Shown one piece after another: positions 1 to 64,000 of a stretch of 64,000 nt of DNA. The position numbers and the translations under genes were made by a program. This DNA comes from an uncultured Eubacteriales bacterium. Lineage in GTDB: Bacteria > Bacillota > Clostridia > Christensenellales > Aristaeellaceae. Position 1 is the stretch's first letter. Each line of letters begins with the position of its first letter. The notes below the pieces were generated by a model. The model saw only the letters and a list, made by a program, of their open reading frames with translations, was not told where the DNA came from and searched no databases. The stretch covers positions 558,001 to 622,000 of the forward strand of contig OMZY01000001.1 of the NCBI GenBank assembly GCA_900315675.1, written 5' to 3'.

Positions 1-1
1 T

Positions 2-925
2 TATATGCAGAACAGCGGTCTGGGCAACGCGGTCAATCCCCTTGCTTCCCTCATGGATCCGGAGGTTTATGCCATACCCTGCCTTCTCGTGATCGGCTGG
101 CGCGGCGAACCTGGTGTGAAGGATGAGCCGCAGCATGTCAAACAGGGTGCTGTTACCCTGGGGCAACTGGATCTTCTCGGCATTCCTTGCAGGGTTCTTT
201 CTCCCGATACTTCTGACGCAGAGTTTCTGAATGATTTCCGTGATTTATGTTCGGCGCTGAACAGCGGAAAGACAGCAGCGCTTGTTATACGGAAAGGCGC
301 GCTTCAGTCAGATTGTAAGCCCGTTTACGGGAATTCCTATCTCCTGCCGCGGGAAACAGCCGCCGGAGTGATCCTGTCCGCTTCTTCGCCGGATGATGTA
401 TTTGTATCCACAACCGGAAAACTGTCCCGGGAAATCTTTGAGCTTCGTGAGTCCAGGGGCGAAGGACATTCCAGGGATTTTCTCACGGTAGGTTCCATGG
501 GACACGCTGCTATGATTGCCTTGCGCATTGCCGTTGAGAAACCGGACCGGAAAGTCTGGTGCCTGGATGGTGACGGCGCGGCGCTGATGCATCTCGGAGC
601 GCTCCCGGTCATCGGCAGGCGCCTGCCCGGCAATCTGATTCATGTAATCATCAATAACGGGGCTCATGAGACTGTCGGCGGTATGCCTGTATGCGGCGGA
701 GCTATGGATATACCGGCTTTGGCTTTTGCTTCCGGATATCCGACCGTTTTTTCCGCTGATTCGGAAGAGACGCTGCGGAAAATCCTGGCAGAATCCCTGC
801 CCGAAGCCGCCGGTCCTGTCCTGATTGAGGTCAAATGTGCCTGCGGTTCCCGTGCGGATCTCGGCCGTCCGACCACTACACCGGTCGATAATCGGAACGC
901 CATGATGGATTTTCTGAGGAATTAA
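2..925 (+). CDS. aepY: Phosphonopyruvate decarboxylase (5' truncated by window edge)
   Basis: The product is a thiamine-pyrophosphate enzyme that decarboxylates 3-phosphonopyruvate to phosphonoacetaldehyde, the step that pulls the PEP mutase reaction towards C-P bond products such as 2-aminoethylphosphonate. About 307 codons are present; family members are near 370-390 residues, so roughly 70 N-terminal residues lie before the window. The N-terminal part has the family segment GWRGEPGVKDEPQH, and the C-terminal half has the TPP/Mg signature, GDG (CLDGDGAALMHLG) followed some 25 residues later by INN (HVIINNGAHETVGG). It acts in the cytoplasm. Its partners (PEP mutase, aminotransferase or a nucleotidyltransferase) would be expected just upstream and cannot be seen. 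It is the last gene of its transcript: a fresh promoter follows within 60 bases. Confidence 0.88.
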   Translation, partial: YMQNSGLGNAVNPLASLMDPEVYAIPCLLVIGWRGEPGVKDEPQHVKQGAVTLGQLDLLGIPCRVLSPDTSDAEFLNDFRDLCSALNSGKTAALVIRKGALQSDCKPVYGNSYLLPRETAAGVILSASSPDDVFVSTTGKLSREIFELRESRGEGHSRDFLTVGSMGHAAMIALRIAVEKPDRKVWCLDGDGAALMHLGALPVIGRRLPGNLIHVIINNGAHETVGGMPVCGGAMDIPALAFASGYPTVFSADSEETLRKILAESLPEAAGPVLIEVKCACGSRADLGRPTTTPVDNRNAMMDFLRN

Positions 926-979
926 CCAATATATTACAAAAAATTCACATTTTTGACTACAACATGTAGTGGAAACTTA

Positions 980-1008
980 TTGACCTGAATCATATATTTA
1001 GATATTAT
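980..1008 (+). promoter_or_regulatory. Sigma-A type promoter for the 1046 gene
   Basis: TTGACC at 980-985 and TATTAT at 1003-1008 are separated by exactly 17 bases in an AT-rich stretch. It lies 38 bases before the GTG start at 1046, whose ribosome binding site is GAAGGTGGG at 1031-1039. Confidence 0.7.
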
Positions 1009-1045
1009 TATATATAAGTTTAGGATTCAGGAAGGTGGGTGCGAA

Positions 1046-1573
1046 GTGATTACCGGTTACAGCAGTAAACCTGTATTTCAGTATAAATTTCGTCCCCTTC
1101 TGCAGGACCAGCGGGTAATGGACGGCGGTTTCTGCGTCATCCTGTATGAAAATCGCATCCTGTCCTTCAGCACCTACCGGGCTGACGGTTCCTTTATAGA
1201 TGAATTGTGTTTTTCACTTCCTGTCCGTGTGATCCAGTGCTTTTACAGTCTGCTTCGCAACGCGGGCAGCTGGCTCGGAGATACTCCCTGTGATCTGCGT
1301 GGCGCCACCGTAACAACCTATGCGTCTTCCTTCGCGTTTGACGGTTATGATCCCATCCGTGTATGGGGCATCAATGACCTGCTTTGTCAGCCCGCCGGTT
1401 CACAGGCCGGTTTCTTCACGCGTCATCTCTACGTTCTGTTTGAAGACGTGGCCAATCTTCTGGCTGAAAACGGCATCCGCCTGACGCTGGACGGCTTTAC
1501 CTGGGATACGGAAAGGATTCATCCATTCCGAAAAGGACAGCTTTATTCTTCCGGAAGACAGGGCGTAATCTGA
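1046..1573 (+). CDS. Conserved-looking hypothetical protein, 175 aa
   Basis: I do not recognise this family. The protein is soluble-looking, without a signal peptide or membrane segment, with mixed alpha/beta character and several aromatic residues near the N-terminus (FQYKFRPLL). The start is GTG at 1046 because the reading frame has no ATG near a binding site and GAAGGTGGG lies 6-8 bases upstream. It has its own good promoter (980-1008), and a strong intrinsic terminator begins nine bases after its stop, so it appears to be monocistronic. Codon use looks like that of its neighbours, which argues for a real gene rather than a random frame. Confidence 0.65.
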   Translation: MITGYSSKPVFQYKFRPLLQDQRVMDGGFCVILYENRILSFSTYRADGSFIDELCFSLPVRVIQCFYSLLRNAGSWLGDTPCDLRGATVTTYASSFAFDGYDPIRVWGINDLLCQPAGSQAGFFTRHLYVLFEDVANLLAENGIRLTLDGFTWDTERIHPFRKGQLYSSGRQGVI

Positions 1574-1581
1574 TATCTGAT

Positions 1582-1605
1582 GCGTACCGGAAGGTACGCT
1601 TTTTT
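1582..1605 (+). terminator. Intrinsic terminator after the 1046 gene
   Basis: Seven-base perfect stem GCGTACC/GGTACGC (1582-1588 with 1593-1599), GGAA tetraloop, then six T. It lies between the hypothetical gene and phosphohexomutase, only 25 bases before the latter's start. Confidence 0.88.
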
Positions 1606-1630
1606 ATTATATGGGAGGGAGATCATTCGT

Positions 1631-3292
1631 ATGTCCGTAATGGAAAAATATCAATCCTGGGTGAACTGCTCCGCGATGACGGAGGAGCTGCTTTCCGAGC
1701 TGAAAGCAATGAACGACGATCAGATCAATGACAGTTTTTACAGGGATCTGGCCTTTGGTACCGGCGGATTAAGAGGCGTGCTCGGTGCCGGAACCAACCG
1801 CATGAATGTTTTTACCGTCATGAAGGCAACGCGCGGCCTGGCCGCCTATCTGCTGGAGAATAACGCTCATCCATCCTGCGCCGTCAGTTGTGACAGCCGG
1901 ATTCATTCCCGTGATTTTGCAGAGCTGACTGCTGCTGTCCTGGCCCATCAGGGAATCACCGTCTGGCTCTATCCCCGTCTGCAGCCTACGCCCATGCTCA
2001 GTTTTGCCGTCCGCCATCTGTCCGCTTCAGCCGGTGTGATGGTGACTGCGTCCCACAATCCTGCAAAGTTCAACGGATATAAAGTCTATGGATCGGACGG
2101 CTGTCAGATTACCCTGGAGGCTGCAAACCGTATCCAGGCAAAAATAAAGGAACAGCCCGATCTGACAGATCATCTTCCTTCCTTTGAGGAAGGCCTGTCC
2201 TCCGGTAAAATCCGGTATATCACAGAAGAAACCATTGAAGCCTATTATCAGGCTGTTCTGAAGCTGAGGGTGCGTGAGTCATCCGAACCGCTTCACGTGG
2301 TTTATTCCCCTCTGAATGGAGCGGGCAATGTACCTGTGCGTGAAATTCTGAAGCGTATCGGGAATGTACAGGTTGAAATGGTGTCAGAGCAGGAGCTTCC
2401 TGACGGAAACTTCCCTACCTGTCCCTATCCGAATCCTGAAATCCGGGAAGCTATGAATCTGGCTATTCAGAAAACCGTCACCACGGGGGCGGATCTCTGC
2501 TTCGCCACGGATCCCGATTGCGACCGGATGGGTGCCGGTGTCCGCGTCGGCAATGATGTTACGCTGATCAGCGGTAACGATATGGGTATTCTGATGCTGG
2601 ATTATCTGTGCAGGAATCGGAAACCTGCTGCGGGTGAGCTGCCTCCTGTTGTCGTCAAGACGATTGTTACTACGGAAATGGCCCGCGCGCTTTGTGAACG
2701 GTACGGTCTTGAGCTGAGGGATGTTCTGACGGGATTCAAATATATCGGTGAACAGATCGGCCTGCTTGAACAGGAAGGCCGGAAGGACCGTTTCCTTTTC
2801 GGCTTTGAGGAAAGCTACGGGTATCTTTCCGGTACGGATGTGCGGGATAAAGACGCTGTGAACGCTGTTCTGCTGCTGTGCGATATGGCTGCTGGCCTGA
2901 AGGAACAGGGGCTTACTCTCCTGGACCGTCTGCAGGAGCTGCGCAGGGAATACGGCCTGTATGTCCAGCGTCTGCTGACTTATGAATATGAAGGGGAAAA
3001 CGGATCCCGTAAAATGGATTCGATCATGGCCGCGCTCCGCGGTCCCATAGATCAGTTTGCGGACGCCCGTCTTCAGTCTGCCTCCCGTATTGATTACCTG
3101 AACGATGAGACCGGTCTGCCGGCAAGCGACGTTCTGTCCTTTACCCTTCACGATCAGGATCGTTTCATCGTCCGTCCCTCCGGCACGGAGCCGAAACTGA
3201 AGGCCTATCTTTTCACCCGTGCGGACTCCCGGGAAGAAGCGGATTCCAGGCTGGATCAACTGCAGAAGCTCGTCGACGGACTGTGCAGCTGA
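1631..3292 (+). CDS. pgcA: Phosphoglucomutase/phosphomannomutase
   Basis: This alpha-D-phosphohexomutase interconverts hexose 1- and 6-phosphates (glucose, possibly mannose), feeding UDP-glucose and polysaccharide synthesis in the cytoplasm. All four family signatures are visible: the phosphoserine loop TASHNPAKFNGYK (Ser near residue 141), the metal loop DPDCDRMG, the sugar loop GFEESYGY and the C-terminal phosphate loop RPSGTEPKLKAY. Length is 553 residues, normal for the long clostridial/Bacillus PgcA type. I place the start at ATG 1631, after GGGAGGG at 1613-1619; an in-frame upstream ATG at 1580 would translate through the terminator hairpin and is rejected. A promoter of its own is not evident between the terminator and the start. 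Substrate preference (glucose versus mannose) cannot be read from sequence. Confidence 0.93.
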   Translation: MSVMEKYQSWVNCSAMTEELLSELKAMNDDQINDSFYRDLAFGTGGLRGVLGAGTNRMNVFTVMKATRGLAAYLLENNAHPSCAVSCDSRIHSRDFAELTAAVLAHQGITVWLYPRLQPTPMLSFAVRHLSASAGVMVTASHNPAKFNGYKVYGSDGCQITLEAANRIQAKIKEQPDLTDHLPSFEEGLSSGKIRYITEETIEAYYQAVLKLRVRESSEPLHVVYSPLNGAGNVPVREILKRIGNVQVEMVSEQELPDGNFPTCPYPNPEIREAMNLAIQKTVTTGADLCFATDPDCDRMGAGVRVGNDVTLISGNDMGILMLDYLCRNRKPAAGELPPVVVKTIVTTEMARALCERYGLELRDVLTGFKYIGEQIGLLEQEGRKDRFLFGFEESYGYLSGTDVRDKDAVNAVLLLCDMAAGLKEQGLTLLDRLQELRREYGLYVQRLLTYEYEGENGSRKMDSIMAALRGPIDQFADARLQSASRIDYLNDETGLPASDVLSFTLHDQDRFIVRPSGTEPKLKAYLFTRADSREEADSRLDQLQKLVDGLCS

Positions 3293-3310
3293 AATTCCGG
3301 AAAGAAGAAA

Positions 3311-3339
3311 AGGACTGCCATGAAGGCAGTCCTTTTTTT
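3311..3339 (+). terminator. Intrinsic terminator after phosphohexomutase
   Basis: Nine-base stem AGGACTGCC/GGCAGTCCT with an ATGAA loop, followed by seven T. Confidence 0.92.
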
Positions 3340-3352
3340 GAACTGATGTGAA

Positions 3353-3643
3353 TCAGAACCGGTTCTGACGCTGAGCTTCGAAGCAGTCGCGGCAGTACAC
3401 GGGACGATCTCCGCGGGGCTGGAAGGGGACCTGGGTCTCGCAGCCGCAGCCGTCGCAGATCACGGTGAACATCTGACGGGGAGCACCGCCGTTGCCGTTC
3501 TGGGCCCTGCGGGCAGCACGGCAGGCCGGGCAGCGGGTGGGCTCATTCTGGAAGCCCTTCTGGGCAAAGAATTCCTGCTCGCTCGCAGAGAAAACGAATT
3601 CATTGCCGCAGTCACGGCAGGTCAGAGTCTTGTCTTCGTACAT
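3353..3643 (-). CDS. Small double zinc-ribbon protein, 96 aa
   Basis: The 96-residue protein has two metal-binding ribbons. The N-terminal one has LTCRDCGNEF and then RCPACRAARR (CxxC...CxxC). The C-terminal one has ICDGCGCET and YCRDCFEAQ (CxxC...CxxC). Small proteins with this 'zinc-ribbon, CxxC-x-CxxC' arrangement are widespread in Firmicutes, and their role is not established; binding of zinc and perhaps of nucleic acid or another protein is inference. The start ATG at 3643 has AGGAGG seven bases upstream. It is a single gene facing phosphohexomutase, with a promoter about 135 bases upstream and therefore a long leader. Confidence 0.85.
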   Translation of the reverse strand: MYEDKTLTCRDCGNEFVFSASEQEFFAQKGFQNEPTRCPACRAARRAQNGNGGAPRQMFTVICDGCGCETQVPFQPRGDRPVYCRDCFEAQRQNRF

Positions 3644-3778
3644 GGATCATATCCTCCTAAAAATGTTGTTTACCCGCGCCATTGGTGAAGATTCGTGCCC
3701 CGTTCCAGACAATGGTTATGAGTAACAACCATAGAGGAAATGAACCGTAGTTACGACCAGGGTTGGGTTTACTGTCAG

Positions 3779-3807
3779 AGTATATCATGAGGAATTTGAT
3801 TTGTACA
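3779..3807 (-). promoter_or_regulatory. Putative promoter for the zinc-ribbon gene
   Basis: On the minus strand TGTACA (3807-3802) and TATACT (3784-3779) are 17 bases apart. The leader down to the start at 3643 would be about 130 bases and contains a weak inverted repeat near 3714-3730; I cannot assign it to a known RNA class. Confidence 0.5.
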
Positions 3808-3865
3808 GTATTTTTTTATAAAAATGCAAACGTTAACACGTATACGGATCAAAATATCCGGGCAG

Positions 3866-3895
3866 AAAAAATTACCGGAGCTTCTGCTCCGGTAA
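3866..3895 (-). terminator. Intrinsic terminator of the tRNA operon
   Basis: Ten-base perfect stem (3872-3881 with 3886-3895), TTCT loop, and a T-run on the minus strand (A-run at 3866-3871). It directly follows tRNA-Cys. Confidence 0.92.
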
Positions 3896-3901
3896 TCAGA
3901 G

Positions 3902-3973
3902 AGGTGCCATCCAGATTCGAACTGGAGAATAAAGGTTTTGCAGACCTTCGCCTTACCACTTGGCTATGGCACC
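3902..3973 (-). tRNA. tRNA-Cys (GCA)
   Basis: Cloverleaf on the minus strand: acceptor GGTGCCA/TGGCACC, anticodon stem AAGGT/ACCTT with loop CTGCAAA, and a T-loop TTCGAATC. Anticodon GCA reads UGC/UGU. The 3' CCA is not encoded (CTC follows the discriminator base). It is the last tRNA of the cluster, just before the terminator. Confidence 0.95.
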
Positions 3974-3980
3974 ATAAAAA

Positions 3981-4056
3981 TGGAGCGGTAGACGGGACTC
4001 GGACCCGCGACATCCACCTTGGCAAGGTGGCACTCTACCAACTGAGCTACTACCGC
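3981..4056 (-). tRNA. tRNA-Gly (GCC)
   Basis: Acceptor GCGGTAG/CTACCGC, anticodon stem CCACC/GGTGG with loop TTGCCAA, T-loop TCCGAGT. Anticodon GCC reads GGC/GGU. The 3' CCA is encoded. Confidence 0.95.
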
Positions 4057-4064
4057 ATAAAATG

Positions 4065-4137
4065 TGCCTTGGGGCGGAATCGAACCACCGACACTGTGAT
4101 TTTCAGTCACATGCTCTACCGACTGAGCTACCAAGGC
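4065..4137 (-). tRNA. tRNA-Phe (GAA)
   Basis: Acceptor GCCTTGG/CCAAGGC, anticodon stem TGTGA/TCACA with loop CTGAAAA, T-loop TTCGATT. Anticodon GAA reads UUC/UUU. The 3' CCA is not encoded. Confidence 0.95.
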
Positions 4138-4142
4138 GTATA

Positions 4143-4219
4143 TGGCGACCCGGAAGGGGCTCGAACCCTCGACCTCCAGCGTGACAGGCTGGCGCTCTAA
4201 CCAACTGAGCTACCGGGCC
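4143..4219 (-). tRNA. tRNA-Asp (GTC)
   Basis: Acceptor GGCCCGG/CCGGGTC (one G-U type pair), anticodon stem CCAGC/GCTGG with loop CTGTCAC, T-loop TTCGAGC. Anticodon GTC reads GAC/GAU. The 3' CCA is encoded. Confidence 0.95.
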
Positions 4220-4226
4220 GGATAAA

Positions 4227-4302
4227 TGGTGGGAACAACAGGGCTCGAACCTGTGACCCTTTGCTTGTAAGGCAAATGCTCTCCCAGCTGAGCTATGCTC
4301 CC
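4227..4302 (-). tRNA. tRNA-Val (TAC)
   Basis: Acceptor GGGAGCA/TGTTCCC, anticodon stem TTTGC/GCAAA with loop CTTACAA, T-loop TTCGAGC. Anticodon TAC reads GUA and wobbles to the other Val codons. The 3' CCA is encoded. It is the first gene of the five-tRNA operon. Confidence 0.95.
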
Positions 4303-4352
4303 CTGCCTGTATCCCTTGCGTTCCGTACCCGGTTTCCGCAAGCGGCTTTTTT

Positions 4353-4381
4353 ATATTATCTTATTCAAATTTGTTTGTCAA
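4353..4381 (-). promoter_or_regulatory. Promoter of the tRNA operon
   Basis: Perfect minus-strand TTGACA at 4381-4376. For the -10, TAATAT at 4358-4353 gives a 17-base spacer, or GATAAT at 4360-4355 gives 15. It lies about 50 bases before tRNA-Val. The rest of the 4303-4440 stretch is AT-rich with no gene that I can support. Confidence 0.6.
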
Positions 4382-4443
4382 GCTCTTTTTTCTGCTTTTG
4401 TTTACGAATTTTATTTATTCTTTTGTCATATTTATGAAATGGA

Positions 4444-4465
4444 ATACCACAAGATCTTGTGGTAT
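4444..4465 (+). repeat. 22-bp perfect palindrome upstream of uraA
   Basis: Each half is ATACCACAAGA (11 bases), and the second half is its exact reverse complement with no gap. It abuts TATAGT (4463-4468), a plausible -10 for uraA, and would occupy the spacer of that promoter. It is therefore a candidate operator for a dimeric repressor, or alternatively the first hairpin of the leader. Which protein binds is unknown. Confidence 0.75.
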
Positions 4466-4570
4466 AGTATCTCCGGTGGGTCTTTAAGACGGTACGGGAT
4501 ACCGACAAGATACGGCCGCTCATATATGTAAGGATCGTAGCTTGCCAGTTTTCATGCCGGCAGGCTTTTT
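4466..4570 (+). promoter_or_regulatory. Structured leader (attenuator) of uraA-pyrR
   Basis: Transcription from TATAGT at 4463-4468 would give a leader of about 140 bases. Its 5' part can fold as GTATC(T)CCG pairing with CGGGATAC, enclosing a small GTCT/AGAC hairpin. Its 3' part is the intrinsic terminator at 4540-4570. An early fold plus a late terminator before a uracil permease gene suggests transcription attenuation by a ligand or by PyrR. The motif CTCCGGTGGGTCT resembles the PyrR binding loop only partly, and it does not fit the purine riboswitch consensus, so the class is left open. Confidence 0.5.
4540..4570 (+). terminator. Leader terminator before uraA
   Basis: Seven-pair stem GCTTGCC/GGCAGGC (one G-U pair; 4540-4546 with 4559-4565), then five T. 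It sits 41 bases before the uraA start, so it must be bypassed for expression. Confidence 0.72.
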
Positions 4571-4611
4571 CTTTACAAGACCCTCCGAATAATATAAAGG
4601 AGGTCTCCCCT

Positions 4612-5952
4612 ATGAATCTGGTTTACAAGGTCAATGACAAGCCCAAGTTTGGTCAGCTGATCGTCTTCGCGCTGCAGCAGCTGCTTGCGATCCTGGCCGC
4701 GACCATTGCCGTTCCCAGCATCGTCGGTAACGGCATGAGCCAGAGTGCCGCCCTTTTCGGTGCCGGCGTCGGTACTATTGTCTACCTGCTCTTCACCAAG
4801 TTTAAGAGCCCTGTGTTCCTTGGATCCAGCTTTGCATTCCTCGGTTCCATGTTCGCCGCCTTCGGCGGTGCCGCTTCCACCGCTGTCGGATATGCCGGCC
4901 TCGTGCTGGGTGCTGTTTTCGCCGGCCTGGTGTATGTGGTGATCGCCCTGATCGTCAAGTACGCTGGCGTCGCCTGGATCCGGAAACTGATGCCCGCCGT
5001 TGTTATCGGACCCACCGTTGCCATCATCGGTCTGTCTCTTGCCGGAAACGCTATCGGCGACGCCCTGAAGGGCGCTGTGCTGGCGGACGGCACCTATGAG
5101 ATGAATACCCAGGGCTGGGTCAGCCTGATCTGCGCGCTGGTAACCCTGCTGACTGTTGTTTTCTGCTCCGTCAAGGGCAAGAAAATGATGAAGCTGATTC
5201 CCTTCATCATCGGTATTGTTGCCGGCTATCTCGTCGCCCTGATCTTCACGCTCATCGGCAACGCTTCCGGAAACGAAGCCCTGAAGGTACTCAACTTCGC
5301 CGCTTTCAGCTCCATGAAATGGGTGCCTGATTTCACCTTTATCAAGGCGTTTGAAGGCTTCCAGTCCATTACCGGCAAATACATCCTGTCCATTGCGGTT
5401 GCTTATGTGCCTGTCGCGTTCGTGGTGTTCGCGGAGCATATCGCGGACCACAAGAACCTGTCCACCATTATTGATCAGGATCTGCTTGAGGAGCCCGGTC
5501 TTCACCGCACCCTGCTGGGCGACGGCATCGGATCCATGGCCGGCGCTTTCTTCGGTGGCTGCCCCAATACCACCTACGGTGAATCCGTCGGCTGCGTCGC
5601 CATCACCGGCAATGCTTCTGTGATCACCATCCTGACCACGGCAATCATCGCCATCGCGGCCAGCTTCTTCGCACCCTTTGTCACCTTCCTCAGCACGATC
5701 CCCAGCTGCGTCATGGGCGGCGTCTGCATCACCCTGTACGGCTTCATCGCCGTTTCCGGTCTGAAGATGCTCCAGCCGGTTGACCTGAACGATAACCGGA
5801 ATCTGTTCACCGCTTCCGTAATCCTGATCGCCGGTATCGGCGGCATGACGCTGAAGATCGGCTCTGTGACAATTACTGAAATTGCCTGCGCGCTGATCCT
5901 CGGTATCATCGTGAACCTCCTTTTCAACCGTCCTGCCAAGGATAAGCAGTAA
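4612..5952 (+). CDS. uraA: Uracil permease, NCS2 (UraA) family
   Basis: This integral membrane nucleobase:cation symporter of the NCS2 family most likely imports uracil with protons. The 446-residue protein begins KPKFGQLIVFALQQLLAIL, the typical UraA N-terminus, and shows about 12-14 hydrophobic segments. The half-helix glutamates of the family are present: AEHIADHKNLS (transmembrane segment 8 region) and NTTYGESVGC (segment 10 region). The start at 4612 has AAAGGAGG six bases upstream. Uracil specificity rather than xanthine is inferred from the sequence type and from the next gene, pyrR. Expression is probably controlled by the leader at 4466-4570, and an intrinsic terminator follows at 5978. 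Confidence 0.92.
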   Translation: MNLVYKVNDKPKFGQLIVFALQQLLAILAATIAVPSIVGNGMSQSAALFGAGVGTIVYLLFTKFKSPVFLGSSFAFLGSMFAAFGGAASTAVGYAGLVLGAVFAGLVYVVIALIVKYAGVAWIRKLMPAVVIGPTVAIIGLSLAGNAIGDALKGAVLADGTYEMNTQGWVSLICALVTLLTVVFCSVKGKKMMKLIPFIIGIVAGYLVALIFTLIGNASGNEALKVLNFAAFSSMKWVPDFTFIKAFEGFQSITGKYILSIAVAYVPVAFVVFAEHIADHKNLSTIIDQDLLEEPGLHRTLLGDGIGSMAGAFFGGCPNTTYGESVGCVAITGNASVITILTTAIIAIAASFFAPFVTFLSTIPSCVMGGVCITLYGFIAVSGLKMLQPVDLNDNRNLFTASVILIAGIGGMTLKIGSVTITEIACALILGIIVNLLFNRPAKDKQ

Positions 5953-5977
5953 TTCAGCAAATACGTTGAAAGGTTCG

Positions 5978-6006
5978 GCGGGGTACTGAACTGTACCCCG
6001 CTTTTT
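5978..6006 (+). terminator. Terminator-type hairpin between uraA and pyrR
   Basis: Nine-base perfect stem GCGGGGTAC/GTACCCCGC with a TGAACT loop and five T. It ends seven bases before the pyrR start codon, so pyrR depends on read-through or on a start site I cannot see. Confidence 0.9.
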
Positions 6007-6013
6007 CAGACAC

Positions 6014-6550
6014 ATGGAACTGAAATCTGTCATTATGGATGAAGCGGCTGTGCTGAGAAGCATGAAGCGCATCACTCATGAAATCATAGAGAAGAATAAC
6101 GGAACTGCCGATATTATCCTTCTGGGTATTCATCGCCGCGGGATGCCGCTGGCGGCTATGCTGCGGGATAATATCCGCAGCTTCGAGGGAACGGAGATTC
6201 CTCTGGGAAGCATTGACATCTCCCTGTACCGGGATGATCTCACAGAGGTCAGCAGCCTGCCTGAAACCGGCGCCACCTCCATTCCCTGTGACATCAACGG
6301 GAAGAAAATCATTCTCGTGGACGATGTCATCTATACCGGCCGTACAGTCCGTGCCGCCATCGAGGCGGTGTTCCATTACGGCCGTCCCCGTTCCATTCAG
6401 CTGGCAGTGCTCATTGATCGCGGTCATCGTGAGCTGCCGATCCGTCCGGATTATGTGGGAAAGAATATTCCGACCAGTCACAGCGAGATTGTTTCCGTCA
6501 TGGTGGACGAATTTGACGGAAAGACGGGTGTTGCCCTGTATCAGCAGTGA
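6014..6550 (+). CDS. pyrR: PyrR bifunctional regulator / uracil phosphoribosyltransferase
   Basis: PyrR binds pyr-operon leader RNAs in response to UMP/UTP to promote attenuation, and also converts uracil plus PRPP to UMP. The 178-residue length is normal. The PRPP-binding signature IILVDDVIYTGRT lies at residues 99-111, and the N-terminus MELKSVIMDE matches the family's usual MNQKAVILDE start, which fixes the start at 6014. Oddly, no Shine-Dalgarno sequence precedes it: the six bases before the ATG are the end of a terminator T-run plus CAGACAC. Position behind uraA fits joint pyrimidine salvage (uptake, then UMP formation). Confidence 0.93.
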   Translation: MELKSVIMDEAAVLRSMKRITHEIIEKNNGTADIILLGIHRRGMPLAAMLRDNIRSFEGTEIPLGSIDISLYRDDLTEVSSLPETGATSIPCDINGKKIILVDDVIYTGRTVRAAIEAVFHYGRPRSIQLAVLIDRGHRELPIRPDYVGKNIPTSHSEIVSVMVDEFDGKTGVALYQQ

Positions 6551-6598
6551 ACCTGATCCGTCAGTCGTTTATTTCTCCATGTTTTTACTGATTAAAGG

Positions 6599-6627
6599 TT
6601 TACAAATTCATAAATTTTTGTTATTAT
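6599..6627 (+). promoter_or_regulatory. Promoter of rpsO
   Basis: TTTACA (6599-6604) and TATTAT (6622-6627) are 17 bases apart. The rpsO leader of about 115 bases that follows has short inverted repeats (for example GGACG...TGTCC near 6701-6726) and may carry S15 autoregulation, as rpsO leaders do in other bacteria; that is inference. Confidence 0.65.
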
Positions 6628-6747
6628 ATCGTCGTTCGTGTATGAACCGTCTGCTCAGATTATCGAATCTCCAACGATACTCCGGGTTTACGGCAATTTA
6701 CGGACGTAAAATACCGGCCTGTCCGGTCATTAAGAGGAGGAAAACCC

Positions 6748-7002
6748 ATGAACAAGTCCGAGATCATTGCCGCTTATGCGCAGCATGAAGGCGACACCGG
6801 TTCCCCTGAAGTGCAGATCGCTCTGCTGACAGAGAGAATCAACCACCTGAACGAGCATCTGAAGAACAACAAGAATGACCATCATTCCAACCGTGGTCTT
6901 CTGCTGATGGTCGGCCGCCGCCGTAACATGCTCGAGTACCTGAAGAAAACGGATATTGAGCGCTACCGTTCCCTGATTTCCAGACTGAACCTGCGTAAAT
7001 AA
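6748..7002 (+). CDS. rpsO: 30S ribosomal protein uS15
   Basis: The protein binds the central domain of 16S rRNA early in 30S assembly and contributes to bridge B4. The 84-residue protein has the family core [19 protein letters not shown], the [16 protein letters not shown] rRNA-binding segment and the [12 protein letters not shown] segment. The start at 6748 follows AGGAGG by eight bases. It is followed by pnp, the usual rpsO-pnp order. It has its own promoter at 6599. Confidence 0.97.
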
Positions 7003-7034
7003 TCACCGTTTCCCGGTACCAAGTCGCTTTTAAC

Positions 7035-7063
7035 AGCCGCCGGAAGAAATTCCGGCGGCTTTA
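7035..7063 (+). terminator. Terminator-like hairpin between rpsO and pnp
   Basis: Ten-base perfect stem AGCCGCCGGA/TCCGGCGGCT (7035-7044 with 7051-7060), followed only by TTT then AAAA, so termination may be partial. Confidence 0.65.
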
Positions 7064-7103
7064 AAAGATATCCCGGAACGCGGAGTTTCGTATGTTATCC
7101 CTT

Positions 7104-7125
7104 GAAAATCCCCGGTGGGGTTTTC
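7104..7125 (+). promoter_or_regulatory. Hairpin in the pnp leader
   Basis: GAAAA(T)CCCC pairs with GGGGTTTTC around a GGT loop. In other bacteria the pnp leader has an RNase III-cleaved stem used for PNPase autoregulation; a similar role here is inference. The short T-run also allows weak termination. Confidence 0.4.
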
Positions 7126-7179
7126 ATATGATAGCATACGGCGCTCCGGAGAACAGAAATTGAAAAAGGAGTGAAACGT

Positions 7180-9333
7180 ATGGAATCCAAAAAGTACACA
7201 ATGGATTTTGCCGGACGTCCCCTGACGCTGGAGTTCGGCCGGTACTGCGAACAGGCTAACGGTTCCGTCTGGGTACACCTGGGCGATACCGTTGTCATGG
7301 TCAATGCCACCATGGCCCCCGCTCCCCGTGAAGGTGTGGATTTCTTCCCTCTCGCGGTTGATGTGGAAGAAAAGCAGTATTCTGTCGGAAAAATCCCCGG
7401 CGGCTTCATCAAGCGTGAAGGCCGTCCCTCTGAAAAGGCTACCCTGACCTGCCGTCTGATCGACCGCCCCCTGCGTCCCCTCTTCGAAAAGGGTATGCGC
7501 AATGACGTTCAGGTCGTTGTGACCATCCTCAGCGTAGAGCAGGATGTTCCCCCGGAAATCCCCGCCATGATCGGTTCCTCTGTGGCGCTGGCTGTCAGCG
7601 ATATTCCGTGGAACGGACCGACCGGTGCCGTGCTGGTGGGCCGTGTGAACGGACAGTTCGTGATCTGCCCCGATGAAGCCCAGCGCGCTGAAAGCGATCT
7701 GAGCCTCTATGTCGCCGGTACGGAAGATGCCATCATGATGGTTGAAGCCGGTGCCAAGGAACTCTCTGAGGAAACCATGCTGGACGCCATTCTCTTCGGT
7801 CATGAGGAGATCAAAAAGCTGGTTGCTTTCCAGAAGCAGATCGTTGCCGAAATCGGCAAGGAAAAGCAGGTTGTGCCGCTGATTACCACCGGTGACGATA
7901 TCAAGGCCGCTGTTCGTGAGTTTGCTTACGACAAATGCGTCTGGACCTTCGCTACATTCGATCGTCAGGAACGCCAGCAGCGTGAAGCCCAGACCAAGGA
8001 AGAAACCCTGGCTGCTCTGGCTGAACGCTTTGAAGGCCGTGAAAGCGAAATTGAGGACGCTCTGTACTACCTGAATAAGGAAGTTATGCGCGCAAAGATC
8101 CTGAACGAGGGGATCCGTCCTGACGGCCGGAAAGTCACCGAAATCCGCCCCATCTGGTGCGATGTCGGCGTACTGCCCAGGACTCACGGCAGCGCGATTT
8201 TCACCCGCGGCCAAACCCAGGCTCTGACTGTGACCACTCTGGGCACCGTCAGCGAGGGACAGACGCTCGACGGTCTGAGCAGCGAAGATTTCAAGCGCTA
8301 TATTCATCATTACAATATGCCTCCGTATGCCACCGGTGAAGCCGGACGCCTCAAGAGCCCCGGACGCCGTGAGATCGGCCACGGTGCGCTGGCGGAACGT
8401 GCCCTGCTGCCCGTCATTCCCTCCGAGGAGGAATTCCCCTACGCGCTGCGTCTGGTGAGTGAAATCCTTTCCTCCAACGGTTCTTCTTCCATGGCTTCTG
8501 TCTGCGGCTCCACGCTGAGCCTGATGGATGCCGGCGTACCGATTCACGCTCCTGTTGCCGGTGTGGCCATGGGTCTGATTACCGATAAGGAATCCGGCAA
8601 GCTTGCCGTTCTGACCGATATTCAGGGTCTGGAAGACTTCCTCGGCGATATGGACTTCAAGGTTGCCGGTTCCATGAACGGTATCACTGCCCTGCAGATG
8701 GATATCAAGATTGCCGGCATCAACCGTGCGATCCTGCAGCAGGCTCTGCGCCAGGCTCTGGAAGGCCGTCTGCATATCCTGAAGATCATGCTGGATACCC
8801 TCGGTCAGCCCAGGTCTGAACTCAGTCCCTATGCTCCGAAGATTATCCGCTTCACCATCAATCCTGAGAAGATCCGCGAAGTCATCGGACCCGGCGGAAA
8901 GATGATCAACAAGATCATTGCCGAAACCGGCGTGAAGATTGATATCGAGGATGACGGCAGCGTCTTTATCTCCACGCCTGATCAGCAGGCTGCCGATAAG
9001 GCCCGTCATATCATCGAGGGAATTGCCAAGGATATCGAAGTCGGTGATGTTTATACCGGTAAGGTTGTCCGCATCATGAACTTCGGCGCCTTTGTCGAAC
9101 TGGCTCCCGGCAAGGACGGTATGATCCACATTTCCAAGCTGGATAACAAGCGTGTGGAAAAGGTGGAGGATGTTGTCAATATCGGTGATGAACTCGAAGT
9201 AAAGGTCAACGAGATTGACGCCCAGGGACGGATCAATCTGATCAGGAATGATATCGAGTATACTTCCGGAACAGATTTCTCCCGTCATGACGGAAACCGC
9301 CGTCCTCCCCGCCGCACAAGCAATCACGACTGA
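7180..9333 (+). CDS. pnp: Polyribonucleotide nucleotidyltransferase (PNPase)
   Basis: PNPase degrades RNA 3' to 5' by phosphorolysis and can add tails in reverse, acting in the degradosome or alone. At 717 residues it has the full layout: first RNase PH-like domain (about 10-220), helical linker, second catalytic RNase PH domain (about 310-530, including [16 protein letters not shown]), KH domain ([12 protein letters not shown], from about residue 568) and C-terminal S1 domain (from about 620, [18 protein letters not shown]). The ATG at 7180 is preferred because AAGGAG overlaps the alternative GTG at 7171 and is well spaced for 7180. It follows rpsO and is followed by a strong terminator at 9344. 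Confidence 0.97.
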
Positions 9334-9343
9334 TGAACACGTT

Positions 9344-9386
9344 GCCTCCGGAGCAGCCTGCTGTCTTTCCGGAGGCACGCTTTTTT
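9344..9386 (+). terminator. Intrinsic terminator after pnp
   Basis: Nine-base stem GCCTCCGGA/TCCGGAGGC (9344-9352 with 9368-9376), then ACGC and six T. It ends nine bases before the ruvX start. Confidence 0.85.
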
Positions 9387-9394
9387 CGGAAGAT

Positions 9395-9820
9395 ATGAAC
9401 GAACGTATTGTCTGCCTGGATATCGGGGATGTCCGGATCGGTGTGGCTGTTTCAGATCCCACCAGAACCATCGCAAGCCCTGTTGAAGTCATTCAGCGGG
9501 TCGGCTGGGGACCTGACACACGCAGGATTGTCTCCATCTGTGAGCGCTATGAAACCAACCGCATCCTGTCGGGGCTGCCGCTGAATATGGACGGTTCGGA
9601 AGGCTTTCAGGCCCAGAAAGTCCGTCAGTTCTGCGGCCAGCTTGAAAAAGCCGGCCTGCAGGTCATGTTCCAGGACGAACGTTTATCCACCGTTTCCGCG
9701 GAAGATGCGCTGATTGAAGGCGGCGTATCCCGGGCGGGACGGAAACAGAAAGTTGATATGATTGCAGCGTCTGTTATTCTCCGGCAGTGGCTGGAAGAAC
9801 ATAATCATAAGGAGGTTTGA
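9395..9820 (+). CDS. ruvX: RuvX/YqgF family nuclease (pre-16S rRNA processing / Holliday junction resolvase-like)
   Basis: The YqgF family has an RNase H-like fold and is implicated in 5' maturation of 16S rRNA; an older annotation is Holliday junction resolvase. The 141-residue protein begins MNERIVCLDIGDVRIGVAVSD, with the first catalytic Asp at residue 9. It keeps the motif FQDERLSTVSAEDAL (Glu) and ends with QKVDMIAASVILRQWL, which holds the last catalytic Asp. The start at 9395 is set by homology; longer in-frame starts would lie inside the end of pnp. The binding site is poor: GGAAG only two bases before the ATG, right after a terminator T-run. The DUF1292 gene follows by four bases, the common ruvX-DUF1292 pair of Firmicutes. 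Confidence 0.93.
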   Translation: MNERIVCLDIGDVRIGVAVSDPTRTIASPVEVIQRVGWGPDTRRIVSICERYETNRILSGLPLNMDGSEGFQAQKVRQFCGQLEKAGLQVMFQDERLSTVSAEDALIEGGVSRAGRKQKVDMIAASVILRQWLEEHNHKEV

Positions 9821-9824
9821 AACC

Positions 9825-10133
9825 ATGAGTGATGAGATCAGGGACAACCAGGATTCTTTTGAACAGGACGACGATCTGAACGCGCTGACCGAAGGCGATA
9901 TCATCGAAATGATCGGAGACGACGGTGAAACCGTTTCCTTCATTTTTGTCGATGCGCTTGAATATGAGGGAGATGTATATCTTGCCCTTGCCGAGCCGGA
10001 TGAGGATGACGCCGTTTTCTTCCTGAAAATTGAACAGGATGAAGAAGGAAACGATGTTTACAACGCGCCCGACGAAGAACTGGAGGATATTCTCTTCAAG
10101 CGCTTTACCGAAATGCGCGGCAGTGAGGAATAA
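9825..10133 (+). CDS. DUF1292 family small acidic protein
   Basis: The 102-residue, strongly acidic protein belongs to the DUF1292 (YrzB-like) family, typically encoded next to ruvX. The domain covers most of the protein (DIIEMIGDDGETVSFIFVDAL, then VYLALAEPDEDDAVFFLKI and DEELEDILFKRF). Function is unknown. The ATG at 9825 is chosen over an upstream in-frame ATG at 9762 because AAGGAGGT lies nine bases before it and the upstream segment overlaps ruvX. It is cotranscribed with ruvX. Confidence 0.92.
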   Translation: MSDEIRDNQDSFEQDDDLNALTEGDIIEMIGDDGETVSFIFVDALEYEGDVYLALAEPDEDDAVFFLKIEQDEEGNDVYNAPDEELEDILFKRFTEMRGSEE

Positions 10134-10157
10134 TCTCCTGTACGGTCTGTAAATCAA

Positions 10158-10188
10158 AGGCTGAAGCCCTTCCGGCTTCAGCCTTTAT
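10158..10188. terminator. Bidirectional intrinsic terminator
   Basis: Eleven-base perfect stem AGGCTGAAGCC/GGCTTCAGCCT with a CTTCC loop. TTTATT follows on the plus strand; the minus side has a short T-run. It separates the convergent DUF1292 and GGDEF genes and overlaps the latter's stop codon. Confidence 0.82.
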
Positions 10189-12094
10189 TGATATCCTTCA
10201 GAAGATCTTCCTTTCTTCTGCCGTATTTGCGGCTGTTTTTATCTTCATACATCCGTCGGTCCGCCAGACGCATATACTGGTCTATACTGTCGTCTTCCTT
10301 CGGAACGGCCGCGTACACGCCGAAACTGGCGCTGATATTGCACAGCCACGGATCAGTCCGGTTCAGCCGGTTCACAGCCTCCTTGACACAGTCAATCAGA
10401 TGTTCCGCGTCCCTTTCGTTTTCTGTTATTCCATATGCCAGGAATTCGTCCCCGCTGATATGTACAGGGACCAGGGAGAATACGTCCAGGCTTTCCATCG
10501 CCTTCCCCATCCTGCGGATGGCTTCATCTCCCGCCTGATGGCCGAATTCATCGTTGATGTGCTTCATCTGGTTCATATCCGCACTCAGCAGGGCGAAGGT
10601 CCTGCCTTCCTTTCGTGCCTTTTCCAGCACGGCCGGGGCTTTCTCCAGGAAGCCTCTCCGGTTCAGCAGTCCGGTCATAATATCCCTGACAGCCATTTGT
10701 TCGATGGTGCCGGTATATCTTTTGATATTGGTCTGCAGATACAGGCTGATCAACGCTCCGTTCAGCAGCATCAGGAAGGGGTTTAAAGCCGCTCCGTTTG
10801 TCAGGCTTCCCGGATTCAGCGCCACATAGCCAAAGGTCCTGTTCCGGTAATACAGCGGACAGAAGAGCAGGCAGAGCGTATCCGGACTGTCTCCGGCAAG
10901 AGCCGGTACCATATCGCGTGTGGGATACATGCCGGGTTCATAGCAGCGTCCGGCGGAAACGCCGTACAGCAGAAGCATCTCTTCCGGATAGGAGGCGGAT
11001 TCCGGTCTTTCCGTTCTGGTATCCCTGCATACCGCGGGATCCACGCACAGGAAAAAATCACGGATATCCCAGTACCGGATGAACTCATCGATCCTGTTAT
11101 GCGTTTCCGTTTCATCCCCTACGCCTGCCATGCTGCCGGAATACATGCTGATGCAGGTCAGGGTCGTTTCCATATTCCACTTTTCCGTGCCGAGGTTTCG
11201 CAGCATTTCGTTCAGGTGTTCCTGACTCTTCATACACCCGCAGCTGTCACCGTATACCGGGATGGTATTCATATGGATCACGTCGGTATTCGGTTTATTT
11301 CCTTCTATCCATTGATTCAGGATCTCTATCGCTTTTTGCGCAGCCCTGTCAATCGGTCTGCGGATGGTCGTAACACCGCGCATGACCGCTTCCCGGGAAG
11401 CGTCAAAACCGGTCACCGCCACATCCCTGGGCACACGTATGCCGTGTTCGTTCAGATATTCAATAACGCCCAGGGCCATATCGTCATTGCCGCATATGAT
11501 GGCTCCCGGAAGCTTTTCCTGTCTCCGGAGCAGGGCTTGCGCCGCTTGCCTGCCGCCCATACGTGTCCACTGACCGTCAAAGAAAAAACTTTCTTCGTCG
11601 TTCAGGCCGAATCGGCGCATCACATTCCGGCATGCGTTGATCCTTTCGTTGGCCACGGCGGAGTTTTTCGGTCCGCTGACATACATGATGTCTGTCACGC
11701 CGTGACGGGAAATCATATGTTCTGTCAGCTCTTCCACACTGACTTTGTCATTGAACTGAATGGTTACGGCATTTTCCTGCCTGACATCTATGGATACATG
11801 CGGTTTGCCTTTCAGCGACGCGATGAACTCATAGATTTTCTGCAATGTGGCGTCACTGCCCATCGTGGCCGGCATGGAGATAATGCCGTCAAACTGTTCC
11901 GGGTCCGGCAGGTCATAGATCATGCTCTCCTGCTCTTCGCTGGTGGACATGGAGATATCCATGTGTCCCCTGCTGTTGAATATGCAGATATCAATCCCGT
12001 ATCCGGCGCTGGCTTCTGCAAGCCCGGACGCAAAATTCTGCTGGTATTCGCGTTCAAAGCTGGCCATCAGTACTGCAATTCTCTTGCGGCGCAT
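10178..12094 (-). CDS. Sugar-binding (LacI-type) domain fused to GGDEF diguanylate cyclase-like domain
   Basis: The N-terminal half (about residues 5-300) is a periplasmic-binding-protein-like domain of the LacI effector type: KRIAVLMASFEREYQQNFASGL, then GAIICGNDDMALGVIEYLNEHG and VAVTGFDASREA. The middle (about 320-450) is a GAF-like or unassigned sensor region. The C-terminus (about 470-625) is a GGDEF domain with RDIMTGLLNRRGF, DMNQMKHINDEFGH and the signature SGDEF in place of GGDEF. There is no HTH, no signal peptide and no membrane segment, so it should be a cytoplasmic sensor that makes or binds c-di-GMP when a small ligand, perhaps a sugar, is bound. No RxxD inhibitory site is visible before SGDEF. 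The start at 12094 (MRRKRIAVL) has GGAGG upstream. It is monocistronic, with a promoter at 12160-12188. Confidence 0.9.
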   Translation of the reverse strand: MRRKRIAVLMASFEREYQQNFASGLAEASAGYGIDICIFNSRGHMDISMSTSEEQESMIYDLPDPEQFDGIISMPATMGSDATLQKIYEFIASLKGKPHVSIDVRQENAVTIQFNDKVSVEELTEHMISRHGVTDIMYVSGPKNSAVANERINACRNVMRRFGLNDEESFFFDGQWTRMGGRQAAQALLRRQEKLPGAIICGNDDMALGVIEYLNEHGIRVPRDVAVTGFDASREAVMRGVTTIRRPIDRAAQKAIEILNQWIEGNKPNTDVIHMNTIPVYGDSCGCMKSQEHLNEMLRNLGTEKWNMETTLTCISMYSGSMAGVGDETETHNRIDEFIRYWDIRDFFLCVDPAVCRDTRTERPESASYPEEMLLLYGVSAGRCYEPGMYPTRDMVPALAGDSPDTLCLLFCPLYYRNRTFGYVALNPGSLTNGAALNPFLMLLNGALISLYLQTNIKRYTGTIEQMAVRDIMTGLLNRRGFLEKAPAVLEKARKEGRTFALLSADMNQMKHINDEFGHQAGDEAIRRMGKAMESLDVFSLVPVHISGDEFLAYGITENERDAEHLIDCVKEAVNRLNRTDPWLCNISASFGVYAAVPKEDDSIDQYMRLADRRMYEDKNSRKYGRRKEDLLKDINKG

Positions 12095-12159
12095 GATCGT
12101 CTTTTCCTCCGGGATGATAATGAAAAGGGCAGGAATTTTCAGGTGTTTTGCTTTTTCAC

Positions 12160-12188
12160 ATTCTATCATGCGTTTGCAGCACGGGCAA
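12160..12188 (-). promoter_or_regulatory. Promoter of the ligand-binding/GGDEF gene
   Basis: On the minus strand TTGCCC (12188-12183) and TAGAAT (12165-12160) are 17 bases apart, about 65 bases before the start at 12094. Confidence 0.6.
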
Positions 12189-12212
12189 GTAAAACATGCT
12201 TTGACCGAAAGG

Positions 12213-12237
12213 AAAAGGGACTGACTGTGTCAGTCCC
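12213..12237 (-). terminator. Intrinsic terminator of the amino-acid ABC operon
   Basis: Nine-base perfect stem GGGACTGAC/GTCAGTCCC with a 3-base loop, followed by TTTT on the minus strand. Confidence 0.85.
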
Positions 12238-12259
12238 TTATGATAATCCGGGAAATGGA

Positions 12260-13003
12260 TCACTCGTTGAGGATCCGCTTGAGGAATTCCCGTGTCTTCT
12301 GATTCTCCGGGTTTGTAAAAATCCTGGCCGGATCCCCTTCCTCTTCAATTACGCCGTCAGCCATATAAACCACATGGGTGCTCACGTCCCGCGCAAAGGA
12401 CATTTCGTGGGTCACAACAAGCATGGTCATATTGTCCTTGGTAGCCAGTGCTTTCATAACCTCCAGCACTTCGCCGACCATTTCCGGGTCCAGGGCGGAG
12501 GTGGGTTCGTCAAAAAGCAGGACTTCCGGTTCCATCGCCAATGCGCGGGCAATGGCAACGCGCTGCTTCTGTCCGCCGGAAATCTGATCCGGCCGCGCGT
12601 TGATATAAGGCGCCATGCCCACTTTGTTCAGGTAATACAGGGCCCGTTTCCTGGCTTCATCTGCTTTGATCTTCAGTACCTTCTGCTGACCGATTATGCA
12701 GTTGGCCAGCACTGTCAGATTGTTGAACAGGTTGAAATTCTGGAATACCATTCCAACCTTAGCCCTGTAAGCGGAGGAATTCAGCCTGCCCTTGGAGATG
12801 TCCTGGCCATGGAAAAGGATATCCCCTGTCGTCGGGGTTTCCAGCAGGTTGATGCATCTGAGCAGCGTGGATTTTCCGCTTCCGCTTGCTCCGATGATGG
12901 TTGTTACGTCACCCTTGTCTACGGTAAAATCGATATCCTTCAGCACCGCGTTTGTTCCGAAGGCTTTGGAGAGGTGACGGATCTCAAGAATATGTTCGCT
13001 CAT
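12260..13003 (-). CDS. Polar amino-acid ABC transporter, ATP-binding protein
   Basis: This cytoplasmic ATPase of a PAAT-family (GlnQ/HisP-like) importer has 247 residues, a normal length. Walker A is GASGSGKST, the Q-loop is VFQNFNLF, the ABC signature SGGQKQR, Walker [15 protein letters not shown] and the switch His lies in VVTHEMSF. It is third in the operon binding protein-permease-ATPase (14690 to 12260), with 14-26 base gaps. The single permease probably forms a homodimer around two copies of this subunit. The amino acid imported cannot be told from the sequence. Confidence 0.95.
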
Positions 13004-13017
13004 TGTCCCTCTCCTTT

Positions 13018-13827
13018 TCAGTCCTTGTTCTTCTCTTCAAACGGCGATCCGTCTTCTTCCGGATATTTGTAGGTGCCGGCTGTCATAACCAGCTGATCCG
13101 CACTGGCCAGTTCGTAACTGGATTTCCCGGCCATTTTCTTTTCCAGCCTGCGAAGCAGAAAGGAAGCCAGAAGCGTCAGGCACAGATACCCGGCCATTTC
13201 GATGAAGGCGGATGGGAAATACTTGAATACGGCGCCGGATACCATTTTGTGGATGGCAAAGAAATCGGAAAAACCGATGATAAACATGACGGACGTATCC
13301 TTCACGTTGATGATATAGTTGTTTCCGATCTGCGGCATGATATTCCTCAGCGTCTGCGGCAGAACAATGTACAGCATGGTCTGCCAGTGGTTCATACCGA
13401 TCGCTTTTGCGCCTTCAAACTGGCCCTTGTCAATGCTCATGATACCGCCGCGCACAGATTCCGCCATATAGGCGCCTGTATTGACAGATACCACAATAAT
13501 GCTGACAGTCCAGATATTATCGAAGGAGATATTGAAGAAATAGGGCATGCCATAGAAGATGAACACCGCCTGCAGAATCATGGGCGTCCCGCGGAATATC
13601 TCCACATAGGCGCGGATAATAATCCTGATCAGTCTCAGGAACACGCGCTTGATAATGGAGTCTTTGGAATTGATGGGAATGGTCTGGAGAATACCGCAAA
13701 GGAAACCGATGATGCATCCGATAAGCGTGGCTGAAGTAGCCAGAATCAGCGTGTTGGCGATACCGGTCAGATAAACCATCCGGTATTTGGCCCACAGCAT
13801 GCTGATATCAGTGACAAGCTGGGACAT
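13018..13827 (-). CDS. Polar amino-acid ABC transporter, permease
   Basis: This inner membrane subunit of the HisM/GlnP type is 269 residues long with about five to six membrane segments. The EAA loop that contacts the ATPase is [20 protein letters not shown], followed by [15 protein letters not shown]. It has a longer charged C-terminal tail than usual ([16 protein letters not shown]). It lies between the binding protein and ATPase genes of the same operon. Confidence 0.95.
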
Positions 13828-13853
13828 AGGATTCCTTCCTTAAATGTTTTTCG

Positions 13854-14690
13854 TTATTCGTTCAGGGGCTGTACTTTGATCGCTTCAGCCATCAGGGCGT
13901 TGAAATCATCAGCGGTCTTGTCCTTAAGGTAAGCGTTGATTGCGTCAACGAGCGCGGTATTCCCCTTCTGAATGGATACGCCGATGTTGATTTCTTCGTC
14001 AGAAACTTCAAAGTCGTTTCCGCTTCCGGCAAAGTCCAGCAGGACCAGGTCCGGATAGGCAATCAACGCGCCCTGGGCGGTAGGCATATCTGTACAGACG
14101 AAATCCACCGCACCGGAGGCAACAGCCATCAGCATCGCGGGAGCGGATTCGGCAGGCATGCCGATCTTGGCGTCCGGAATCTGAGGCAGGCAGGAATCAT
14201 ACCAGATTGTTCCGCTCTGGCTGGTGCAGGTTCCGCCGGCCAGGTCATTGATTCCCTTGGCGGAGGCAAATTTGCTGTCTTTCCTGGTCAGGCAGACGAT
14301 GGTGGCATACAGATAGGGACCGGCAAAATCCACGGATTCCATTCTTTCAGACGTCATACTCTGGCCTGCAATGACCGCGTCGCATACGCCGGATTGCACA
14401 GCGGGGATCAGGGAGTCCCAGTCCAGCTGCTTAATTTCCAGCTTCCAGCCGTTCTTTTCGCAGATCGCCTTTGCGGTCATCACATCATATCCGTTTGCGT
14501 ACAGCAGGGAATCCTTGATCGGCACAGCGCCGTTGGAATCGTCCGGCTGTGCCCAGTTGTAGGGCGCATAGGCGCATTCCATGGCGACTGTCAGGACGCC
14601 GTCCTCCAGGCCGGGAATCGCACCTTCCGCACAGACGGCACCGGTAAACGCCATCATAAGAACCAACAGAATACCAATAAACCTTTTCAT
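13854..14690 (-). CDS. Amino-acid ABC transporter, solute-binding protein
   Basis: This extracytoplasmic binding protein of family 3 (SBP_bac_3) captures a polar amino acid for the permease and ATPase encoded next. The 278-residue precursor has a signal peptide MKRFIGILLVLMMAFTGAVCA and then the mature domain with ECAYAPYNWAQ, GYDVMTAKAICEKNG and the SVDFAGPYLYATIVCLTRK segment. The signal ends in AVCA/E, which fits signal peptidase I. The cysteine present is preceded by GAV, not by a lipobox (L-A/S-G/A-C), so it is probably not a lipoprotein, which is unusual for a monoderm. It is first in its operon, with a strong promoter at 14760-14788. Confidence 0.93.
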   Translation of the reverse strand: MKRFIGILLVLMMAFTGAVCAEGAIPGLEDGVLTVAMECAYAPYNWAQPDDSNGAVPIKDSLLYANGYDVMTAKAICEKNGWKLEIKQLDWDSLIPAVQSGVCDAVIAGQSMTSERMESVDFAGPYLYATIVCLTRKDSKFASAKGINDLAGGTCTSQSGTIWYDSCLPQIPDAKIGMPAESAPAMLMAVASGAVDFVCTDMPTAQGALIAYPDLVLLDFAGSGNDFEVSDEEINIGVSIQKGNTALVDAINAYLKDKTADDFNALMAEAIKVQPLNE

Positions 14691-14759
14691 TTGAACAGCC
14701 CTCCGTTTTCTGATCTCATTCTGTATTTTTCCGTAAATATAGAAAGATCCTTTTTACAG

Positions 14760-14788
14760 ATTCTATCTCAGAAAGTTTCCCCGTACAA
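14760..14788 (-). promoter_or_regulatory. Promoter of the amino-acid ABC operon
   Basis: Minus-strand TTGTAC (14788-14783) and TAGAAT (14765-14760) with a 17-base spacer, about 70 bases before the binding-protein start. Confidence 0.65.
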
Positions 14789-14804
14789 GTTTTTTTTCAG
14801 TATG

Positions 14805-14826
14805 AAAAAAAGCCGCTTTCGCGGCT
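14805..14826 (-). terminator. Intrinsic terminator after the flippase-like gene
   Basis: Six-base stem AGCCGC/GCGGCT with a GAAA tetraloop and a run of T on the minus strand. It directly touches the stop codon of the 14826-15869 gene. Confidence 0.88.
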
Positions 14827-15869
14827 CATTCATTAGTTTTTCGTTTGCGAGCTTCTCTTCGCAGGATGATTTTTTCCAGGATAATGGTAAACACGCCGAC
14901 AATCAGATACAGGTAGAAGGTGAAGAATCGCCAGATCAGCAGTGCCAGGCCGATGGTGCCGTCTTTGAATATATCCTTGAAATACAGCAGGAATCCGCCT
15001 TCCTGTGCGCCGCTCGCGCCGGGAAGCGGCGTATAGCTGGCGCTGACAAAAAGAAGGCTGCTGATCGTCAGGATCTGATACCAGGGGGTTCCGGTCAGGC
15101 CGAAAGCGTAATAGACAAAAACGGTCGTGGCAAACAATGACAGCAGTCCCATCGTGGAACAGGCGAACTGCAGCAGGATCTGCCCGGGTGAATGCATCAC
15201 GTCCAGCAGGGCGGTATGATAGGTATCCAGTACTTCAGTGACTTTGGACACAGCCGCTTCCTTATTCCGGATAATATGCATCTTGTCCAGCCGGTTGAGC
15301 AGCATCTCCGCGAACCGCTGTACCCAGTTTCTTTTGAAAGCTGCGAGCAGGACCAGCGGTACAGCCGCAAAATTGATCAGCCATCCGATGCGTACTATCC
15401 AGATCGCACCTGCAAGCTGCTGATGCACAAAATCATGGTTCAGCAGATAAAGCACCAGGGCAATCAGGGAGGTCATGGTCTGGTTGGTGATAAAACGGAT
15501 GGTCACTGCCATCGTACCGTATCCGACCGGAATACCCGCTTTGCGCATGGAATTGACCTGCATCGGCTGTCCGCCTGCGGCGCTGGGGGTAATGTTGCAG
15601 TAGTAAAAGCCGATCAGCGCTACGTTTACGGCGCGCCCGACGCTGATTTTGAATCCCTGTCCCCGCAGATAAAACCAGTAATTCAGTCCGTCGCAGACTG
15701 TATAGATCAGCCAGCAGGCAAATATGCAGGCCAGCCAGGTCAGGTTCATCTGTTTGATCGCGTCAAAAGCGTTTGTCAGGTCTTCGTTGCTGAATGCAAT
15801 AAAAAATACGACAGTGATGGAAAGCGCAATGAACAGAAAACTCAGTATTTTCTTGAGTCCGGAACTCAT
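14826..15869 (-). CDS. LPG-synthase-type flippase-like membrane protein (UPF0104/YbhN family)
   Basis: This polytopic membrane protein of 347 residues matches the transmembrane module of lysylphosphatidylglycerol synthase (PF03706 family), without the cytosolic aminoacyl-transfer domain. Family landmarks are NITPSAAGGQPMQ, RFITNQ and the TPLPGASGAQEG loop. About eight hydrophobic segments are present. Related stand-alone proteins are thought to move lipids across the membrane; the substrate here is unknown. It lies 42 bases downstream of the GH2 gene and probably shares its transcript, ending at the terminator 14805-14826. Confidence 0.88.
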   Translation of the reverse strand: MSSGLKKILSFLFIALSITVVFFIAFSNEDLTNAFDAIKQMNLTWLACIFACWLIYTVCDGLNYWFYLRGQGFKISVGRAVNVALIGFYYCNITPSAAGGQPMQVNSMRKAGIPVGYGTMAVTIRFITNQTMTSLIALVLYLLNHDFVHQQLAGAIWIVRIGWLINFAAVPLVLLAAFKRNWVQRFAEMLLNRLDKMHIIRNKEAAVSKVTEVLDTYHTALLDVMHSPGQILLQFACSTMGLLSLFATTVFVYYAFGLTGTPWYQILTISSLLFVSASYTPLPGASGAQEGGFLLYFKDIFKDGTIGLALLIWRFFTFYLYLIVGVFTIILEKIILRREARKRKTNE

Positions 15870-15911
15870 GTGCCTCTCCTTTCACCGTTGTTTTCAAATA
15901 GTCCAACTTGA

Positions 15912-18900
15912 TTATTTTATCTTATTCTCTGCTGTCTGTCCAGTTTCCGGCGGATAAAAGCGAAAACTGCTGAAATCGAAGGAACTGCCGGGCAGGAAAA
16001 CAAAGGAAACAGCGCACGGGCCTTCTGGAACCCGGATCCTGAATTGCTGCGTCTCCCTGCCATTTCCGTTGAATTCCACCGCGTTGTTGCATTCTGTGCC
16101 CTGTGTGTTTGTAATCCGGATACAGATGGTATTCGAATCCAGCGGCGTTTTGCCGTGAATTTCAGCGATAACCTCCTGTGCTCCGCCGAAATCCATATTG
16201 TTCCATGTCAGGGTCACGTTGTTGCCGATGTGATTCACAGCGCACCCTTCCCGTTCATAGCAGTCGCCGTACAGCAGATCTGCGCTGCCGGCGCTGTGGG
16301 AAATATAGGCATTCATCTGCTTCTCAAAGCAGAATCCTTTCATATGGACTTTGTCCTTCATCCGGAAACAGACCGTCTGCAATCCGGTCAGCCTTTCCGG
16401 AAGCCTCCATGTCTCCGGCTGATACACGTTCCAGATACTCGGTTTTTCATAGTGCAGTATGGCGGTCATCTTTTTCGTGCCGTCCATTGAGCATGTCTGC
16501 AGTTCCAGATCATAGGGATCGTCGTTCAGGGCAAAAATATCAGCTGTAAGCATATCGGAGCCTGTCGGGCCGAAATCCACGCGGCTGAATCCGATCATGC
16601 TTTCGCCGTACCGGTCAAAGGCGATTCCCTTTTCATTGCCCGTTCCGATATTGCCTTCATGAAGATCATACAGGCCGGCAGAGATATAGGAATAGGGATC
16701 CAGGGAGGGCTTACCGGTTCCCAGGGCGCTGAATTCAAGCTGGCTGATAAAGTCACAGGTTCCATCCCTGTATCCGCACAGTCCCCGCAGATAGTACTGT
16801 CCGTCCCCTTCCGCCCTCACGGTAACGCGGTTTTCCTCCTGCCTGACTGTAACGTAGGGGGATCGGATTCCGGCAGCGTTGGTCGCTTCCCATTCGATTC
16901 GGACGTTTTCAGTCTCCGGCGGAATAAACCGGTATGTAAAGGTGCATTCAGGCTGCTCAGCGGTCAGCAGGGTGCTGCCTTCCGCCCGGATATCCAGTCG
17001 CCGCAAATCCGTGTTGTCACGGAAGGGCATGCTGTATACCTGCTGCCTGCAGGATGTTCCTTCCCTGAGCGCTGCTGTTTTTACAGGAATAACCAGTACG
17101 CCCTGCAGTCCATTGCTTCCGCTGACCTGTACAGTCACGTCTTCCTTCCTGCCGTTTGACCGGATGATCAGCAGCAATTTGCCGGAAAACAGTCTTCTGC
17201 AGTCGGATTTGTATCCGTCCGGATCGGTTGAATCTCCGTTGTCTGTGCCGATCAGATTTCCGCCGCCGGTAACGGTGATTTTGATTCTGTTCCGGGCATT
17301 CCGGACAGGATTCCCCTGCTGATCTTCCGCGGTCACTGTTACAAAAGCAAGATCCCAGCCGTCGGCATACAGCAGATTTTCTTCACATGTCAGTGACAGG
17401 CGTTCTGTTTCTACCGGAGTCGTTCTGCGGTCTTCGCACAGTGTCTTTCCCTGTTCATCATATCCCTTTGCGATAAGTTCACCCGGTCTGAACGGAAGAT
17501 GCCACACAGGCATGCATTTCTCCCGGTCTGTCGGATCAGGCCTGCGTCTGCCCAGGGATTCTCCATTCAGGAAAAGTTCCGTTTCAAAGCAGTTGGTCAT
17601 CACGGGAACATCAATGATCTGGTTTTCGTTCCAGTCCCAGTCTGTCCCGATATGGATCATTTTCTGTTCCGTCCAGAAACTCTGGAAAAGATAGAAGGAA
17701 TCTTTCGGAAAACAGGCCGTATCTGCCTGCCCGAAATAGCAGGACCGGGTATGGTACGGCGTCGGTTCACCAATATAGTCAATCCCGCTCCAGATAAACT
17801 GTCCGAGGCTGAACGGATGATTCTTGTCTTCTATGAGGATCCGCTGCAGGCTGTCGGCTCCCCAGCTGGTATTGCTGTTGCCCAGGGCGGAACACTGTCT
17901 GTCTGTATCGCTCATGATGCTTTGACTGATCGGAAAATGATAAACGCCCCGGCTGGAGAGGATGCTTGCAGTTTCGCTGCCGTAGATCACCCATCCCGGA
18001 TGTTCCCGGTGATGCTCCTCATACAGCCGTTCTCCGTAGTTGTATCCTACTATATCCACATAATCGGCACAGCGCTGTCCGCCTTTCCAGGGCATATAAT
18101 TACACCCGAAGGTGACAAAGGCATGTTTGTCCGGGTCATGCCGGTGAACTTCCTCCGCAAGCATGGCCGTAATTTCCGTGCCACGTATGCCTGCGTGCAT
18201 ATCGTGAATTTCATTGCCGATGGACCACATGATTACGCAGGGATGACAACAGTCCCTGCGGATCCAGGAGGACACATCCTGCTGCCAGTATGCAGGAAAA
18301 AAGCGGGCGTTATCATACCGGGTTTTGGGTTCCTCCCACATGTCAAAAGCTTCATCCACAACCAGGAATCCCATCTCATCGCACAGGTCCAGCCATTTTT
18401 CCGCCGGCGGATTGTGGCTGGTGCGGATGGCGTTCACGCCCATATCCCGCATCAGTTTCAGCTGCCTGCGCGCTGCCTTTTCGTGAAACGCCGCGCCAAG
18501 TGCTCCCAGATCATGGTGGAGACATACGCCTTTAAGCCGGATTCTCCGCCCGTTCAGAAGCAGTCCCCTGTCCGGATCGGCAAAAACAGACCTTAGTCCG
18601 ATCTGCCGGACTTCGGTCTGTTTTCCATATTTGATGGTTAATGTATAAAGATAGGGATCTTCAGGAGACCAGGGTCTGGCGTTCGGCACACGGAGCGTTG
18701 TACATATCCTCCCGTTCTCGGATGTGCCTTCCGCCCGGCTGACTGTCTTTCCTGCCCTGTCCTGCAGTTCGCATTCATATTTCCGGGATTGAAAGGTGGT
18801 TTCAGCCGACAGGCTGATTTTCCAGCCTTCACCGTTTTCACATTCCTCATGCAGATACAGGCTGTCCGGAATTATATGCTCTTCCGGCAGTGTGACCAGA

Positions 18901-19307
18901 TACACGTCCCTGTATATGCCGCTGCCGGAGTACCATCTGCTGTTGGGACTCATGTGCCGGATATGCACCAGCAGTTCGTTTGTCCCGGGTTTGATTTTCC
19001 CGGTCAGCGGAACATCAAAGGCAGTATACCCGTATGTATGCGTACAGATAATCTCCCGGTTCAGCAGCACGTCGCAGTCCATATAGACGCCGTCAAACCG
19101 GATCATTACAACCGGGTCATGATCCTCGGGAAGCTCAATGATCCGCCGGTACCATACATCGGCGGATTCATAAAGATTCTCTTCCTGCCAGATCAGCCAG
19201 TCATGCGGCAGATCCACAGGCACAAAGGAAATGCTGTCCGTATCTTCCCTTACGGATCCTGGAGGAAGTTTGGCAAAAAACCATTGATCATTGATCAGTT
19301 TACGCAT
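15912..19307 (-). CDS. Glycoside hydrolase family 2 protein (beta-galactosidase-like) with C-terminal accessory modules
   Basis: This GH2 enzyme of 1131 residues hydrolyses beta-linked galactose or a related sugar. Domain order: N-terminal jelly-roll sugar-binding domain (1-140), Ig-like domain (about 150-250), TIM barrel (about 250-560) with general acid/base Glu366 in WSIGNE and nucleophile Glu445 in IYGSE, then Ig-like modules including VTVTAEDQQGNPV (typical of the DUF4982/GH2-C5 tail). Two CBM6-like beta-sandwiches follow (about 880-1000 and 1010-1125, each ending in a motif like GFCFEK or FDFSSFRF). There is no signal peptide, so it should act in the cytoplasm despite its binding modules. 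The start at 19307 has a weak AGGGGAT site. It follows gpsA by 21 bases and may be in one operon with it. The exact substrate is uncertain. Confidence 0.92.
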   Translation of the reverse strand: MRKLINDQWFFAKLPPGSVREDTDSISFVPVDLPHDWLIWQEENLYESADVWYRRIIELPEDHDPVVMIRFDGVYMDCDVLLNREIICTHTYGYTAFDVPLTGKIKPGTNELLVHIRHMSPNSRWYSGSGIYRDVYLVTLPEEHIIPDSLYLHEECENGEGWKISLSAETTFQSRKYECELQDRAGKTVSRAEGTSENGRICTTLRVPNARPWSPEDPYLYTLTIKYGKQTEVRQIGLRSVFADPDRGLLLNGRRIRLKGVCLHHDLGALGAAFHEKAARRQLKLMRDMGVNAIRTSHNPPAEKWLDLCDEMGFLVVDEAFDMWEEPKTRYDNARFFPAYWQQDVSSWIRRDCCHPCVIMWSIGNEIHDMHAGIRGTEITAMLAEEVHRHDPDKHAFVTFGCNYMPWKGGQRCADYVDIVGYNYGERLYEEHHREHPGWVIYGSETASILSSRGVYHFPISQSIMSDTDRQCSALGNSNTSWGADSLQRILIEDKNHPFSLGQFIWSGIDYIGEPTPYHTRSCYFGQADTACFPKDSFYLFQSFWTEQKMIHIGTDWDWNENQIIDVPVMTNCFETELFLNGESLGRRRPDPTDREKCMPVWHLPFRPGELIAKGYDEQGKTLCEDRRTTPVETERLSLTCEENLLYADGWDLAFVTVTAEDQQGNPVRNARNRIKITVTGGGNLIGTDNGDSTDPDGYKSDCRRLFSGKLLLIIRSNGRKEDVTVQVSGSNGLQGVLVIPVKTAALREGTSCRQQVYSMPFRDNTDLRRLDIRAEGSTLLTAEQPECTFTYRFIPPETENVRIEWEATNAAGIRSPYVTVRQEENRVTVRAEGDGQYYLRGLCGYRDGTCDFISQLEFSALGTGKPSLDPYSYISAGLYDLHEGNIGTGNEKGIAFDRYGESMIGFSRVDFGPTGSDMLTADIFALNDDPYDLELQTCSMDGTKKMTAILHYEKPSIWNVYQPETWRLPERLTGLQTVCFRMKDKVHMKGFCFEKQMNAYISHSAGSADLLYGDCYEREGCAVNHIGNNVTLTWNNMDFGGAQEVIAEIHGKTPLDSNTICIRITNTQGTECNNAVEFNGNGRETQQFRIRVPEGPCAVSFVFLPGSSFDFSSFRFYPPETGQTAENKIK

Positions 19308-19328
19308 CTTGATCCCCTGATATTTCTT

Positions 19329-20324
19329 TTATTCTGTTTTCAGGCTTCTGTTCATCAGTTCCTTCACCACGTCGGAAGGCTTTGCGTTTTCCCGGACGAT
19401 CATCTGTACCGCGTTGATCAGCGGCATATCCATTTTGTATTTTTCACACAGCGTTACGGCGGCCGGCAGCGCGTTCATGCCTTCAACCACCATTCCGATT
19501 TCCCTTACTGCCTCGTCAACCGATTTTCCCTGGCCGATCAGGAATCCGGCCCGGTTATTGCGGGAATGCCGGCTGGTAGCCGTAACAATCAGGTCTCCGA
19601 TGCCGGCCAGGCCGAAGAATGTCTTTTCGCGGCATCCCATCGCAAGTCCAAGCCGCCTGATCTCTTCCATCCCGCGCGTAATCATGGCCGCGCAGGTATT
19701 GTCGCCGTATCCGAGGCCTCTGGCAATTCCGACCGCCAGTGCCTCCACGTTTTTCAGTGCCCCGCAGATCTGTACGCCCTTTTCATCCGGATTGACATAG
19801 GGCCGGATACAGGTTCCGTCAAAGAGTGCCTGGACTTTCGCGGCAGAATCAGTGTTTTCACATGCGCAGACAATAAGCGTGGGCAGATTCCTTGCCACTT
19901 CTTCCGCGTGCGTCGGTCCGCTCATGGCTACGGCTTCATTTTGTTTTCCTGCTTTTTGCAGCTCGTCCCGCAGCACTTCCGTCAGCGTCATCAGGGTATC
20001 TTTCTCAATGCCCTTTGCGGCGCTGACCAGGATGGTTTTCTCTTCCACATACGGTGCAAAATCCCGCATGGTTTCTCGTGTATAGACGGAAGGAACCACC
20101 ATCAGCAGAAAATCCGCGTTTGCCGCTGCAGTTGCAATATCAGATGTAAAGGTAATTTCATCAGGAATCACCGCGTCTGGAAGATTCGGATGTACCCTCT
20201 CCCGTGACAGCTTTTCTGCTTCCTCCGGGAAACGGCTCCAGATGCAGACAGGATATCCTTTTTGCGAAAGAGTAATGCCAAGTGCGGTTCCCCAGGTGCC
20301 CGCTCCCGCAATCGTAATCTTCAT
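19329..20324 (-). CDS. gpsA: Glycerol-3-phosphate dehydrogenase [NAD(P)+]
   Basis: GpsA reduces dihydroxyacetone phosphate to sn-glycerol 3-phosphate for phospholipid synthesis in the cytoplasm. The 331-residue protein begins MKITIAGAGTWGTALG (GxGxxG dinucleotide site at 7-12) and contains MSGPTHAEEVA and the catalytic/substrate region ALKNVEALAVGIARGLGYGDNTCAA, then FFGLAGIGDLIVTATSRHSRN. The start at 20324 is preferred over GTG 20342 because GAGG is suitably placed and the N-terminus then matches the family. The upstream DUF1934 gene ends 18 bases before it, so the two are probably cotranscribed. Confidence 0.96.
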   Translation of the reverse strand: MKITIAGAGTWGTALGITLSQKGYPVCIWSRFPEEAEKLSRERVHPNLPDAVIPDEITFTSDIATAAANADFLLMVVPSVYTRETMRDFAPYVEEKTILVSAAKGIEKDTLMTLTEVLRDELQKAGKQNEAVAMSGPTHAEEVARNLPTLIVCACENTDSAAKVQALFDGTCIRPYVNPDEKGVQICGALKNVEALAVGIARGLGYGDNTCAAMITRGMEEIRRLGLAMGCREKTFFGLAGIGDLIVTATSRHSRNNRAGFLIGQGKSVDEAVREIGMVVEGMNALPAAVTLCEKYKMDMPLINAVQMIVRENAKPSDVVKELMNRSLKTE

Positions 20325-20342
20325 TCCGCCTGTTCCTCTCAC

Positions 20343-20801
20343 TTATTCTTTTGCGTCACGATCGGTTCTGTATTCCAGATGCAGTTCATTGGTGGATGTA
20401 TAGTTCCCCTGGATATTGAGCTGGTATTTCAGGTGAATATTGCCTTCGGAACTGCCGAAACGGCAGGCTGCTTCCTTTGTAAACACAGCCATATCCATTT
20501 CGCCGTATGGCGTATGGTAAACGCCTTCGAATCTCTGCCCTTTGGCGAAAACCATGGTATTGGAAAAGTCGCCTTTCCGTTCCATGGTGATCCGGCCGTT
20601 TTTCAGTGCGAGGGAAATATCCGATTTCATGATGGCGCCTGTTTCCTCATCCTGCTGCGTCTCTTCATATTGCAGAAGAGCTTCCTCAGGATTGGTATAA
20701 TCCAGGTTCCCCACCGTCATGAACTGAATGGGATAGTCCGGCATATGATCATATCTGGCTATGGTAAGCAGATTGATAAATACAGGTTTACGCTTGTCCA
20801 C
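20343..20801 (-). CDS. DUF1934 (YwiB-like) beta-barrel protein
   Basis: The 152-residue protein resembles the DUF1934/YwiB family, a small beta-barrel (calycin-like) of unknown function that is common in Firmicutes. Typical features are DYTNPEEALLQYEETQQDEETG, SLALKNGRITMERKG and GVYHTPYGEMDMAVFT near the middle, and YQLNIQGNYTSTNEL near the end. The start is GTG at 20801 with AAAGGAG ten bases upstream; a longer ATG frame reaching 20861 would run over the promoter. It heads the gpsA-GH2-flippase direction, and the divergent ispE starts 145 bases away. Confidence 0.82.
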   Translation of the reverse strand: MDKRKPVFINLLTIARYDHMPDYPIQFMTVGNLDYTNPEEALLQYEETQQDEETGAIMKSDISLALKNGRITMERKGDFSNTMVFAKGQRFEGVYHTPYGEMDMAVFTKEAACRFGSSEGNIHLKYQLNIQGNYTSTNELHLEYRTDRDAKE

Positions 20802-20832
20802 CTTGTCACGGCTCCTTTCTGGTGATACAGTA

Positions 20833-20861
20833 AGTGTACATCCTAAACTTCCGCTTGGCAA
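20833..20861 (-). promoter_or_regulatory. Putative promoter of the DUF1934-gpsA transcript
   Basis: Minus-strand TTGCCA (20861-20856) and TACACT (20838-20833), 17-base spacer, about 30 bases before the GTG start. Confidence 0.5.
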
Positions 20862-20946
20862 GTCAGCTGTTGCCTCCGGAGGTTCCGTCCCGCTGTTGAT
20901 GAATCGTATTGATGATCATCTTCTGTTTTGTATTTGGAGGCTCTGC

Positions 20947-21816
20947 ATGATCCTGAAAGCCTACGCGAAAATCAACTGGTCCCTGGATATTACCGGTCAG
21001 CGTGAAGATGGATATCACTTCATGGATATGCTGATGCAGCCCGTTTCCCTGGCGGATGAAATCACCCTGACCCCTGCGCCGTCTCTGGAGATTACAACCA
21101 GCGGCTGGCCCCGTTCCCGCGCTGATCAGAGCAACCTGGCCTTCCGCGCTGCGCTCGCGCTGAAAAACGCTTCCGGAACTTCCCTCGGCGCCCGGATTCA
21201 TGTACATAAGCATATTCCCATCGGAGCCGGTATGGGCGGGGGCAGTTCCGATGCCGCTGCCGTGCTGACGGGCCTCAATACCCTGTGGAAAACAGGGCTT
21301 TCCCGGGATGAGCTGGAAAAAATCGGCCTGTCCATCGGAGCTGACGTGCCTTTCCTGATCCGCGGCGGTCTGGCCCGGACCCGCGGAATCGGCGAAGATA
21401 TGGAAGATCATGAATGCCGGTATAATTACTGGCTGATTATCATTCAGCCCTGTCCCGGTCTCAGCACAGGTCAGGTTTTCAGTCTTTTTCATGAAACCGC
21501 TCCTGCCGACCGGCCCGATACAGATCAGGCGCTGCACGCGCTGGAAACCGGAGACCTGAACCTCCTGTGCAGTTCAATCGGAAACGTACTCCAGCCCGTT
21601 TCGGAGCGTCTGAGACCGGAAATTGCCGAGGCCTGCGCTCTTCTGAAGGCGGAGGGCGCCCCGGCTGCCAGGATGACCGGCAGCGGCAGTGCTGTTTTCG
21701 GCGTTTTCCGTTCTCCCTCGGCTGCCGAAAAAGCCTTTCAGCGAATCTCCCCCCGTTACCGGTCCGTTTTCCTGTGCCATACGCAGCATGACAGTGTCCG
21801 GATCATGGAAGAATAA
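20947..21816 (+). CDS. ispE: 4-diphosphocytidyl-2-C-methyl-D-erythritol kinase
   Basis: IspE is the ATP-dependent kinase of the MEP isoprenoid pathway. The 289-residue GHMP kinase begins MILKAYAKINWSLDI (KIN(W/L)SL family start). It has the ATP-binding glycine loop PIGAGMGGGSSDAAAVL at 91-107, IGADVPFLIRGG, and the C-terminal GHMP motif ARMTGSGSAVFGVF. TTGGAGG lies seven bases before ATG 20947. It is followed after 11 bases by the TtcA-like gene, so the two form a short operon. Confidence 0.95.
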   Translation: MILKAYAKINWSLDITGQREDGYHFMDMLMQPVSLADEITLTPAPSLEITTSGWPRSRADQSNLAFRAALALKNASGTSLGARIHVHKHIPIGAGMGGGSSDAAAVLTGLNTLWKTGLSRDELEKIGLSIGADVPFLIRGGLARTRGIGEDMEDHECRYNYWLIIIQPCPGLSTGQVFSLFHETAPADRPDTDQALHALETGDLNLLCSSIGNVLQPVSERLRPEIAEACALLKAEGAPAARMTGSGSAVFGVFRSPSAAEKAFQRISPRYRSVFLCHTQHDSVRIMEE

Positions 21817-21827
21817 AGGAGACAGAG

Positions 21828-22544
21828 ATGAAAAAAACGCTTGGCTGCCTGCGCAAGGCAGATCAGGATTTCAAACTGATTGATTCCGGTGACCGCGTAG
21901 CCGTCGGCGTTTCCGGCGGAAAGGATTCCCTGCTGCTCCTGCACGCCTTAAGTCTGTACAGACAGTTTTCCCATAAGGATTTTTCCCTTTATGCCATCAC
22001 CGTATCCCTGGGGCTGGAACCCTTTGATCTTTCTGAAATCCGCGCTTTATGCGGCCGTCTTGATATTCCCTATATTGTGAAGGATACTGAAATCGGCAGG
22101 ATTATTTTTGAATACCGGCAGGAAAAAAATCCCTGCGCTCTCTGTGCCAAAATGCGCAGGGCTGTTCTGGCCAACACCTGTGTGGAGAACGGCATCAATA
22201 AGCTTGCTCTCGGACATCACCGGGAAGACGCCATCGAAACCCTGCTGATGTCTCTGTTTTATGAGGGACAGTTCCGCACCTTTCATCCGAAATCCAGGAT
22301 GAGCCGCACCGGCATTACGGTCATCCGTCCTCTCGTTTATCTTCCGGAAAGCCATGTGAAGCATATGACAAAGGTCCTGGATCTTCCGGTGGTGAAATCA
22401 CCCTGTCCCGCGGACGGCAATACGGAAAGGGAGAAGATGAAAAACCTGCTCCGGGATCTCCGTCAGATCTTCCCGGATGTCAACGACCGCTTTCTCCATG
22501 CCCTTCAGCAGGACCATTATGATCTCTGGCAGAAGGAGGACTGA
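21828..22544 (+). CDS. TtcA-like ATP-pyrophosphatase (tRNA 2-thiocytidine biosynthesis)
   Basis: The 238-residue protein has the N-type ATP pyrophosphatase loop SGGKDS (29-34), the CxxC pair Cys103/Cys106 in NPCALCAKMRR and a third cysteine in KSPCPADGN (193). Together they match the TtcA group that binds a 4Fe-4S cluster and thiolates C32 of some tRNAs. Other motifs are LGHHREDAIETLL and RPLVYLPE. Distant paralogues (TilS- or MnmA-like) lack this cysteine pattern. It overlaps no neighbour and follows ispE by 11 bases, with AGGAG-type spacing. Confidence 0.85.
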   Translation: MKKTLGCLRKADQDFKLIDSGDRVAVGVSGGKDSLLLLHALSLYRQFSHKDFSLYAITVSLGLEPFDLSEIRALCGRLDIPYIVKDTEIGRIIFEYRQEKNPCALCAKMRRAVLANTCVENGINKLALGHHREDAIETLLMSLFYEGQFRTFHPKSRMSRTGITVIRPLVYLPESHVKHMTKVLDLPVVKSPCPADGNTEREKMKNLLRDLRQIFPDVNDRFLHALQQDHYDLWQKED

Positions 22545-22611
22545 CCCCAGGGATCACGGATGTTTTCTCAGCATATTTTAATCGTTTTTTCTTTCTTTTA
22601 TAGTTTTGGTG

Positions 22612-22620
22612 TGATATAAT
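22612..22620 (+). promoter_or_regulatory. Extended -10 promoter before the xpaC gene
   Basis: TGA followed by perfect TATAAT (22615-22620) in an AT-rich stretch; no convincing -35. It lies 26 bases before the start at 22646. Confidence 0.6.
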
Positions 22621-22645
22621 TCTTCTGATATTTACGCAAGGAGTC

Positions 22646-23527
22646 ATGACCGTGAGCAAGAAGAACCCCAACAGCAATAAAAAGTCCGGCGGCGCCGGTT
22701 TTATTATAACCCTGCTGATTCTCTCCTCTATGAGCGGCTTTTCCTTCGGCGGCATTATCGCCGGTGTGCTGCTCGGTCTGGGAATCGGCAAAATCGCCAG
22801 CATCATGGGCAGCGGCCTGGATACCACAACCCATAACCGCCGGGACCGTGAACGGCAGGCCCGGGAGGAAGCCGTCGCCCGTCAGCAGGCTCTGGTCCGC
22901 GCCCGCCAGCTCGCCGCCGAAGCGGAAGCCAAGAAGCAGGCCGATGAAAACCGCATTCCCCTTACCGGTGATAAAATTGCCGACGCGGTAATCACCACCG
23001 GTCAGGATATGCTCAATACAATTAAAAGAGAAAACGCGGCCATTCCCGATCAGGAACTGACCGAGCAGATGAACAACCTTGCCGTCAAGTGTGAACAGAT
23101 TTTCAGGACCGTGTCGGAAACACCTTCCAAGGCACCCCAGGTTCGCAAGTTCATGAACTACTATCTGCCCACCACCCTGAAAATGCTTGCCAATTACCGC
23201 ACCATGCAGCAGCGCGGCGTCTCCTACGGTGAAATGAAAGAAGCGCGGGATACCACCGTTCATGGCATGAACCTGATTCTGACCGCCTGCCAGAAGCAGA
23301 TTGACAATCTCCACCGTGAAAACATGCTGGATATCTCCACCGATATCGAAGTGCTTGAACAGATGCTCAAGCGCGACGGATTCACGGAGAATGAAATTGT
23401 TGAATCTGCCCGGACCGCCGCTGAAGCTCAGATGAGATATTCTTCTGCCCCTGTTATGAATTTCCCGGTTGAGTCTGACAGCGCCGAAATGCCGTCTGCT
23501 GTGCACACGGGCATTCAGCAGGAGTAA
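22646..23527 (+). CDS. XpaC family protein (5-bromo-4-chloroindolyl phosphate hydrolysis family)
   Basis: The 293-residue protein has two close N-terminal hydrophobic segments (about 18-32 and 35-55), a charged coiled-coil region rich in Arg/Ala/Glu (about 65-100) and a helical domain typical of the XpaC family (PF10112). That domain includes MLNTIKRENAAI, RKFMNYYLPTTLKMLANYR and a final long helix. The family name comes from an old phenotype; its true biochemical role is unclear. It is encoded directly before telA, an association common in Firmicutes that suggests a shared membrane or envelope role. AAGGAG lies a few bases before the ATG. Confidence 0.85.
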   Translation: MTVSKKNPNSNKKSGGAGFIITLLILSSMSGFSFGGIIAGVLLGLGIGKIASIMGSGLDTTTHNRRDRERQAREEAVARQQALVRARQLAAEAEAKKQADENRIPLTGDKIADAVITTGQDMLNTIKRENAAIPDQELTEQMNNLAVKCEQIFRTVSETPSKAPQVRKFMNYYLPTTLKMLANYRTMQQRGVSYGEMKEARDTTVHGMNLILTACQKQIDNLHRENMLDISTDIEVLEQMLKRDGFTENEIVESARTAAEAQMRYSSAPVMNFPVESDSAEMPSAVHTGIQQE

Positions 23528-23566
23528 TTTCCATAAACCCTGAGAGATTATAAGGAGGAATAAAAA

Positions 23567-24730
23567 ATGTCTGAATCCAATCCCATGCCGCAGCTTTCCC
23601 TTGCTCCTTCCGCTCCCGTACCCGAGGTTGCAGAATCCTCTGCCGAAAGCATCCAGCAGACTGCCGCTCCCGCTGTGGAAGAGCAGGCTCCCGGCCTGGA
23701 CGAAAGCCAGCTGACCGAAGCTGAAAAGAAAGCAATTGAAGATTTCATCAACAAGGTTGACGTAACCAATCCCGATCATGTTCTGCTCTTCGGCGCAGAT
23801 GCCCAGAAGCGTATCGCTGATTTCTCCCAGACTGCGCTGGACGCTGTCAAGACGCAGGAGACCGGCGCCGTCGGCAATATGCTGGTGAACCTGGTGGCGG
23901 AACTCAAAGGCTTCAAAAAAGATACTGAGGAGCCTAAAGGCCTTTCCCGTCTCTTCAGCAAGGCGGAGGATAAAATCGTCCGTATGCAGGCCCGGTACAA
24001 CAAGGTTTCCGTTAATGTGGAAAACATCGCTTCTTCCCTGGAGGGATATCAGGCGCAGCTGCTTAAGGATGTCGCTATGTTCGACCGTCTGTATGACCAG
24101 AACAGCGATTATTTCCATCAGCTGACTCTGTATATCATCGCCGGCGACAAGAAACTCCGTCAGATTCGTGAAAATGAACTGAAAGAACTGATGGACAAGG
24201 CCGCCGCCAGCGGCGACGCCATGGACGCCCAGAAGGCCAACGACCTGGCTGCCCAGTGCGACCGTTTCGAAAAGAAGCTTTACGATCTGAAGCTGACCCG
24301 TCAGGTTGCCATTCAGATGGCGCCCCAGATTCGTCTGCTGCAGAATAATGACAGTCTCCTGGTGGAAAGGATTCAGTCCACCCTTTCCAATACCCTTCCC
24401 CTGTGGAAGAGCCAGATGGTGCTTGCCCTCGGTATGCATCATTCCCAGGAAGCCCTCAAAGCCCAGACCGCTGTGACCGATATGACCAATGAACTGCTCA
24501 AGCAGAATGCCCAGGCGCTGAAGATCGGCACCATCCAGACTGCCAAGGAAGCGGAACGCGGTATTATTGATATTGAAACCCTGATCCAGACCAACCAGGA
24601 TCTGATCGATACCATCAACGACGTGATGGAGATTCAGTCCCAGGGACACGCCAAGCGGATCGAAGCGGAAAAGACCCTTTACTCCATGGAGGCGGAGCTC
24701 AAGAAAAAGCTTCTTTCCACCAGAATCTGA
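23567..24730 (+). CDS. telA: TelA family protein (toxic anion resistance)
   Basis: The 387-residue cytoplasmic, mostly alpha-helical protein belongs to the TelA/KlaA family. After a Pro/Ala-rich N-terminus (1-45), the family core appears with KLMDKAAASGDAM-like helices, YIIAGDKKLRQIRENEL, IQMAPQIRLLQNNDSLLVERIQ and the long C-terminal helices ending SMEAELKKKLL. The family was named from plasmid tellurite resistance, but in chromosomes its role is unknown. It follows the xpaC gene by 39 bases with AAGGAGG before its ATG. A terminator follows at 24747. Confidence 0.9.
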   Translation: MSESNPMPQLSLAPSAPVPEVAESSAESIQQTAAPAVEEQAPGLDESQLTEAEKKAIEDFINKVDVTNPDHVLLFGADAQKRIADFSQTALDAVKTQETGAVGNMLVNLVAELKGFKKDTEEPKGLSRLFSKAEDKIVRMQARYNKVSVNVENIASSLEGYQAQLLKDVAMFDRLYDQNSDYFHQLTLYIIAGDKKLRQIRENELKELMDKAAASGDAMDAQKANDLAAQCDRFEKKLYDLKLTRQVAIQMAPQIRLLQNNDSLLVERIQSTLSNTLPLWKSQMVLALGMHHSQEALKAQTAVTDMTNELLKQNAQALKIGTIQTAKEAERGIIDIETLIQTNQDLIDTINDVMEIQSQGHAKRIEAEKTLYSMEAELKKKLLSTRI

Positions 24731-24746
24731 TGATTCAAACCCTTTC

Positions 24747-24783
24747 GGCACGGCATGTAACTCCATTGCCGTGCCTGTTTTTA
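24747..24783 (+). terminator. Intrinsic terminator after telA
   Basis: Nine-base perfect stem GGCACGGCA/TGCCGTGCC (24747-24755 with 24767-24775), then TGTTTTT. Confidence 0.85.
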
Positions 24784-24808
24784 AATCCAGGAAAGGAATT
24801 CTTTTTGA

Positions 24809-26224
24809 ATGCGCCTGATCGGAATCACTGGTAGTATTGCCTGCGGAAAATCCACAGTCAGCCGTGAACTGTTCCGCAGGGGATATCCTGTCATTGACGG
24901 GGATGTGCTAGCCCGTGAGCTGACTGCCCCCGGCGGAGCTGCCCTTGCGGAAATCCGTTCTGTATTCGGGGATCAGTATATCTCCGCTGACGGATCGCTG
25001 AACCGCCGTCAGCTTGGGCAGCTGGTCTTTTCCGATCCGGAAGCCAGGACCCGGCTGGACCGTCTGATGGGCCCTTTCCTGCGTAATCTTACAATGGAAA
25101 GAATCGACCAGGCGCGCTCTTCCGGTGCTTCTCTTTGTTTTCTGGATATGCCGCTTCTTTATGAAAAGGGTTATGACCGATACTGTGACGCTGTCTGGTG
25201 CGTCTGGCTTCCGGAGGATTTACAGCTCCGCCGTCTGATGGAGCGCGATGGCTTCAGTCAGGAAGATGCGCTGAAACGCATGCGTTCCGTCATGTCTTCA
25301 GACCGGAAAGCTGATCTGGCCTCTGTGGTCATTGATAATTCCGGATCTATAGAGGATACGCTCCGTCAGGTTTCTGAACAGCTTCAGGTTGAACTTCGCC
25401 GTTCAGAAGCCTCCTCTGCTAGGCGCAGGCGCGTTCCGGTACAGGAATCTGTTCCCGTACAGCATCCTGTCAAACAGGCGGAGCCGTTGTATCCGGAGGA
25501 TATGAATGTTGTATATCGTCCGGATGCGTCCCGGCGGAAGCCCTCTGAACGCAGGGTGGCATTTCCCTTCCCCCGCTGGCTGAAAACAGCCCTCATTGCT
25601 TTTGCCGCTGTTCTGGTGGTTGCATTCACGGCTCAGTTGCTCATGAACGCTTATCTGGTCAATCGGCAGCAGAAACATATTGAAGAGCAGGAAGCCATTG
25701 ATAACAATTATCCGTTATATTATGCGGAGGAAATCCGGAAAACGGCGGCTGAATATCACCTGTCACCCGCGCTGGTTGCGGCTGTGATCCGCAACGAAAG
25801 CTCTTTCAGACCCACCATTGAATCTCCGGTCGGCGCAATGGGCCTCATGCAGCTTATGCCGGCTACGGCTGAATGGATTGCCGGTAAATTGCATGTGGAT
25901 AATTATTCCTTTAATATGATGAAGGATCCTGCAAAGAATATCCGCTTCGGATGCTGGTACCTCAGTTATCTCAGCAGCCTGTTCAACAGTGATCCTTACT
26001 GTGTGGTCTGCGCTTATCACGCCGGGCAGGGAGAAGTGACCGGCTGGCTGTCCAATCCGCTGTACAGCTCGGATCATAAAACACTGATTCCGAACAATTT
26101 GCCGGAAGGTCCTACTAAACAGTATGCAGGGAGAGTTACAAGAGATTATGGAATTTATCAGGCGAAATACTATGATCAGGAGCATTCTGTTATGTCTCCT
26201 GGCAGTGATACTGCTGCCGATTAA
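24809..26224 (+). CDS. coaE: Fusion: dephospho-CoA kinase (CoaE) + membrane-anchored lytic transglycosylase
   Basis: One continuous 471-residue frame joins two normally separate proteins. Residues 1-200 are a complete CoaE: P-loop GSIACGKST (8-16), VIDGDVLARELT, the CoA-binding LDMPLLYEKGYD and the DRLM/RLMERDG lid segments. This enzyme makes CoA from dephospho-CoA and ATP. A Pro/Arg-rich linker (about 200-256) leads to one membrane helix (about 260-284) and then an SLT domain (about 305-455) with catalytic Glu330 in RNESSF and GAMGLMQLMP. Topology would put the kinase inside and the murein-cleaving domain outside. In other Clostridia the two are often neighbouring genes. An internal ATG at 25502 has GGAGG only two bases before it, so separate translation of the SLT half is possible but weakly supported. 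Confidence 0.9.
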   Translation: MRLIGITGSIACGKSTVSRELFRRGYPVIDGDVLARELTAPGGAALAEIRSVFGDQYISADGSLNRRQLGQLVFSDPEARTRLDRLMGPFLRNLTMERIDQARSSGASLCFLDMPLLYEKGYDRYCDAVWCVWLPEDLQLRRLMERDGFSQEDALKRMRSVMSSDRKADLASVVIDNSGSIEDTLRQVSEQLQVELRRSEASSARRRRVPVQESVPVQHPVKQAEPLYPEDMNVVYRPDASRRKPSERRVAFPFPRWLKTALIAFAAVLVVAFTAQLLMNAYLVNRQQKHIEEQEAIDNNYPLYYAEEIRKTAAEYHLSPALVAAVIRNESSFRPTIESPVGAMGLMQLMPATAEWIAGKLHVDNYSFNMMKDPAKNIRFGCWYLSYLSSLFNSDPYCVVCAYHAGQGEVTGWLSNPLYSSDHKTLIPNNLPEGPTKQYAGRVTRDYGIYQAKYYDQEHSVMSPGSDTAAD

Positions 26225-27734
26225 TCCGGTTTCAGCCGAAGGCGTCGGCAGGGAGTTCACCATCGGAATCCAGAGTACAAAAACCATTTCCATCAGGCCC
26301 TTTGAGGCGGTGGACCGGGATATGCTGTCCATTTATAATGCTGTTTATGAGAGTCTGGTATATCTGGATGACAACTATATGCCGCAGGGCTGTCTGGCGG
26401 AAAGCTGGGAACCCGGGAACAATGGGAAAACCTGGACTTTTACGCTTCGTTCCGATATCCGTTTCTCCGATGGTACACCGATAACTGCGGACGATGTCGT
26501 TGCCTCTGCCCAGTATATTCTGGATAAGGCAAACGACGAAAACATCGTTGACCACGGTTTTTACAGCAACCTGGGTTATTTTGTCAAATCGGTTTCAGCC
26601 AAGGATGAGAAAACCGTTATCTTCAAAGCCAAACGCCCGTATTACGGTATTCTCTTTCAGATGACCTTTCCTGTTGTTCCTGCCTCTCAGGTAAGTATGG
26701 ATAATCCCATAGGCAGCGGACCCTACGTTATCTCTCATTTCCAGGCCGGATCTGATCTGATGCTGGAAAAAAACGTCAACTGGTGGAAAACGCAGCCTGA
26801 AGTGGAGCGGATTTACTTCCAGTTCTGCGATACGCCCAATCGGGTCACTGAAAGCTATGAATACGGTCGTGTGGATGCTGTTTTTACACGTTCCATTTCC
26901 AGCACGCAGTATAAAACCGGACCGCATTCCGTCACCATGAGCTACCGGACCAATCAGCTTGAATGCCTGTTCATGAATAACTCTTCTTCCGAGCTGACGC
27001 CTGAAGTCCGGAAAGCTATCCGATATGTGATTGATAAACAGAAGATTGTGGATAATGTATATTCAGGCCTGGCCAGGCCCACTAACTTCCCTTTCTTCCC
27101 CGGAACCTGGATGTATAATGAGGCGCTGGATCCGTCCTTTACCGTCAATGTGGATGAAGCCAGAAGGCTTCTGGAAGCGGACGGCTGGGAGGACTCGGAT
27201 GAAAACGGAATCCTGGACCGTACCGATGGAGACGGTAAAGTGTCAAATCTTCATCTTCGGTTCTATGTCTATGAAGAGCCTGACAATGATGTTCGTCTTG
27301 AAGCTGCCAACATGATTGCTGAGATGCTCTATCAGGTCGGCATCAGCTGTACCGTTGACGGTATGTCCATGGCCAATGCCAAGGAAAAGCTCTCAGCCGG
27401 ATCTTTTGACTTGATTCTCGGGGCATTCGCCATGGATGTCTGCCCGGATCCCGGGTTTATACTGATGCGCGGAAACACCGGCAATTACAGCCGTTATAAG
27501 AGCAGCCGGATGACGGAACTGTGTGAGTCGCTCCGCAAGGAATATTCCTTCCAGGGCTATCGCCAGAGGCTGATGGAAATCCAGTCACTCTTTGCGGAGG
27601 ATTGTCCCTTTATCTGTATGTACTACCGGATGGGTAACGTCCTTTCCCGCAATATGTATACCACCTGCCGCGATGTGCGGGAGTATGAACTTCTGCGCGG
27701 CGTTGAAAGTTTCGCCATATCGCTGAACAAATAA
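26148..27734 (+). CDS. Family 5 extracellular solute-binding protein (oligopeptide type)
   Basis: This is a binding protein of the OppA/DppA family (SBP_bac_5) for peptides, nickel or similar ligands. After an N-terminal signal peptide (RSILLCLLAVILLPINPVSA/E) come the family motifs LAESWEPGNNGKTWTFTLRSDIRFSDG (in parts), TADDVVASAQYIL, GSGPYVISHF, AIRYVIDKQKIV and the C-terminal CPFICMYYR. The signal ends in VSA/E for signal peptidase I, with no lipobox. Start choice is uncertain: 26148 or 26172, both overlapping the end of the CoaE-SLT gene by 77 or 53 bases. No permease or ATPase genes are near, so it is an orphan that may serve a transporter elsewhere or act as a sensor. Confidence 0.87.
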   Translation: MEFIRRNTMIRSILLCLLAVILLPINPVSAEGVGREFTIGIQSTKTISIRPFEAVDRDMLSIYNAVYESLVYLDDNYMPQGCLAESWEPGNNGKTWTFTLRSDIRFSDGTPITADDVVASAQYILDKANDENIVDHGFYSNLGYFVKSVSAKDEKTVIFKAKRPYYGILFQMTFPVVPASQVSMDNPIGSGPYVISHFQAGSDLMLEKNVNWWKTQPEVERIYFQFCDTPNRVTESYEYGRVDAVFTRSISSTQYKTGPHSVTMSYRTNQLECLFMNNSSSELTPEVRKAIRYVIDKQKIVDNVYSGLARPTNFPFFPGTWMYNEALDPSFTVNVDEARRLLEADGWEDSDENGILDRTDGDGKVSNLHLRFYVYEEPDNDVRLEAANMIAEMLYQVGISCTVDGMSMANAKEKLSAGSFDLILGAFAMDVCPDPGFILMRGNTGNYSRYKSSRMTELCESLRKEYSFQGYRQRLMEIQSLFAEDCPFICMYYRMGNVLSRNMYTTCRDVREYELLRGVESFAISLNK

Positions 27735-27746
27735 GAAGGTGTATTT

Positions 27747-28688
27747 ATGGATTATGTTGAGCTGATTGTTCATACCTGTACTTCCGGATCCGATGAGGTG
27801 TCCGATGTCCTGATGGAAGCCGGCGCGTCCGGAACCATGATTGAAGACAGGGCGGATATTCCGGATCCTTCCAAGCCTCACGGTATCTGGGAAATTATTG
27901 ATCCAAAACTTCTGGACAGCATGCCGGAGGACGTGCTTGTTCATGCCTGGTTTGAGGAAAACGCTTCTCTTCCCTCCCTGCTGGAAACCATCAGCGGCCG
28001 TCTCGCTGCGCTGAAGGAAACTGCAGGAGATTTCGGATCTCTTCGTCTGGAGACAAGATCCGTCAATGACAAGGCCTGGTCGGACGTCTGGAAAAAGTAT
28101 TTCAAGCCTTTTTATGCCGGAGATCATCTGGTTGTAAAACCTTCCTGGGAGCCCTTTGAAGGACAGCCGGATGATAAAATCATCGAAATCGATCCAGGTA
28201 TGGCCTTTGGCAGCGGCACACATGAAACAACCGGCATGTGTCTTTCCATCCTGGAGGAGAATATCCGCGGCGGTGAGGAGATCATTGACGTGGGAACCGG
28301 CAGCGGCATTCTCGCCATCGGTGCCGCCCTGCTGGGAGCCGGTCATGTGCTGGCGGTGGATATTGATCAGGACGCCGTCAAGGTGGCCGATGAAAATGTG
28401 AAAAAGAATCATGTGGAGAATATTGTCACTGTGCAGCAGGGTAACCTGCTGGAAAAAGTGGATGCCGTCTGCGACATCTGTGTGGCCAATATCATTTCGG
28501 ATGTGATTATCTCCTTTGCCGCGCCGCTGATGAACCACATACGTCCCGGCGGCCTGTTCATCTGCAGCGGAATTGTCTCCCTGCGCGGTGATGAAGTCGC
28601 CGCGGCTTTGCTGGACGCCGGTTATGAAATTCTGCACAGATACACTCGGGGAGAATGGACTGCTTTCCTGAGCAGGAGGAACGCCTGA
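27747..28688 (+). CDS. prmA: Ribosomal protein L11 methyltransferase
   Basis: PrmA uses SAM to trimethylate ribosomal protein uL11. The 313-residue protein has the N-terminal substrate-recognition domain (1-100) and the Rossmann methyltransferase domain with AFGSGTHETTGMCL and motif I DVGTGSGILAIGA. VANIISDVII is the motif IV region (N/D-I). AAGGTG precedes the ATG. Its TGA overlaps the ATG of rsmE (TGATG), so the two are translationally coupled. Confidence 0.95.
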   Translation: MDYVELIVHTCTSGSDEVSDVLMEAGASGTMIEDRADIPDPSKPHGIWEIIDPKLLDSMPEDVLVHAWFEENASLPSLLETISGRLAALKETAGDFGSLRLETRSVNDKAWSDVWKKYFKPFYAGDHLVVKPSWEPFEGQPDDKIIEIDPGMAFGSGTHETTGMCLSILEENIRGGEEIIDVGTGSGILAIGAALLGAGHVLAVDIDQDAVKVADENVKKNHVENIVTVQQGNLLEKVDAVCDICVANIISDVIISFAAPLMNHIRPGGLFICSGIVSLRGDEVAAALLDAGYEILHRYTRGEWTAFLSRRNA

Positions 28689-29422
28689 TGCACAGGTTTT
28701 ACGCCAATGATGATCTGAATCCCGGCAGCGTCGTTACACTGGCGGAAGAAGACGCAAGACATGCCTGTACGGTTTTGCGTATGAAACCCGGCCAGCAGGC
28801 CGAAATTATACGCAGCGGCGAGCGCTGGTCTGCGGAATTTCTCACGCTTTCTCCCAGGGAAGCGAGCCTGAAGCTCCTGTCTCCGCTGCCGTCTTCAGAA
28901 CCTTCCCTGTCCGTTACCCTTTATCAGGGACTGCCTAAATCTGATAAAATGGATCTGATTGTTCAGAAAGCGGTTGAACTGGGTGTTACCCGGATTGTAC
29001 CTGTTCTGATGGAACGCTGTGTTTCCAGGCCGGATCCAAAAGATTCAGTCCGCAAACTGGAACGCTGGAGAAAAATAGCCCGCGAAGCCTGCAAGCAGTC
29101 CGGACGCTGTATCATTCCCGATGTCTCCGATATTCTGTCTGTAAAGAATATCATCCTGGATCCTCAGCTTCCCGGCGTGAATATTGTCCCCTGGGAAAAC
29201 GCGGACAGCTGTGGTCCCCTGGCTTTCAGCAATTCACATCCCGATCTTTCATCTGTCGGAATCCTGATCGGACCGGAAGGCGGGATTGATCAGGCGGAGA
29301 TTGACTTCCTCTGTAACTCCGGTTTCATTCCGGTCACCCTCGGCAAAAGAATCCTTCGCACGGAAACTGCCGGTCTTGCCGCCATTTCGGCTATCATGTG
29401 TTTGTACGGAGAAATGGATTAA
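28688..29422 (+). CDS. rsmE: 16S rRNA (uracil-1498-N3)-methyltransferase
   Basis: RsmE methylates U1498 of 16S rRNA at N3. It is a 244-residue SPOUT (knotted) methyltransferase with the N-terminal PUA-like domain (HRFYAND...HACTVLRMKPGQ) and C-terminal knot motifs LYQGLPKSDKMDLIVQKAVELGV, GILIGPEGGIDQAE and TLGKRILRTETAGLAAIS. The ATG at 28688 overlaps the prmA stop, and GGAGG lies ten bases upstream inside prmA. Confidence 0.96.
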   Translation: MHRFYANDDLNPGSVVTLAEEDARHACTVLRMKPGQQAEIIRSGERWSAEFLTLSPREASLKLLSPLPSSEPSLSVTLYQGLPKSDKMDLIVQKAVELGVTRIVPVLMERCVSRPDPKDSVRKLERWRKIAREACKQSGRCIIPDVSDILSVKNIILDPQLPGVNIVPWENADSCGPLAFSNSHPDLSSVGILIGPEGGIDQAEIDFLCNSGFIPVTLGKRILRTETAGLAAISAIMCLYGEMD

Positions 29423-29424
29423 CC

Positions 29425-30723
29425 ATGAAAACCATCGCTTCCCATACTCTTGGTTGCAAGGTGAATCAGTATGATACCCAGGCCATGCTGGAACTTTTCC
29501 AGGAGGCCGGTTATCAGATTGTACCTCTCGATCAGCCGGCGGATGTTTATCTGATCAATACCTGTACCGTGACAGGAACCGGAGATAAGAAGTCTCTCCA
29601 GCTCATCCGGAAAATCCGCCGTGAACGTCCGCAGGCCGGCCTCATTGTCTGCGGGTGTATGGCTCAGCAGCGCGGAGAGGATCTTCTTTCTCTCGGTGCG
29701 GATCTTGTCATTGGTACTCAGCGCCGTGGCGAGGTTGTCAGCCTGTATCGGCAGTACCTTCAAAACGGTATTCCCTTCTGTGCGGTTGAACCTCTTCATT
29801 CCGGACAGCCTTTTGAATGTCTGTCCATTACTGCGCAGAATGAACATACACGTGCCGTCCTGAAAATACAGGAAGGCTGCGGCAACCGCTGTTCCTACTG
29901 CATCATTCCCGCTGTACGCGGTCCTGTGCGTTCCAGGCCCCTGGAGGATATCCGTTCGGAAGTTGCATGCCTGTCCGCTGCGGGGTACAGTGAAATTGTT
30001 TTAACCGGAATCCATCTCTGTTCCTACGGAAAGGATATGGAATCGCCTCTTTCCCTTCTGGACGCGGTCAGGGTTGTACAGGCGGAACCCGGTGTACAGC
30101 GTATCAGGCTCGGATCTCTGGAGCCTACCGTCGCTACGCCGGAATTCGCTGCAGAACTTCGGAAAGCGGATAAAATCTGCCCTCAGTTCCATCTGGCTCT
30201 TCAGTCCGGCAGCGATACCGTTCTGGCCCGGATGAGACGCAGGTACAATACGGCCCAGTATCTGCGCGGTGTGGAAAACCTGCGGAAGGAATTCCCGCAC
30301 GCCGCTTTTACAACTGATATCCTGACCGGCTTTCCCGGCGAAACGGAAACGGAATTTGAGGAAACAAAAGACATGATCAGGAAGATAGGCTTTGCGCGCA
30401 TCCATGTATTTCCTTATTCTCCCCGTCCCGGTACTCCCGCTGCCAGGATGCCGGGCCAGCTCACCTCGGCGGAAAAGGAAAAGCGTGCGCGTGATCTGAT
30501 CGCGCTTGGCCGGCAGGTAGCCCATGAATACTTGCTGACCTGGATCGGCCTGGATACAGATTTTCTTCCCGAAGAGGAAATCGACGGCTCCTGGGAAGGC
30601 TATACACCGGAATATATCCGCGTCCGTCTGGAGCAGGCGGCTTCCTGTCATTCCGGGAAACCTGTCCGTGTACGCCTGCTCGGGATCATTCCTGGCGGTA
30701 TGCGCGGCGAACTGATTGTATAA
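29425..30723 (+). CDS. mtaB: tRNA t6A37 methylthiotransferase MtaB
   Basis: This radical-SAM methylthiotransferase converts t6A37 to ms2t6A37 in tRNAs reading ANN codons. The 432-residue protein has the N-terminal UPF0004 domain (TLGCKVNQYDTQAM), the radical-SAM cluster CxxxCxxC at 152-159 (CGNRCSYC) and DILTGFPGETETEFEET. A C-terminal TRAM-like segment ends VRVRLLGIIPGGMRGE. The KVNQYD form and length fit MtaB rather than MiaB or RimO. The ATG at 29425 starts three bases after the rsmE stop, so it continues the prmA-rsmE operon. Confidence 0.93.
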   Translation: MKTIASHTLGCKVNQYDTQAMLELFQEAGYQIVPLDQPADVYLINTCTVTGTGDKKSLQLIRKIRRERPQAGLIVCGCMAQQRGEDLLSLGADLVIGTQRRGEVVSLYRQYLQNGIPFCAVEPLHSGQPFECLSITAQNEHTRAVLKIQEGCGNRCSYCIIPAVRGPVRSRPLEDIRSEVACLSAAGYSEIVLTGIHLCSYGKDMESPLSLLDAVRVVQAEPGVQRIRLGSLEPTVATPEFAAELRKADKICPQFHLALQSGSDTVLARMRRRYNTAQYLRGVENLRKEFPHAAFTTDILTGFPGETETEFEETKDMIRKIGFARIHVFPYSPRPGTPAARMPGQLTSAEKEKRARDLIALGRQVAHEYLLTWIGLDTDFLPEEEIDGSWEGYTPEYIRVRLEQAASCHSGKPVRVRLLGIIPGGMRGELIV

Positions 30724-30748
30724 TAATTGAAAGGATGGATAAAACAAC

Positions 30749-31090
30749 ATGGAAAACTGTCTCTTCTGTAAAATTCTGAGCGGTGAAATTCCCTCACAGA
30801 AAGTTTATGAGAATGATTATGTCTATGCTTTCCGTGATATCAATCCGCAGGCGCCTGTTCACGTGCTGGTGATTCCTAAAAAGCATCTCGCTTCCCTGGA
30901 TGATACGGATAACGCGTCAGACCGCGATCTGGCTGAATGTCTGCGCGCCGTCAGGCTCATCGCTTCCCGTGAAAATCTGGCCAATGGATACCGCGTTGTT
31001 TCCAACTGCGGTCCGGACGCCTGCCAGTCTGTGCATCACCTTCATTTCCATATTATCGGCGGCCGCAAAATGGAAGAAAAGATGGCCTGA
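30749..31090 (+). CDS. HIT family nucleotide hydrolase (HinT-like)
   Basis: The 113-residue histidine-triad protein has CLFCKILSGEIPSQKVYEND at the start (in part), HVLVIPKKHLASL, and the triad HHLHFHII with histidines at 96, 99 and 101. HinT-type proteins hydrolyse purine nucleoside phosphoramidates and acyl-adenylates; the physiological substrate is unsettled. The Cys pair near the N-terminus (CLFC) with later His is common in bacterial members and may bind zinc. It follows mtaB by 25 bases and probably ends that operon. Confidence 0.95.
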   Translation: MENCLFCKILSGEIPSQKVYENDYVYAFRDINPQAPVHVLVIPKKHLASLDDTDNASDRDLAECLRAVRLIASRENLANGYRVVSNCGPDACQSVHHLHFHIIGGRKMEEKMA

Positions 31091-31112
31091 CAAAAGGTTT
31101 TCATGAAAAAAG

Positions 31113-31141
31113 TTGACTATACAGGGCATTGGCTGTATAAT
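31113..31141 (+). promoter_or_regulatory. Strong promoter of rpsU
   Basis: TTGACT (31113-31118), 17-base spacer, perfect TATAAT (31136-31141). It is 65 bases before the rpsU start. Confidence 0.82.
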
Positions 31142-31205
31142 AACACATGGTTTTCGGTTTCATACATACCGCAGGCCATTGTATTGAGCGAGGGGAGGGA
31201 TAACA

Positions 31206-31379
31206 GTGTCCGAGGTTCGTATCCGCGAAAATGAGTCCCTGGAAAGTGCGCTCAAACGGTTTAAGCGGCAGTGCGCCCGCAGCGGCGTTCTCCAGGAAGT
31301 GCGTAAGCGCGAGCATTACGAAAAGCCCAGCGTTAAGCGCAAGAAAAAGGCTGAAGCCGCCCGTAAGCGCAAGTGGTGA
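31206..31379 (+). CDS. rpsU: 30S ribosomal protein bS21
   Basis: This short 57-residue protein of the 30S subunit sits near the anti-Shine-Dalgarno region and helps initiation. The translated sequence runs [20 protein letters not shown], then [20 protein letters not shown] and a Lys/Arg-rich tail [16 protein letters not shown], a full match to the bS21 pattern. The start is GTG at 31206 with GGGAGGG seven bases upstream. It has a near-consensus promoter and its own terminator, so it is monocistronic. Confidence 0.95.
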
Positions 31380-31391
31380 TTTTGGCAAAAC

Positions 31392-31427
31392 GCCCTTCTG
31401 TAAAAAGAAGGGCTTTTTCTTTTTTGT
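31392..31427 (+). terminator. Intrinsic terminator after rpsU
   Basis: Eight-base stem GCCCTTCT/AGAAGGGC (31392-31399 with 31406-31413), followed by TTTTTCTTTTTT. Confidence 0.9.
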
Positions 31428-31467
31428 ACAAATTCATTTCAATGACAGGTTTTTCATGCTGTAAGCC

Positions 31468-31496
31468 TTGTCACACAAGCCTTTTTCTGATATACT
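31468..31496 (+). promoter_or_regulatory. Promoter of the methyltransferase-rho operon
   Basis: TTGTCA (31468-31473), 17-base spacer, TATACT (31491-31496). It lies 32 bases before the TTG start at 31528. Confidence 0.75.
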
Positions 31497-31527
31497 TATG
31501 ACAGTATCTGAAGAAAAGAGGATGTAA

Positions 31528-32556
31528 TTGGTCTATTCGTTTGAGCTGATCAAACATGCAAATATACGCTATCGTGACAGTCTTGTTGTGCTATCTCGTT
31601 GTGAACTTTTTGCCATGCTCAGCTCCCTTGGCGTCACTGCTGAAATCCGGGAGGAAACCTTAGGCGGATCCCGTTTCCTTACAGTTGAATGCAGGGATCT
31701 GAATGAATCAGAAATTGCTTTTCTTTCCGGCCACAGTTCTTTTTGTTTTATGGCGGAAAACAGGAATGGGTTACTTCGTCCCCTTCCCGTCTCTTTTGCC
31801 GGGTATCTGCCGGAGGATCTTCCGGAAGTTCTGAAATATAAGGGGAAAACAAGCGCTCCTTTTATGCGCATGATGATTAATACGGCTGTTTCCCTTTCGT
31901 CTTTCAGCCATATGGATACGCCGCTGGTCTTTTTTGATCCGGTCTGCGGCAAAGGAACGGGCTGTTTTTGTGCTGTTACAGCCGGTATGAATGCTGTGGG
32001 ACTGGATCTGGACCGGAAAGATATCCGGGAGGCTTCCGATTACTTCTCCCGTTACCTGAAACTTCACAAGCTCAAGCATGAACTGCACGACAGGTCGGAA
32101 ACCGCCTCCGGTCATTCCCTTCCTGTCACGGATTTTGTCTTTGCTGATACAAAGGATCATTTCCGTTCAGGTGATTGCCGCACTCTCAGTTTTGCCTGTG
32201 CGGACACGATGGATGCCCCCGCCCTTTTCCGGAAGAGGAAAGCCCATATTATCGCCGCGGATCTTCCCTACGGGGTTCAGCACGCGCCCCAGGCCGGCAG
32301 CCGTCCTGATTCCCTGCAGCGTTTTCTCCGGCGTGTCCTGCCGGTCTGGAAGAAAGTCCTTGCACCCGGCGGCGTAATCGCCCTGAGTTTCAATACGCTC
32401 ACCCTTCCCGCTGCGGATGTCAGAGAAGCCCTTGTCCATGCCGGATTCAGGCTTCCTGTAAACGATATATTCTCAGGCCTGAAACATGATGTTGAACAGG
32501 CTGTTATACGTGATCTTGTTTTTGCTTTTAATTCAGAGGAGGAATCTGTTTTATGA
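31528..32556 (+). CDS. Putative RNA methyltransferase (TRM11/UPF0020-like, no THUMP domain)
   Basis: The C-terminal part of this 342-residue protein is a Rossmann methyltransferase. SAM motif I appears as FFDPVCGKGTGCFCA (about 135-150), followed by VGLDLDRKDI, and the catalytic motif reads ADLPYG where guanine-N2 methylases of the TRM11/TrmN family have DPPYG. Then come VLAPGGVIALSFNTL and a final beta-strand region. The N-terminal 110 residues replace the THUMP domain and have no recognised fold. The target is probably tRNA or rRNA guanine, by analogy. The start is TTG 31528 with AGAGG seven bases upstream. Its TGA overlaps the ATG of rho (ATGA), so it is coupled to rho. Confidence 0.75.
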   Translation: MVYSFELIKHANIRYRDSLVVLSRCELFAMLSSLGVTAEIREETLGGSRFLTVECRDLNESEIAFLSGHSSFCFMAENRNGLLRPLPVSFAGYLPEDLPEVLKYKGKTSAPFMRMMINTAVSLSSFSHMDTPLVFFDPVCGKGTGCFCAVTAGMNAVGLDLDRKDIREASDYFSRYLKLHKLKHELHDRSETASGHSLPVTDFVFADTKDHFRSGDCRTLSFACADTMDAPALFRKRKAHIIAADLPYGVQHAPQAGSRPDSLQRFLRRVLPVWKKVLAPGGVIALSFNTLTLPAADVREALVHAGFRLPVNDIFSGLKHDVEQAVIRDLVFAFNSEEESVL

Positions 32557-34310
32557 CTTTCAGCGAACTCAATGGCATGACCGTTCTGCAGCTGCGTAAA
32601 CTGGCCCGTGAAAATTCAGTGGTTCTTGGCGCCGGTATCGATAAGGCTGGTATTATTGAAAAGCTTCTGTCTGTACTGTCCGGTGATACGGAAACTGCCT
32701 CCAATACCAATACCGTGGCTGAAGAGGCTTCCCAGTCTGAACCCAAATATCAGGCTGCCTGGCATAATACGGATACTCCGCGTTACAATGTGCGTCCCGC
32801 CTATCAGGCGCCCGGATCCGCTTCCCGTCCGGCCTGGCAGAATACCAGTCCCTCCGGTCAGCACCTTCCCCATGATCAGGCGCATGTACAGCCTATGCGT
32901 CCGGGCGGATTCACCCCCCGTTTCGGACCTGCCGCTTCTGTTCAGCCCGCACCCGCTGCCCCTTCCCAGGCGGCGGAAACCGCTGAAGTCCCTCATCCGC
33001 CTGTCGTTTCTCCTCTGCCGGAAAAACGCATCAGCATTGGTTCAGAAACCGGCTTCGGACCCCGTTCTTTCGGTCCCAACGCAGTACCTCATACCCGTCC
33101 GGCGGATACCTTCACTCCCTTCCAGTCTCAGGAAACCGGTATTCAGGCCCCTTCCCTGGAGGAGCTGCTTGCTTCCGGTGATTATGAAGAAGGCGGCGGC
33201 ATTCTGGAGCTGCATCCGGATGGTTACGGTTTCCTTCGCAATGCCTCCTTCCAGCCTTCCACAAAGGATATTTATGTCTCCATGGCGCAGATCCGCCGTT
33301 TCGGCCTGCGTACCGGGGATATGATCAAGGGAAAAGTCAGGCCTCAGCGTGAAGGCGACAAATATGCTGCCCTTCTGTACATCTCCAGCGTGAACGACGT
33401 ACCGGAAGAAGAAGCTTTCAACCGTCCGGCTTTTGATGAACTGACGCCCGTCTATCCCAGCCGCCGGATCTCTCTGGAGAGCAGCGACGGCCGTTCCTTC
33501 CCGGATATGCGGCTGATCGATCTGATCGCGCCCCTGGGCTTCGGCCAGCGGGGCCTCATGCTCTGTCCCCCGCAGACCGGTAAGGCTGAAATCATGCAGC
33601 ATTTCGCGAAAGTTGTCTGTGAAAACTATCCTGACGTTAACGTACTCATGCTGTTGATTGACGTTACTCCGGAAGATGCCACCATGGTCCGCGAAACGGT
33701 ACCCTGTACGGTGCTCGCTTCCACCTTTGACCAGACGCCCGAGGCTCATCTCCGCCTGTCTGAAATTGTCCTGGAACGGGCGATGCGTCTCGTGGAGCAG
33801 AAAAAGGACGTTGTCCTGATTGTGGACAGTCTCACCCGTCTGGCAAAAATCTATACCACCGCCGCGGCCCAGCAGGGACGCAGTCTCCCGGGTATGGTGA
33901 ATCCCTCCAGTCTTTTCCGCGCCAAACGTCTTTTCGGCGCAGCCCGTGCCTGCAAGGAAGGCGGCAGTCTGACGGTTCTTGCTGCCATGGATATTTCCAC
34001 CGGTTCCAAGGTGGATGATTCCGTTGTGGAGGAATTCAAAGGCACAGCCAATATGGAGCTTACGCTTGACCAGAATGTTGCCCGTGCCGGCGTTACCCCT
34101 TCTCTGAATCTGCAGCAGAGTTTTACGAAAAACGCTGATATCCTGCTGGATAACAAACAGAAGGAAGGCCTTTCCCTCATCAGAACACTGCTGGGCAGCA
34201 CTTCCTCCTCTGTCGCCATTCCCCAGCTGGAATCCATGATGGAAAAAACAGATACCAATGAAGCGCTTCTTCTGAAGATGAAGGACTGGTTTGCACTGAT
34301 GAATCGGTAA
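32553..34310 (+). CDS. rho: Transcription termination factor Rho, with altered ATPase motifs
   Basis: This 585-residue Rho homologue is longer than E. coli Rho (419) because of a Pro/Gln-rich linker (about 50-205) between the Rho_N domain (1-45) and the cold-shock RNA-binding domain (about 208-280, GYGFLR). The RecA-like core (about 290-560) keeps the Walker B Asp425 (VLIVDSLTRL), KRLFGAAR and EEFKGTANMEL. However, the P-loop is PPQTGKA: Lys344 is kept, but the usual Thr after it is Ala345 and the usual PPKAGK lysine is Gln. The DERPEE motif carrying the catalytic Glu is DVTPED (Val371), and two arginines of the SRK and NRSGTR segments are Gln507 and Gln522. By comparison with E. coli Rho from memory, ATP hydrolysis should be impaired. 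The gene overlaps the upstream methyltransferase by four bases. Confidence 0.9.
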   Translation: MTFSELNGMTVLQLRKLARENSVVLGAGIDKAGIIEKLLSVLSGDTETASNTNTVAEEASQSEPKYQAAWHNTDTPRYNVRPAYQAPGSASRPAWQNTSPSGQHLPHDQAHVQPMRPGGFTPRFGPAASVQPAPAAPSQAAETAEVPHPPVVSPLPEKRISIGSETGFGPRSFGPNAVPHTRPADTFTPFQSQETGIQAPSLEELLASGDYEEGGGILELHPDGYGFLRNASFQPSTKDIYVSMAQIRRFGLRTGDMIKGKVRPQREGDKYAALLYISSVNDVPEEEAFNRPAFDELTPVYPSRRISLESSDGRSFPDMRLIDLIAPLGFGQRGLMLCPPQTGKAEIMQHFAKVVCENYPDVNVLMLLIDVTPEDATMVRETVPCTVLASTFDQTPEAHLRLSEIVLERAMRLVEQKKDVVLIVDSLTRLAKIYTTAAAQQGRSLPGMVNPSSLFRAKRLFGAARACKEGGSLTVLAAMDISTGSKVDDSVVEEFKGTANMELTLDQNVARAGVTPSLNLQQSFTKNADILLDNKQKEGLSLIRTLLGSTSSSVAIPQLESMMEKTDTNEALLLKMKDWFALMNR

Positions 34311-34323
34311 TCAGGAGGTATCT

Positions 34324-35937
34324 ATGGATTCTGTATATGTTGTAGGCCATAAAAATCCGGATACGGATTCCATCGTATCCGCCATGGCTTACGCCGCTCT
34401 TCAGAACGCCCTCGGCGGAAATCAGTATATTCCCGCCCGCTGCGGTCATCTGAATACGGAAACCTCTTTCCTGCTGGACAGGTTCGGTTTCCAGCCCCCT
34501 CTCTATCTCCGCACCGTACGCACTCAGGTTGCCGATATTGATTATGATACCCCGCCCATGGTCGGCGCCGGCGTCCCGGTTTCGCATGCCTGGAAAGTCC
34601 TGCACAAGGAGGATAACAGCGTTTCCGCCCTTCCCATCATCGAGGAGGATGGACGTCTTTTTGGCCTGATCACGGCCGGCGGCATGGCTGAAAATGACAT
34701 GGATTCCGTCAATGATCCATGTGTCACCTCCATCCCCGTCTTTAACCTGCTCAGTGCTCTGGAAGGCCATATTATCAATTCCGCGGAAGACGCCTTTGAT
34801 GAGATATCCGGTGAAGTGATCGTTGCCCTGCCGGGCTTTTCCTCCCGGATCCGGGAAGGCGCCGTTGTCCTTTGCGGCGATCAGAAGGATATGGCTGATC
34901 TGGCTCTGGAGAACAAGGCTTCCTGCCTCATCTTCTGCGGCACCTCCCTGGGTGAACAATACCGCGGGCTTTCCTCCTCTACCTGTCTGATTGTCTGTCC
35001 CTTTGATGCCTACCGCGCCTCAAGGCTGATTTTCCAGTCCATTCCCGTCGGACGTATCGCCTGCTCCACTAATCTGCATTATTTTCACCTGAACGACTAT
35101 CTGGACGATGTCCGGGAAATTGTGATCCAGAGCCGTTTCCGTACTTATCCCGTCCTGGATGATGAAGATAAGGTGATCGGCACTCTCTCCCGCTATCATC
35201 TCATTCGGCCCCGCCGGAAAAAGATCGTTCTCGTGGATCATAACGAAGTGGGGCAGGCCGTTTCCGGCCTGGATCAAGCGGAGATCATCGGTATCATTGA
35301 CCATCACCGTCTGGCGGATGTACAGACAGGCAATCCGGTCTTCATGCGGAATGAACCAGTAGGTTCCACTACTTCAATCATCGCTGCCATGTATCAGGAA
35401 CATGGATTGATGCCTTCTCCCAAAATGGCTGGGTTAATGGCTTCCGCCATTATCTCTGATACGGTAATGTTCAAGAGTCCAACCTGTACGGCCCATGACA
35501 AGGTTCTGGCCGAACGGCTGGCCCGTCATGCCGGCATTGACTGTGAGGAACTTGGCAAGGCAATGTTCTCCCGCGGCGTATCTGCCGATATGCCTGCCGA
35601 GGATCTTGTCCGTTATGATATGAAGGATTTCCATCTGGGTACTCATTCCCTGACCATTTCCCAGATTACCACCGTTGAATCCGATCCCTTCCTTGCGAAG
35701 AAGGAGGATTTCATCCGCTCACTGGAAAAAATCCGTAAAGACAAGCAGTATGATCTGGCCCTTCTGATGATTACCAATGTTCTGAAGGAAGGAACCGAAC
35801 TGCTGTACGCCGGAGACGCGGATGTTATCCGCAGCGCGTTCTCTGTGGATGATCTGAAGGGAAATCATGTGTTCCTGCCTCAGGTATTGTCCCGGAAAAA
35901 ACAGATCGTACCCTCGCTTTCACAGCTATGGGGATAA
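34324..35937 (+). CDS. Family II inorganic pyrophosphatase with CBS/DRTGG regulatory insert
   Basis: This Mn/Co-dependent DHH-family pyrophosphatase splits PPi to phosphate. The 537-residue protein has the N-terminal DHH start GHKNPDTDS (8-16), a regulatory insert of about 240 residues with two CBS-like halves around a DRTGG-like domain (about 70-300), and then the rest of the catalytic domain: LVDHNEVGQA, IGIIDHHR and SDTVMFKSPT. A C-terminal DHHA2 domain contains LALLMITNVLKEGTELL. CBS-type enzymes are regulated by adenine nucleotides and sometimes diadenosine polyphosphates; regulation here is inferred. AGGAGG precedes the ATG by seven bases; it follows rho by 13 bases. Confidence 0.93.
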   Translation: MDSVYVVGHKNPDTDSIVSAMAYAALQNALGGNQYIPARCGHLNTETSFLLDRFGFQPPLYLRTVRTQVADIDYDTPPMVGAGVPVSHAWKVLHKEDNSVSALPIIEEDGRLFGLITAGGMAENDMDSVNDPCVTSIPVFNLLSALEGHIINSAEDAFDEISGEVIVALPGFSSRIREGAVVLCGDQKDMADLALENKASCLIFCGTSLGEQYRGLSSSTCLIVCPFDAYRASRLIFQSIPVGRIACSTNLHYFHLNDYLDDVREIVIQSRFRTYPVLDDEDKVIGTLSRYHLIRPRRKKIVLVDHNEVGQAVSGLDQAEIIGIIDHHRLADVQTGNPVFMRNEPVGSTTSIIAAMYQEHGLMPSPKMAGLMASAIISDTVMFKSPTCTAHDKVLAERLARHAGIDCEELGKAMFSRGVSADMPAEDLVRYDMKDFHLGTHSLTISQITTVESDPFLAKKEDFIRSLEKIRKDKQYDLALLMITNVLKEGTELLYAGDADVIRSAFSVDDLKGNHVFLPQVLSRKKQIVPSLSQLWG

Positions 35938-35941
35938 AACA

Positions 35942-35970
35942 AGAACGGGGTCCGGGACCCCGTTCTTTTA
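35942..35970. terminator. Bidirectional intrinsic terminator
   Basis: Eleven-base perfect stem (35942-35952 with 35956-35966), CGG loop, TTTTA after it. It serves the pyrophosphatase gene on plus and abuts the stop codon of the SH3 gene on minus. Confidence 0.85.
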
Positions 35971-36933
35971 ATATTCCTCCAGATCGCTCACTCCGATGAT
36001 TGCGCCTGTCGCGTAATCAAGTCGGACTGTCTTTCCGCTTTCGTAGTTCACCTGTATATCATAGGGATTCAGCAGGATTTCGTATGGTCCGTATATCTCC
36101 GGATCGTCTATTTCAGACTCCCAGAGCACATATCCGTCACAGTTGAGGGCAATCGGTGCGGGCCCGTCCGTTCCGGCGATGTACATATTGCCGGTTTCCG
36201 TATCAACGGTGTGAACCGCTGCGTCCCCGAATGAACAGACATTTTCCATCAGGGACCAGACTTCAATTCCGTCCATCAGATCCAGCATGATCAGGCCGTA
36301 CTGCGCGTCATACACATATACCTGCGGTTCGTCCTCCGTACCGCCCATAAAGGCGCGGAGATTCTGATACTGTCCGGTTTGCTTGACGCCCTCTGTATAC
36401 CCCCAGATCGGCTGGTCGTCAATAAAGCATCCTACCCGGAGATATTCCCAGTTCGCGTCGCCTTCAGGAATAACTTCATAGGCAGCCAGCACAGCCACGT
36501 TGAATTCTTTCCAGTCGAGGGCAATGGTCCCGCCTCCGGTAATTTCCTCCCGGGACATAATCTTGTTGAACGCTCTTGTTTCAGCAGGCTCTGCCTCAGG
36601 TGCCGGTGTAAGATACTTTTTCAGGATATAACCTTCCATGCCGTCATATTCACAGCGGATATACAGGTTTGCCTGCTTTTTATACTTTCCGGCTGCGTAT
36701 TTCGCTACATTGTTGTTGCAGTAAAGCACAACGGAATCCAGCGGCACTTTTGCCAGCACCGTCGCTGTCTTGTCCGGGGCGTCCCGCAGGGAAACATAGT
36801 CCTTGCATTTAACCACGCGCATGGCGCCCAGGTAATACCGGTCTTTTTCCACGGTTTTCCGTTCTGCGTTAACAGTGCAGCAGGACAGGCAGAGAATCAG
36901 GAAAAGCAGAATGAAGGATACTGCCTTCTTCAT
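35968..36933 (-). CDS. Secreted SH3-domain protein, 321 aa
   Basis: The signal peptide MKKAVSFILLFLILCLSCCTVNA/E ends in a signal-peptidase-I site; the CC pair is not preceded by a proper lipobox. A bacterial SH3b domain follows (about 40-110: VVKCKDYVSLRDAPDKTATVLAKVP and GYILKKYL). The rest (about 125-321) is a beta-rich region with repeating units such as YVYDAQYGLIMLD and LNPYDIQVNYESGKTVRLD that may form a propeller-like fold; I do not recognise the family. It is probably envelope-associated. AGGAGG precedes the ATG. It is a single gene divergent from putP. Confidence 0.8.
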   Translation of the reverse strand: MKKAVSFILLFLILCLSCCTVNAERKTVEKDRYYLGAMRVVKCKDYVSLRDAPDKTATVLAKVPLDSVVLYCNNNVAKYAAGKYKKQANLYIRCEYDGMEGYILKKYLTPAPEAEPAETRAFNKIMSREEITGGGTIALDWKEFNVAVLAAYEVIPEGDANWEYLRVGCFIDDQPIWGYTEGVKQTGQYQNLRAFMGGTEDEPQVYVYDAQYGLIMLDLMDGIEVWSLMENVCSFGDAAVHTVDTETGNMYIAGTDGPAPIALNCDGYVLWESEIDDPEIYGPYEILLNPYDIQVNYESGKTVRLDYATGAIIGVSDLEEY

Positions 36934-37033
36934 CGCTGTTCCTCCTCTTCAACATGATTTATTATTTTACTCCTATTCCCATCAATCCACAAGCAAGAAC
37001 AGCAAAAATACTGTATATATCGTTTGATATGGA

Positions 37034-37039
37034 TATAAT
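37034..37039 (+). promoter_or_regulatory. Putative -10 element for putP
   Basis: Perfect TATAAT without a clear -35 (CTGTAT at the right distance). The leader then holds a six-base hairpin GCGGCG/CGCCGC at 37059-37076 just before the ribosome binding site AGGAAAG. Confidence 0.4.
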
Positions 37040-37092
37040 AATTTACAGTATACAGTATGCGGCGTGTTTGCGCCGCAGGAAAGTGGTGTTTT

Positions 37093-38598
37093 ATGAATAC
37101 AGAACTGGTTGTCTTCATCGTCTATCTCTGTTTCATGGTGGGCATTGGAATCTATTTCTTCGTGAAAGACCGCGGCAGCGGTGAAAAGGAATACTTCCTC
37201 GGCGGCCGAAAGATGGGCCCCTGGGTTTCCGCTCTTTCTGCCGGCGCTTCCGACATGAGCGCCTGGGTGCTGATGGGCCTCCCCGCTTCCATCTATGCTG
37301 CCGGTATCGGTCAGGCATGGATCGCAATTGGCCTGGCTGTCGGTTATGCCCTCAGCTGGATTTTCGAAGCGCCCCGTCTGCGCCGTTTCTCCATCGCGGC
37401 GGACGATTCCATTACCCTTCCCCAGTATCTGACCAACCGGTTCAAATCCTCCAGCAAGGCTCTTCAAATCCTCTGTGCCATCATCTTCCTGATCGCCTAC
37501 ACCATCTACGCCGCTTCCAGCGTCAAAGCCTGCGGTACGCTTTTCCAGACTGTCTGCGGCAATATCTTTATCGCGGGCAATGACCTGCTGAACCAGCAGA
37601 TCTTCATGTATATTGCCGCTGCCATTATTATTGGCTACACGTTTATGGGCGGCTTCAGCGCCGTCTGCTGGACAGACTTCTTCCAGGGCCTGCTGATGCT
37701 TGGTGCCCTCCTCATTGCTCCTATCTTCGCCCTGGGGCTCATCAGCGGCGGACAGGGTCATATGACCATCGAAGCCCTGAGTCAGTCCAATCCTGATTAC
37801 TGGAACATGTTCCCGGACTGGAAAACTGTGGCTTCCGGCCTTGGCTGGGGTCTTGGTTACTTCGGCATGCCCCATATCATCATCCGCTTCATGTCCGTCC
37901 GCAGTGATAAGGACCTTCGCAAGAGCGCAAAGATCGGTATCACCTGGAATGTGCTGATCGTCCTCTTCTCTGTTGCGGCCGGCTGCATCGGTCATCTTTT
38001 CCTGGGAGAAGTTTCCGATTCGTCCACCGTTTTCATTCAGATGGTCCGGACGATCTTCCCCGCTGTGATTTCCGGTATCCTGCTTTCCGCCATCCTGGCG
38101 GCTGCCATGTCCACCGCGGATTCCCAGCTGCTCTGTGCCTCTTCTGCCTTTGCGTCTGATGTATATAAACCCGTGATCCGGAAAAACAAGTCAACAGATA
38201 AGGAAATGTTCTGGGTCGGGCGTTATGTTGTGCTGATCATTGCTGTGATCGCGGTTCTGATTGCTTCCAATCCCAACAGCCAGAGCATTATGGACCTTGT
38301 TTCCAATGCCTGGGGCATCTTCGGCGCAGCCTTCGGTCCGGCAATCCTGCTGAGCCTCTTCTGGAAGCGTTTCACCTTCTGGGGAGCTGTGGCCGGTATT
38401 GCCTCCGGTGCGGCTGTTGATATCGCCTGGCTGATCCTGGGTCAGCGGAATCCCGGCAGCATCTTCACGCTCTATGAGATCATTCCCGGCTTCGTTATCG
38501 GTCTCATCTTTGCCATCGTCGTTTCCCTGATCGACAAGGCGCCGAAAAAGGAAGTCGAAGATCTGTTCGATCTCGCAGTTTCCGACCAGATCAACTGA
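37093..38598 (+). CDS. putP: Sodium/proline symporter
   Basis: This solute:sodium symporter family member of 501 residues has about 13 membrane segments. The family motifs are YFLGGRKMGPWVSALSAGASDMSAW (in segments 2-3), GLGWGLGYFGMPHIIIRFM and AAAMSTADSQLL. These match PutP, which imports proline with Na+ as nutrient or osmolyte; pantothenate (PanF) or other SSS substrates are less likely. The ATG at 37093 is chosen because AGGAAAG lies upstream and the frame start at 37057 would lie within the leader hairpin. Confidence 0.93.
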   Translation: MNTELVVFIVYLCFMVGIGIYFFVKDRGSGEKEYFLGGRKMGPWVSALSAGASDMSAWVLMGLPASIYAAGIGQAWIAIGLAVGYALSWIFEAPRLRRFSIAADDSITLPQYLTNRFKSSSKALQILCAIIFLIAYTIYAASSVKACGTLFQTVCGNIFIAGNDLLNQQIFMYIAAAIIIGYTFMGGFSAVCWTDFFQGLLMLGALLIAPIFALGLISGGQGHMTIEALSQSNPDYWNMFPDWKTVASGLGWGLGYFGMPHIIIRFMSVRSDKDLRKSAKIGITWNVLIVLFSVAAGCIGHLFLGEVSDSSTVFIQMVRTIFPAVISGILLSAILAAAMSTADSQLLCASSAFASDVYKPVIRKNKSTDKEMFWVGRYVVLIIAVIAVLIASNPNSQSIMDLVSNAWGIFGAAFGPAILLSLFWKRFTFWGAVAGIASGAAVDIAWLILGQRNPGSIFTLYEIIPGFVIGLIFAIVVSLIDKAPKKEVEDLFDLAVSDQIN

Positions 38599-38647
38599 TA
38601 TTTTTCCGGTAAAACATCACCGGTCCGGCATAACGTCCATAGGAAAC

Positions 38648-38848
38648 TTATTCAATATTGAAGCGCTTCTTGAAGCGGTCAACACGTCCGCCCGTGTCTA
38701 CCAGCTTCTGTTTGCCGGTGTAGAAAGGATGGCACTTGGAACAAATATCCACCTTCATCTCTTTCTTGGTAGATCCGGTTTCAAAAGTTTCACCGCATAC
38801 GCAGCGAACCACGCACTTACCATACTGGGGATGAATATTTTCCTTCAT
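38648..38848 (-). CDS. rpmE: 50S ribosomal protein bL31 (zinc-binding form)
   Basis: The 66-residue protein begins [12 protein letters not shown] and carries four cysteines (C-V-V-R-C-V-C near residue 12-18 and [13 protein letters not shown]), so it is the zinc-containing C+ type rather than the zinc-starvation paralogue. It bridges the subunits near the central protuberance. The start at 38848 has AGAGGTG upstream. It faces putP convergently and shares a divergent control region with the gene at 38986. In many Firmicutes rpmE lies next to rho; here they are about 4 kb apart with putP and other genes between. Confidence 0.96.
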
Positions 38849-38898
38849 TGCTGTTTCACCTCTTTCGCGTATGCAATGGCGGTTAAACCGCAAGAAGT

Positions 38899-38927
38899 AT
38901 ATTAACATATTCGTGAGCCGTTTGCAA
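38899..38927 (-). promoter_or_regulatory. Promoter of rpmE
   Basis: Minus-strand TTGCAA (38927-38922) and TAATAT (38904-38899), spacer 17, about 50 bases before the start. Confidence 0.5.
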
Positions 38928-38945
38928 GCATTTTTTCAGAGAATA

Positions 38946-38954
38946 TGCTATAAT
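38946..38954 (+). promoter_or_regulatory. Extended -10 promoter for the 38986 gene
   Basis: TGC followed by perfect TATAAT (38949-38954); no good -35. The ribosome binding site AGGAGGTGA follows at 38970-38978. Confidence 0.6.
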
Positions 38955-38985
38955 TCCTCTGACATTGACAGGAGGTGATTTTCAT

Positions 38986-39756
38986 ATGCGCGGCATGCTT
39001 TCCTCTTTCTCGGATGAGGAAAAAGCTGTGTATTCCCTGATCTCCGTCAATGACGGTCTTAAGGCGAAGGAAATTGCCTCTCTTCTGTCCATGGAACGGA
39101 AGCAGGTCAATCATCTTTTGTTTTCCTCCCCCCTTATGCATGAACTCTGTTTTCAGGACAGGAACTTCCGCTGGCATGCCCTGATCCGGCAGGCCCCTGT
39201 TCATGAGGGCCTGTATGAGTTTTCCGGTTGGTATGGAACAGTCAGGGAATTCATGAATACCGCGGAGGAAGACTGGCTTTCAGCGCTGCAGGATGGCTGC
39301 CGCCGGATCGGCCGGAACCTGAATGACCAGCGGGGGCTCATTCATTCTTTTCTCGACTGCCGCCAGGTGATGCTTTCCCTCTTCCGGGATTTTTCGGATA
39401 TGATGGATTCCTCTTTTCTGGACTGGGAAATTGTCTTTGAACTGCGTCTTAACCGTTCCCGGATGATTCGTATATACTCCGATGTTCTGGTCATCACTCC
39501 GGGGCGCGTCTTCAGTCTGGAATTCAAGATGAAGAAGGCTCCTGATCCTGATGAGGTCTTCCAGGCAGCAAAATACATCCCCTTTCTGGAGCTGATTTTC
39601 GGTTCATCCTGTGAAGCGGTGCCCGCGCTTGTGCTGACTGCCGCTTCCGATTATTTTGAGTTTGTACCGATCGGCGGAACAGACATGATCCTGCCTGCCG
39701 CTTCCGGAGATATGCTCTTTAATGTGTTTAATGAATATATGGGATTCCTTTCCTGA
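38986..39756 (+). CDS. Putative HTH + PD-(D/E)XK-type protein, 256 aa
   Basis: I do not recognise a named family. Residues about 8-60 look like a winged-helix/HTH (SDEEKAVYSLIS, LKAKEIASLLSMERKQVNHLL). The C-terminal half has a pattern typical of restriction-like nucleases: a helix with Glu149/Glu152, strand IRIYSDVLVI with Asp166, then FSLEFKMKK with Glu179-x-Lys181, and Gln193 in the next helix (VFQAAKYIPFL). That is the order E-D-ExK-Q of the PD-(D/E)XK fold; the activity is inference. No signal or membrane segment is seen. AGGAGGTGA is seven bases before the ATG. It has its own promoter and is followed after 101 bases by the DUF1385 gene, with no clear terminator between. Confidence 0.7.
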   Translation: MRGMLSSFSDEEKAVYSLISVNDGLKAKEIASLLSMERKQVNHLLFSSPLMHELCFQDRNFRWHALIRQAPVHEGLYEFSGWYGTVREFMNTAEEDWLSALQDGCRRIGRNLNDQRGLIHSFLDCRQVMLSLFRDFSDMMDSSFLDWEIVFELRLNRSRMIRIYSDVLVITPGRVFSLEFKMKKAPDPDEVFQAAKYIPFLELIFGSSCEAVPALVLTAASDYFEFVPIGGTDMILPAASGDMLFNVFNEYMGFLS

Positions 39757-39857
39757 CGGCATGATGGAATCGATGTGAAATTTAGGTGAAGCAAAGGGAA
39801 TACAAGGCCTTTTGTCGAAAAATACAGAGTCCACTTTATGAAAGGATTTTGCTTTTT

Positions 39858-40946
39858 ATGACTACTGAACAGGAAAAGAATTTCGATGTCGGCGGTCAGG
39901 CCGTTATGGAAGGTGTCATGATGCGTTCCCCTTCCGCCACCGCCGTGACTGTCCGTCGTCCTGACGGCACCATGGTGACCAAGCTGACCCCTTTCGTTCC
40001 GCTGAAGGAAAAACACCCCTGGATGGGCAAACCCTTCATTCGCGGCATCATTAATATGGGTACCATGTTGTATTACGGCATGAACACCCTGGAAGATTCC
40101 ACAAAAATGCTCGGCATGCTCGATGAGGAACCTACCAAATTTGAAAAATGGCTTTCCCGCAAGCTTGGCAAGGGCGTAGATAAAATCGTAATGGCTTTTG
40201 CCATTATTCTGGCCGTTATACTGTCTGTCGTACTCTTTATTGCTGTTCCGGCCGGTGTGGAAAGTCTTCTCCGCAGTGCCGGGATGCCTACTGTCGGTTA
40301 TACGCTCATCAGCGGTCTGGTGAAAATCCTGATCCTGGTTGGCTATATGATTTTCTGCGGTTATGTGCCTGAAGTCCGCAGAACTTTCCAGTATCACGGT
40401 GCGGAGCATAAATCTGTTCACTGCCATGAATCCAGTCTTTCACTGACTCCCGGTAACGCCCAGACCTTTTCCCGTCTGCATCCTCGCTGCGGTACCGCTT
40501 TTCTCCTGATTGTTTTCTCCATCAGCATTCTTCTTTTCCTTGTGCTGAATGTGCTGGTGCCGATCAGCAATTTCTTCGTTCGCTTTCTTTTCCATCTGGC
40601 CATGCTGCCTGTTGTTGCCGGAATCAGTTATGAAGTCCTGATGGGCCTTGCACATTCCAACAGCAAAGCCGCCTGCATTCTTCGCTGGCCCGGGCTGCAG
40701 ATGCAGCGCCTGACTACGCGGGAACCGGATGAATCCATGCTGGAATGTGCCATTGTTTCTGTCAATGTCGTGCTGAACGGTTTCCCGGAGCATGTGAAAA
40801 AGACTCCTGAAGGCTGGGGAATCTTCACGGATTACCGTGAATCTGAACCCGGCTATGTTCCGCCGGCTGATGTTGATTCCGGCGCTGAGGAGGAAACAGA
40901 TCCGTCTGTGGAAACGGAAGAGAATGATTCAGGTGAAAATGCATGA
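39858..40946 (+). CDS. DUF1385 (YqhQ-like) membrane protein
   Basis: The 362-residue protein of the DUF1385 family has the N-terminal signature VGGQAVMEGVMMRSP, IRGIINMGTMLYYG and, after membrane segments (about 110-135 and 145-175), the conserved YHGAEHKSVHCHE. Further segments follow (about 215-265), then GLQMQRLTTREPDESMLECAI. The role is unknown; in Clostridia it is encoded before prmC and prfA, as here. A poor but acceptable AAAGGA precedes ATG 39858; the longer GTG frame from 39786 lacks a site. Its TGA overlaps the prmC start (ATGA). The C-terminus is acidic and low complexity (GAEEETDPSVETEEND). Confidence 0.9.
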   Translation: MTTEQEKNFDVGGQAVMEGVMMRSPSATAVTVRRPDGTMVTKLTPFVPLKEKHPWMGKPFIRGIINMGTMLYYGMNTLEDSTKMLGMLDEEPTKFEKWLSRKLGKGVDKIVMAFAIILAVILSVVLFIAVPAGVESLLRSAGMPTVGYTLISGLVKILILVGYMIFCGYVPEVRRTFQYHGAEHKSVHCHESSLSLTPGNAQTFSRLHPRCGTAFLLIVFSISILLFLVLNVLVPISNFFVRFLFHLAMLPVVAGISYEVLMGLAHSNSKAACILRWPGLQMQRLTTREPDESMLECAIVSVNVVLNGFPEHVKKTPEGWGIFTDYRESEPGYVPPADVDSGAEEETDPSVETEENDSGENA

Positions 40947-41779
40947 CCTGTCGTGAGCTGATCCGCCGTACCGCTGAACAGTTCAGCGCCGCCGGTATAC
41001 CGGACCCTGTCAATGACGCGGCTCTGCTGCTTTCTGATCTGACCGGTATTTCTCCGCTTTCCCTTCGTCTGGACGAGGATACAGTCCTGGATTACAGAGT
41101 GGTTGAGGCGTATCAGTCCTATGTTGAACAGCGTCTTCAGCGGATTCCCCTGCAGTATATTCTCGGGGAGGCGCCGTTTTTCGGTCGTCTTTTCCGGGTG
41201 GATTCAAGGGTATTGATTCCGCGTCCGGAAACCGAACTGCTCTGTGAATGGGCTCTGGAGGTTCTGCGCAATCATCCCCTCCCGCGGATTCTTGACCTGT
41301 GCTGCGGCAGCGGCTGTATCGGCATCACCCTGAAAGCGGAAAAACCGGATGCTTTTGTCACCTGTTCCGATCTGTCTCCTGACGCGCTGAGTCTTGCTTC
41401 TGAAAATGCCGCACGACTCGGCGTGGACGTGGCTTTCTGCCGTACCGATCTGCTCGACGGCTTCGCCACTTCGGGATTTGACCTGATTATCAGCAATCCG
41501 CCCTATATTCCGTCTGCTGTCTGCGCTGATCTGCAGCCGGAGGTGAAGCAGGAACCGCTCCTTGCGCTGGACGGCGGTCCGGATGGTCTTTCCCTGTACC
41601 GGAGAATTATTCCTGACGCGCTGACAACCCTGGTGCACGGCGGCATCCTGATGATGGAACTTGGCCAGGGTGAGGATGCCGGAGTCGAAGAACTGCTTCT
41701 GGAGCATTCTTTTATCAATGTGGAAATCCGGGAGGATCTGTCCGGAATCCGCAGAATGATCCTTGCCAGAAAACCGTAA
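40943..41779 (+). CDS. prmC: Release factor glutamine methyltransferase
   Basis: PrmC methylates the GGQ glutamine of release factors RF1 and RF2. The 278-residue protein has the N-terminal helical domain (1-75; RTAEQFSAAGIPDP, YILGEAPFFG), motif I LDLCCGSGCIGI and the catalytic NPPY at residues 185-188. It starts inside the last codons of the DUF1385 gene (ATGA overlap) and is followed by its substrate gene prfA after ten bases. Confidence 0.96.
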   Translation: MTCRELIRRTAEQFSAAGIPDPVNDAALLLSDLTGISPLSLRLDEDTVLDYRVVEAYQSYVEQRLQRIPLQYILGEAPFFGRLFRVDSRVLIPRPETELLCEWALEVLRNHPLPRILDLCCGSGCIGITLKAEKPDAFVTCSDLSPDALSLASENAARLGVDVAFCRTDLLDGFATSGFDLIISNPPYIPSAVCADLQPEVKQEPLLALDGGPDGLSLYRRIIPDALTTLVHGGILMMELGQGEDAGVEELLLEHSFINVEIREDLSGIRRMILARKP

Positions 41780-41789
41780 CGGAGGAATC

Positions 41790-42854
41790 ATGTTCACTAA
41801 ACTGGAAACTCTTTCAGACCGCTATCGCGAACTGTCCGAGGCGATTGCCCAGCCGGAGGTAATCCAGGATTATCCCCGCTATCAGGCCTGTCTGAAGGAA
41901 CGTTCCTCCCTTGAACCCCTTGTGGAGAAATACAGTCATTTCCAGCGCGTGGAACAGCAGATTCATGATAGTCGTGAACTGCTTTCTGATCCTGTCCTGG
42001 CCGCTGAAGCGGAAAAAGAGCTGGATGAACTGACGCAGACCCGTGAAAAACTGATTGAGGATCTGAAACTGCTGCTTGTTCCGCCGGATCCCCTGGACGA
42101 CCGGAATGTGATTATGGAAATCCGGGCCGGGGTCGGCGGTGAAGAGGCTGCCCTTTTTGCCGGGGATCTGATGCGTATGTATCTTCGTTATGCAGATCGC
42201 GGCGGACTGAATGCTTCCATCCTTTCGGTCAGCGATACAGATCTTGGAGGCGTGAATGAATGCCTTTTGCTTTTTTCCGGTTCCGGAGCCTTTGGCAGCC
42301 TGAAGTTTGAAAGCGGCGTTCATTGCGTCAAGCGTGTTCCCGTTACTGAAAGCAGCGGAAGAATACATACTTCAACAGTGACCGTTGCTGTTTTTCCTGA
42401 AGTGGAGGAAATTGAACTTACTGTCGATCCGTCTGATCTTCGGATAGATGTTTTTCATGCTTCCGGTCATGGCGGCCAGGGCGTCAATACTACGGACAGC
42501 GCCGTCCGGATCACCCATCTTCCCACCGGTCTGGTAGTCACCTGTCAGGATGAGCGCAGCCAGCTGGAAAACAAGGCCAAAGCCATGCGGGTACTTCGTT
42601 CCCGTCTCTTTGACCGCCTGAAGGAACAGCAGGTATCCGCCCGTGCGGAAGACCGTAAAAATCAGATCGGTTCCGGCGATCGAAGCGACCGGATCCGCAC
42701 CTATTATTTTAATCATGATTATGTGGTTGATCACCGTCTGAATCTGACGGTCAACCGTACCGCAAATGTCATAAACGGCGATCTTGCTCCGTTTATTGAC
42801 GCGCTCCGCCTGGCTGAAAAGACGGAGAAGATGAATCTTCTGAACCGGAAGTGA
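41790..42854 (+). CDS. prfA: Peptide chain release factor 1
   Basis: RF1 recognises UAA and UAG stop codons. The 354-residue protein has the GGQ loop (HASGHGGQGVNTTDSAVRI, G228-G229-Q230) and the stop-codon recognition region VKRVPVTESSGRIHTS, with PVT in the RF1 PxT position. The start at 41790 has GGAGG nine bases before it; an earlier ATG at 41763 overlaps prmC and has no site. It belongs to the DUF1385-prmC-prfA-tsaC operon. Confidence 0.97.
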   Translation: MFTKLETLSDRYRELSEAIAQPEVIQDYPRYQACLKERSSLEPLVEKYSHFQRVEQQIHDSRELLSDPVLAAEAEKELDELTQTREKLIEDLKLLLVPPDPLDDRNVIMEIRAGVGGEEAALFAGDLMRMYLRYADRGGLNASILSVSDTDLGGVNECLLLFSGSGAFGSLKFESGVHCVKRVPVTESSGRIHTSTVTVAVFPEVEEIELTVDPSDLRIDVFHASGHGGQGVNTTDSAVRITHLPTGLVVTCQDERSQLENKAKAMRVLRSRLFDRLKEQQVSARAEDRKNQIGSGDRSDRIRTYYFNHDYVVDHRLNLTVNRTANVINGDLAPFIDALRLAEKTEKMNLLNRK

Positions 42855-42860
42855 TAAACT

Positions 42861-43898
42861 TTGGAAACCGCTCTGCTTTTACCCTCTGCGGAAACCTATT
42901 CCCGCGCCTCTGAAATACTTTCCGGCGGCGGTCTGGTCGCGTTCCCCACCGAGACGGTATATGGTCTGGGTGCCAACGCACTGGACAGTAATGCTGTTTT
43001 ATCCGTTTTTGCCGCAAAGGGACGTCCTGCGGATAATCCGCTGATCGTGCATATTCATGATCAGGCGCAGCTGGAACCTCTCTGTACGCTCCCGGAAGGA
43101 GCGCAGGAACTGATGGATGCCTTCTGGCCCGGCCCGCTGACCATACTCTGCAATAAGAAACCGGTTGTCCCGGATACGGTTACAGCCGGTCTTCCCACCG
43201 TTGCGGTCCGGATGCCCTCCCACCCTGTTGCCCGTGCCCTGCTGCAGGCCTGCAACCTGCCTGTGGCCGCGCCTTCCGCCAACAGTTCTGGACGTCCCAG
43301 TCCCACCACCGCGGCCCATGTTATGGAGGATATGAAAGGCAAAATCCCTCTGATCATTGACGGCGGGATGTGTGATGTCGGTGTGGAGTCCACGGTCCTG
43401 GATCTTTGTCACGGCGATCCTGTGGTACTGCGCCCCGGCGGAATCACTCCGGGAATGATAAGCAGCGTACTGGGCCGTAACGTACAGATTGCCGGCAGCG
43501 TCCTTCGTCCCCTCCGGGAAAACGAAACCGCACTCTCTCCGGGTATGCGGTATAAGCACTATGCTCCCCATGCCGTTGTGACGCTGGTGGAAGGACCTTC
43601 TGAACGCGTTGTACCGCTGCTGCGGAAACTTTCCCTGGAGCAGGAGGCGGATGGGGTAAAAAGCTGTGTTTTGTGCTTTACAGAGCATGTGGATCAGCTT
43701 TCGGACTGCCGCCCTCATGACATCGGTTCTTTCTCGGATCCTTCTGAGATTGCCCACCGCCTTTTTGATGTTTTGCGTAAACTGGATGAGGAAGGAATGG
43801 AAGCTGTCTTCAGCGAGGTAATCCCGCCGGAAGGTGTCGGCCTGGCGGTTATGAACCGGCTGGGGCGGGCCGCGGCATTCCGGACAATCAAGGCATAA
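42861..43898 (+). CDS. tsaC: L-threonylcarbamoyladenylate synthase (TsaC/Sua5, YwlC type)
   Basis: The enzyme makes threonylcarbamoyl-AMP from threonine, bicarbonate and ATP, the first step of t6A37 tRNA modification. The same window has mtaB, which acts on t6A. The 345-residue protein has the YrdC domain (FPTETVYGLGANAL, KGRPADNPLIVHI, PSANSSGRPSPTTA) and the C-terminal Sua5 domain (about 215-345, SPGMRYKHYAPHA linker), so it is the long YwlC/Sua5 form. The start is TTG 42861, six bases after the prfA stop, with GGAAG upstream. The operon ends at the terminator 43897-43932. Confidence 0.94.
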   Translation: METALLLPSAETYSRASEILSGGGLVAFPTETVYGLGANALDSNAVLSVFAAKGRPADNPLIVHIHDQAQLEPLCTLPEGAQELMDAFWPGPLTILCNKKPVVPDTVTAGLPTVAVRMPSHPVARALLQACNLPVAAPSANSSGRPSPTTAAHVMEDMKGKIPLIIDGGMCDVGVESTVLDLCHGDPVVLRPGGITPGMISSVLGRNVQIAGSVLRPLRENETALSPGMRYKHYAPHAVVTLVEGPSERVVPLLRKLSLEQEADGVKSCVLCFTEHVDQLSDCRPHDIGSFSDPSEIAHRLFDVLRKLDEEGMEAVFSEVIPPEGVGLAVMNRLGRAAAFRTIKA

Positions 43899-43932
43899 AA
43901 AAACGGTTCCCTTTTACGGGAACCGTTCATTT
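43897..43932. terminator. Bidirectional intrinsic terminator between tsaC and pgi
   Basis: Ten-base perfect stem AACGGTTCCC/GGGAACCGTT (43902-43911 with 43918-43927). An A-run lies before it (T-run for minus) and CATTTTT after it (for plus). Confidence 0.92.
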
Positions 43933-43938
43933 TTGCCG

Positions 43939-45519
43939 TCAGATTTTCAGCATATCGCTGAAAGCCTTCAGCGCGCCGTCTGTTTCATGTGCAAGCACAC
44001 GCTTTGCAAGTACTTTACCCAGCTGTACGCCTTCCTGATCAAAACTGTTCAGATTCCAGAGGAAACCCTGGAACATGACTTTGTTTTCGAAGTGGGAAAG
44101 CAGGGAGCCCAGGGCTTCAGGCGTCAGCTGATTGCCGACAATGATGCTGGACGGCCTGTTGCCGGCAAAATGTTTGTTGCGGTTGTCATCCTTTTTGCCG
44201 CAGGCAAAGGCCATAATCTGGGCTGCCACATTGGCACAAAGCTTCTGCTGGCTGGTGCTTCCCTGCACATCCAGATCCTGTTCCGCCTGATTATTGACAA
44301 ATCCGATAAATTGAAGCGGAATAATATCTGTTCCCTGGTGAAGCAGCTGATAGAAGGAGTGCTGTCCGTTCGTTCCGGGCTCGCCGAAGATCACAGGGCC
44401 GGTCGGATAATCAACCGGTTCTCCCCTTCTGTTGACGCTCTTGCCGTTGGATTCCATATCCAGCTGCTGCAGGTGTGCCGGGAACCGGCTCAGTGCCTGT
44501 GAATAAGGCAGCACAGCTGTGGACGGATAGTTCAGTACATTCCTTTCAAAAACGCCGATCAGTGCGTCCAGCATGGCAGCGTTTTGCATCGGGTCTTTAC
44601 CGGCAGCCAGTTTATCGGCTTCAGCTGCACCGTTCAGGAACCGGGCAAATACTTCCGGTCCGAAAGCCAGGGACAGCACCGCTCCGCCCACGGAGGAAGT
44701 GGAGGAATACCGTCCGCCGATATAGTCATCCATAAAGAAGGCGTCCAGATAATCGCTGTTTCCGGCCAGCGGGGATGTTTCACTGGTTACGGCGATCATG
44801 TGCCTGGAAGCGCTGAGACCCGCCTTATTCAGGGCGTCTTTGACAAGCATTTCATTGGTCAGGGTCTCCAGCGTGGTTCCGGATTTGGAAACCAGGATAA
44901 AAATCGTGCGGGAAAGATCGGTGGTCGCCAGTACGTTGGCTGCGTCATCCGGATCCACATTGCTGATAAACCTGGCTTCCATCAGGAAGCTGCCATTCTT
45001 TCTGGCCCAGTTTTCCAGCGCCAGGTACATGGCGCGGGGACCCAGGTCGCTTCCGCCGATGCCGATCTGAACCACAGTGGTAAACTTCTCGCCCTTTTCG
45101 TTGACGATTTCACCGTTGTGAACCTTTTTCGCGAATGCGGCAATTCTTTCCTGCTGTTCGGTATAGAAGGCACGCTTGTCTTTCCCATCCGCCTGTACAT
45201 TGCTGCCAAGCTGGCCCCTGGTCAGATGATGCAGCACCAGGCGTTTTTCTCCTGTGTTGATCACGGCGCCGTTGTACAGCTCTTCGAATTTTGAAGCCAG
45301 CTGAGCTTCTTCAGCCAGCGCGCACAGGTTCTTCAGGATGTCTGCGTCCACCTGTTTGGCGGCATAAACATATTTCAGTCCCGCGGCCATGGGAGCCTGG
45401 TACTGCTGAACTCTTTCGCTTCCCTCATTCCCGGCCATCACCTTTGTCAGGTCAACCCTGCCGGCTTTCAGCAGCTGCTGATAGGCGGAAAGTTCATTCA
45501 GATTTTTCCATTCGTTCAT
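43939..45519 (-). CDS. pgi: Glucose-6-phosphate isomerase
   Basis: This glycolytic enzyme interconverts glucose 6-phosphate and fructose 6-phosphate. The 526-residue protein has the SIS-fold motifs IGIGGSDLGPRAMY, VSKSGTTLETLTNEML and VGGRYSSTSSVGGAVLSLAFG-like (here IGGRYSSTS), GTNGQHSFYQLLHQGTDIIP and the end motif FDQEGVQLGKVLAKR. This is the full-length bacterial form. The start at 45519 has GGAGG nine bases upstream; the longer frame to 45555 is not supported. It is monocistronic with its own promoter. Confidence 0.97.
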   Translation of the reverse strand: MNEWKNLNELSAYQQLLKAGRVDLTKVMAGNEGSERVQQYQAPMAAGLKYVYAAKQVDADILKNLCALAEEAQLASKFEELYNGAVINTGEKRLVLHHLTRGQLGSNVQADGKDKRAFYTEQQERIAAFAKKVHNGEIVNEKGEKFTTVVQIGIGGSDLGPRAMYLALENWARKNGSFLMEARFISNVDPDDAANVLATTDLSRTIFILVSKSGTTLETLTNEMLVKDALNKAGLSASRHMIAVTSETSPLAGNSDYLDAFFMDDYIGGRYSSTSSVGGAVLSLAFGPEVFARFLNGAAEADKLAAGKDPMQNAAMLDALIGVFERNVLNYPSTAVLPYSQALSRFPAHLQQLDMESNGKSVNRRGEPVDYPTGPVIFGEPGTNGQHSFYQLLHQGTDIIPLQFIGFVNNQAEQDLDVQGSTSQQKLCANVAAQIMAFACGKKDDNRNKHFAGNRPSSIIVGNQLTPEALGSLLSHFENKVMFQGFLWNLNSFDQEGVQLGKVLAKRVLAHETDGALKAFSDMLKI

Positions 45520-45555
45520 TTCCGGAACCTCCGTAACAATTTGTATTGCATGCAT

Positions 45556-45584
45556 ATTATAACTTTGATGATGCCTGCTTTCAA
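45556..45584 (-). promoter_or_regulatory. Promoter of pgi
   Basis: Minus-strand TTGAAA (45584-45579), 17-base spacer, perfect TATAAT (45561-45556). Confidence 0.78.
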
Positions 45585-45595
45585 GCTCTCACCAT

Positions 45596-45630
45596 GAAAA
45601 ATCCCCGTACCGGACACCCGGTACAGGGAC
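45596..45630 (-). terminator. Intrinsic terminator of the rplM-rpsI operon
   Basis: Minus strand: CCCTGTACCGG pairs with CCGGTACGGGG around GTGT (one mismatch), followed by a T-run (A-run at 45596-45600 on plus). Confidence 0.85.
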
Positions 45631-45649
45631 AGGTAAAGCAGTTGTATAA

Positions 45650-46039
45650 TCAGCGCTTGCTGAACTGCGGAGCACGACGGGCTGCCTTCAGACCGTACTT
45701 CTTGCGCTCCTTCATACGAGGATCGCGGGTCAGCAGACCGGCCTTCTTCAGGGCACCGCGCAGTTCCGGATCGGCCTTGCACAGGGCACGGCTGATGCCG
45801 TGGCGGATCGCGCCGGCCTGACCGGTCAGACCGCCGCCGTTGACATTCACCAGCACATCGAAGCTGCCGGTGTTGGTCAGGGTCAGGGGCTGACGAACAG
45901 TCATCTTCAGGGTCTCCAGACCGAAATACTGATCAATATCACGCTTGTTGATCGTGATCTTTCCATCGCCGGCAACCAGACGGACGCGGGCAACGGCTTT
46001 CTTACGGCGACCAACCGCATTGAATTCTACCTTAGCCAT
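45650..46039 (-). CDS. rpsI: 30S ribosomal protein uS9
   Basis: The 129-residue protein binds the 30S head; its C-terminal tail reaches the P-site tRNA. Features are [16 protein letters not shown], the [18 protein letters not shown] core, and the tail [26 protein letters not shown] precedes the ATG. It follows rplM by 21 bases in the standard rplM-rpsI order. Confidence 0.98.
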
Positions 46040-46060
46040 TCTCTTTTACTCCTTTCCGCG

Positions 46061-46492
46061 TCACTTCAGATCCAGCACTTCAGGCTTCTGAGCAGCCTGC
46101 TCATGCTCGGCTCCGGCATAAACCTTAAGCTTCCTGGCCATCTGGCGGCCCAGGGGTCCCTTGGGCAGCATGCCTACAACAGCGCGGCGGACAGCAAATT
46201 CAGGCTTTTCAGCCATCAGCTTGCGATACTTGGTCTCTTTCAGACCGCCGGCGTATCCGCTGTGATGATAGTAGATTTTCTGATCCAGCTTTTTGCCGGT
46301 CAGCACAGCCTTGGAAGCGTTGATGATGATCACATAGTCACCGGTATCCATGTTGGGGGTGTAAATAGGCTTATTCTTGCCGCGAAGGATGTTGGCAACC
46401 TGGCTCGCCAGACGGCCCAGAACCATCCCGTCCGCGTCGACAACGTACCACTTGCGGTCGATGTCAGCAGCCTTAGGAATAAATGTCTTCAA
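46061..46492 (-). CDS. rplM: 50S ribosomal protein uL13
   Basis: This early-assembly protein of the 50S subunit is 143 residues long and begins (M)[21 protein letters not shown]. It has the family segment NPEVHHHS-like [17 protein letters not shown] and [20 protein letters not shown]. The start is TTG at 46492 with AAGGAGG eight bases upstream; an in-frame ATG at 46546 would add 18 residues foreign to the family. It is first in rplM-rpsI, with a leader of about 110 bases that can fold. Confidence 0.97.
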
Positions 46493-46602
46493 AGTACTTC
46501 CTCCTTGGGTTGATGGTTGAAGTGTTTCCTCACATGATGGTCGCATGTTCGGATTGAGTCAATGGCTACCGGGGCTAGCGGAGCTATTGATTGCCAACCG
46601 CT
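46493..46602 (-). promoter_or_regulatory. rplM leader with imperfect hairpin (possible L13 autoregulatory site)
   Basis: In the minus-strand leader TCAAT-a-GCT...AGC-c-ATTGA pair around a C/G-rich loop (about 46555-46590), followed by unpaired sequence to the AAGGAGG site. Leaders of rplM-rpsI carry autoregulatory RNAs in several Firmicutes. Assignment to that class here is inference from position. Confidence 0.4.
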
Positions 46603-46631
46603 ATTTTACGTCAAACATCAAATGAAGTCAA
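46603..46631 (-). promoter_or_regulatory. Promoter of rplM-rpsI
   Basis: Minus-strand TTGACT (46631-46626), 17-base spacer, TAAAAT (46608-46603). Confidence 0.75.
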
Positions 46632-46656
46632 GCATTTTCTTTGCCTGACTTCATTT
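46620..46656 (-). terminator. Inverted repeat / probable terminator of the Fbp-HAD operon
   Basis: Eleven-base perfect arms AAATGAAGTCA and TGACTTCATTT, 15-base loop, weak T tail (ATTT). It overlaps the -35 of the rplM promoter, so the end of one transcript and the start of the next are interlocked. Confidence 0.5.
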
Positions 46657-46680
46657 GTTTTCAGGTCTTTCCGGTTCTGT

Positions 46681-47292
46681 TCAGAACCGGATGCCTTTCT
46701 CCCGCATTTTCATTTCCAGTTCATCGGCTGATCCGTGGAAAACTATACCTTCCCATCCGCAGGCTTCAGCTCCGGCCACGTTGGCCGGTGAATCGTCTGT
46801 AAACAGGCATTCATCAGGATTCAGCGAAAAATGTTCCGTGAAAATCCGGTATATCTCATGGCAGGGTTTGACAGTCTTTACATCACAGGAAATCAGCTTT
46901 CCGTCAAAATACCGGCTTGCCGGAAAGCCAGGCCAGTATGCGTGCTGCATAATACTGGCGTTGCTCAGAAGATAGATCTTGTATCCCGCTTCTTTCAGAC
47001 GTCTGATCAGGTCCTCCATCCCGTGAATCTGTTCATGGGGATCCGCCCAGTGATAGAGCAGTTCCCTCACCTTATCATGAAGTCTGTCGGGAATACGGGA
47101 CAAAACCAGCGGTTCAAGTGTTTCCTCTGTCAGACTTCCTGCGTCCATCCTGGCCCATTCCGCGGAAAGGAAAAGTTCGTTCATCAGGATCTTCCTGTCC
47201 TCCGGGTCACTGACGCCGGCCCGATCCAGGAAATGGAAAGGATCAAAGCGGATTACCACATTGCCCATATCAAAAACGATGTTCCGGATCAT
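46681..47292 (-). CDS. HAD-superfamily phosphatase (YihX-like)
   Basis: This cytoplasmic sugar-phosphate type phosphatase of HAD subfamily IA is 203 residues long. The nucleophile motif is FDMGNVVIRF (the fourth residue of the DxDxV box is Asn, as in YihX-type members). Motif II is LLSNAS, motif III Lys lies in KTVKPCHEIY and motif IV is LFTDDSPANV. YihX relatives dephosphorylate glucose 1-phosphate and similar substrates. Its ATG overlaps the stop of the two-domain permease gene (ATGA), so it is the last gene of the ABC operon 51544-46681 and probably acts on the imported compound. Confidence 0.9.
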   Translation of the reverse strand: MIRNIVFDMGNVVIRFDPFHFLDRAGVSDPEDRKILMNELFLSAEWARMDAGSLTEETLEPLVLSRIPDRLHDKVRELLYHWADPHEQIHGMEDLIRRLKEAGYKIYLLSNASIMQHAYWPGFPASRYFDGKLISCDVKTVKPCHEIYRIFTEHFSLNPDECLFTDDSPANVAGAEACGWEGIVFHGSADELEMKMREKGIRF

Positions 47293-49229
47293 GCTATATT
47301 TCTCCGTTCCGCAGCCGGAAGCTCCTCGGCGGCCGCGTGAGCGATACTGAACTTCCTTTTTATTTTTTCCAGGCGTTTTCTCCGCTTCTCCCGGATGGCC
47401 AGCCGCTCACCCAGATCACGGGCTCCGACGCCGTATACCAGATACAGGATCAGACCGGATATAATCATGATGAACACGGTGGACGCGCACCGTCTGCCGG
47501 ATGCGTTCATGTTGACGTTGTTTCGTCCCTCATCCTCACACATGCTCTGGATCACCATGGCATAGGTGGTACCTTCTGCTTTCTTGAAGGTTGCGCCCAT
47601 GTCGTATTCAGAGAACAGCGCGTTGAAATTCAGGGCAAATACGGCCAGTACGCTGGGCAGTACAATCGGCAGCTTCACTCTCAGGAATGTGACGATCTGG
47701 CTGGCGCCCAGGTTTCTGGCTGCGTCCTCCAGCTCATCATCAATCGCGTAGAACGCCGCCTTGATCATTCTCACGGCAAATGGCAGCTTCACCACCATAT
47801 AGGCCAGTACGATCAGAATCCGTACGTTCTCCTTCATGTAGAGGTTCTGTCCGAAAACGTAGAAAACGTTGCTGTTGAAGAAGGTCCGGAAGGAGTAGCA
47901 GATCAGGATCGTGGGCAGCAGCCAAGGGAACAGCAGGCAGGCTTCCACCAGCTTGCCGCGTTTCTTTTTCTTGTGTTTGAAAATGTAGTTCACGGCAATG
48001 ACTACAATCACGCAGGCCAGTGCTGCTGCAATGGCGGACATGATAAAGCTCAGCCGTATACCGCCCAGGGTTTTCTCATTGCCGAAAACGCCGGAAATGG
48101 CGCCTTTGCTGACCATTTCCTTCCCTTTCCAGTTCTGGTAAATGTAATCCTGATTACCGAAGTAGTTGGATAATGTCCAGGAAGAGGGATCCAGTACCTT
48201 ATTCCGGACATTACCCCAGTTCTGGAAGGAGAATATAATGATCATAACCACGGGTGTCATGTAGATCAGGAACAGGACATATGCGTAGATATGTGCCAGC
48301 ACATTGGCCGCGGGATTCTGGATTTTTTGTTTCACCAGTTTCGCTTTGGTTTTGCTGACAGAGAGATAATGTCCCTTATTCTCATAATGATTCAGTGTCA
48401 GGAGCAGCGCGATCGTACACATAGCCAGGATAATTGAAAGCAGAGCGGCTCTGGCCTGTGGAAAAGACTCATCGGCTACTGATGACCCGGCCAGCCGTAC
48501 GATTTCCGGGTTGATGGAGTTGTAGCCCAGCAGCGTAGGTGCGGACATGGCACACAGACCGGTAATGAAGGTCATGACAGTAAGGGAGAACAGCGTCGGC
48601 AGCAGCGTAGGCATGACGACTTTCAGCAGCACCTTGAACGGCCTGGCGCCGAGATTGCGTGCTGCCTCTACTGTATTGTAGTCAATTCCACGAATGGCGT
48701 TCCGCAGGAAAAGAGCGTGATTGGAAGTACAGGCAAAGGTCATCGTAAAAAGCACGGCGTTGAACCCGGTAAACCATTGCTTGTTCATTCCCGGGAAGAA
48801 GTCGGCCAGCCACTTGGTCATCAGTCCGTTCTGATCATACAGGAACTGGTAACCGGTAACCAGTGCGACGCCGGAATATATCAGCGTCGTCATATATCCC
48901 AGGCGGAGAATCTTCGCGCCTTTGATATCAAAGTATTCTGTAAGCAGTACAATGGAAATGCCGACAACATTGACTGTCACAACCAGGCAAAGCGCCAGTC
49001 GAATGGAATTCCACAGGAACATCGGCATTTTCCCGGCGAAGAAGAAACGGATAACAGCAAACGGATCGGGATTCCCCGCCGCGTCTGTTTCACGAAATAC
49101 AGAGGTCAGTGTATTGAAGCATGGAATCACCATGAAGCCCAGGAAAAGGTATACAAACAGGACGCCCCCGAAGATACCCCACAGTTTTCCCAGGTTGTAT
49201 TTTTGCTTTCCGGCAATGGAAGCCTGCAT
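47289..49229 (-). CDS. ABC transporter permease, two-domain (FbpB/AfuB type)
   Basis: The 646-residue membrane protein is two fused permease modules (about 1-300 and 310-620), each with about six membrane segments and an EAA loop: EAARNLGARPFKVLLKVVMP in the first, DAARNLGASQIVTFLRVKLP in the second. This layout is that of FbpB/AfuB-type importers for Fe3+ or, for several re-examined members, sugar phosphates and other organophosphates. The C-terminal tail is long and basic. GGGAGGTG precedes the ATG. Its partners are the ATPase (49243) and binding protein (50342). Confidence 0.92.
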   Translation of the reverse strand: MQASIAGKQKYNLGKLWGIFGGVLFVYLFLGFMVIPCFNTLTSVFRETDAAGNPDPFAVIRFFFAGKMPMFLWNSIRLALCLVVTVNVVGISIVLLTEYFDIKGAKILRLGYMTTLIYSGVALVTGYQFLYDQNGLMTKWLADFFPGMNKQWFTGFNAVLFTMTFACTSNHALFLRNAIRGIDYNTVEAARNLGARPFKVLLKVVMPTLLPTLFSLTVMTFITGLCAMSAPTLLGYNSINPEIVRLAGSSVADESFPQARAALLSIILAMCTIALLLTLNHYENKGHYLSVSKTKAKLVKQKIQNPAANVLAHIYAYVLFLIYMTPVVMIIIFSFQNWGNVRNKVLDPSSWTLSNYFGNQDYIYQNWKGKEMVSKGAISGVFGNEKTLGGIRLSFIMSAIAAALACVIVVIAVNYIFKHKKKKRGKLVEACLLFPWLLPTILICYSFRTFFNSNVFYVFGQNLYMKENVRILIVLAYMVVKLPFAVRMIKAAFYAIDDELEDAARNLGASQIVTFLRVKLPIVLPSVLAVFALNFNALFSEYDMGATFKKAEGTTYAMVIQSMCEDEGRNNVNMNASGRRCASTVFIMIISGLILYLVYGVGARDLGERLAIREKRRKRLEKIKRKFSIAHAAAEELPAAERRNIA

Positions 49230-49242
49230 GATTTCACCTCCC

Positions 49243-50259
49243 TCAGTAGCTCATGATGTCTTTCGGATCAATCCGCAGGATCACGCGGTCACCGGGCTCA
49301 TAGATATTGATGCCGTCATTCTTTTCAACAACCTTCAGGGTTTGTCCGGCAGTCTTAATAGTGTACTTGATGAACAGGCCGTAATATTCCTGTGATTCGA
49401 TCACCCCGTCCAGGGAAACCGTCTGTCCGGCAGAAACTGCTTCTTTTCCGTCATTTTCCGCTGCGCATACGCTGATTCGTTCCAGACGGATATAGTGCAC
49501 CTGGTCCGCCGGCAGGTTCAGCTTTCCGGTAATTTCTTCCTGCAGTTTGTTAATATCGCCGATAAAATTGGCAACAAATTCGGTGGCAGAGTGATTGTAC
49601 ACTTCATTGGGCGTACCGATCTGTTCAATGTATCCTTTGTTGAATACGGCAATTCTGTCAGACAGCGTCAGGGCTTCCTCCTGGTCATGTGTAACATAGA
49701 TGGTCGTGATGCCGAATTCCCGCTGCATCTTCTTCAGTTCATTCCGCAGATTGACGCGCAGCTTCGCGTCCAGGTTGCTCAGCGGTTCGTCCATGCAGAT
49801 AATGGCGGGTTCGGTCACCAGCGCCCGCGCGATGGCAACGCGCTGCTGCTGTCCGCCGGAAAGCTGGGATACTGCTTTGGCCAGCTGTTCATCTGTCAGG
49901 TCAACTTTGCGGGCAATTTCCGTAACCTTCCGGTCGATCTCATCCTTTTTCATTTTTTTGATCTTCAGACCGAAAGCAATATTATCCCGCACAGTCATCG
50001 TCGGGAAAAGAGCGTAGGACTGAAATACGATGCCGATGTTTCTTTTCTCAATAGGCACATGGGTAATATCCCTGCCCTGCATGGATACTACGCCTTCCAC
50101 CGGTTCAATAAAACCGGTAATAGTACGCAGTGTCGTTGTTTTGCCGCATCCTGACGGTCCGAGGAAGGTAAAGAACTCTCCTTCCTTTACATCCACGTTG
50201 ATACGGTGCAGCGCTTCAAATTCACCAAACCGTACAACTATATTTTTCAGATCGATCAT
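49243..50259 (-). CDS. ABC transporter ATP-binding protein (FbpC/PotA type)
   Basis: The 338-residue ATPase of the iron/spermidine/putrescine/organophosphate class has Walker A GPSGCGKTT, signature [15 protein letters not shown], Walker B IICMDEPLSNLDAKL and switch VTHDQEEA. An OB-like TOBE regulatory domain follows (about 240-338). It energises the permease encoded next. It is separated from the binding-protein gene by the terminator-like hairpin at 50293-50321, which should lower its expression relative to the binding protein. Confidence 0.95.
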   Translation of the reverse strand: MIDLKNIVVRFGEFEALHRINVDVKEGEFFTFLGPSGCGKTTTLRTITGFIEPVEGVVSMQGRDITHVPIEKRNIGIVFQSYALFPTMTVRDNIAFGLKIKKMKKDEIDRKVTEIARKVDLTDEQLAKAVSQLSGGQQQRVAIARALVTEPAIICMDEPLSNLDAKLRVNLRNELKKMQREFGITTIYVTHDQEEALTLSDRIAVFNKGYIEQIGTPNEVYNHSATEFVANFIGDINKLQEEITGKLNLPADQVHYIRLERISVCAAENDGKEAVSAGQTVSLDGVIESQEYYGLFIKYTIKTAGQTLKVVEKNDGINIYEPGDRVILRIDPKDIMSY

Positions 50260-50292
50260 ATGGTTTCAGTCCTTCTTTCTCCGAATTTACAG

Positions 50293-50321
50293 AAAAGGGG
50301 CTGCCGCCGCGCGGCAGCCCC
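50293..50321 (-). terminator. Internal terminator-type hairpin between binding protein and ATPase genes
   Basis: Eleven-base perfect stem GGGGCTGCCGC/GCGGCAGCCCC, CGC loop, TTTT on the minus strand. Partial termination here would give excess binding protein, as known for other ABC operons. Confidence 0.85.
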
Positions 50322-50341
50322 GGATATCAGGGCGCGTCAGA

Positions 50342-51544
50342 TTATTCCTGTTTCTGGGTCAGCGTTGCCCAGTCCAGGTTGTCCCAGTCGGGTTCTGCCG
50401 GAGCATTTGCACTGTCAGCCCAGAAGAAGCCCAGGTTGGTCATGATGTTGGTCCATTCGGAAGAATGGGCTCCCACATACTCGGCGTAGGTCATCTCGGT
50501 GCCGGGAACAGTGGTCAGGGAGCAGTTCTTGATCGCATAGATCGGAGGAACCTCGTCAAACAGTTCTGCAACTGCCTCTTCGTTGCAGGGATAGGAGTCA
50601 AACGCGTCAGACCAGGCAATCTGGGTTTCAGCGGAACCGAACCATTCGGCAAACGCTTTCACAGTTTCGGTTTCTTCTTCGCTGCGGCCTTCGCGGTCCA
50701 GGATGCCGATGTATTCAGCAATGTAATAGGTACCGTCGGCAATGTCTACCAGCGCCCAGTTTTCTCCGACCGGAACACCCTTCAGCGGATGTTCATAGGT
50801 GGGATTTTCAGATGTGGAGGTGATTTCTCCGTACAGGGAGGAGGAATAGAAGGTGGATACCTGCACATCGCCGCGGATCAGGGGATTCAGGCCATACTTG
50901 TCGTCTGTGAATACAACGCCGTTCGCGCAGTATTTCCACAGCTTCTTCCATCCTTCAATGGAAATGCCGCCCGCGGGGGATTCCGGATCGGTGAAGGCGT
51001 ACAGCATTGCGTTGTTGGTATTCATGTTGGTTGTGCCGCCGACTTTGTTCTGGCGATACCATTTATATTTACTGTCCGCCAGGTCAGCCCAATGGTCAAA
51101 CTTGATGGCTTCGCCGTTGGTGCCGAATTCATCGGTCCGGTACAGCATCAGGATGTTCTGAATCACCAGACCGTAAGCTTTGCCGTCGAATTTGTATTCG
51201 CCGACTTTGTCCGCCCAGGTGGGGGTCCAGTCCATAACCTTCAGGTTTTCATACTGCCCGTTGACCAGCTGAGACCAGCGGACTTCGTTCAGACCGAACA
51301 CCAGGTCGCCGTCCTTGTTTTCATTGGCAGCCTGCACAGCGGCGGTATCGCCGGAGATGATGGAGTTGTCGTCGATGGAAATGTTGAAACCAGCTTCCTT
51401 GGCCTTGTCGATCAGCCAGGTCGTTCTTTCAGTGGAATTGGAGTTGCTGTAAATCCGGATGGTATATCCTTCGTCAGCCTGCGCGAAACTGACCAGGGAG
51501 AACATCATCACAGCAACCAAAAGAACAGCAAACAGTTTTTTCAT
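50342..51544 (-). CDS. ABC transporter solute-binding protein (family 1, FbpA/AfuA type)
   Basis: This extracytoplasmic binding protein is 400 residues as precursor. The signal peptide is MKKLFAVLLVAVMMFSLVSFAQA/D with a signal-peptidase-I site and no cysteine, so it is not a lipoprotein. The mature part shows the family features YTIRIYSNSNSTERTTWLIDKA, DLVFGLNEVRW and KAYGLVIQNILMLYRTDEFG. The tyrosine pair used for Fe3+ by FbpA (YYIAEY is near) cannot be confirmed. With the HAD phosphatase in the operon, an organophosphate ligand is a plausible alternative to iron. It has its own strong promoter and AGGAGG. Confidence 0.88.
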   Translation of the reverse strand: MKKLFAVLLVAVMMFSLVSFAQADEGYTIRIYSNSNSTERTTWLIDKAKEAGFNISIDDNSIISGDTAAVQAANENKDGDLVFGLNEVRWSQLVNGQYENLKVMDWTPTWADKVGEYKFDGKAYGLVIQNILMLYRTDEFGTNGEAIKFDHWADLADSKYKWYRQNKVGGTTNMNTNNAMLYAFTDPESPAGGISIEGWKKLWKYCANGVVFTDDKYGLNPLIRGDVQVSTFYSSSLYGEITSTSENPTYEHPLKGVPVGENWALVDIADGTYYIAEYIGILDREGRSEEETETVKAFAEWFGSAETQIAWSDAFDSYPCNEEAVAELFDEVPPIYAIKNCSLTTVPGTEMTYAEYVGAHSSEWTNIMTNLGFFWADSANAPAEPDWDNLDWATLTQKQE

Positions 51545-51590
51545 GGGAGCCTCCTATCGATTTTCACCTGACGGTGTTTTTGTTGAGAGT

Positions 51591-51619
51591 ATTATATCTC
51601 ATTTCGGTAACGTTTTCAA
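51591..51619 (-). promoter_or_regulatory. Promoter of the Fbp/Afu-type ABC operon
   Basis: Minus-strand TTGAAA (51619-51614), 17-base spacer, perfect TATAAT (51596-51591). Confidence 0.78.
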
Positions 51620-51651
51620 TCCATTTGTTCAAAAATTGTTTTTTGGATGTG

Positions 51652-52962
51652 TCAGGGAATATAATGAAGTCCCCGCAATCCTTTGGGATAATGGTTTTTG
51701 ATGATGCCGCCGCTTCCCTTTCCCCATCCGGCCGGAATGCCTTTGTACTTCATCAGGATCCATCCCTCTTCACTTCCGGGAATGGTTTCTCCCGCCAGAA
51801 ATCTTTTCGCCTCTTCCGGGCTCATATCATGCGTCTTTATACCGGGTTCCCGGAAACAGAGCGCAGCCGAATGGTCGGGAAATGCGTTTTTTCCGCGTAC
51901 TTCTCCCAGATGGAGTCCGACGCGCAGTGCCCTGATCCCCTTCAGATCAGGAAGTTCATTGATGGCGGCAAGTGTGTTCCCGAACTGATGAGTGGCTTTG
52001 GGCAGTCCCGGAAACGCTTCAGCAAAAACAGCGCTGTCATTTTTGGAAGGTACAGGAACAGACCGGTCTGCGGGCAGAAAGCCTTCTGCGTCTCCCGCCT
52101 TGCGGAAAAGCGCGGCAAACTGTCCTTCTCCCTTAACCCTGTGCGGGTAGCAGGTATACATACCGTCAGGTGCGCTGATACCGGGCAGTTTAAATCCTTC
52201 CGGAACGAATTCTGGAAACTCTCTGATAAACCATCGCACATTTTCTTCATTTTCAGTCGGATTGTATGTGCAGGTGGAATAAACCAGCCGTCCTCCCGGA
52301 CGGACAAGCTGTGCGGCGGAGCGCAGGATCTCACGTTGTCTGTCCGCACATCCGTCTGCCTTTTCCGCGGACCATTCAAGTCTTGTTTCCGGATCTCTGC
52401 GGAACATTCCTTCTCCGGAACAGGGTGCGTCAACCATTACAGCGTCAAAGCCTTCAGGCCATTTATCTGCCAGCTGTTCCGGCATTGCGCAGGTTACCAC
52501 GGTATGCGGCAGTCCTATTCTTTCTATATTTCTGCTGAGAATGGCTGCCCTTTTCGGAACGGGTTCATTGCATACCAGCAGTCCATCGCCCTTCATCGCA
52601 CAGCCGATTTGTGTGGACTTCCCTCCCGGTGCGGCGCAAAGATCCAGAATCTTCTCACCGGGTTTCGCGTCAAGAACTGCCGCAGGCATCATGGCGCCGG
52701 GCTCCTGTATATAGAATGCGCCAGTCTCATGCAGAACGGTAGCACCTGCGTCAGACTCCGCTTCCAGGTAATATCCGTTTTCGGCCCAGGGAATCCTTTC
52801 CCCGTCTGTAAGGTTTCCGGTTTCAGTTGCTTTTTTGAGCGGATTCATCCGTATTCCCCGGACCGGCTTATCTTCCAGCGCACACAAAAAAGCGTCCAGC
52901 TCGTCGCCGAGCTGATCGCTCATTCTGCTGATAAATGCTTCCGGAAGCTGAATATTGCTCAT
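51652..52962 (-). CDS. RsmF-like rRNA (cytosine-C5) methyltransferase
   Basis: This NOL1/NOP2/sun-family methyltransferase is 436 residues long with a C-terminal domain like RsmF/YebU. SAM motif I is LDLCAAPGGKSTQ; the two cysteines of m5C catalysis lie in DAPCSGEGMFR and STCTYNPTENE. The C-terminal part (about 290-436) is a PUA-like/RsmF_C region. The probable target is a cytosine in 16S rRNA. The start at 52962 overlaps the stop of the ATPase gene (ATGA). It is last in the cdaA operon; no clear terminator is visible after it. Confidence 0.9.
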   Translation of the reverse strand: MSNIQLPEAFISRMSDQLGDELDAFLCALEDKPVRGIRMNPLKKATETGNLTDGERIPWAENGYYLEAESDAGATVLHETGAFYIQEPGAMMPAAVLDAKPGEKILDLCAAPGGKSTQIGCAMKGDGLLVCNEPVPKRAAILSRNIERIGLPHTVVTCAMPEQLADKWPEGFDAVMVDAPCSGEGMFRRDPETRLEWSAEKADGCADRQREILRSAAQLVRPGGRLVYSTCTYNPTENEENVRWFIREFPEFVPEGFKLPGISAPDGMYTCYPHRVKGEGQFAALFRKAGDAEGFLPADRSVPVPSKNDSAVFAEAFPGLPKATHQFGNTLAAINELPDLKGIRALRVGLHLGEVRGKNAFPDHSAALCFREPGIKTHDMSPEEAKRFLAGETIPGSEEGWILMKYKGIPAGWGKGSGGIIKNHYPKGLRGLHYIP

Positions 52963-53642
52963 GATTCCATCCATTCCGGGGCCATATAGCGCCTGACTGC
53001 CAGTGTGGGCGTTACCAGGGAGCACCGGTCCAGCACTTCCTGCTTCCCTGCGGTGATCACCTGACGGATACCCATACGTTCAGCACATTCCAGCACTGTT
53101 TTTTCCCCTGCTTCGACCATGCCGGGTTCCGTCTGGTCTGCGAGGTTTGTATTGTTGATGATTGCATCTATTTTGAGTCTCCCGCGGTTTTCAATCCGCT
53201 CGGCCAGGTCAATAATATCTTCTGTGTTCTGGGTCAGCGGCCGCATACAGTTTACCACAAGCATAACTGCTGTCTGATCCCTTCTTGCAATGAAGGAAGG
53301 ATAGTACCGGCCCAGTGCGGCGGCACCTGTATCGTCTCCGCCCACATCAAAAATGGTCCGGTCGGAAGGAACTTCAAACACGCTCTGAATCTCCGCGGGA
53401 AGGGCTGGAATATCCACCGTGGTCATGGCAAAAGTCGGCATGAGCATACGTATGCCCGCCTGTTCTGCTTCTTCCGCTTTTTCGCCGCTGCGGAAATAGG
53501 GATTCACGATGTCCAGGTCAACCAGCGTGGTCTTGTATGTCCTTGCAAACTGCATAGCCAGGTTCAGTGCCAGCTCGGTTTTCCCGCTGCCGTAGTTCCC
53601 GGTCAGCACCAGATACTGTTTTTCCGTGAGGAGCTTATTCAT
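52959..53642 (-). CDS. P-loop ATPase of ParA/MinD-like type, function unknown
   Basis: The 227-residue protein has a Walker A GNYGSGKTE, TTLVDLDIVNPYFRS (switch I-like), and IFDVGGDDTGAAALG (Walker B-like, hydrophobic-D-x-GG). Then come VVNCMRPLTQNTEDI and a base-recognition type INNTNL. It lacks the signature lysine before the P-loop of ParA/MinD, so it is closer to CobQ/Mrp-like or polynucleotide-kinase-like NTPases. No family with a known role is recognised. The ATG at 53642 has GAGG nine bases before it. It overlaps the upstream membrane-protein gene by eight bases, indicating one operon. Confidence 0.75.
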   Translation of the reverse strand: MNKLLTEKQYLVLTGNYGSGKTELALNLAMQFARTYKTTLVDLDIVNPYFRSGEKAEEAEQAGIRMLMPTFAMTTVDIPALPAEIQSVFEVPSDRTIFDVGGDDTGAAALGRYYPSFIARRDQTAVMLVVNCMRPLTQNTEDIIDLAERIENRGRLKIDAIINNTNLADQTEPGMVEAGEKTVLECAERMGIRQVITAGKQEVLDRCSLVTPTLAVRRYMAPEWMES

Positions 53643-54414
53643 TCTTTCCATCCTCGTTTCTTTTCCATCCTCTCGGATAAACCGGGTTATGATAGGCTTC
53701 CTGGCTGTTGATTATATTCTGGGGCGCGTCAAAGGAACGCATTTCTTCTTCCGGATCGCCAAACAGCTCGCTGACATTGAGTCTTCTCCGCCGTCTGTAT
53801 AGTACGGGCTGTGTTTTGCCTGTCTCCTGACGGCTGGTTACAGTTTCAGCTGCTTGTTCCTGCACGGGCATGGAAACAGACTGCGGTCTTCTGTAGGGAC
53901 TGTCCGCCGGTACATGGTATCCGGCCGGCGTAACGGTCATCGGAACAGACTCCCGCGCTTGCGGAGGTTCCGCATAATTCACTTCTTTGATTGTTTCCGG
54001 TTCCTGTTTGATATAATCCGTTTCAGGATACGCCGGTTCTTTTTCCGGTTCAGCTGCAGTTGCTTCAGGTACGGATACGGAAGGTTTTACCTGGTTTTCA
54101 GGAAAAGCGGGGTCCCTCTTCCGGACCGGTGCTTCTGTTCGCAGCGGACGTCTTTCAGGAACCGTTTCCTCTTCTTTTTTCCGGGAAAAAAAGCTTTTCC
54201 ATACTTTGTAAGGTTTCCACCGGACAATGTAAACGCCCAGATCTGACACCAGTCCGATGATGCAAAGCAGGCCTGCTATAAGGATCCAGTATTTGCCGAT
54301 CCACGTAAAGAAGGAGCCGCCTTTTTCGCTCGTAAATGCAGACCATACAGCGGACACAATTCCCTGCAGCCATCCAAGCATTCCCCGGAACAGTGTATTT
54401 GCAAAACTGCCCAT
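53635..54414 (-). CDS. Hypothetical membrane protein with disordered tail
   Basis: The 259-residue protein has one or two N-terminal hydrophobic segments (about 15-28 and 42-66, IGKYWILIAGLLCIIGLVSDLG). A basic stretch KSFFSRKKEE and a long low-complexity Pro/Glu/Thr-rich tail (about 85-220) follow. It ends with RRRRRLNVSELFGDPEEE, a basic patch then acidic. No domain is recognised. It is translated just after cdaR (ten-base gap, AAGGAG) and before the P-loop ATPase, so it may be a membrane partner of one of them. Confidence 0.7.
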   Translation of the reverse strand: MGSFANTLFRGMLGWLQGIVSAVWSAFTSEKGGSFFTWIGKYWILIAGLLCIIGLVSDLGVYIVRWKPYKVWKSFFSRKKEEETVPERRPLRTEAPVRKRDPAFPENQVKPSVSVPEATAAEPEKEPAYPETDYIKQEPETIKEVNYAEPPQARESVPMTVTPAGYHVPADSPYRRPQSVSMPVQEQAAETVTSRQETGKTQPVLYRRRRRLNVSELFGDPEEEMRSFDAPQNIINSQEAYHNPVYPRGWKRNEDGKNE

Positions 54415-54424
54415 CTTATGCTCC

Positions 54425-55480
54425 TTACGGCTCCTCTGCCTCTGCTACTTCGACTGTAACAGTAATTGTGTCATTTGTAATCTGTGATTCATCAGAGGGT
54501 TTAATCACTTTCAGCGGAAAGCTCTTCGTGGCTTTCAGTCCGTTAACTTTGATTTCTGTATCCTCAAGCGCAAGTTTCTCCAGGTTGTCCAGCACCTCAC
54601 TGCTGTCAAGGATTGTGATAGTCTCCGGGCTGTAGGTTACGCCTGTGATTTCATAACCCTTGGCTACTTTGCCGGTCAGATTGGCACAGTCTATTGTGGA
54701 AAAAGTTTTCTTGGCCTGGACGCGGTAGGATACCATAATCGTATCAATCGGCACATTGGAACTGGTGATGCTCAGGAATTGCTTGTCGATAATCTCCCCG
54801 TTCTTCTTGTAAAAATCAAATGAAACAGGAGTACTGTTGCTGTGTCCTGAGGTCCAGTCTACGTCGTCTGCTGTCACGTAACACTTTGCCCTGAATATTT
54901 CATCGACAATTCTTTGCGGTCCGCTGACATGTACCACATCCGGATCGCATTCACCCGGTATATATTTCCATCCCTCCGGTTCTATATCGCTGAATTCAGC
55001 AAATACAGGAATGGTTCTCGGTTTGTAAGTTTCCACTTCAAGAGTAACGCTCTCCGGTTTGATGGATATCACATTGCCAAACTGGCTGCTGTTGTTCTTC
55101 AGAATCTGCACGTCTCTAAGCCCGGTTTCATTGATACGCGAAAGATCCAGGCGGACATTATAGTTGCTCGCTTCTGCCTTTTCATATTGTTTTTGGGGAA
55201 CCGCGGCCGTAAAGTCGACATAAATATTGTCCAGGTCTGAAGTAACGATCAGGCCGTTCCCTTTTAAGGCTTCCTGTCCGTTCACGGTCACTTTGACATT
55301 CTGGAATGTTTTTTCACGGGTAATGCTGTCGTCCTGGGAAATCAGTCCTGCCCACAGCAGAACAGAGATCAGAATGGCAATCATTTTCAGCCATCCGTTA
55401 TGAAGCAGAAGGTGCTTCAGGCCTCTGCCGATCAGAGACAGGGTTTGTTTGAAATCCCTGTTATTTTTCTTCTCACTCAT
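54425..55480 (-). CDS. cdaR: CdaR (YbbR-domain) regulator of CdaA
   Basis: The 351-residue protein is anchored by one N-terminal membrane helix (about 30-48, GWLKMIAILISVLLWAGLI) and carries about three to four extracellular YbbR repeats (for example VKVTVNGQEALKGNGLIVTS, PRTIPVFAEFSDIEPEGW and the end part PLKVIKPSDESQITNDTITVTV). CdaR binds and modulates the diadenylate cyclase CdaA at the membrane. Its start overlaps the end of cdaA by eight bases. A glmM gene, usual as the third member, is not present here. Confidence 0.93.
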   Translation of the reverse strand: MSEKKNNRDFKQTLSLIGRGLKHLLLHNGWLKMIAILISVLLWAGLISQDDSITREKTFQNVKVTVNGQEALKGNGLIVTSDLDNIYVDFTAAVPQKQYEKAEASNYNVRLDLSRINETGLRDVQILKNNSSQFGNVISIKPESVTLEVETYKPRTIPVFAEFSDIEPEGWKYIPGECDPDVVHVSGPQRIVDEIFRAKCYVTADDVDWTSGHSNSTPVSFDFYKKNGEIIDKQFLSITSSNVPIDTIMVSYRVQAKKTFSTIDCANLTGKVAKGYEITGVTYSPETITILDSSEVLDNLEKLALEDTEIKVNGLKATKSFPLKVIKPSDESQITNDTITVTVEVAEAEEP

Positions 55481-56339
55481 TTATGTTCGCCCCCGTATTC
55501 CTTTTGAAAATTCCCCGGAGGAAGGAAGAAATTCCGGATTCTCTGGAACTGTAGAATCCGCGCAGGAACGACCTCATGGCGTCAATGGAATAAGGTCTCT
55601 GCAGGGTGCCGTCCATGGCAAGGCTGATAATGCCGGTTTGTTCTGATACCACGATAACGGCTGCGTCCGTGTTCTCGCTGATGCCGACCGCGGCCCGGTG
55701 CCTGGTGCCAAGTCCCCGGATCACGCCGCTGGCTTCCGCAAGCGGCAGGATGCAGGCTGCGGCCACGATCCGGTCGTCACGGATTACAACGGCGCCGTCG
55801 TGCAGGGGTGTGTTGGGCTCAAATATGTTTTCAAGCAGGGGTGCGGATATTTCAGCATTCAGGGTGGTACCGGTTTCCATAACATCCTGCAGGCCGGTTT
55901 TCCGCTCGAACACAATAAGAGCGCCTACGCGGCGGCGGCTCAGGTCAACAACCGTCTGAATGATCTCATCAATAATAACGTCTGTGTCTTCCTCATCATT
56001 CCGGTGATTTCCTTTGGTGATAAACCTGCTGCGGCCCATACGCTCAAGCGCTTTTCGCAGTTCCGGCTGAAACAGGATCACAAGAACAAGTGCGCCGTTT
56101 TGCAGCACGGCCAGCAGCAGCCAGTTCAGGCTTGTCAGGCCGAGTATTTTACTGAGAATGACAATCACAAAAAGCAGAAACAGTCCCTTCAGCAGGGCGC
56201 TTCCTCTTGTGTGCCGTGTGAGCAGCAGCAATTCGTAGATAATGACCGCAACGATCAGTACGTCAATAACGTCGATGATACCCATGCGATGACTCAGGTT
56301 CCACCACATGCTGCGGACCAGAGACCATACATCTTTCAC
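55473..56339 (-). CDS. cdaA: Diadenylate cyclase CdaA
   Basis: CdaA makes c-di-AMP from two ATP at the membrane; the messenger controls potassium and osmolyte transport and wall homeostasis. The 288-residue protein has three N-terminal membrane helices (about 22-42, 47-66, 72-92) and a DAC domain with the catalytic DGA (181-183, LHDGAVVI) and RHR (GTRHRAAVG, 211-219). The start is GTG at 56339 with GGAGG eight bases upstream; the ATG at 56357 lacks a site. First gene of an operon with cdaR and three further genes. Confidence 0.96.
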   Translation of the reverse strand: MKDVWSLVRSMWWNLSHRMGIIDVIDVLIVAVIIYELLLLTRHTRGSALLKGLFLLFVIVILSKILGLTSLNWLLLAVLQNGALVLVILFQPELRKALERMGRSRFITKGNHRNDEEDTDVIIDEIIQTVVDLSRRRVGALIVFERKTGLQDVMETGTTLNAEISAPLLENIFEPNTPLHDGAVVIRDDRIVAAACILPLAEASGVIRGLGTRHRAAVGISENTDAAVIVVSEQTGIISLAMDGTLQRPYSIDAMRSFLRGFYSSRESGISSFLRGIFKRNTGANINE

Positions 56340-56368
56340 GGGATCACCTCCGTTCATTTTATCAATTT

Positions 56369-56397
56369 ATTATACACGACATTCCGGAGATTGAAAA
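56369..56397 (-). promoter_or_regulatory. Promoter of the cdaA operon
   Basis: Minus-strand TTTTCA (56397-56392), 17-base spacer, perfect TATAAT (56374-56369), 30 bases before the GTG start. Confidence 0.65.
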
Positions 56398-56430
56398 GGG
56401 AAACAGCAGGATATAGTGGATGGATTCAGC

Positions 56431-56460
56431 AAAAAAAGCTGCCTGAACAGGCAGCTTTAA
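56431..56460 (-). terminator. Intrinsic terminator of the BMP ABC operon
   Basis: Stem AAGCTGCCTG/CAGGCAGCTT (56436-56445 with 56448-56457) and a run of seven T on the minus strand. Confidence 0.88.
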
Positions 56461-56475
56461 TCGATATATATCGTT

Positions 56476-57414
56476 TTACCTCGATCCCTTGTCATAAGGA
56501 ATTCCTTCGGCCTTCGGTGCATGCGATGCCTTGGAAGTAAATGCCAGCACAATCAGGCACACGATATATGGCATCATGTTGTAAACATTGCCCGGCAGGT
56601 TCAGGGATACCAGGAACGGGAATCCCGTATAGGTGTTGGACAGTGCCCGGAAAAGTCCGAACAGCAGAGCTGCTATCGCGATCCGCGTGGGTTTCCACTG
56701 TCCGAAAATCATAACAGCCAGTGCCAGGAAGCCGAAACCTGCGACGCCGTTTTCAAACTTCCAGAGGGAAACGCCGGCGAGGATATAACACAATCCGCCG
56801 AGTCCGCCGAGCAGTCCGGAAATCAGCACGCCGCACCAGCGCATCTTGTATACGTTGATGCCCACGGAATCAGCCGCCTGTGGATGCTCGCCGCAGGCCA
56901 TCAGGCGCAGGCCGAACCTGTTCTTGTACAGGAGGAAATATACGGTAATCACAGCGATGACAGCCACAATCATGAACCAGTTGAACTCAAAACCGTTAAT
57001 GTTCACAATGAACATTTTCCGGGCTGCCACATACTCGATTTCAGAGGAGTGATTGTCGGGGTTGGCGGCGGTATTCATGGCCTTAACCAGAACGGTGGCC
57101 GCTGCCGTTGCCAGCAGGTTCATGGCGGTTCCGATCAGCGTCTGGTCAGCCTTAAAATGAATGGCCGCAACGCCCAGCAGACAGGAATACAGCATGCCTG
57201 CCAGCGCTGCCGCTATCATCGCAGCCAGCACCATCACCACAGCGGAAGTGGTCCCCAGCGAACGCATTACCAGCGCGCCGCCCAGAGCTCCTACAACCAT
57301 GATGCCTTCCAGTCCCAGGTTGATGATACCGGAATGCTCTGATATGCATCCGCCCAGGGCGACCAGCAGCAGAACGGAGGCAAAGATCAATGTATATTGA
57401 ATCAGAAGCAGCAT
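56476..57414 (-). CDS. BMP-type (nucleoside) ABC transporter permease 2
   Basis: This second permease subunit is of the NupQ/YufQ type (BPD_transp_2 family): 312 residues, about eight to nine membrane segments, with GGCISEHSGIINLGLEGIMVVGALGG and the coupling motif SVGINVYKMRWCGVLISGLLGGLGG. With the 57414-58514 product it forms the channel. Its ATG overlaps the stop of the previous permease gene (TAATG). The terminator at 56431 follows. Confidence 0.93.
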   Translation of the reverse strand: MLLLIQYTLIFASVLLLVALGGCISEHSGIINLGLEGIMVVGALGGALVMRSLGTTSAVVMVLAAMIAAALAGMLYSCLLGVAAIHFKADQTLIGTAMNLLATAAATVLVKAMNTAANPDNHSSEIEYVAARKMFIVNINGFEFNWFMIVAVIAVITVYFLLYKNRFGLRLMACGEHPQAADSVGINVYKMRWCGVLISGLLGGLGGLCYILAGVSLWKFENGVAGFGFLALAVMIFGQWKPTRIAIAALLFGLFRALSNTYTGFPFLVSLNLPGNVYNMMPYIVCLIVLAFTSKASHAPKAEGIPYDKGSR

Positions 57415-58514
57415 TATTGTTTCGCCCCTTTCTTATCTTCACTGCGTGCAATAACCCGTTTCATGGTCAGTTTGATAAACAGGACAAATCCGCACAGATA
57501 GATGATCACGGAGGATATAACGTCGGAAATCTGTGAAGAGTAGAAATTCGTGTTCACATACTGTCCGCCGTCTGTAATATGCTGGATAAAGAAGGAGGAG
57601 AATACGGCGCCCAGCGGATGAAGTCCGCCGAGGAATGCAGCCGCGATGCCGTTGAATCCCATAGCGGGAACGGAGGACTGTGTGCATTCCCATCTCATAT
57701 AGCCTGTCTGATAGAGCAGCGAGGCGCCGAGACCGGCAAGCGCGCCTGAAATCATAAGGGTCAGGATAATATTCCGGTTCTGGGCCATGCCGGCATATTT
57801 GGCCGCGTTTTTATTGTTGCCCGTAGCCTTCAGTTCATAGCCGAACCGTGTTTTGCTGAGGATCACCCATACCAGTATGGCGGCGAGGATGGCCAGCGGA
57901 AGCGCGATGGTCACATTGCCGTTTCCGTTGAACAGGTTTTCCAGTCCCATCGTCGGAAGCATGCTGGAGGGATTTTCCTTGTTCAGGTACAGCGTATAGG
58001 GACTGGCTGTTTCCTTGACGTTGGAAAGAATAGTATTGGCGGTGTAGAGGGAAATCCAGTTCAGCATGATCCCGGAGATTACCTCATTCACATTGCAGTA
58101 GGCCTTCAGGAAACCGGTGACTGCGCCCAGCAATGCGGCGGCAATCATGGCCAGCAGCATGCAGGGCAGCCAGCCCCAGTGCCATGCCAGCGCTGCGTAC
58201 AGGCTGGCGCACGCGCCTGCCACATACTGTCCGGCGGTTCCGATGTTGAAAAGTCCCACCTTATAGGCAAACAGGATGCTGAGGGAACACATGATCAGCG
58301 GCATGGTCTTCGCCAGCGTATTGCCCAGTTGTTTGATCTGCTGCTGCGGACGCTTCCAGGTGAAGAAATTCTTCACAATATTCTGGATGGATTCACCCGC
58401 GCCCTGGGGATTGATGATCAGGAGGACAATATAGCCGATCAGCAGTCCGGCCAGAATGCAAAGGATGGAGGCCAGGAAAGTCTGAACCGCTTCATTCTTG
58501 AAAAACTTTTTCAT
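57414..58514 (-). CDS. BMP-type (nucleoside) ABC transporter permease 1
   Basis: This permease of the NupP/YufP type is 366 residues long with about eight to ten membrane segments. It contains FNIGTAGQYVAGACASLYAAL, VNEVISGIMLNWISLYTAN and GMAQNRNIILTLMISGALAGLGASLLYQTGYM with GFNGIAAAFLGGLHPLGAVFSS (in part). It is translated from an ATG that overlaps the ATPase stop (ATGA). Confidence 0.93.
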   Translation of the reverse strand: MKKFFKNEAVQTFLASILCILAGLLIGYIVLLIINPQGAGESIQNIVKNFFTWKRPQQQIKQLGNTLAKTMPLIMCSLSILFAYKVGLFNIGTAGQYVAGACASLYAALAWHWGWLPCMLLAMIAAALLGAVTGFLKAYCNVNEVISGIMLNWISLYTANTILSNVKETASPYTLYLNKENPSSMLPTMGLENLFNGNGNVTIALPLAILAAILVWVILSKTRFGYELKATGNNKNAAKYAGMAQNRNIILTLMISGALAGLGASLLYQTGYMRWECTQSSVPAMGFNGIAAAFLGGLHPLGAVFSSFFIQHITDGGQYVNTNFYSSQISDVISSVIIYLCGFVLFIKLTMKRVIARSEDKKGAKQ

Positions 58515-60067
58515 GCCTTTCTCACCTCATCCCTCTTTGCGCCGGCCATATAGAGTCCAAGTTCTTCCTGGGTGGTCTTCTTCGGATCGAGTTCTCCGAC
58601 AATCTCACCTTCGTACATCACCAGGATCCGGTCCGGGACATCCATCACCTCATCCAGCTCCAGTGAAATCAGCAGCACGGCCTTGCCCGCGTCCCGCTGT
58701 GCTACAAGCTGTTTATGTATATATTCGATGGCGCCCACGTCCAGGCCGCGGGTAGGCTGTACCGCTACCAGCAGTTCGGGCTGTTTGTCAATTTCACGGG
58801 CGATTATGGCTTTCTGCTGGTTGCCGCCGGACATGGAACGCGCCGGTGTAACGGAGCCCTGCCCGGAACGGACGTCGTACTGTTCAATCAGCTTATCCGA
58901 ATACTGACGGATGTTCTTTCTTCTCAGGAAGCCGATCCTGTCCGTGAATCTTGATTCAAAATAGGTCTGCAGGATCATGTTGTATTCCAGGGAATAATCC
59001 AGGACAAGTCCGTGCTTGTGCCGGTCTTCCGGAATATGGCTCATTCCTGCGGTGGAGCGCTTGCGGATGGAGGATTTTGTGATGTCCTTTCCGTCCATGA
59101 TGATTTTTCCGTCAACCAGCGGTTCCAGTCCTGTCAGGCCGTATACCAGTTCCGTTTGTCCGTTTCCGTCGATACCGGCAATACAGACAATTTCCCCTCT
59201 CCGCACCTGGAAGGAAACATCTTTGACGGCATTGTTGTTGTGTACTTTGGAAGCAACTGTCATGTGCTGCACATCCAGCACAACGTCGCCCGTGTGTGCC
59301 GGTTGTTTATCCACATGGAAATTGACGTTGCGGCCCACCATCATGGCGGAAAGTTCTTCCATCGTCGTGTTTTTTGTTTCAACCGTACCGATGTACTTGC
59401 CTTTTCTCAGTACGGTGCAGCGATCTGCCACCGCCATAATTTCGGCAAGCTTATGGCTGATAAAGAGAATGGACTTTCCTTCTGCCGCGAGATTGCGCAT
59501 GATTTGCATCAGTTCTTCAATCTCCTGCGGGGTCAGCACGGCGGTCGGTTCGTCAAAAATCAGGATTTCATTGTCCCGGTACAGCATTTTCAGAATCTCT
59601 GTCCGCTGCTGCATACCCACCGTGATGTCGGAAATCACAGCGTCCGGATCGACCTGTAATCCGTATTTTTCTGAAAGGGCAAGGATTTTCTTCCTGGCTT
59701 CGGACTTTTTCAGGATGCCGGCCTTTCCGACAGGTTCATCTCCAAGAATAATGTTGTCAAGCACGGTGAAGCATTCAACCAGCTTGAAATGCTGGTGTAC
59801 CATACCGATTCCCAGTGCGTTTGCGTCGTTCGGATCATTGATCTTGACTTCTTTGCCATCCTTTTTGATGATACCTTCTTCTGCCTGGTAAAGACCGAAC
59901 AGCACGCTCATGAGGGTGGATTTACCGGCGCCGTTTTCTCCCAGCAGCGCGTGGATTTCTCCGTGACGGAGCTGCAGGGTAATATTGTCATTGGCGATGA
60001 TTCCCGGAAAGCGTTTGGTGATGTTCAGCATTTCGATGGCATATTCCGACTGCCGTTCCTTGTTCAA
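58511..60067 (-). CDS. BMP-type (nucleoside) ABC transporter ATP-binding protein, two NBDs
   Basis: This double ATPase of the NupO/YufO (RbsA-like) class is 518 residues long. NBD1 has LGENGAGKSTLMSVLFG, ITVGMQQRTEILKML and LIFDEPTAVLTPQE. NBD2 has a degenerate P-loop IAGIDGNGQTEL but an intact signature MSGGNQQKAIIARE, typical of the family. I place the start at TTG 60067 because GGAGGGG lies eight bases before it; an ATG at 60082 overlaps that site. It lies after bmpA with a strong terminator-type hairpin between. Confidence 0.92.
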   Translation of the reverse strand: MNKERQSEYAIEMLNITKRFPGIIANDNITLQLRHGEIHALLGENGAGKSTLMSVLFGLYQAEEGIIKKDGKEVKINDPNDANALGIGMVHQHFKLVECFTVLDNIILGDEPVGKAGILKKSEARKKILALSEKYGLQVDPDAVISDITVGMQQRTEILKMLYRDNEILIFDEPTAVLTPQEIEELMQIMRNLAAEGKSILFISHKLAEIMAVADRCTVLRKGKYIGTVETKNTTMEELSAMMVGRNVNFHVDKQPAHTGDVVLDVQHMTVASKVHNNNAVKDVSFQVRRGEIVCIAGIDGNGQTELVYGLTGLEPLVDGKIIMDGKDITKSSIRKRSTAGMSHIPEDRHKHGLVLDYSLEYNMILQTYFESRFTDRIGFLRRKNIRQYSDKLIEQYDVRSGQGSVTPARSMSGGNQQKAIIAREIDKQPELLVAVQPTRGLDVGAIEYIHKQLVAQRDAGKAVLLISLELDEVMDVPDRILVMYEGEIVGELDPKKTTQEELGLYMAGAKRDEVRKA

Positions 60068-60171
60068 AGCGTTCCCCTCCATCTGTATGTTGTTTATGGC
60101 GAACAAGGATATTCTTCGCCTTTCTGACATAAACCCCTGTCCATGATTTCTGCGGAACAGGGGCTTATGTC

Positions 60172-60199
60172 AAAAACCGGGGATGCGGCGCATCCCCGG
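60172..60199 (-). terminator. Terminator-type hairpin between bmpA and the ATPase gene
   Basis: Ten-base perfect stem CCGGGGATGC/GCATCCCCGG with a 3-base loop and TTTTT on the minus strand. A second stem CCCCTGT/ACAGGGG spans about 60133-60163. It should reduce downstream transcription relative to bmpA. Confidence 0.85.
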
Positions 60200-60213
60200 C
60201 AATCATAAACAGA

Positions 60214-61311
60214 TTACTTGATGTTGCCCTGATAATCGACCTTGATGGTGGTTTCGGGTTCAGCGTCGATGGCGTTGGAAACGGTGATTTCACCGGCGTT
60301 CATCTTCGCAACCAGCGCGTTATAGTCATCAGCGGTGAAGCCGTCCGCAAACTGGGTGGAAGGAGCAATCTGCACGAAGTTTTCTTCGGGATTGTCGGAT
60401 ACCAGACCCAGGTTCTCAATCTTGCCGCCGGCAAATTCAGCGTTCAGGATGGAGGCCAGTTCGGTATAAACGGTGGCAGCCAGGCCCTTCATGGCGGAGG
60501 TCACGGTGATGCCTTCGCCGAACATGCCGTCAATGGTGCCCTTCTGGTCAACGTCAACGCCGATGACCTTGCCGCCGGCCTTCTGAGCCGCTTCACCGGC
60601 AGAGGTGAAGATGCCGCCGCCGCAGGCAAACACGATTTCGGTGCCGTTGGTATACCAGGTATCCATGTAAGCGGTAATGTCCGCGTCACCGTAGAACTGG
60701 TTGCCGTAAACATACTTGACTTCCACATCGTCAGCGCCCAGCTCGACAGCCGCGGCGTCAGCACCCTGCACAAAGCCGTAGCCGTAACGGACAACAGCGG
60801 GAACCGCCATGCCGCCCAGGAAGCCCAGCTTCTTGTAGCCCAGTTTCACAGCAGCGTAGCCGGCCATATAGCCGCACAGCTCTTCCTGGTAAACAGCGCA
60901 GTACAGGTTCGCGGGCACATCCTTGGCCAGATCGCCGATATCGCCTTCGCCAACGTCCAGCGCGATGAAGGTAATGTCGTCGAATTCAGGAGCCACTTTC
61001 TGAATCGCGGGTCCGAAAGCGTAACCGGGCATCACGATCACGGTGAAACCGTCGTCGATAGCCTTTTCAATGGAGGAAATCCGGTCTTCATCGGAGTCGG
61101 AAGCGGGCTTGTAGTACTGGAAGTCGATCTGGGCGGCTTCACAGAACTGTTTGCAGGCTTCATAGGTGGTCTGGTTGAAGGACTGGTCGGTAATATCGCC
61201 GTAGTCGGTGATCATGGCAACCCGCATGCTGCTTCCTTCTTCAGCGGAAGCGAAGGACATAACGCCCATCAGCATCACTGCAGCAAGCAGCAGAGCAAAA
61301 AGCTTTTTCAT
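60214..61311 (-). CDS. BMP family solute-binding protein (nucleoside importer)
   Basis: This extracytoplasmic binding protein of the basic-membrane-protein (PnrA/TmpC/NupN) family is 365 residues long. The signal peptide MKKLFALLLAAVMLMGVMSFASA/E has a signal-peptidase-I site and no lipobox cysteine, although family members in monoderms are normally lipoproteins. Mature motifs are RVAMITDYGDITDQSFNQTTYE, VIVMPGYAFGPAIQKVAPEFDDITFIALD and LGFLGGMAVPAVVRYGYGFVQGA (in parts), with GVDVDQKG. Purine nucleosides are the known ligands of relatives. It is first in the operon, with a promoter at 61361. Confidence 0.93.
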   Translation of the reverse strand: MKKLFALLLAAVMLMGVMSFASAEEGSSMRVAMITDYGDITDQSFNQTTYEACKQFCEAAQIDFQYYKPASDSDEDRISSIEKAIDDGFTVIVMPGYAFGPAIQKVAPEFDDITFIALDVGEGDIGDLAKDVPANLYCAVYQEELCGYMAGYAAVKLGYKKLGFLGGMAVPAVVRYGYGFVQGADAAAVELGADDVEVKYVYGNQFYGDADITAYMDTWYTNGTEIVFACGGGIFTSAGEAAQKAGGKVIGVDVDQKGTIDGMFGEGITVTSAMKGLAATVYTELASILNAEFAGGKIENLGLVSDNPEENFVQIAPSTQFADGFTADDYNALVAKMNAGEITVSNAIDAEPETTIKVDYQGNIK

Positions 61312-61360
61312 AGGAAATATCCCCTTTCTGATTGTCGGCATATGCCGTTTGTTTATACCA

Positions 61361-61369
61361 ATTATAACA
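61361..61369 (-). promoter_or_regulatory. Extended -10 promoter of bmpA
   Basis: Minus-strand TGT then perfect TATAAT (61366-61361), about 50 bases before the start. It begins right after the terminator of the SH3 gene, so two transcription units nearly touch. Confidence 0.6.
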
Positions 61370-61400
61370 AAAACCGGTACACTTGGAAAGAGTGTACCGG
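61369..61400 (-). terminator. Intrinsic terminator after the four-SH3 gene
   Basis: Ten-base perfect stem CCGGTACACT/AGTGTACCGG (61374-61383 with 61391-61400) with a T-run on the minus strand. The plus side also has TAATTTTT. Confidence 0.88.
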
Positions 61401-61455
61401 TAATTTTTGTCATCTTTTATTTCCGTAAAATCTGTGAAAAGGATTTGTAATATTG

Positions 61456-62490
61456 TCACAGGATCCCCGCGTACGGAGACAGATCAGTTACCGTGGCAGG
61501 CGCGGAACCGTCGTAAATGAACTGTCTCATCATATATCCGTAGGCGCCGTCAATCAGCACAAAATACCAGTCAACGCCTCGGGTAATAATGGTCACAGGG
61601 GTTCCCACCTTGCAGGAACGGATCACCGCGCTTTGCGTGGTAGGAGCTGCTCTCAGGTTGACATTCCTGCCGTTTGCGCTCACCACATACGCGCCGGAAA
61701 CGTAAGGCGTGGGAACTGCTGGCTGGCTTTCAGTCAGGAATTCGGTCATCATATATCCGTACCGGTTGCCCACGCGGATATAGCTCCAGGTGGTTCCCTT
61801 GGTAATCATCGCTGCCTGGGTACCAACGCTGTAGAATCCGATGCTCGTATAGGATTTGGACGGGCCCGAGCGCAGGTTGACGCCGTTACCGTTTCTGCTG
61901 GTCACGTACACGGTGTATTCGCTTCCGGAGGGACCGGGCATCGGCGCGGGTGCCGGTGTAACGGGCACGGGTACCGCGGTTCCGGACAGGAACTGGGTCA
62001 TCATATATCCGGTATAACTGCCCACCTGAATCCTGCACCAGTTATTTCCGGGGGAAATGATGGTACACTGGGTTCCGGGTGCATAGGATGCCACAACGGA
62101 ATATCCCTTGCCGGGACCGCTTCTCATCCTTACATTCAGTCCGTTCGCGCTTGTTATATATGCGGTTGAATCAATAAATGTCCCGGTTCCGGTGCTTCCG
62201 CCGCTGCTGCCGCCCACCTGCAGGTAGTCTCCGAGCATATAACCCGTCAATCCGTCCTGCGTCGTAACTGCGTACCAGGAACCGATCTGACCGGTAATGG
62301 TCACGGTTGTACCGCTGGGATAGCTGGCCCTGATTGCGCCGTTGAATGATGGTTCTGCGCGCAGAATCAGCCAGCCGCCTTTGACAACTCCTGTCCTGTT
62401 TTCCGCCAGGGCATTGCCGGCCGGCAGCACAGACGCTGCCGTCAGCATCAGGACCATCAGTATAATGGCTATGTTTTTACGTTTCATCAT
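61456..62490 (-). CDS. Secreted protein with four SH3b domains
   Basis: The 344-residue precursor has signal peptide MMKRKNIAIILMVLMLTAASVLPAGNALA/E. The mature part is four bacterial SH3 repeats (about 35-95, 110-172, 190-250 and 265-335), each with LxxRxxPs and a closing GYMM(T/R)(Q/E)F(L/I). The linkers are Gly/Ser- and Pro-rich (VPVPVTPAPAPMPG). Such SH3b proteins usually bind peptidoglycan or other wall polymers; no enzymatic domain is present. An AAGGAAG site precedes the start. Confidence 0.87.
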   Translation of the reverse strand: MMKRKNIAIILMVLMLTAASVLPAGNALAENRTGVVKGGWLILRAEPSFNGAIRASYPSGTTVTITGQIGSWYAVTTQDGLTGYMLGDYLQVGGSSGGSTGTGTFIDSTAYITSANGLNVRMRSGPGKGYSVVASYAPGTQCTIISPGNNWCRIQVGSYTGYMMTQFLSGTAVPVPVTPAPAPMPGPSGSEYTVYVTSRNGNGVNLRSGPSKSYTSIGFYSVGTQAAMITKGTTWSYIRVGNRYGYMMTEFLTESQPAVPTPYVSGAYVVSANGRNVNLRAAPTTQSAVIRSCKVGTPVTIITRGVDWYFVLIDGAYGYMMRQFIYDGSAPATVTDLSPYAGIL

Positions 62491-62520
62491 ATCTTTCTTC
62501 CTTCCGTGCAGAAATTGGCT

Positions 62521-63129
62521 TTACCCAAGTTCCGAATCATTCGTTTCCATCGTATTGATCATGTAATCAATATAGGATGAATAGGTTTCTTCCTCAGCGG
62601 ATGGATAACGGAGAATGATATGGTGGAAACTCTTTTCCGTCAGGTAATACAGATCTGTCTGTATCATTTTATCCTGTTCTTCGTTCCTTGTCACGCGCAG
62701 GCAGTTGTTTGCCTCGGTGCCTTTTCCGTCAAAGCCGGGAACTTCCAGTTTGATGGCTTCCATCAGGATTTCACGCGTCAGGCTGCCGTCATGTTCCATG
62801 TTTTCAATGGACATGGTGGCTTTTCCGTCTGCCGTGGCTGCGGTCAGTCCGTTGGTACCTTCATTGAACTGGAATGTGGCCGGATACTGCATTCTGAAGC
62901 CCGTCACACTGTCCATGTATTCGCACATCGCGGCGTCCGCGAAAGCGTCTGTCATTTCTTCGAGGCTCATGCCTTCTGTATCCTTCACATCGGTCATCTC
63001 AATCAGGGGCTGGATTTCTTCAAGTCCCTGTTCGGTTTCTTCCGTGGAGTTTTCCGCATTCACGCTGAAAGGACAAACCGCCAGCATTACGATCATGGTA
63101 AAAAGGAATAATAATCTGAATCTGCTCAA
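62521..63129 (-). CDS. Hypothetical secreted protein, 202 aa
   Basis: The precursor has a signal peptide RLLFLFTMIVMLAVCPFSVNA/E. The mature region (about 30-202) holds an acidic N-terminal stretch and then a domain with CEYMDSVTGFRMQYPATFQFNEG, which resembles the PsbP/DUF1795-like folds that start with a 'f.i.yP..w' strand, and DLYYLTEKSFHHIILRYP near the end. I do not recognise a named family. The start is TTG at 63129 with AGAGGAAG ten bases upstream. It lies 30 bases upstream of the four-SH3 gene and is probably cotranscribed with it. Confidence 0.72.
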   Translation of the reverse strand: MSRFRLLFLFTMIVMLAVCPFSVNAENSTEETEQGLEEIQPLIEMTDVKDTEGMSLEEMTDAFADAAMCEYMDSVTGFRMQYPATFQFNEGTNGLTAATADGKATMSIENMEHDGSLTREILMEAIKLEVPGFDGKGTEANNCLRVTRNEEQDKMIQTDLYYLTEKSFHHIILRYPSAEEETYSSYIDYMINTMETNDSELG

Positions 63130-63204
63130 GTCCTCACACTTCCTCTCTCATAAGGGATTCAACTATAAAGACGAAACACATCTGGATTTTCTTCCCGAAT
63201 ACGG

Positions 63205-63231
63205 AAAAACCCCTTCCGTACATTGGAAGGG
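63205..63231 (-). terminator. Intrinsic terminator after rpsT
   Basis: Seven-base stem CCCTTCC/GGAAGGG with a 7-base loop, then GTTTTT on the minus strand. The 63130-63204 stretch beyond it shows no gene. Confidence 0.8.
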
Positions 63232-63253
63232 AGTTTATCACACGCGATTCTGC

Positions 63254-63517
63254 TTAGTTAGCGGCCTTGGTCAACTGCTTGGCCAGACGGGCCTTTTTCC
63301 GATTGGCGGCATTCTTATGAATAACGCCCTTGGACGCGGCCTTATCGATCACTGCGGAAGTCGCGGACAGCTGCTCATTGGCGTTCTGCGCGTCAGCGGC
63401 AACGGCGGCGTCAAACTTCCGGATGGAAGTACGCATCCCGCTCTTAATGATGCGGTTGCGAAGATTCTTCTTCTCGCTGACCTTAACGCGCTTCTTTGCG
63501 GACTGGATATTCGGCAA
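63254..63517 (-). CDS. rpsT: 30S ribosomal protein bS20
   Basis: This helical, basic protein binds the 16S rRNA body early in assembly. The 87-residue sequence begins (M)PNIQSAKKRVKVSEKKNLRN and ends KGVIHKNAANRKKARLAKQL, diagnostic for bS20. The start is TTG at 63517 with GGGGAGGTG eight bases upstream; no ATG exists at this position. It is monocistronic with its own promoter and terminator. Confidence 0.97.
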   Translation of the reverse strand: MPNIQSAKKRVKVSEKKNLRNRIIKSGMRTSIRKFDAAVAADAQNANEQLSATSAVIDKAASKGVIHKNAANRKKARLAKQLTKAAN

Positions 63518-63562
63518 CTCGGTTCACCTCCCCTTAGGATCCTTAAAAAACCATCGCATGCA

Positions 63563-63591
63563 ATAATATCACGACAGCTGTGAAAAAGCAA
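63563..63591 (-). promoter_or_regulatory. Promoter of rpsT
   Basis: Minus-strand TTGCTT (63591-63586), 17-base spacer, TATTAT (63568-63563). Confidence 0.65.
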
Positions 63592-63644
63592 GTATTTCAT
63601 AAAAGAAATTTGAAATGTCTCTTCCCTATCCGTTTCTTTTCGTT

Positions 63645-63650
63645 TATAAT
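63645..63650 (+). promoter_or_regulatory. -10 element for nadD
   Basis: Perfect TATAAT 31 bases before the TTG start; the -35 region is not clear. Confidence 0.5.
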
Positions 63651-63681
63651 ATCCGTAACAGAAAACAGGAGGTTCTTTCCT

Positions 63682-64000
63682 TTGGCAAAAAAACAGCGTA
63701 TCGGTATTCTCGGCGGCAGCTTTGATCCGGTTCACCGCGGTCATATTGCTGCGGCGCTGGGTATACTGAATGCTGATTATGTGGATCGTCTGCTTGTCAT
63801 TCCTTCCGGCCGTCCCGGATACAAAAGCTGTTCCGCTTCTGCTGAAGACCGCTGGAAAATGCTTGTAGCCGCCTGTTCCTGCGATAAGCGCCTGGTGCCT
63901 TCCCGCCTGGAGCTGGATCGCGATGGGACTACCTATGCCGTTGATACGCTTCTGGCTGTCCGGAAAGAGTATCCCGATGCGAAACTGTTCTATATTATTG
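63682..64000 (+). CDS. nadD: Nicotinate-nucleotide adenylyltransferase (3' truncated by window edge)
   Basis: NadD adenylates nicotinate mononucleotide to deamido-NAD in NAD synthesis. About 106 codons are visible of a usual 190-220. The N-terminus reads (M)AKKQRIGILGGSFDPVHRGHIAAAL, with the nucleotidyltransferase motif GGSFDPVHxGH. Next come VDRLLVIPSGRPGYK (the PxxxPPHK region, here altered to PSGRPGYK), EDRWKMLVAAC and TYAVDTLLAVRKEYP. The start is TTG at 63682 with AGGAGG nine bases upstream. It is divergent from rpsT. Confidence 0.93.
   Translation, partial: MAKKQRIGILGGSFDPVHRGHIAAALGILNADYVDRLLVIPSGRPGYKSCSASAEDRWKMLVAACSCDKRLVPSRLELDRDGTTYAVDTLLAVRKEYPDAKLFYII

What the first reader, a model, noticed from the sequence alone, without database searches (positions are those of the whole stretch)
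32553..34310. Rho at its usual locus has lost several ATP-hydrolysis residues
Seen: a full-length Rho (Rho_N, RNA-binding domain, RecA core) in which the P-loop is PPQTGKA (Thr to Ala at 345, a second Lys to Gln), the DERPEE motif is DVTPED (catalytic Glu to Val371), and the arginines of the SRK and NRSGTR segments are Gln507 and Gln522. The Walker B Asp and the RNA-binding cold-shock motif remain. Known: in E. coli Rho these positions bind ATP-Mg, activate water and act as arginine finger/valve. Inference: this Rho may bind RNA and form rings but hydrolyse ATP poorly, or have been re-purposed. The surrounding genes (prmC, prfA, rpmE nearby) suggest it is the ancestral copy, not a side paralogue.
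Basis: partly seen in the sequence, partly recalled or inferred. Interest (0 to 1): 0.75.

Follow-up and report, generated by a model that had tools for sequence, protein, structure and literature searches.

The report
Rho ring that lost its motor
The only copy of the transcription-stopping motor protein Rho in a genus of gut bacteria has lost the amino acids it needs to burn ATP, yet evolution still preserves the rest of it closely, so it probably does a different, motor-free job on RNA.

Summary
ORF 32553-34310 (+) is the only Rho found in its genome, at the ancestral locus. Against E. coli Rho it has lost the catalytic Glu (E211V), Arg valve (R212T), Arg finger (R366K), R353 (G), R347 (Q), K181 (Q), T185 (A) and adenine-stacking F355 (T). 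K184, Walker B D265 and the GYGFLR RNA motif remain.

All 36 congeners with a Rho lack E211, R212 and R353. Outside the order, 30 of 30 Rhos examined keep all ten catalytic positions. In the family, 31 of 47 genera examined are intact and 16 eroded, on an RpoB tree not as one clade.

In this genus the dead ATPase domain is under strong purifying selection (dN/dS 0.012-0.055 in 11 pairs; intact relatives 0.047-0.248). Sense-strand purine bias, a published footprint of Rho termination, is weaker in eroded-Rho genera (51.0% against 52.7%), but not significantly so under a full Brownian model.

Best reading: a hydrolysis-dead Rho kept as a non-motor RNA-binding ring. That function is inferred.

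The parts
32553..34310 (+). rho, 585 aa, Rho without its catalytic residues (window protein P0001)
   Evidence: NF006886 above its cut-off (415.4 vs 315), TIGR00767 below its cut-off (408.1 vs 509.45)
32688..33152 (+). residues 46-200, P/A/T/S/Q-rich linker
   Evidence: composition; dN/dS 0.054-0.175 in 11 pairs, the highest of the parts in most pairs
33195..33401 (+). Rho_RNA_bind (cold-shock-like) domain, residues 215-283
   Evidence: Pfam PF07497 E 1.9e-29
33222..33239 (+). GYGFLR primary RNA-site motif, residues 224-229, kept
   Evidence: 0 of 6 positions lost in half or more of the genus rows
33567..33587 (+). P-loop PPQTGKA, residues 339-345 (K181->Q, T185->A; K184 kept)
33660..33677 (+). 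DVTPED, residues 370-375 (catalytic E211->V, Arg valve R212->T)
   Evidence: roles from PMC8828861
33822..33839 (+). Walker B VDSLTR, residues 424-429, D265 and R269 kept
   Evidence: kept in 36 of 36 rows of the genus
33876..33902 (+). Q-loop stretch GRSLPGMVN, residues 442-450 (286 -> P and 288 -> M fixed in the genus)
33990..34010 (+). R-loop stretch DISTGSK, residues 480-486 (L320 -> D fixed in the genus)
34071..34073 (+). Q507 = R347
34089..34091 (+). G513 = R353, G in 36 of 36
34095..34097 (+). T515 = F355, the adenine-stacking position (Mtb F530)
   Evidence: role from PMC8828861
34128..34130 (+). K526 = R366, the Arg finger position (K in 34 of 36, R in 2)
31528..32556 (+). upstream methyltransferase-like gene overlapping the rho start by 4 nt; found upstream of rho in many family members
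   Evidence: 'methyltransferase-like' is my reading, it has no NCBIfam match at 1e-8
38648..38908 (-). rpmE (L31)
40943..41779 (+). prmC
41763..42854 (+). prfA

Best explanation
This is the vertically inherited, single Rho of its genome. It has lost ATP hydrolysis (probably all of it, and perhaps much of its nucleotide affinity) but keeps the Rho fold, the primary RNA-binding motif and most of its core under strong selection. Most likely it works as a non-motor RNA-binding ring or clamp, for example as an RNA chaperone or a passive factor on the elongation complex or mRNA, and no longer terminates transcription by motor action. Shown: residue loss across 36 species, no second Rho found, predicted fold, shared locus, strong purifying selection, erosion that is not one clade in the family. 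Inferred: loss of hydrolysis (from published mutants of other Rhos), ring formation, loss of termination, the present role.
Against: K184, D265 and R269 are kept in 36 of 36, T185 in 19 of 36, and K replaces the finger Arg in 34, so some nucleotide binding or slow hydrolysis is possible. The purine effect is not significant under a lambda=1 phylogenetic model (p 0.21; third positions p 0.08 and 0.42) and is weak in RpoB alone (p 0.09); g33, g9 and g15 are eroded but purine-rich. NusG is still encoded. The selection figures come from ten of the 36 genomes. No biochemical data exist.
Confidence: 0.66

Rival explanations
1. Still a working terminator: hydrolysis is catalysed by other residues (another acid, K526 as finger), with altered kinetics.
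For: K184, D265 and R269 invariant, K336 K in 35 of 36, and the whole ATPase domain strongly conserved; NusG present.
Against: The catalytic Glu, valve and finger, the gamma-phosphate Lys and the adenine-stacking Phe are changed together; single changes at the Glu or finger abolish or greatly reduce hydrolysis in other Rhos; purine bias, expected where Rho is active, is among the lowest in this genus.
Confidence: 0.2
2. Relaxed decay: Rho is no longer needed and is eroding on its way to loss.
For: The order holds many stages: remnants without a P-loop (g7, g35, parts of f14, f28, f32) and genomes without a match. Raised dN/dS in the ATPase part of g7 (0.256-0.405), one g12 pair (0.328) and one g25 pair (0.257).
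Against: In the window genus dN/dS is very low, frames are intact in 36 of 36 and substitutions at E211 are only V/M/L/I/A.
Confidence: 0.12
3. A hetero-hexamer partner or a second canonical Rho supplies catalysis.
For: Some relatives have two eroded Rhos in one bin (G259, G091).
Against: One Rho_RNA_bind match in each of 13 of 13 good genus genomes and in the own genome.
Confidence: 0.02

Closest known systems
Canonical bacterial Rho (E. coli, M. tuberculosis, T. maritima; TIGR00767 / NF006886)
   Same: Domain order, predicted fold, primary RNA-site motif, K184, Walker B Asp, genome locus shared with intact relatives
   Different: Catalytic Glu, Arg valve, Arg finger, R347, R353, K181, F355 and (in the window) T185 lost; Q-loop and R-loop stretches carry new fixed residues; below the TIGR00767 cut-off
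M. tuberculosis Rho (poor NTPase, PMC8828861, passages)
   Same: Divergent Rho with unusual activity and a large N-terminal insertion
   Different: MtbRho keeps the catalytic Glu, valve and finger and needs hydrolysis to terminate (PMC4499133, passages)
F1 ATP synthase alpha subunits (general knowledge, recalled)
   Same: RecA-type ring subunits that keep the P-loop but lost the catalytic Glu
   Different: Alpha works in a ring with catalytic beta; no catalytic partner Rho was found here
Rho-less Bacilli (PMC13323073)
   Same: Weaker sense-strand purine bias
   Different: Those lineages lost the gene; here it is retained and conserved

Membership tests
Rho termination factor (homologous family) | Rho RNA-binding domain PF07497 | tested here: met
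   E 1.9e-29, 101.7 bits vs cut-off 27
Rho termination factor (homologous family) | RecA-type ATPase fold as in solved Rho | tested here: met
Rho termination factor (homologous family) | Locus shared with canonical Rho of relatives | tested here: met
   prmA-rsmE-mtaB-hinT-MTase-rho, with or without rpmE-prmC-prfA, in intact and eroded genera; not seen in all regions (e.g. intact g8, g20, g29 and eroded g10, g16, g35, g7 show rho alone)
Functional Rho, NCBIfam TIGR00767 equivalog | Score above curated cut-off 509.45 | tested here: not met
   408.1 bits, (the NF006886 cut-off is met: 415.4 vs 315)
[quoted passage not shown]
   V371, T372, K526
Functional Rho motor | RNA-dependent ATP hydrolysis and termination | not testable with these tools
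   Needs purified protein
Rho2 short form (NF041509) | Score above cut-off 628 | tested here: not met
   309.6 bits

The most novel reading that the evidence does not exclude
A natural 'pseudo-Rho': the motor of a widespread termination factor was retired several times in one bacterial family. In one genus the motorless ring was then fixed again under selection at least as strong as on the working enzyme, with a changed RNA channel, as an ATP-independent RNA-binding factor in cells that no longer use Rho-dependent termination.
Probability: 0.5. Interest if true: 0.85.

Novelty: new variant of a known kind. Interest (0 to 1): 0.72.

Why it matters
Rho is textbook as an ATP-driven motor. A sole Rho that lacks the motor chemistry but is conserved would separate what Rho does by motor action from what it does by binding RNA and RNA polymerase. 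The family offers a natural series: intact, catalysis lost, P-loop lost, and (in the order) no match at all. That allows tests of how genomes adapt when Rho termination disappears, for example through purine bias and terminator use.

Tried and rejected
Assembly error or single-genome oddity: rejected (36 species). A second rho: none found. Common variation in active Rho: rejected outside the order, 30 of 30 intact (these are 30 of the 32 Rho-bearing genomes among the other 42 of that sample; G582 and G569 were not fetched). In a larger sample of 348 genomes of the phylum, my reading of the rows by eye finds only the own genome and two others (G569, G618) with a best E between 1e-25 and 1e-150. 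G569 is a Rho split over two overlapping frames; G618 was not looked at.

More intrinsic terminators in eroded-Rho genera: not significant overall, 81 of 233 gene ends against 74 of 258, Fisher p 0.17. The window genus alone is higher, 29 of 60, p 0.005, but that was picked after seeing the data and GC differs.

Purine bias went through several versions because the gene calling was improved. All point the same way: MWU p 0.0002, 0.0045, 0.0006; RpoB alone 0.09, its third positions 0.027. PGLS p 0.007 at the best lambda of 0 and 0.21 at lambda 1. The correlation with E211 state among the 15 eroded genera has p 0.08. The first RpoB tree contained wrong-strand ORFs and is discarded; one search replaces it. 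Two of the 30 genomes asked for had no RpoB match.

Rows dropped before counts: three fragment Rho rows (L082, L089, L091); six g7 rows and 22 of the 36 genus rows left out of the Rho tree; six regions with too little coding DNA; eroded genus g5 dropped out, and 24 of 31 intact genera were sampled. Motif rows are my selection, not all of the 241 matching family genomes. 'Intact' and 'eroded' were defined by these motif rows. The g15 motifs come from one genome (G184). In one search the 'RBD' figures with n=136 or 218 include linker and are not used. NG86 dS is affected by codon bias, which is stronger in the GC-rich intact genera, and the genus pairs share genomes. The comparison of 185 fixed core positions in the genus with 137 in the intact rows sets one genus against 31 and is not used as evidence.

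Literature searches for such a Rho in print. No description was seen in those listings; 'Christensenella' with 'termination factor Rho' gave 0 papers. Only open-licence papers are held, so absence from print is not shown.

Full report
WHAT IS THERE. The ORF 32553-34310 (+) encodes a 585-residue Rho. Pfam finds the Rho RNA-binding domain and the ATP-synt_ab core. NCBIfam puts it above the cut-off of one Rho equivalog model and below that of another. The best solved relatives are Rho chains. Upstream are prmA, rsmE, mtaB, a hinT-like gene and a methyltransferase-like gene (my reading) whose stop overlaps the rho start by 4 nt. Downstream are a Mn-dependent pyrophosphatase, putP, rpmE (minus strand), prmC, prfA and an L-threonylcarbamoyladenylate synthase. 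The own genome has one Rho_RNA_bind match and one NusG.

MAPPING. Aligned to E. coli Rho, the window protein has V371 for the catalytic Glu E211, T372 for the Arg valve R212, K526 for the Arg finger R366, G513 for R353, Q507 for R347, Q341 for K181, A345 for T185 and T515 for F355. The roles of E211, R212, the finger (Mtb R541) and the adenine-stacking Phe (Mtb F530) are taken from passages of PMC8828861, which also says these catalytic residues are highly conserved in divergent Rhos. Those of K181, T185, R353 and R366 come from passages of PMC11829017. I converted Mtb numbers to E. coli numbers by the constant offset of 175.

THE GENUS. Of 45 genomes of the genus, 36 have this protein without stops. 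Of the other nine, five have no match and four only an F1-like one; they are 54-85% complete. All 36 lack E211 (V 25, M 4, L 3, I 2, A 2), R212 (N 24, T 11, A 1) and R353 (G 36). R366 is K in 34 and R in 2. T185 varies (T 19, R 9, A 4, S 2, N 1, Q 1). K184 and D265 are kept in 36 of 36. Thirteen of 13 genomes at least 90% complete and at most 5% contaminated have exactly one Rho_RNA_bind match; two of them are single contigs. Seven named records resemble the genus (69-92% identity, L053-L059). They are metagenome-assembled 'Clostridia' or 'Clostridiales', three with ruminant gut sites in their titles (goat omasum, water buffalo rumen, sheep duodenum). The contig lengths of G007, G018 and G030 equal those of L054, L056 and L057. 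I suspect the genus is Aristaeella (recalled; the name and its two species are), but no call proves it.

CONTROL OUTSIDE THE ORDER. A sample of 43 genomes of the phylum, drawn evenly, gave 32 genomes other than the own one with a Rho. Loci came back for 30, from 30 families. All 30 keep K181, K184, T185, D210, E211, R212, D265, R347, R353 and R366; F355 is F in 29 and Y in 1. In a larger sample of 348, 242 have a match over the TIGR00767 cut-off; reading the rows by eye, almost all the others have no Rho-like score.

THE FAMILY. I examined 138 Rho rows: 36 of the genus, 97 from other genera of the family, E. coli and 4 from named contigs. Of the 133 family rows, 43 (31 genera) have all ten positions intact and 90 (16 genera, this one included) have lost at least one; no genus is in both groups, and 85 of the 90 have lost four or more. 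Among the eroded, g15 has lost 4 of 10, the window 7, g35 7 to 9. In g7 no P-loop can be recognised and the Walker B Asp is kept in 2 of 6. The GYGFLR primary RNA motif is kept in all groups tested except g7, with 1 of 6 positions lost in g44. Rho of intact and eroded genera often sits in the same gene order. Elsewhere in the order, more eroded Rhos, remnants and genomes without a match occur.

NUMBER OF ORIGINS. On an RpoB tree of 28 genomes the eroded genera do not form one clade (AU p 1.2e-29). Eroded g35 is sister to intact g20, g23 and g29. The fewest changes is two, which would need a regain; without regain three or four losses are needed, as one fork is open. The Rho tree with ten-odd active-site columns masked also shows two separate groups, with long branches in the most eroded rows.

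FOOTPRINT IN THE GENOME. Dierksheide et al. 2026 (PMC13323073; abstract and four sections read) report that Rho avoidance drives sense-strand purine bias in Bacilli and other runaway-transcription phyla and that rho-less Bacilli have a much weaker bias. With stretches of up to 20 kb (64 kb for the window), mostly round rho, I find 52.7% purine in genes of 24 intact genera and 51.0% in 15 eroded ones (MWU p 0.0006); the window genus has 49.7% over 168 genes. PGLS on the RpoB tree gives -1.6 points, p 0.007 at the best-fitting lambda of 0, but p 0.21 at lambda 1. Eroded g33, g9 and g15 are purine-rich, and intact g26, g6, g18 and g27 are purine-poor. I take this as consistent with lost Rho termination, not as proof. 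Intrinsic terminators showed no significant overall difference.

INTERPRETATION. In other Rhos single changes at these sites are enough. Passages of PMC5379054 say that E. coli D265N and R366A dramatically reduced hydrolysis without affecting RNA binding, and that M. tuberculosis Rho with D440N, R541A or E386A did not sustain growth. [quoted passage not shown] Taking all these losses together, ATP hydrolysis and motor-driven termination are unlikely, while RNA binding and ring formation are likely. Strong selection says the protein has a job. I infer a passive RNA-binding ring; which RNA and which partner are unknown.

NOVELTY. It is a member of the Rho family by homology, fold and locus, but it fails the catalytic definition of a Rho motor. 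In the searched open-access library I saw no report of it. I rate it a new variant of a known kind, of high interest because it is conserved, sole, and part of a natural series of losses.

Noticed in passing
g7 rows L083-L088; g35 rows L072, L073, L080, L081: Rhos of two other genera of the family have no recognisable P-loop and mostly no Walker B Asp, yet frames of 512-627 aa remain (one g7 match, L086, runs over a stop); g35 mostly keeps the RNA motif, g7 mostly does not.
   Followed up: partly
L273, L274, L278, L280-L284, L286, L288, L289: Other families of the order (f14, f28, f32) hold strongly eroded Rho remnants, and several small genomes of f28 have no Rho match at all.
   Followed up: partly
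L074 and L090 (G091); L048 and L106 (G259): Two eroded Rho genes in one genome bin; paralogues or contamination not resolved.
   Followed up: no
nine g1 rows among L028-L037: In nine rows of the genus the Walker A Thr is Arg (mostly GKR), an unusual P-loop.
   Followed up: no
window 34324-38908: In six of eight sampled congeners and the window a Mn-pyrophosphatase (with an SH3-like gene, and putP in five) lies between rho and rpmE; rpmE is on the opposite strand to rho in all eight. In most other genera with rpmE in the region it follows rho on the same strand.
   Followed up: partly
31528-32556: Methyltransferase-like gene without an NCBIfam match at 1e-8, overlapping the rho start codon by 4 nt and found upstream of rho in many relatives.
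   Followed up: no
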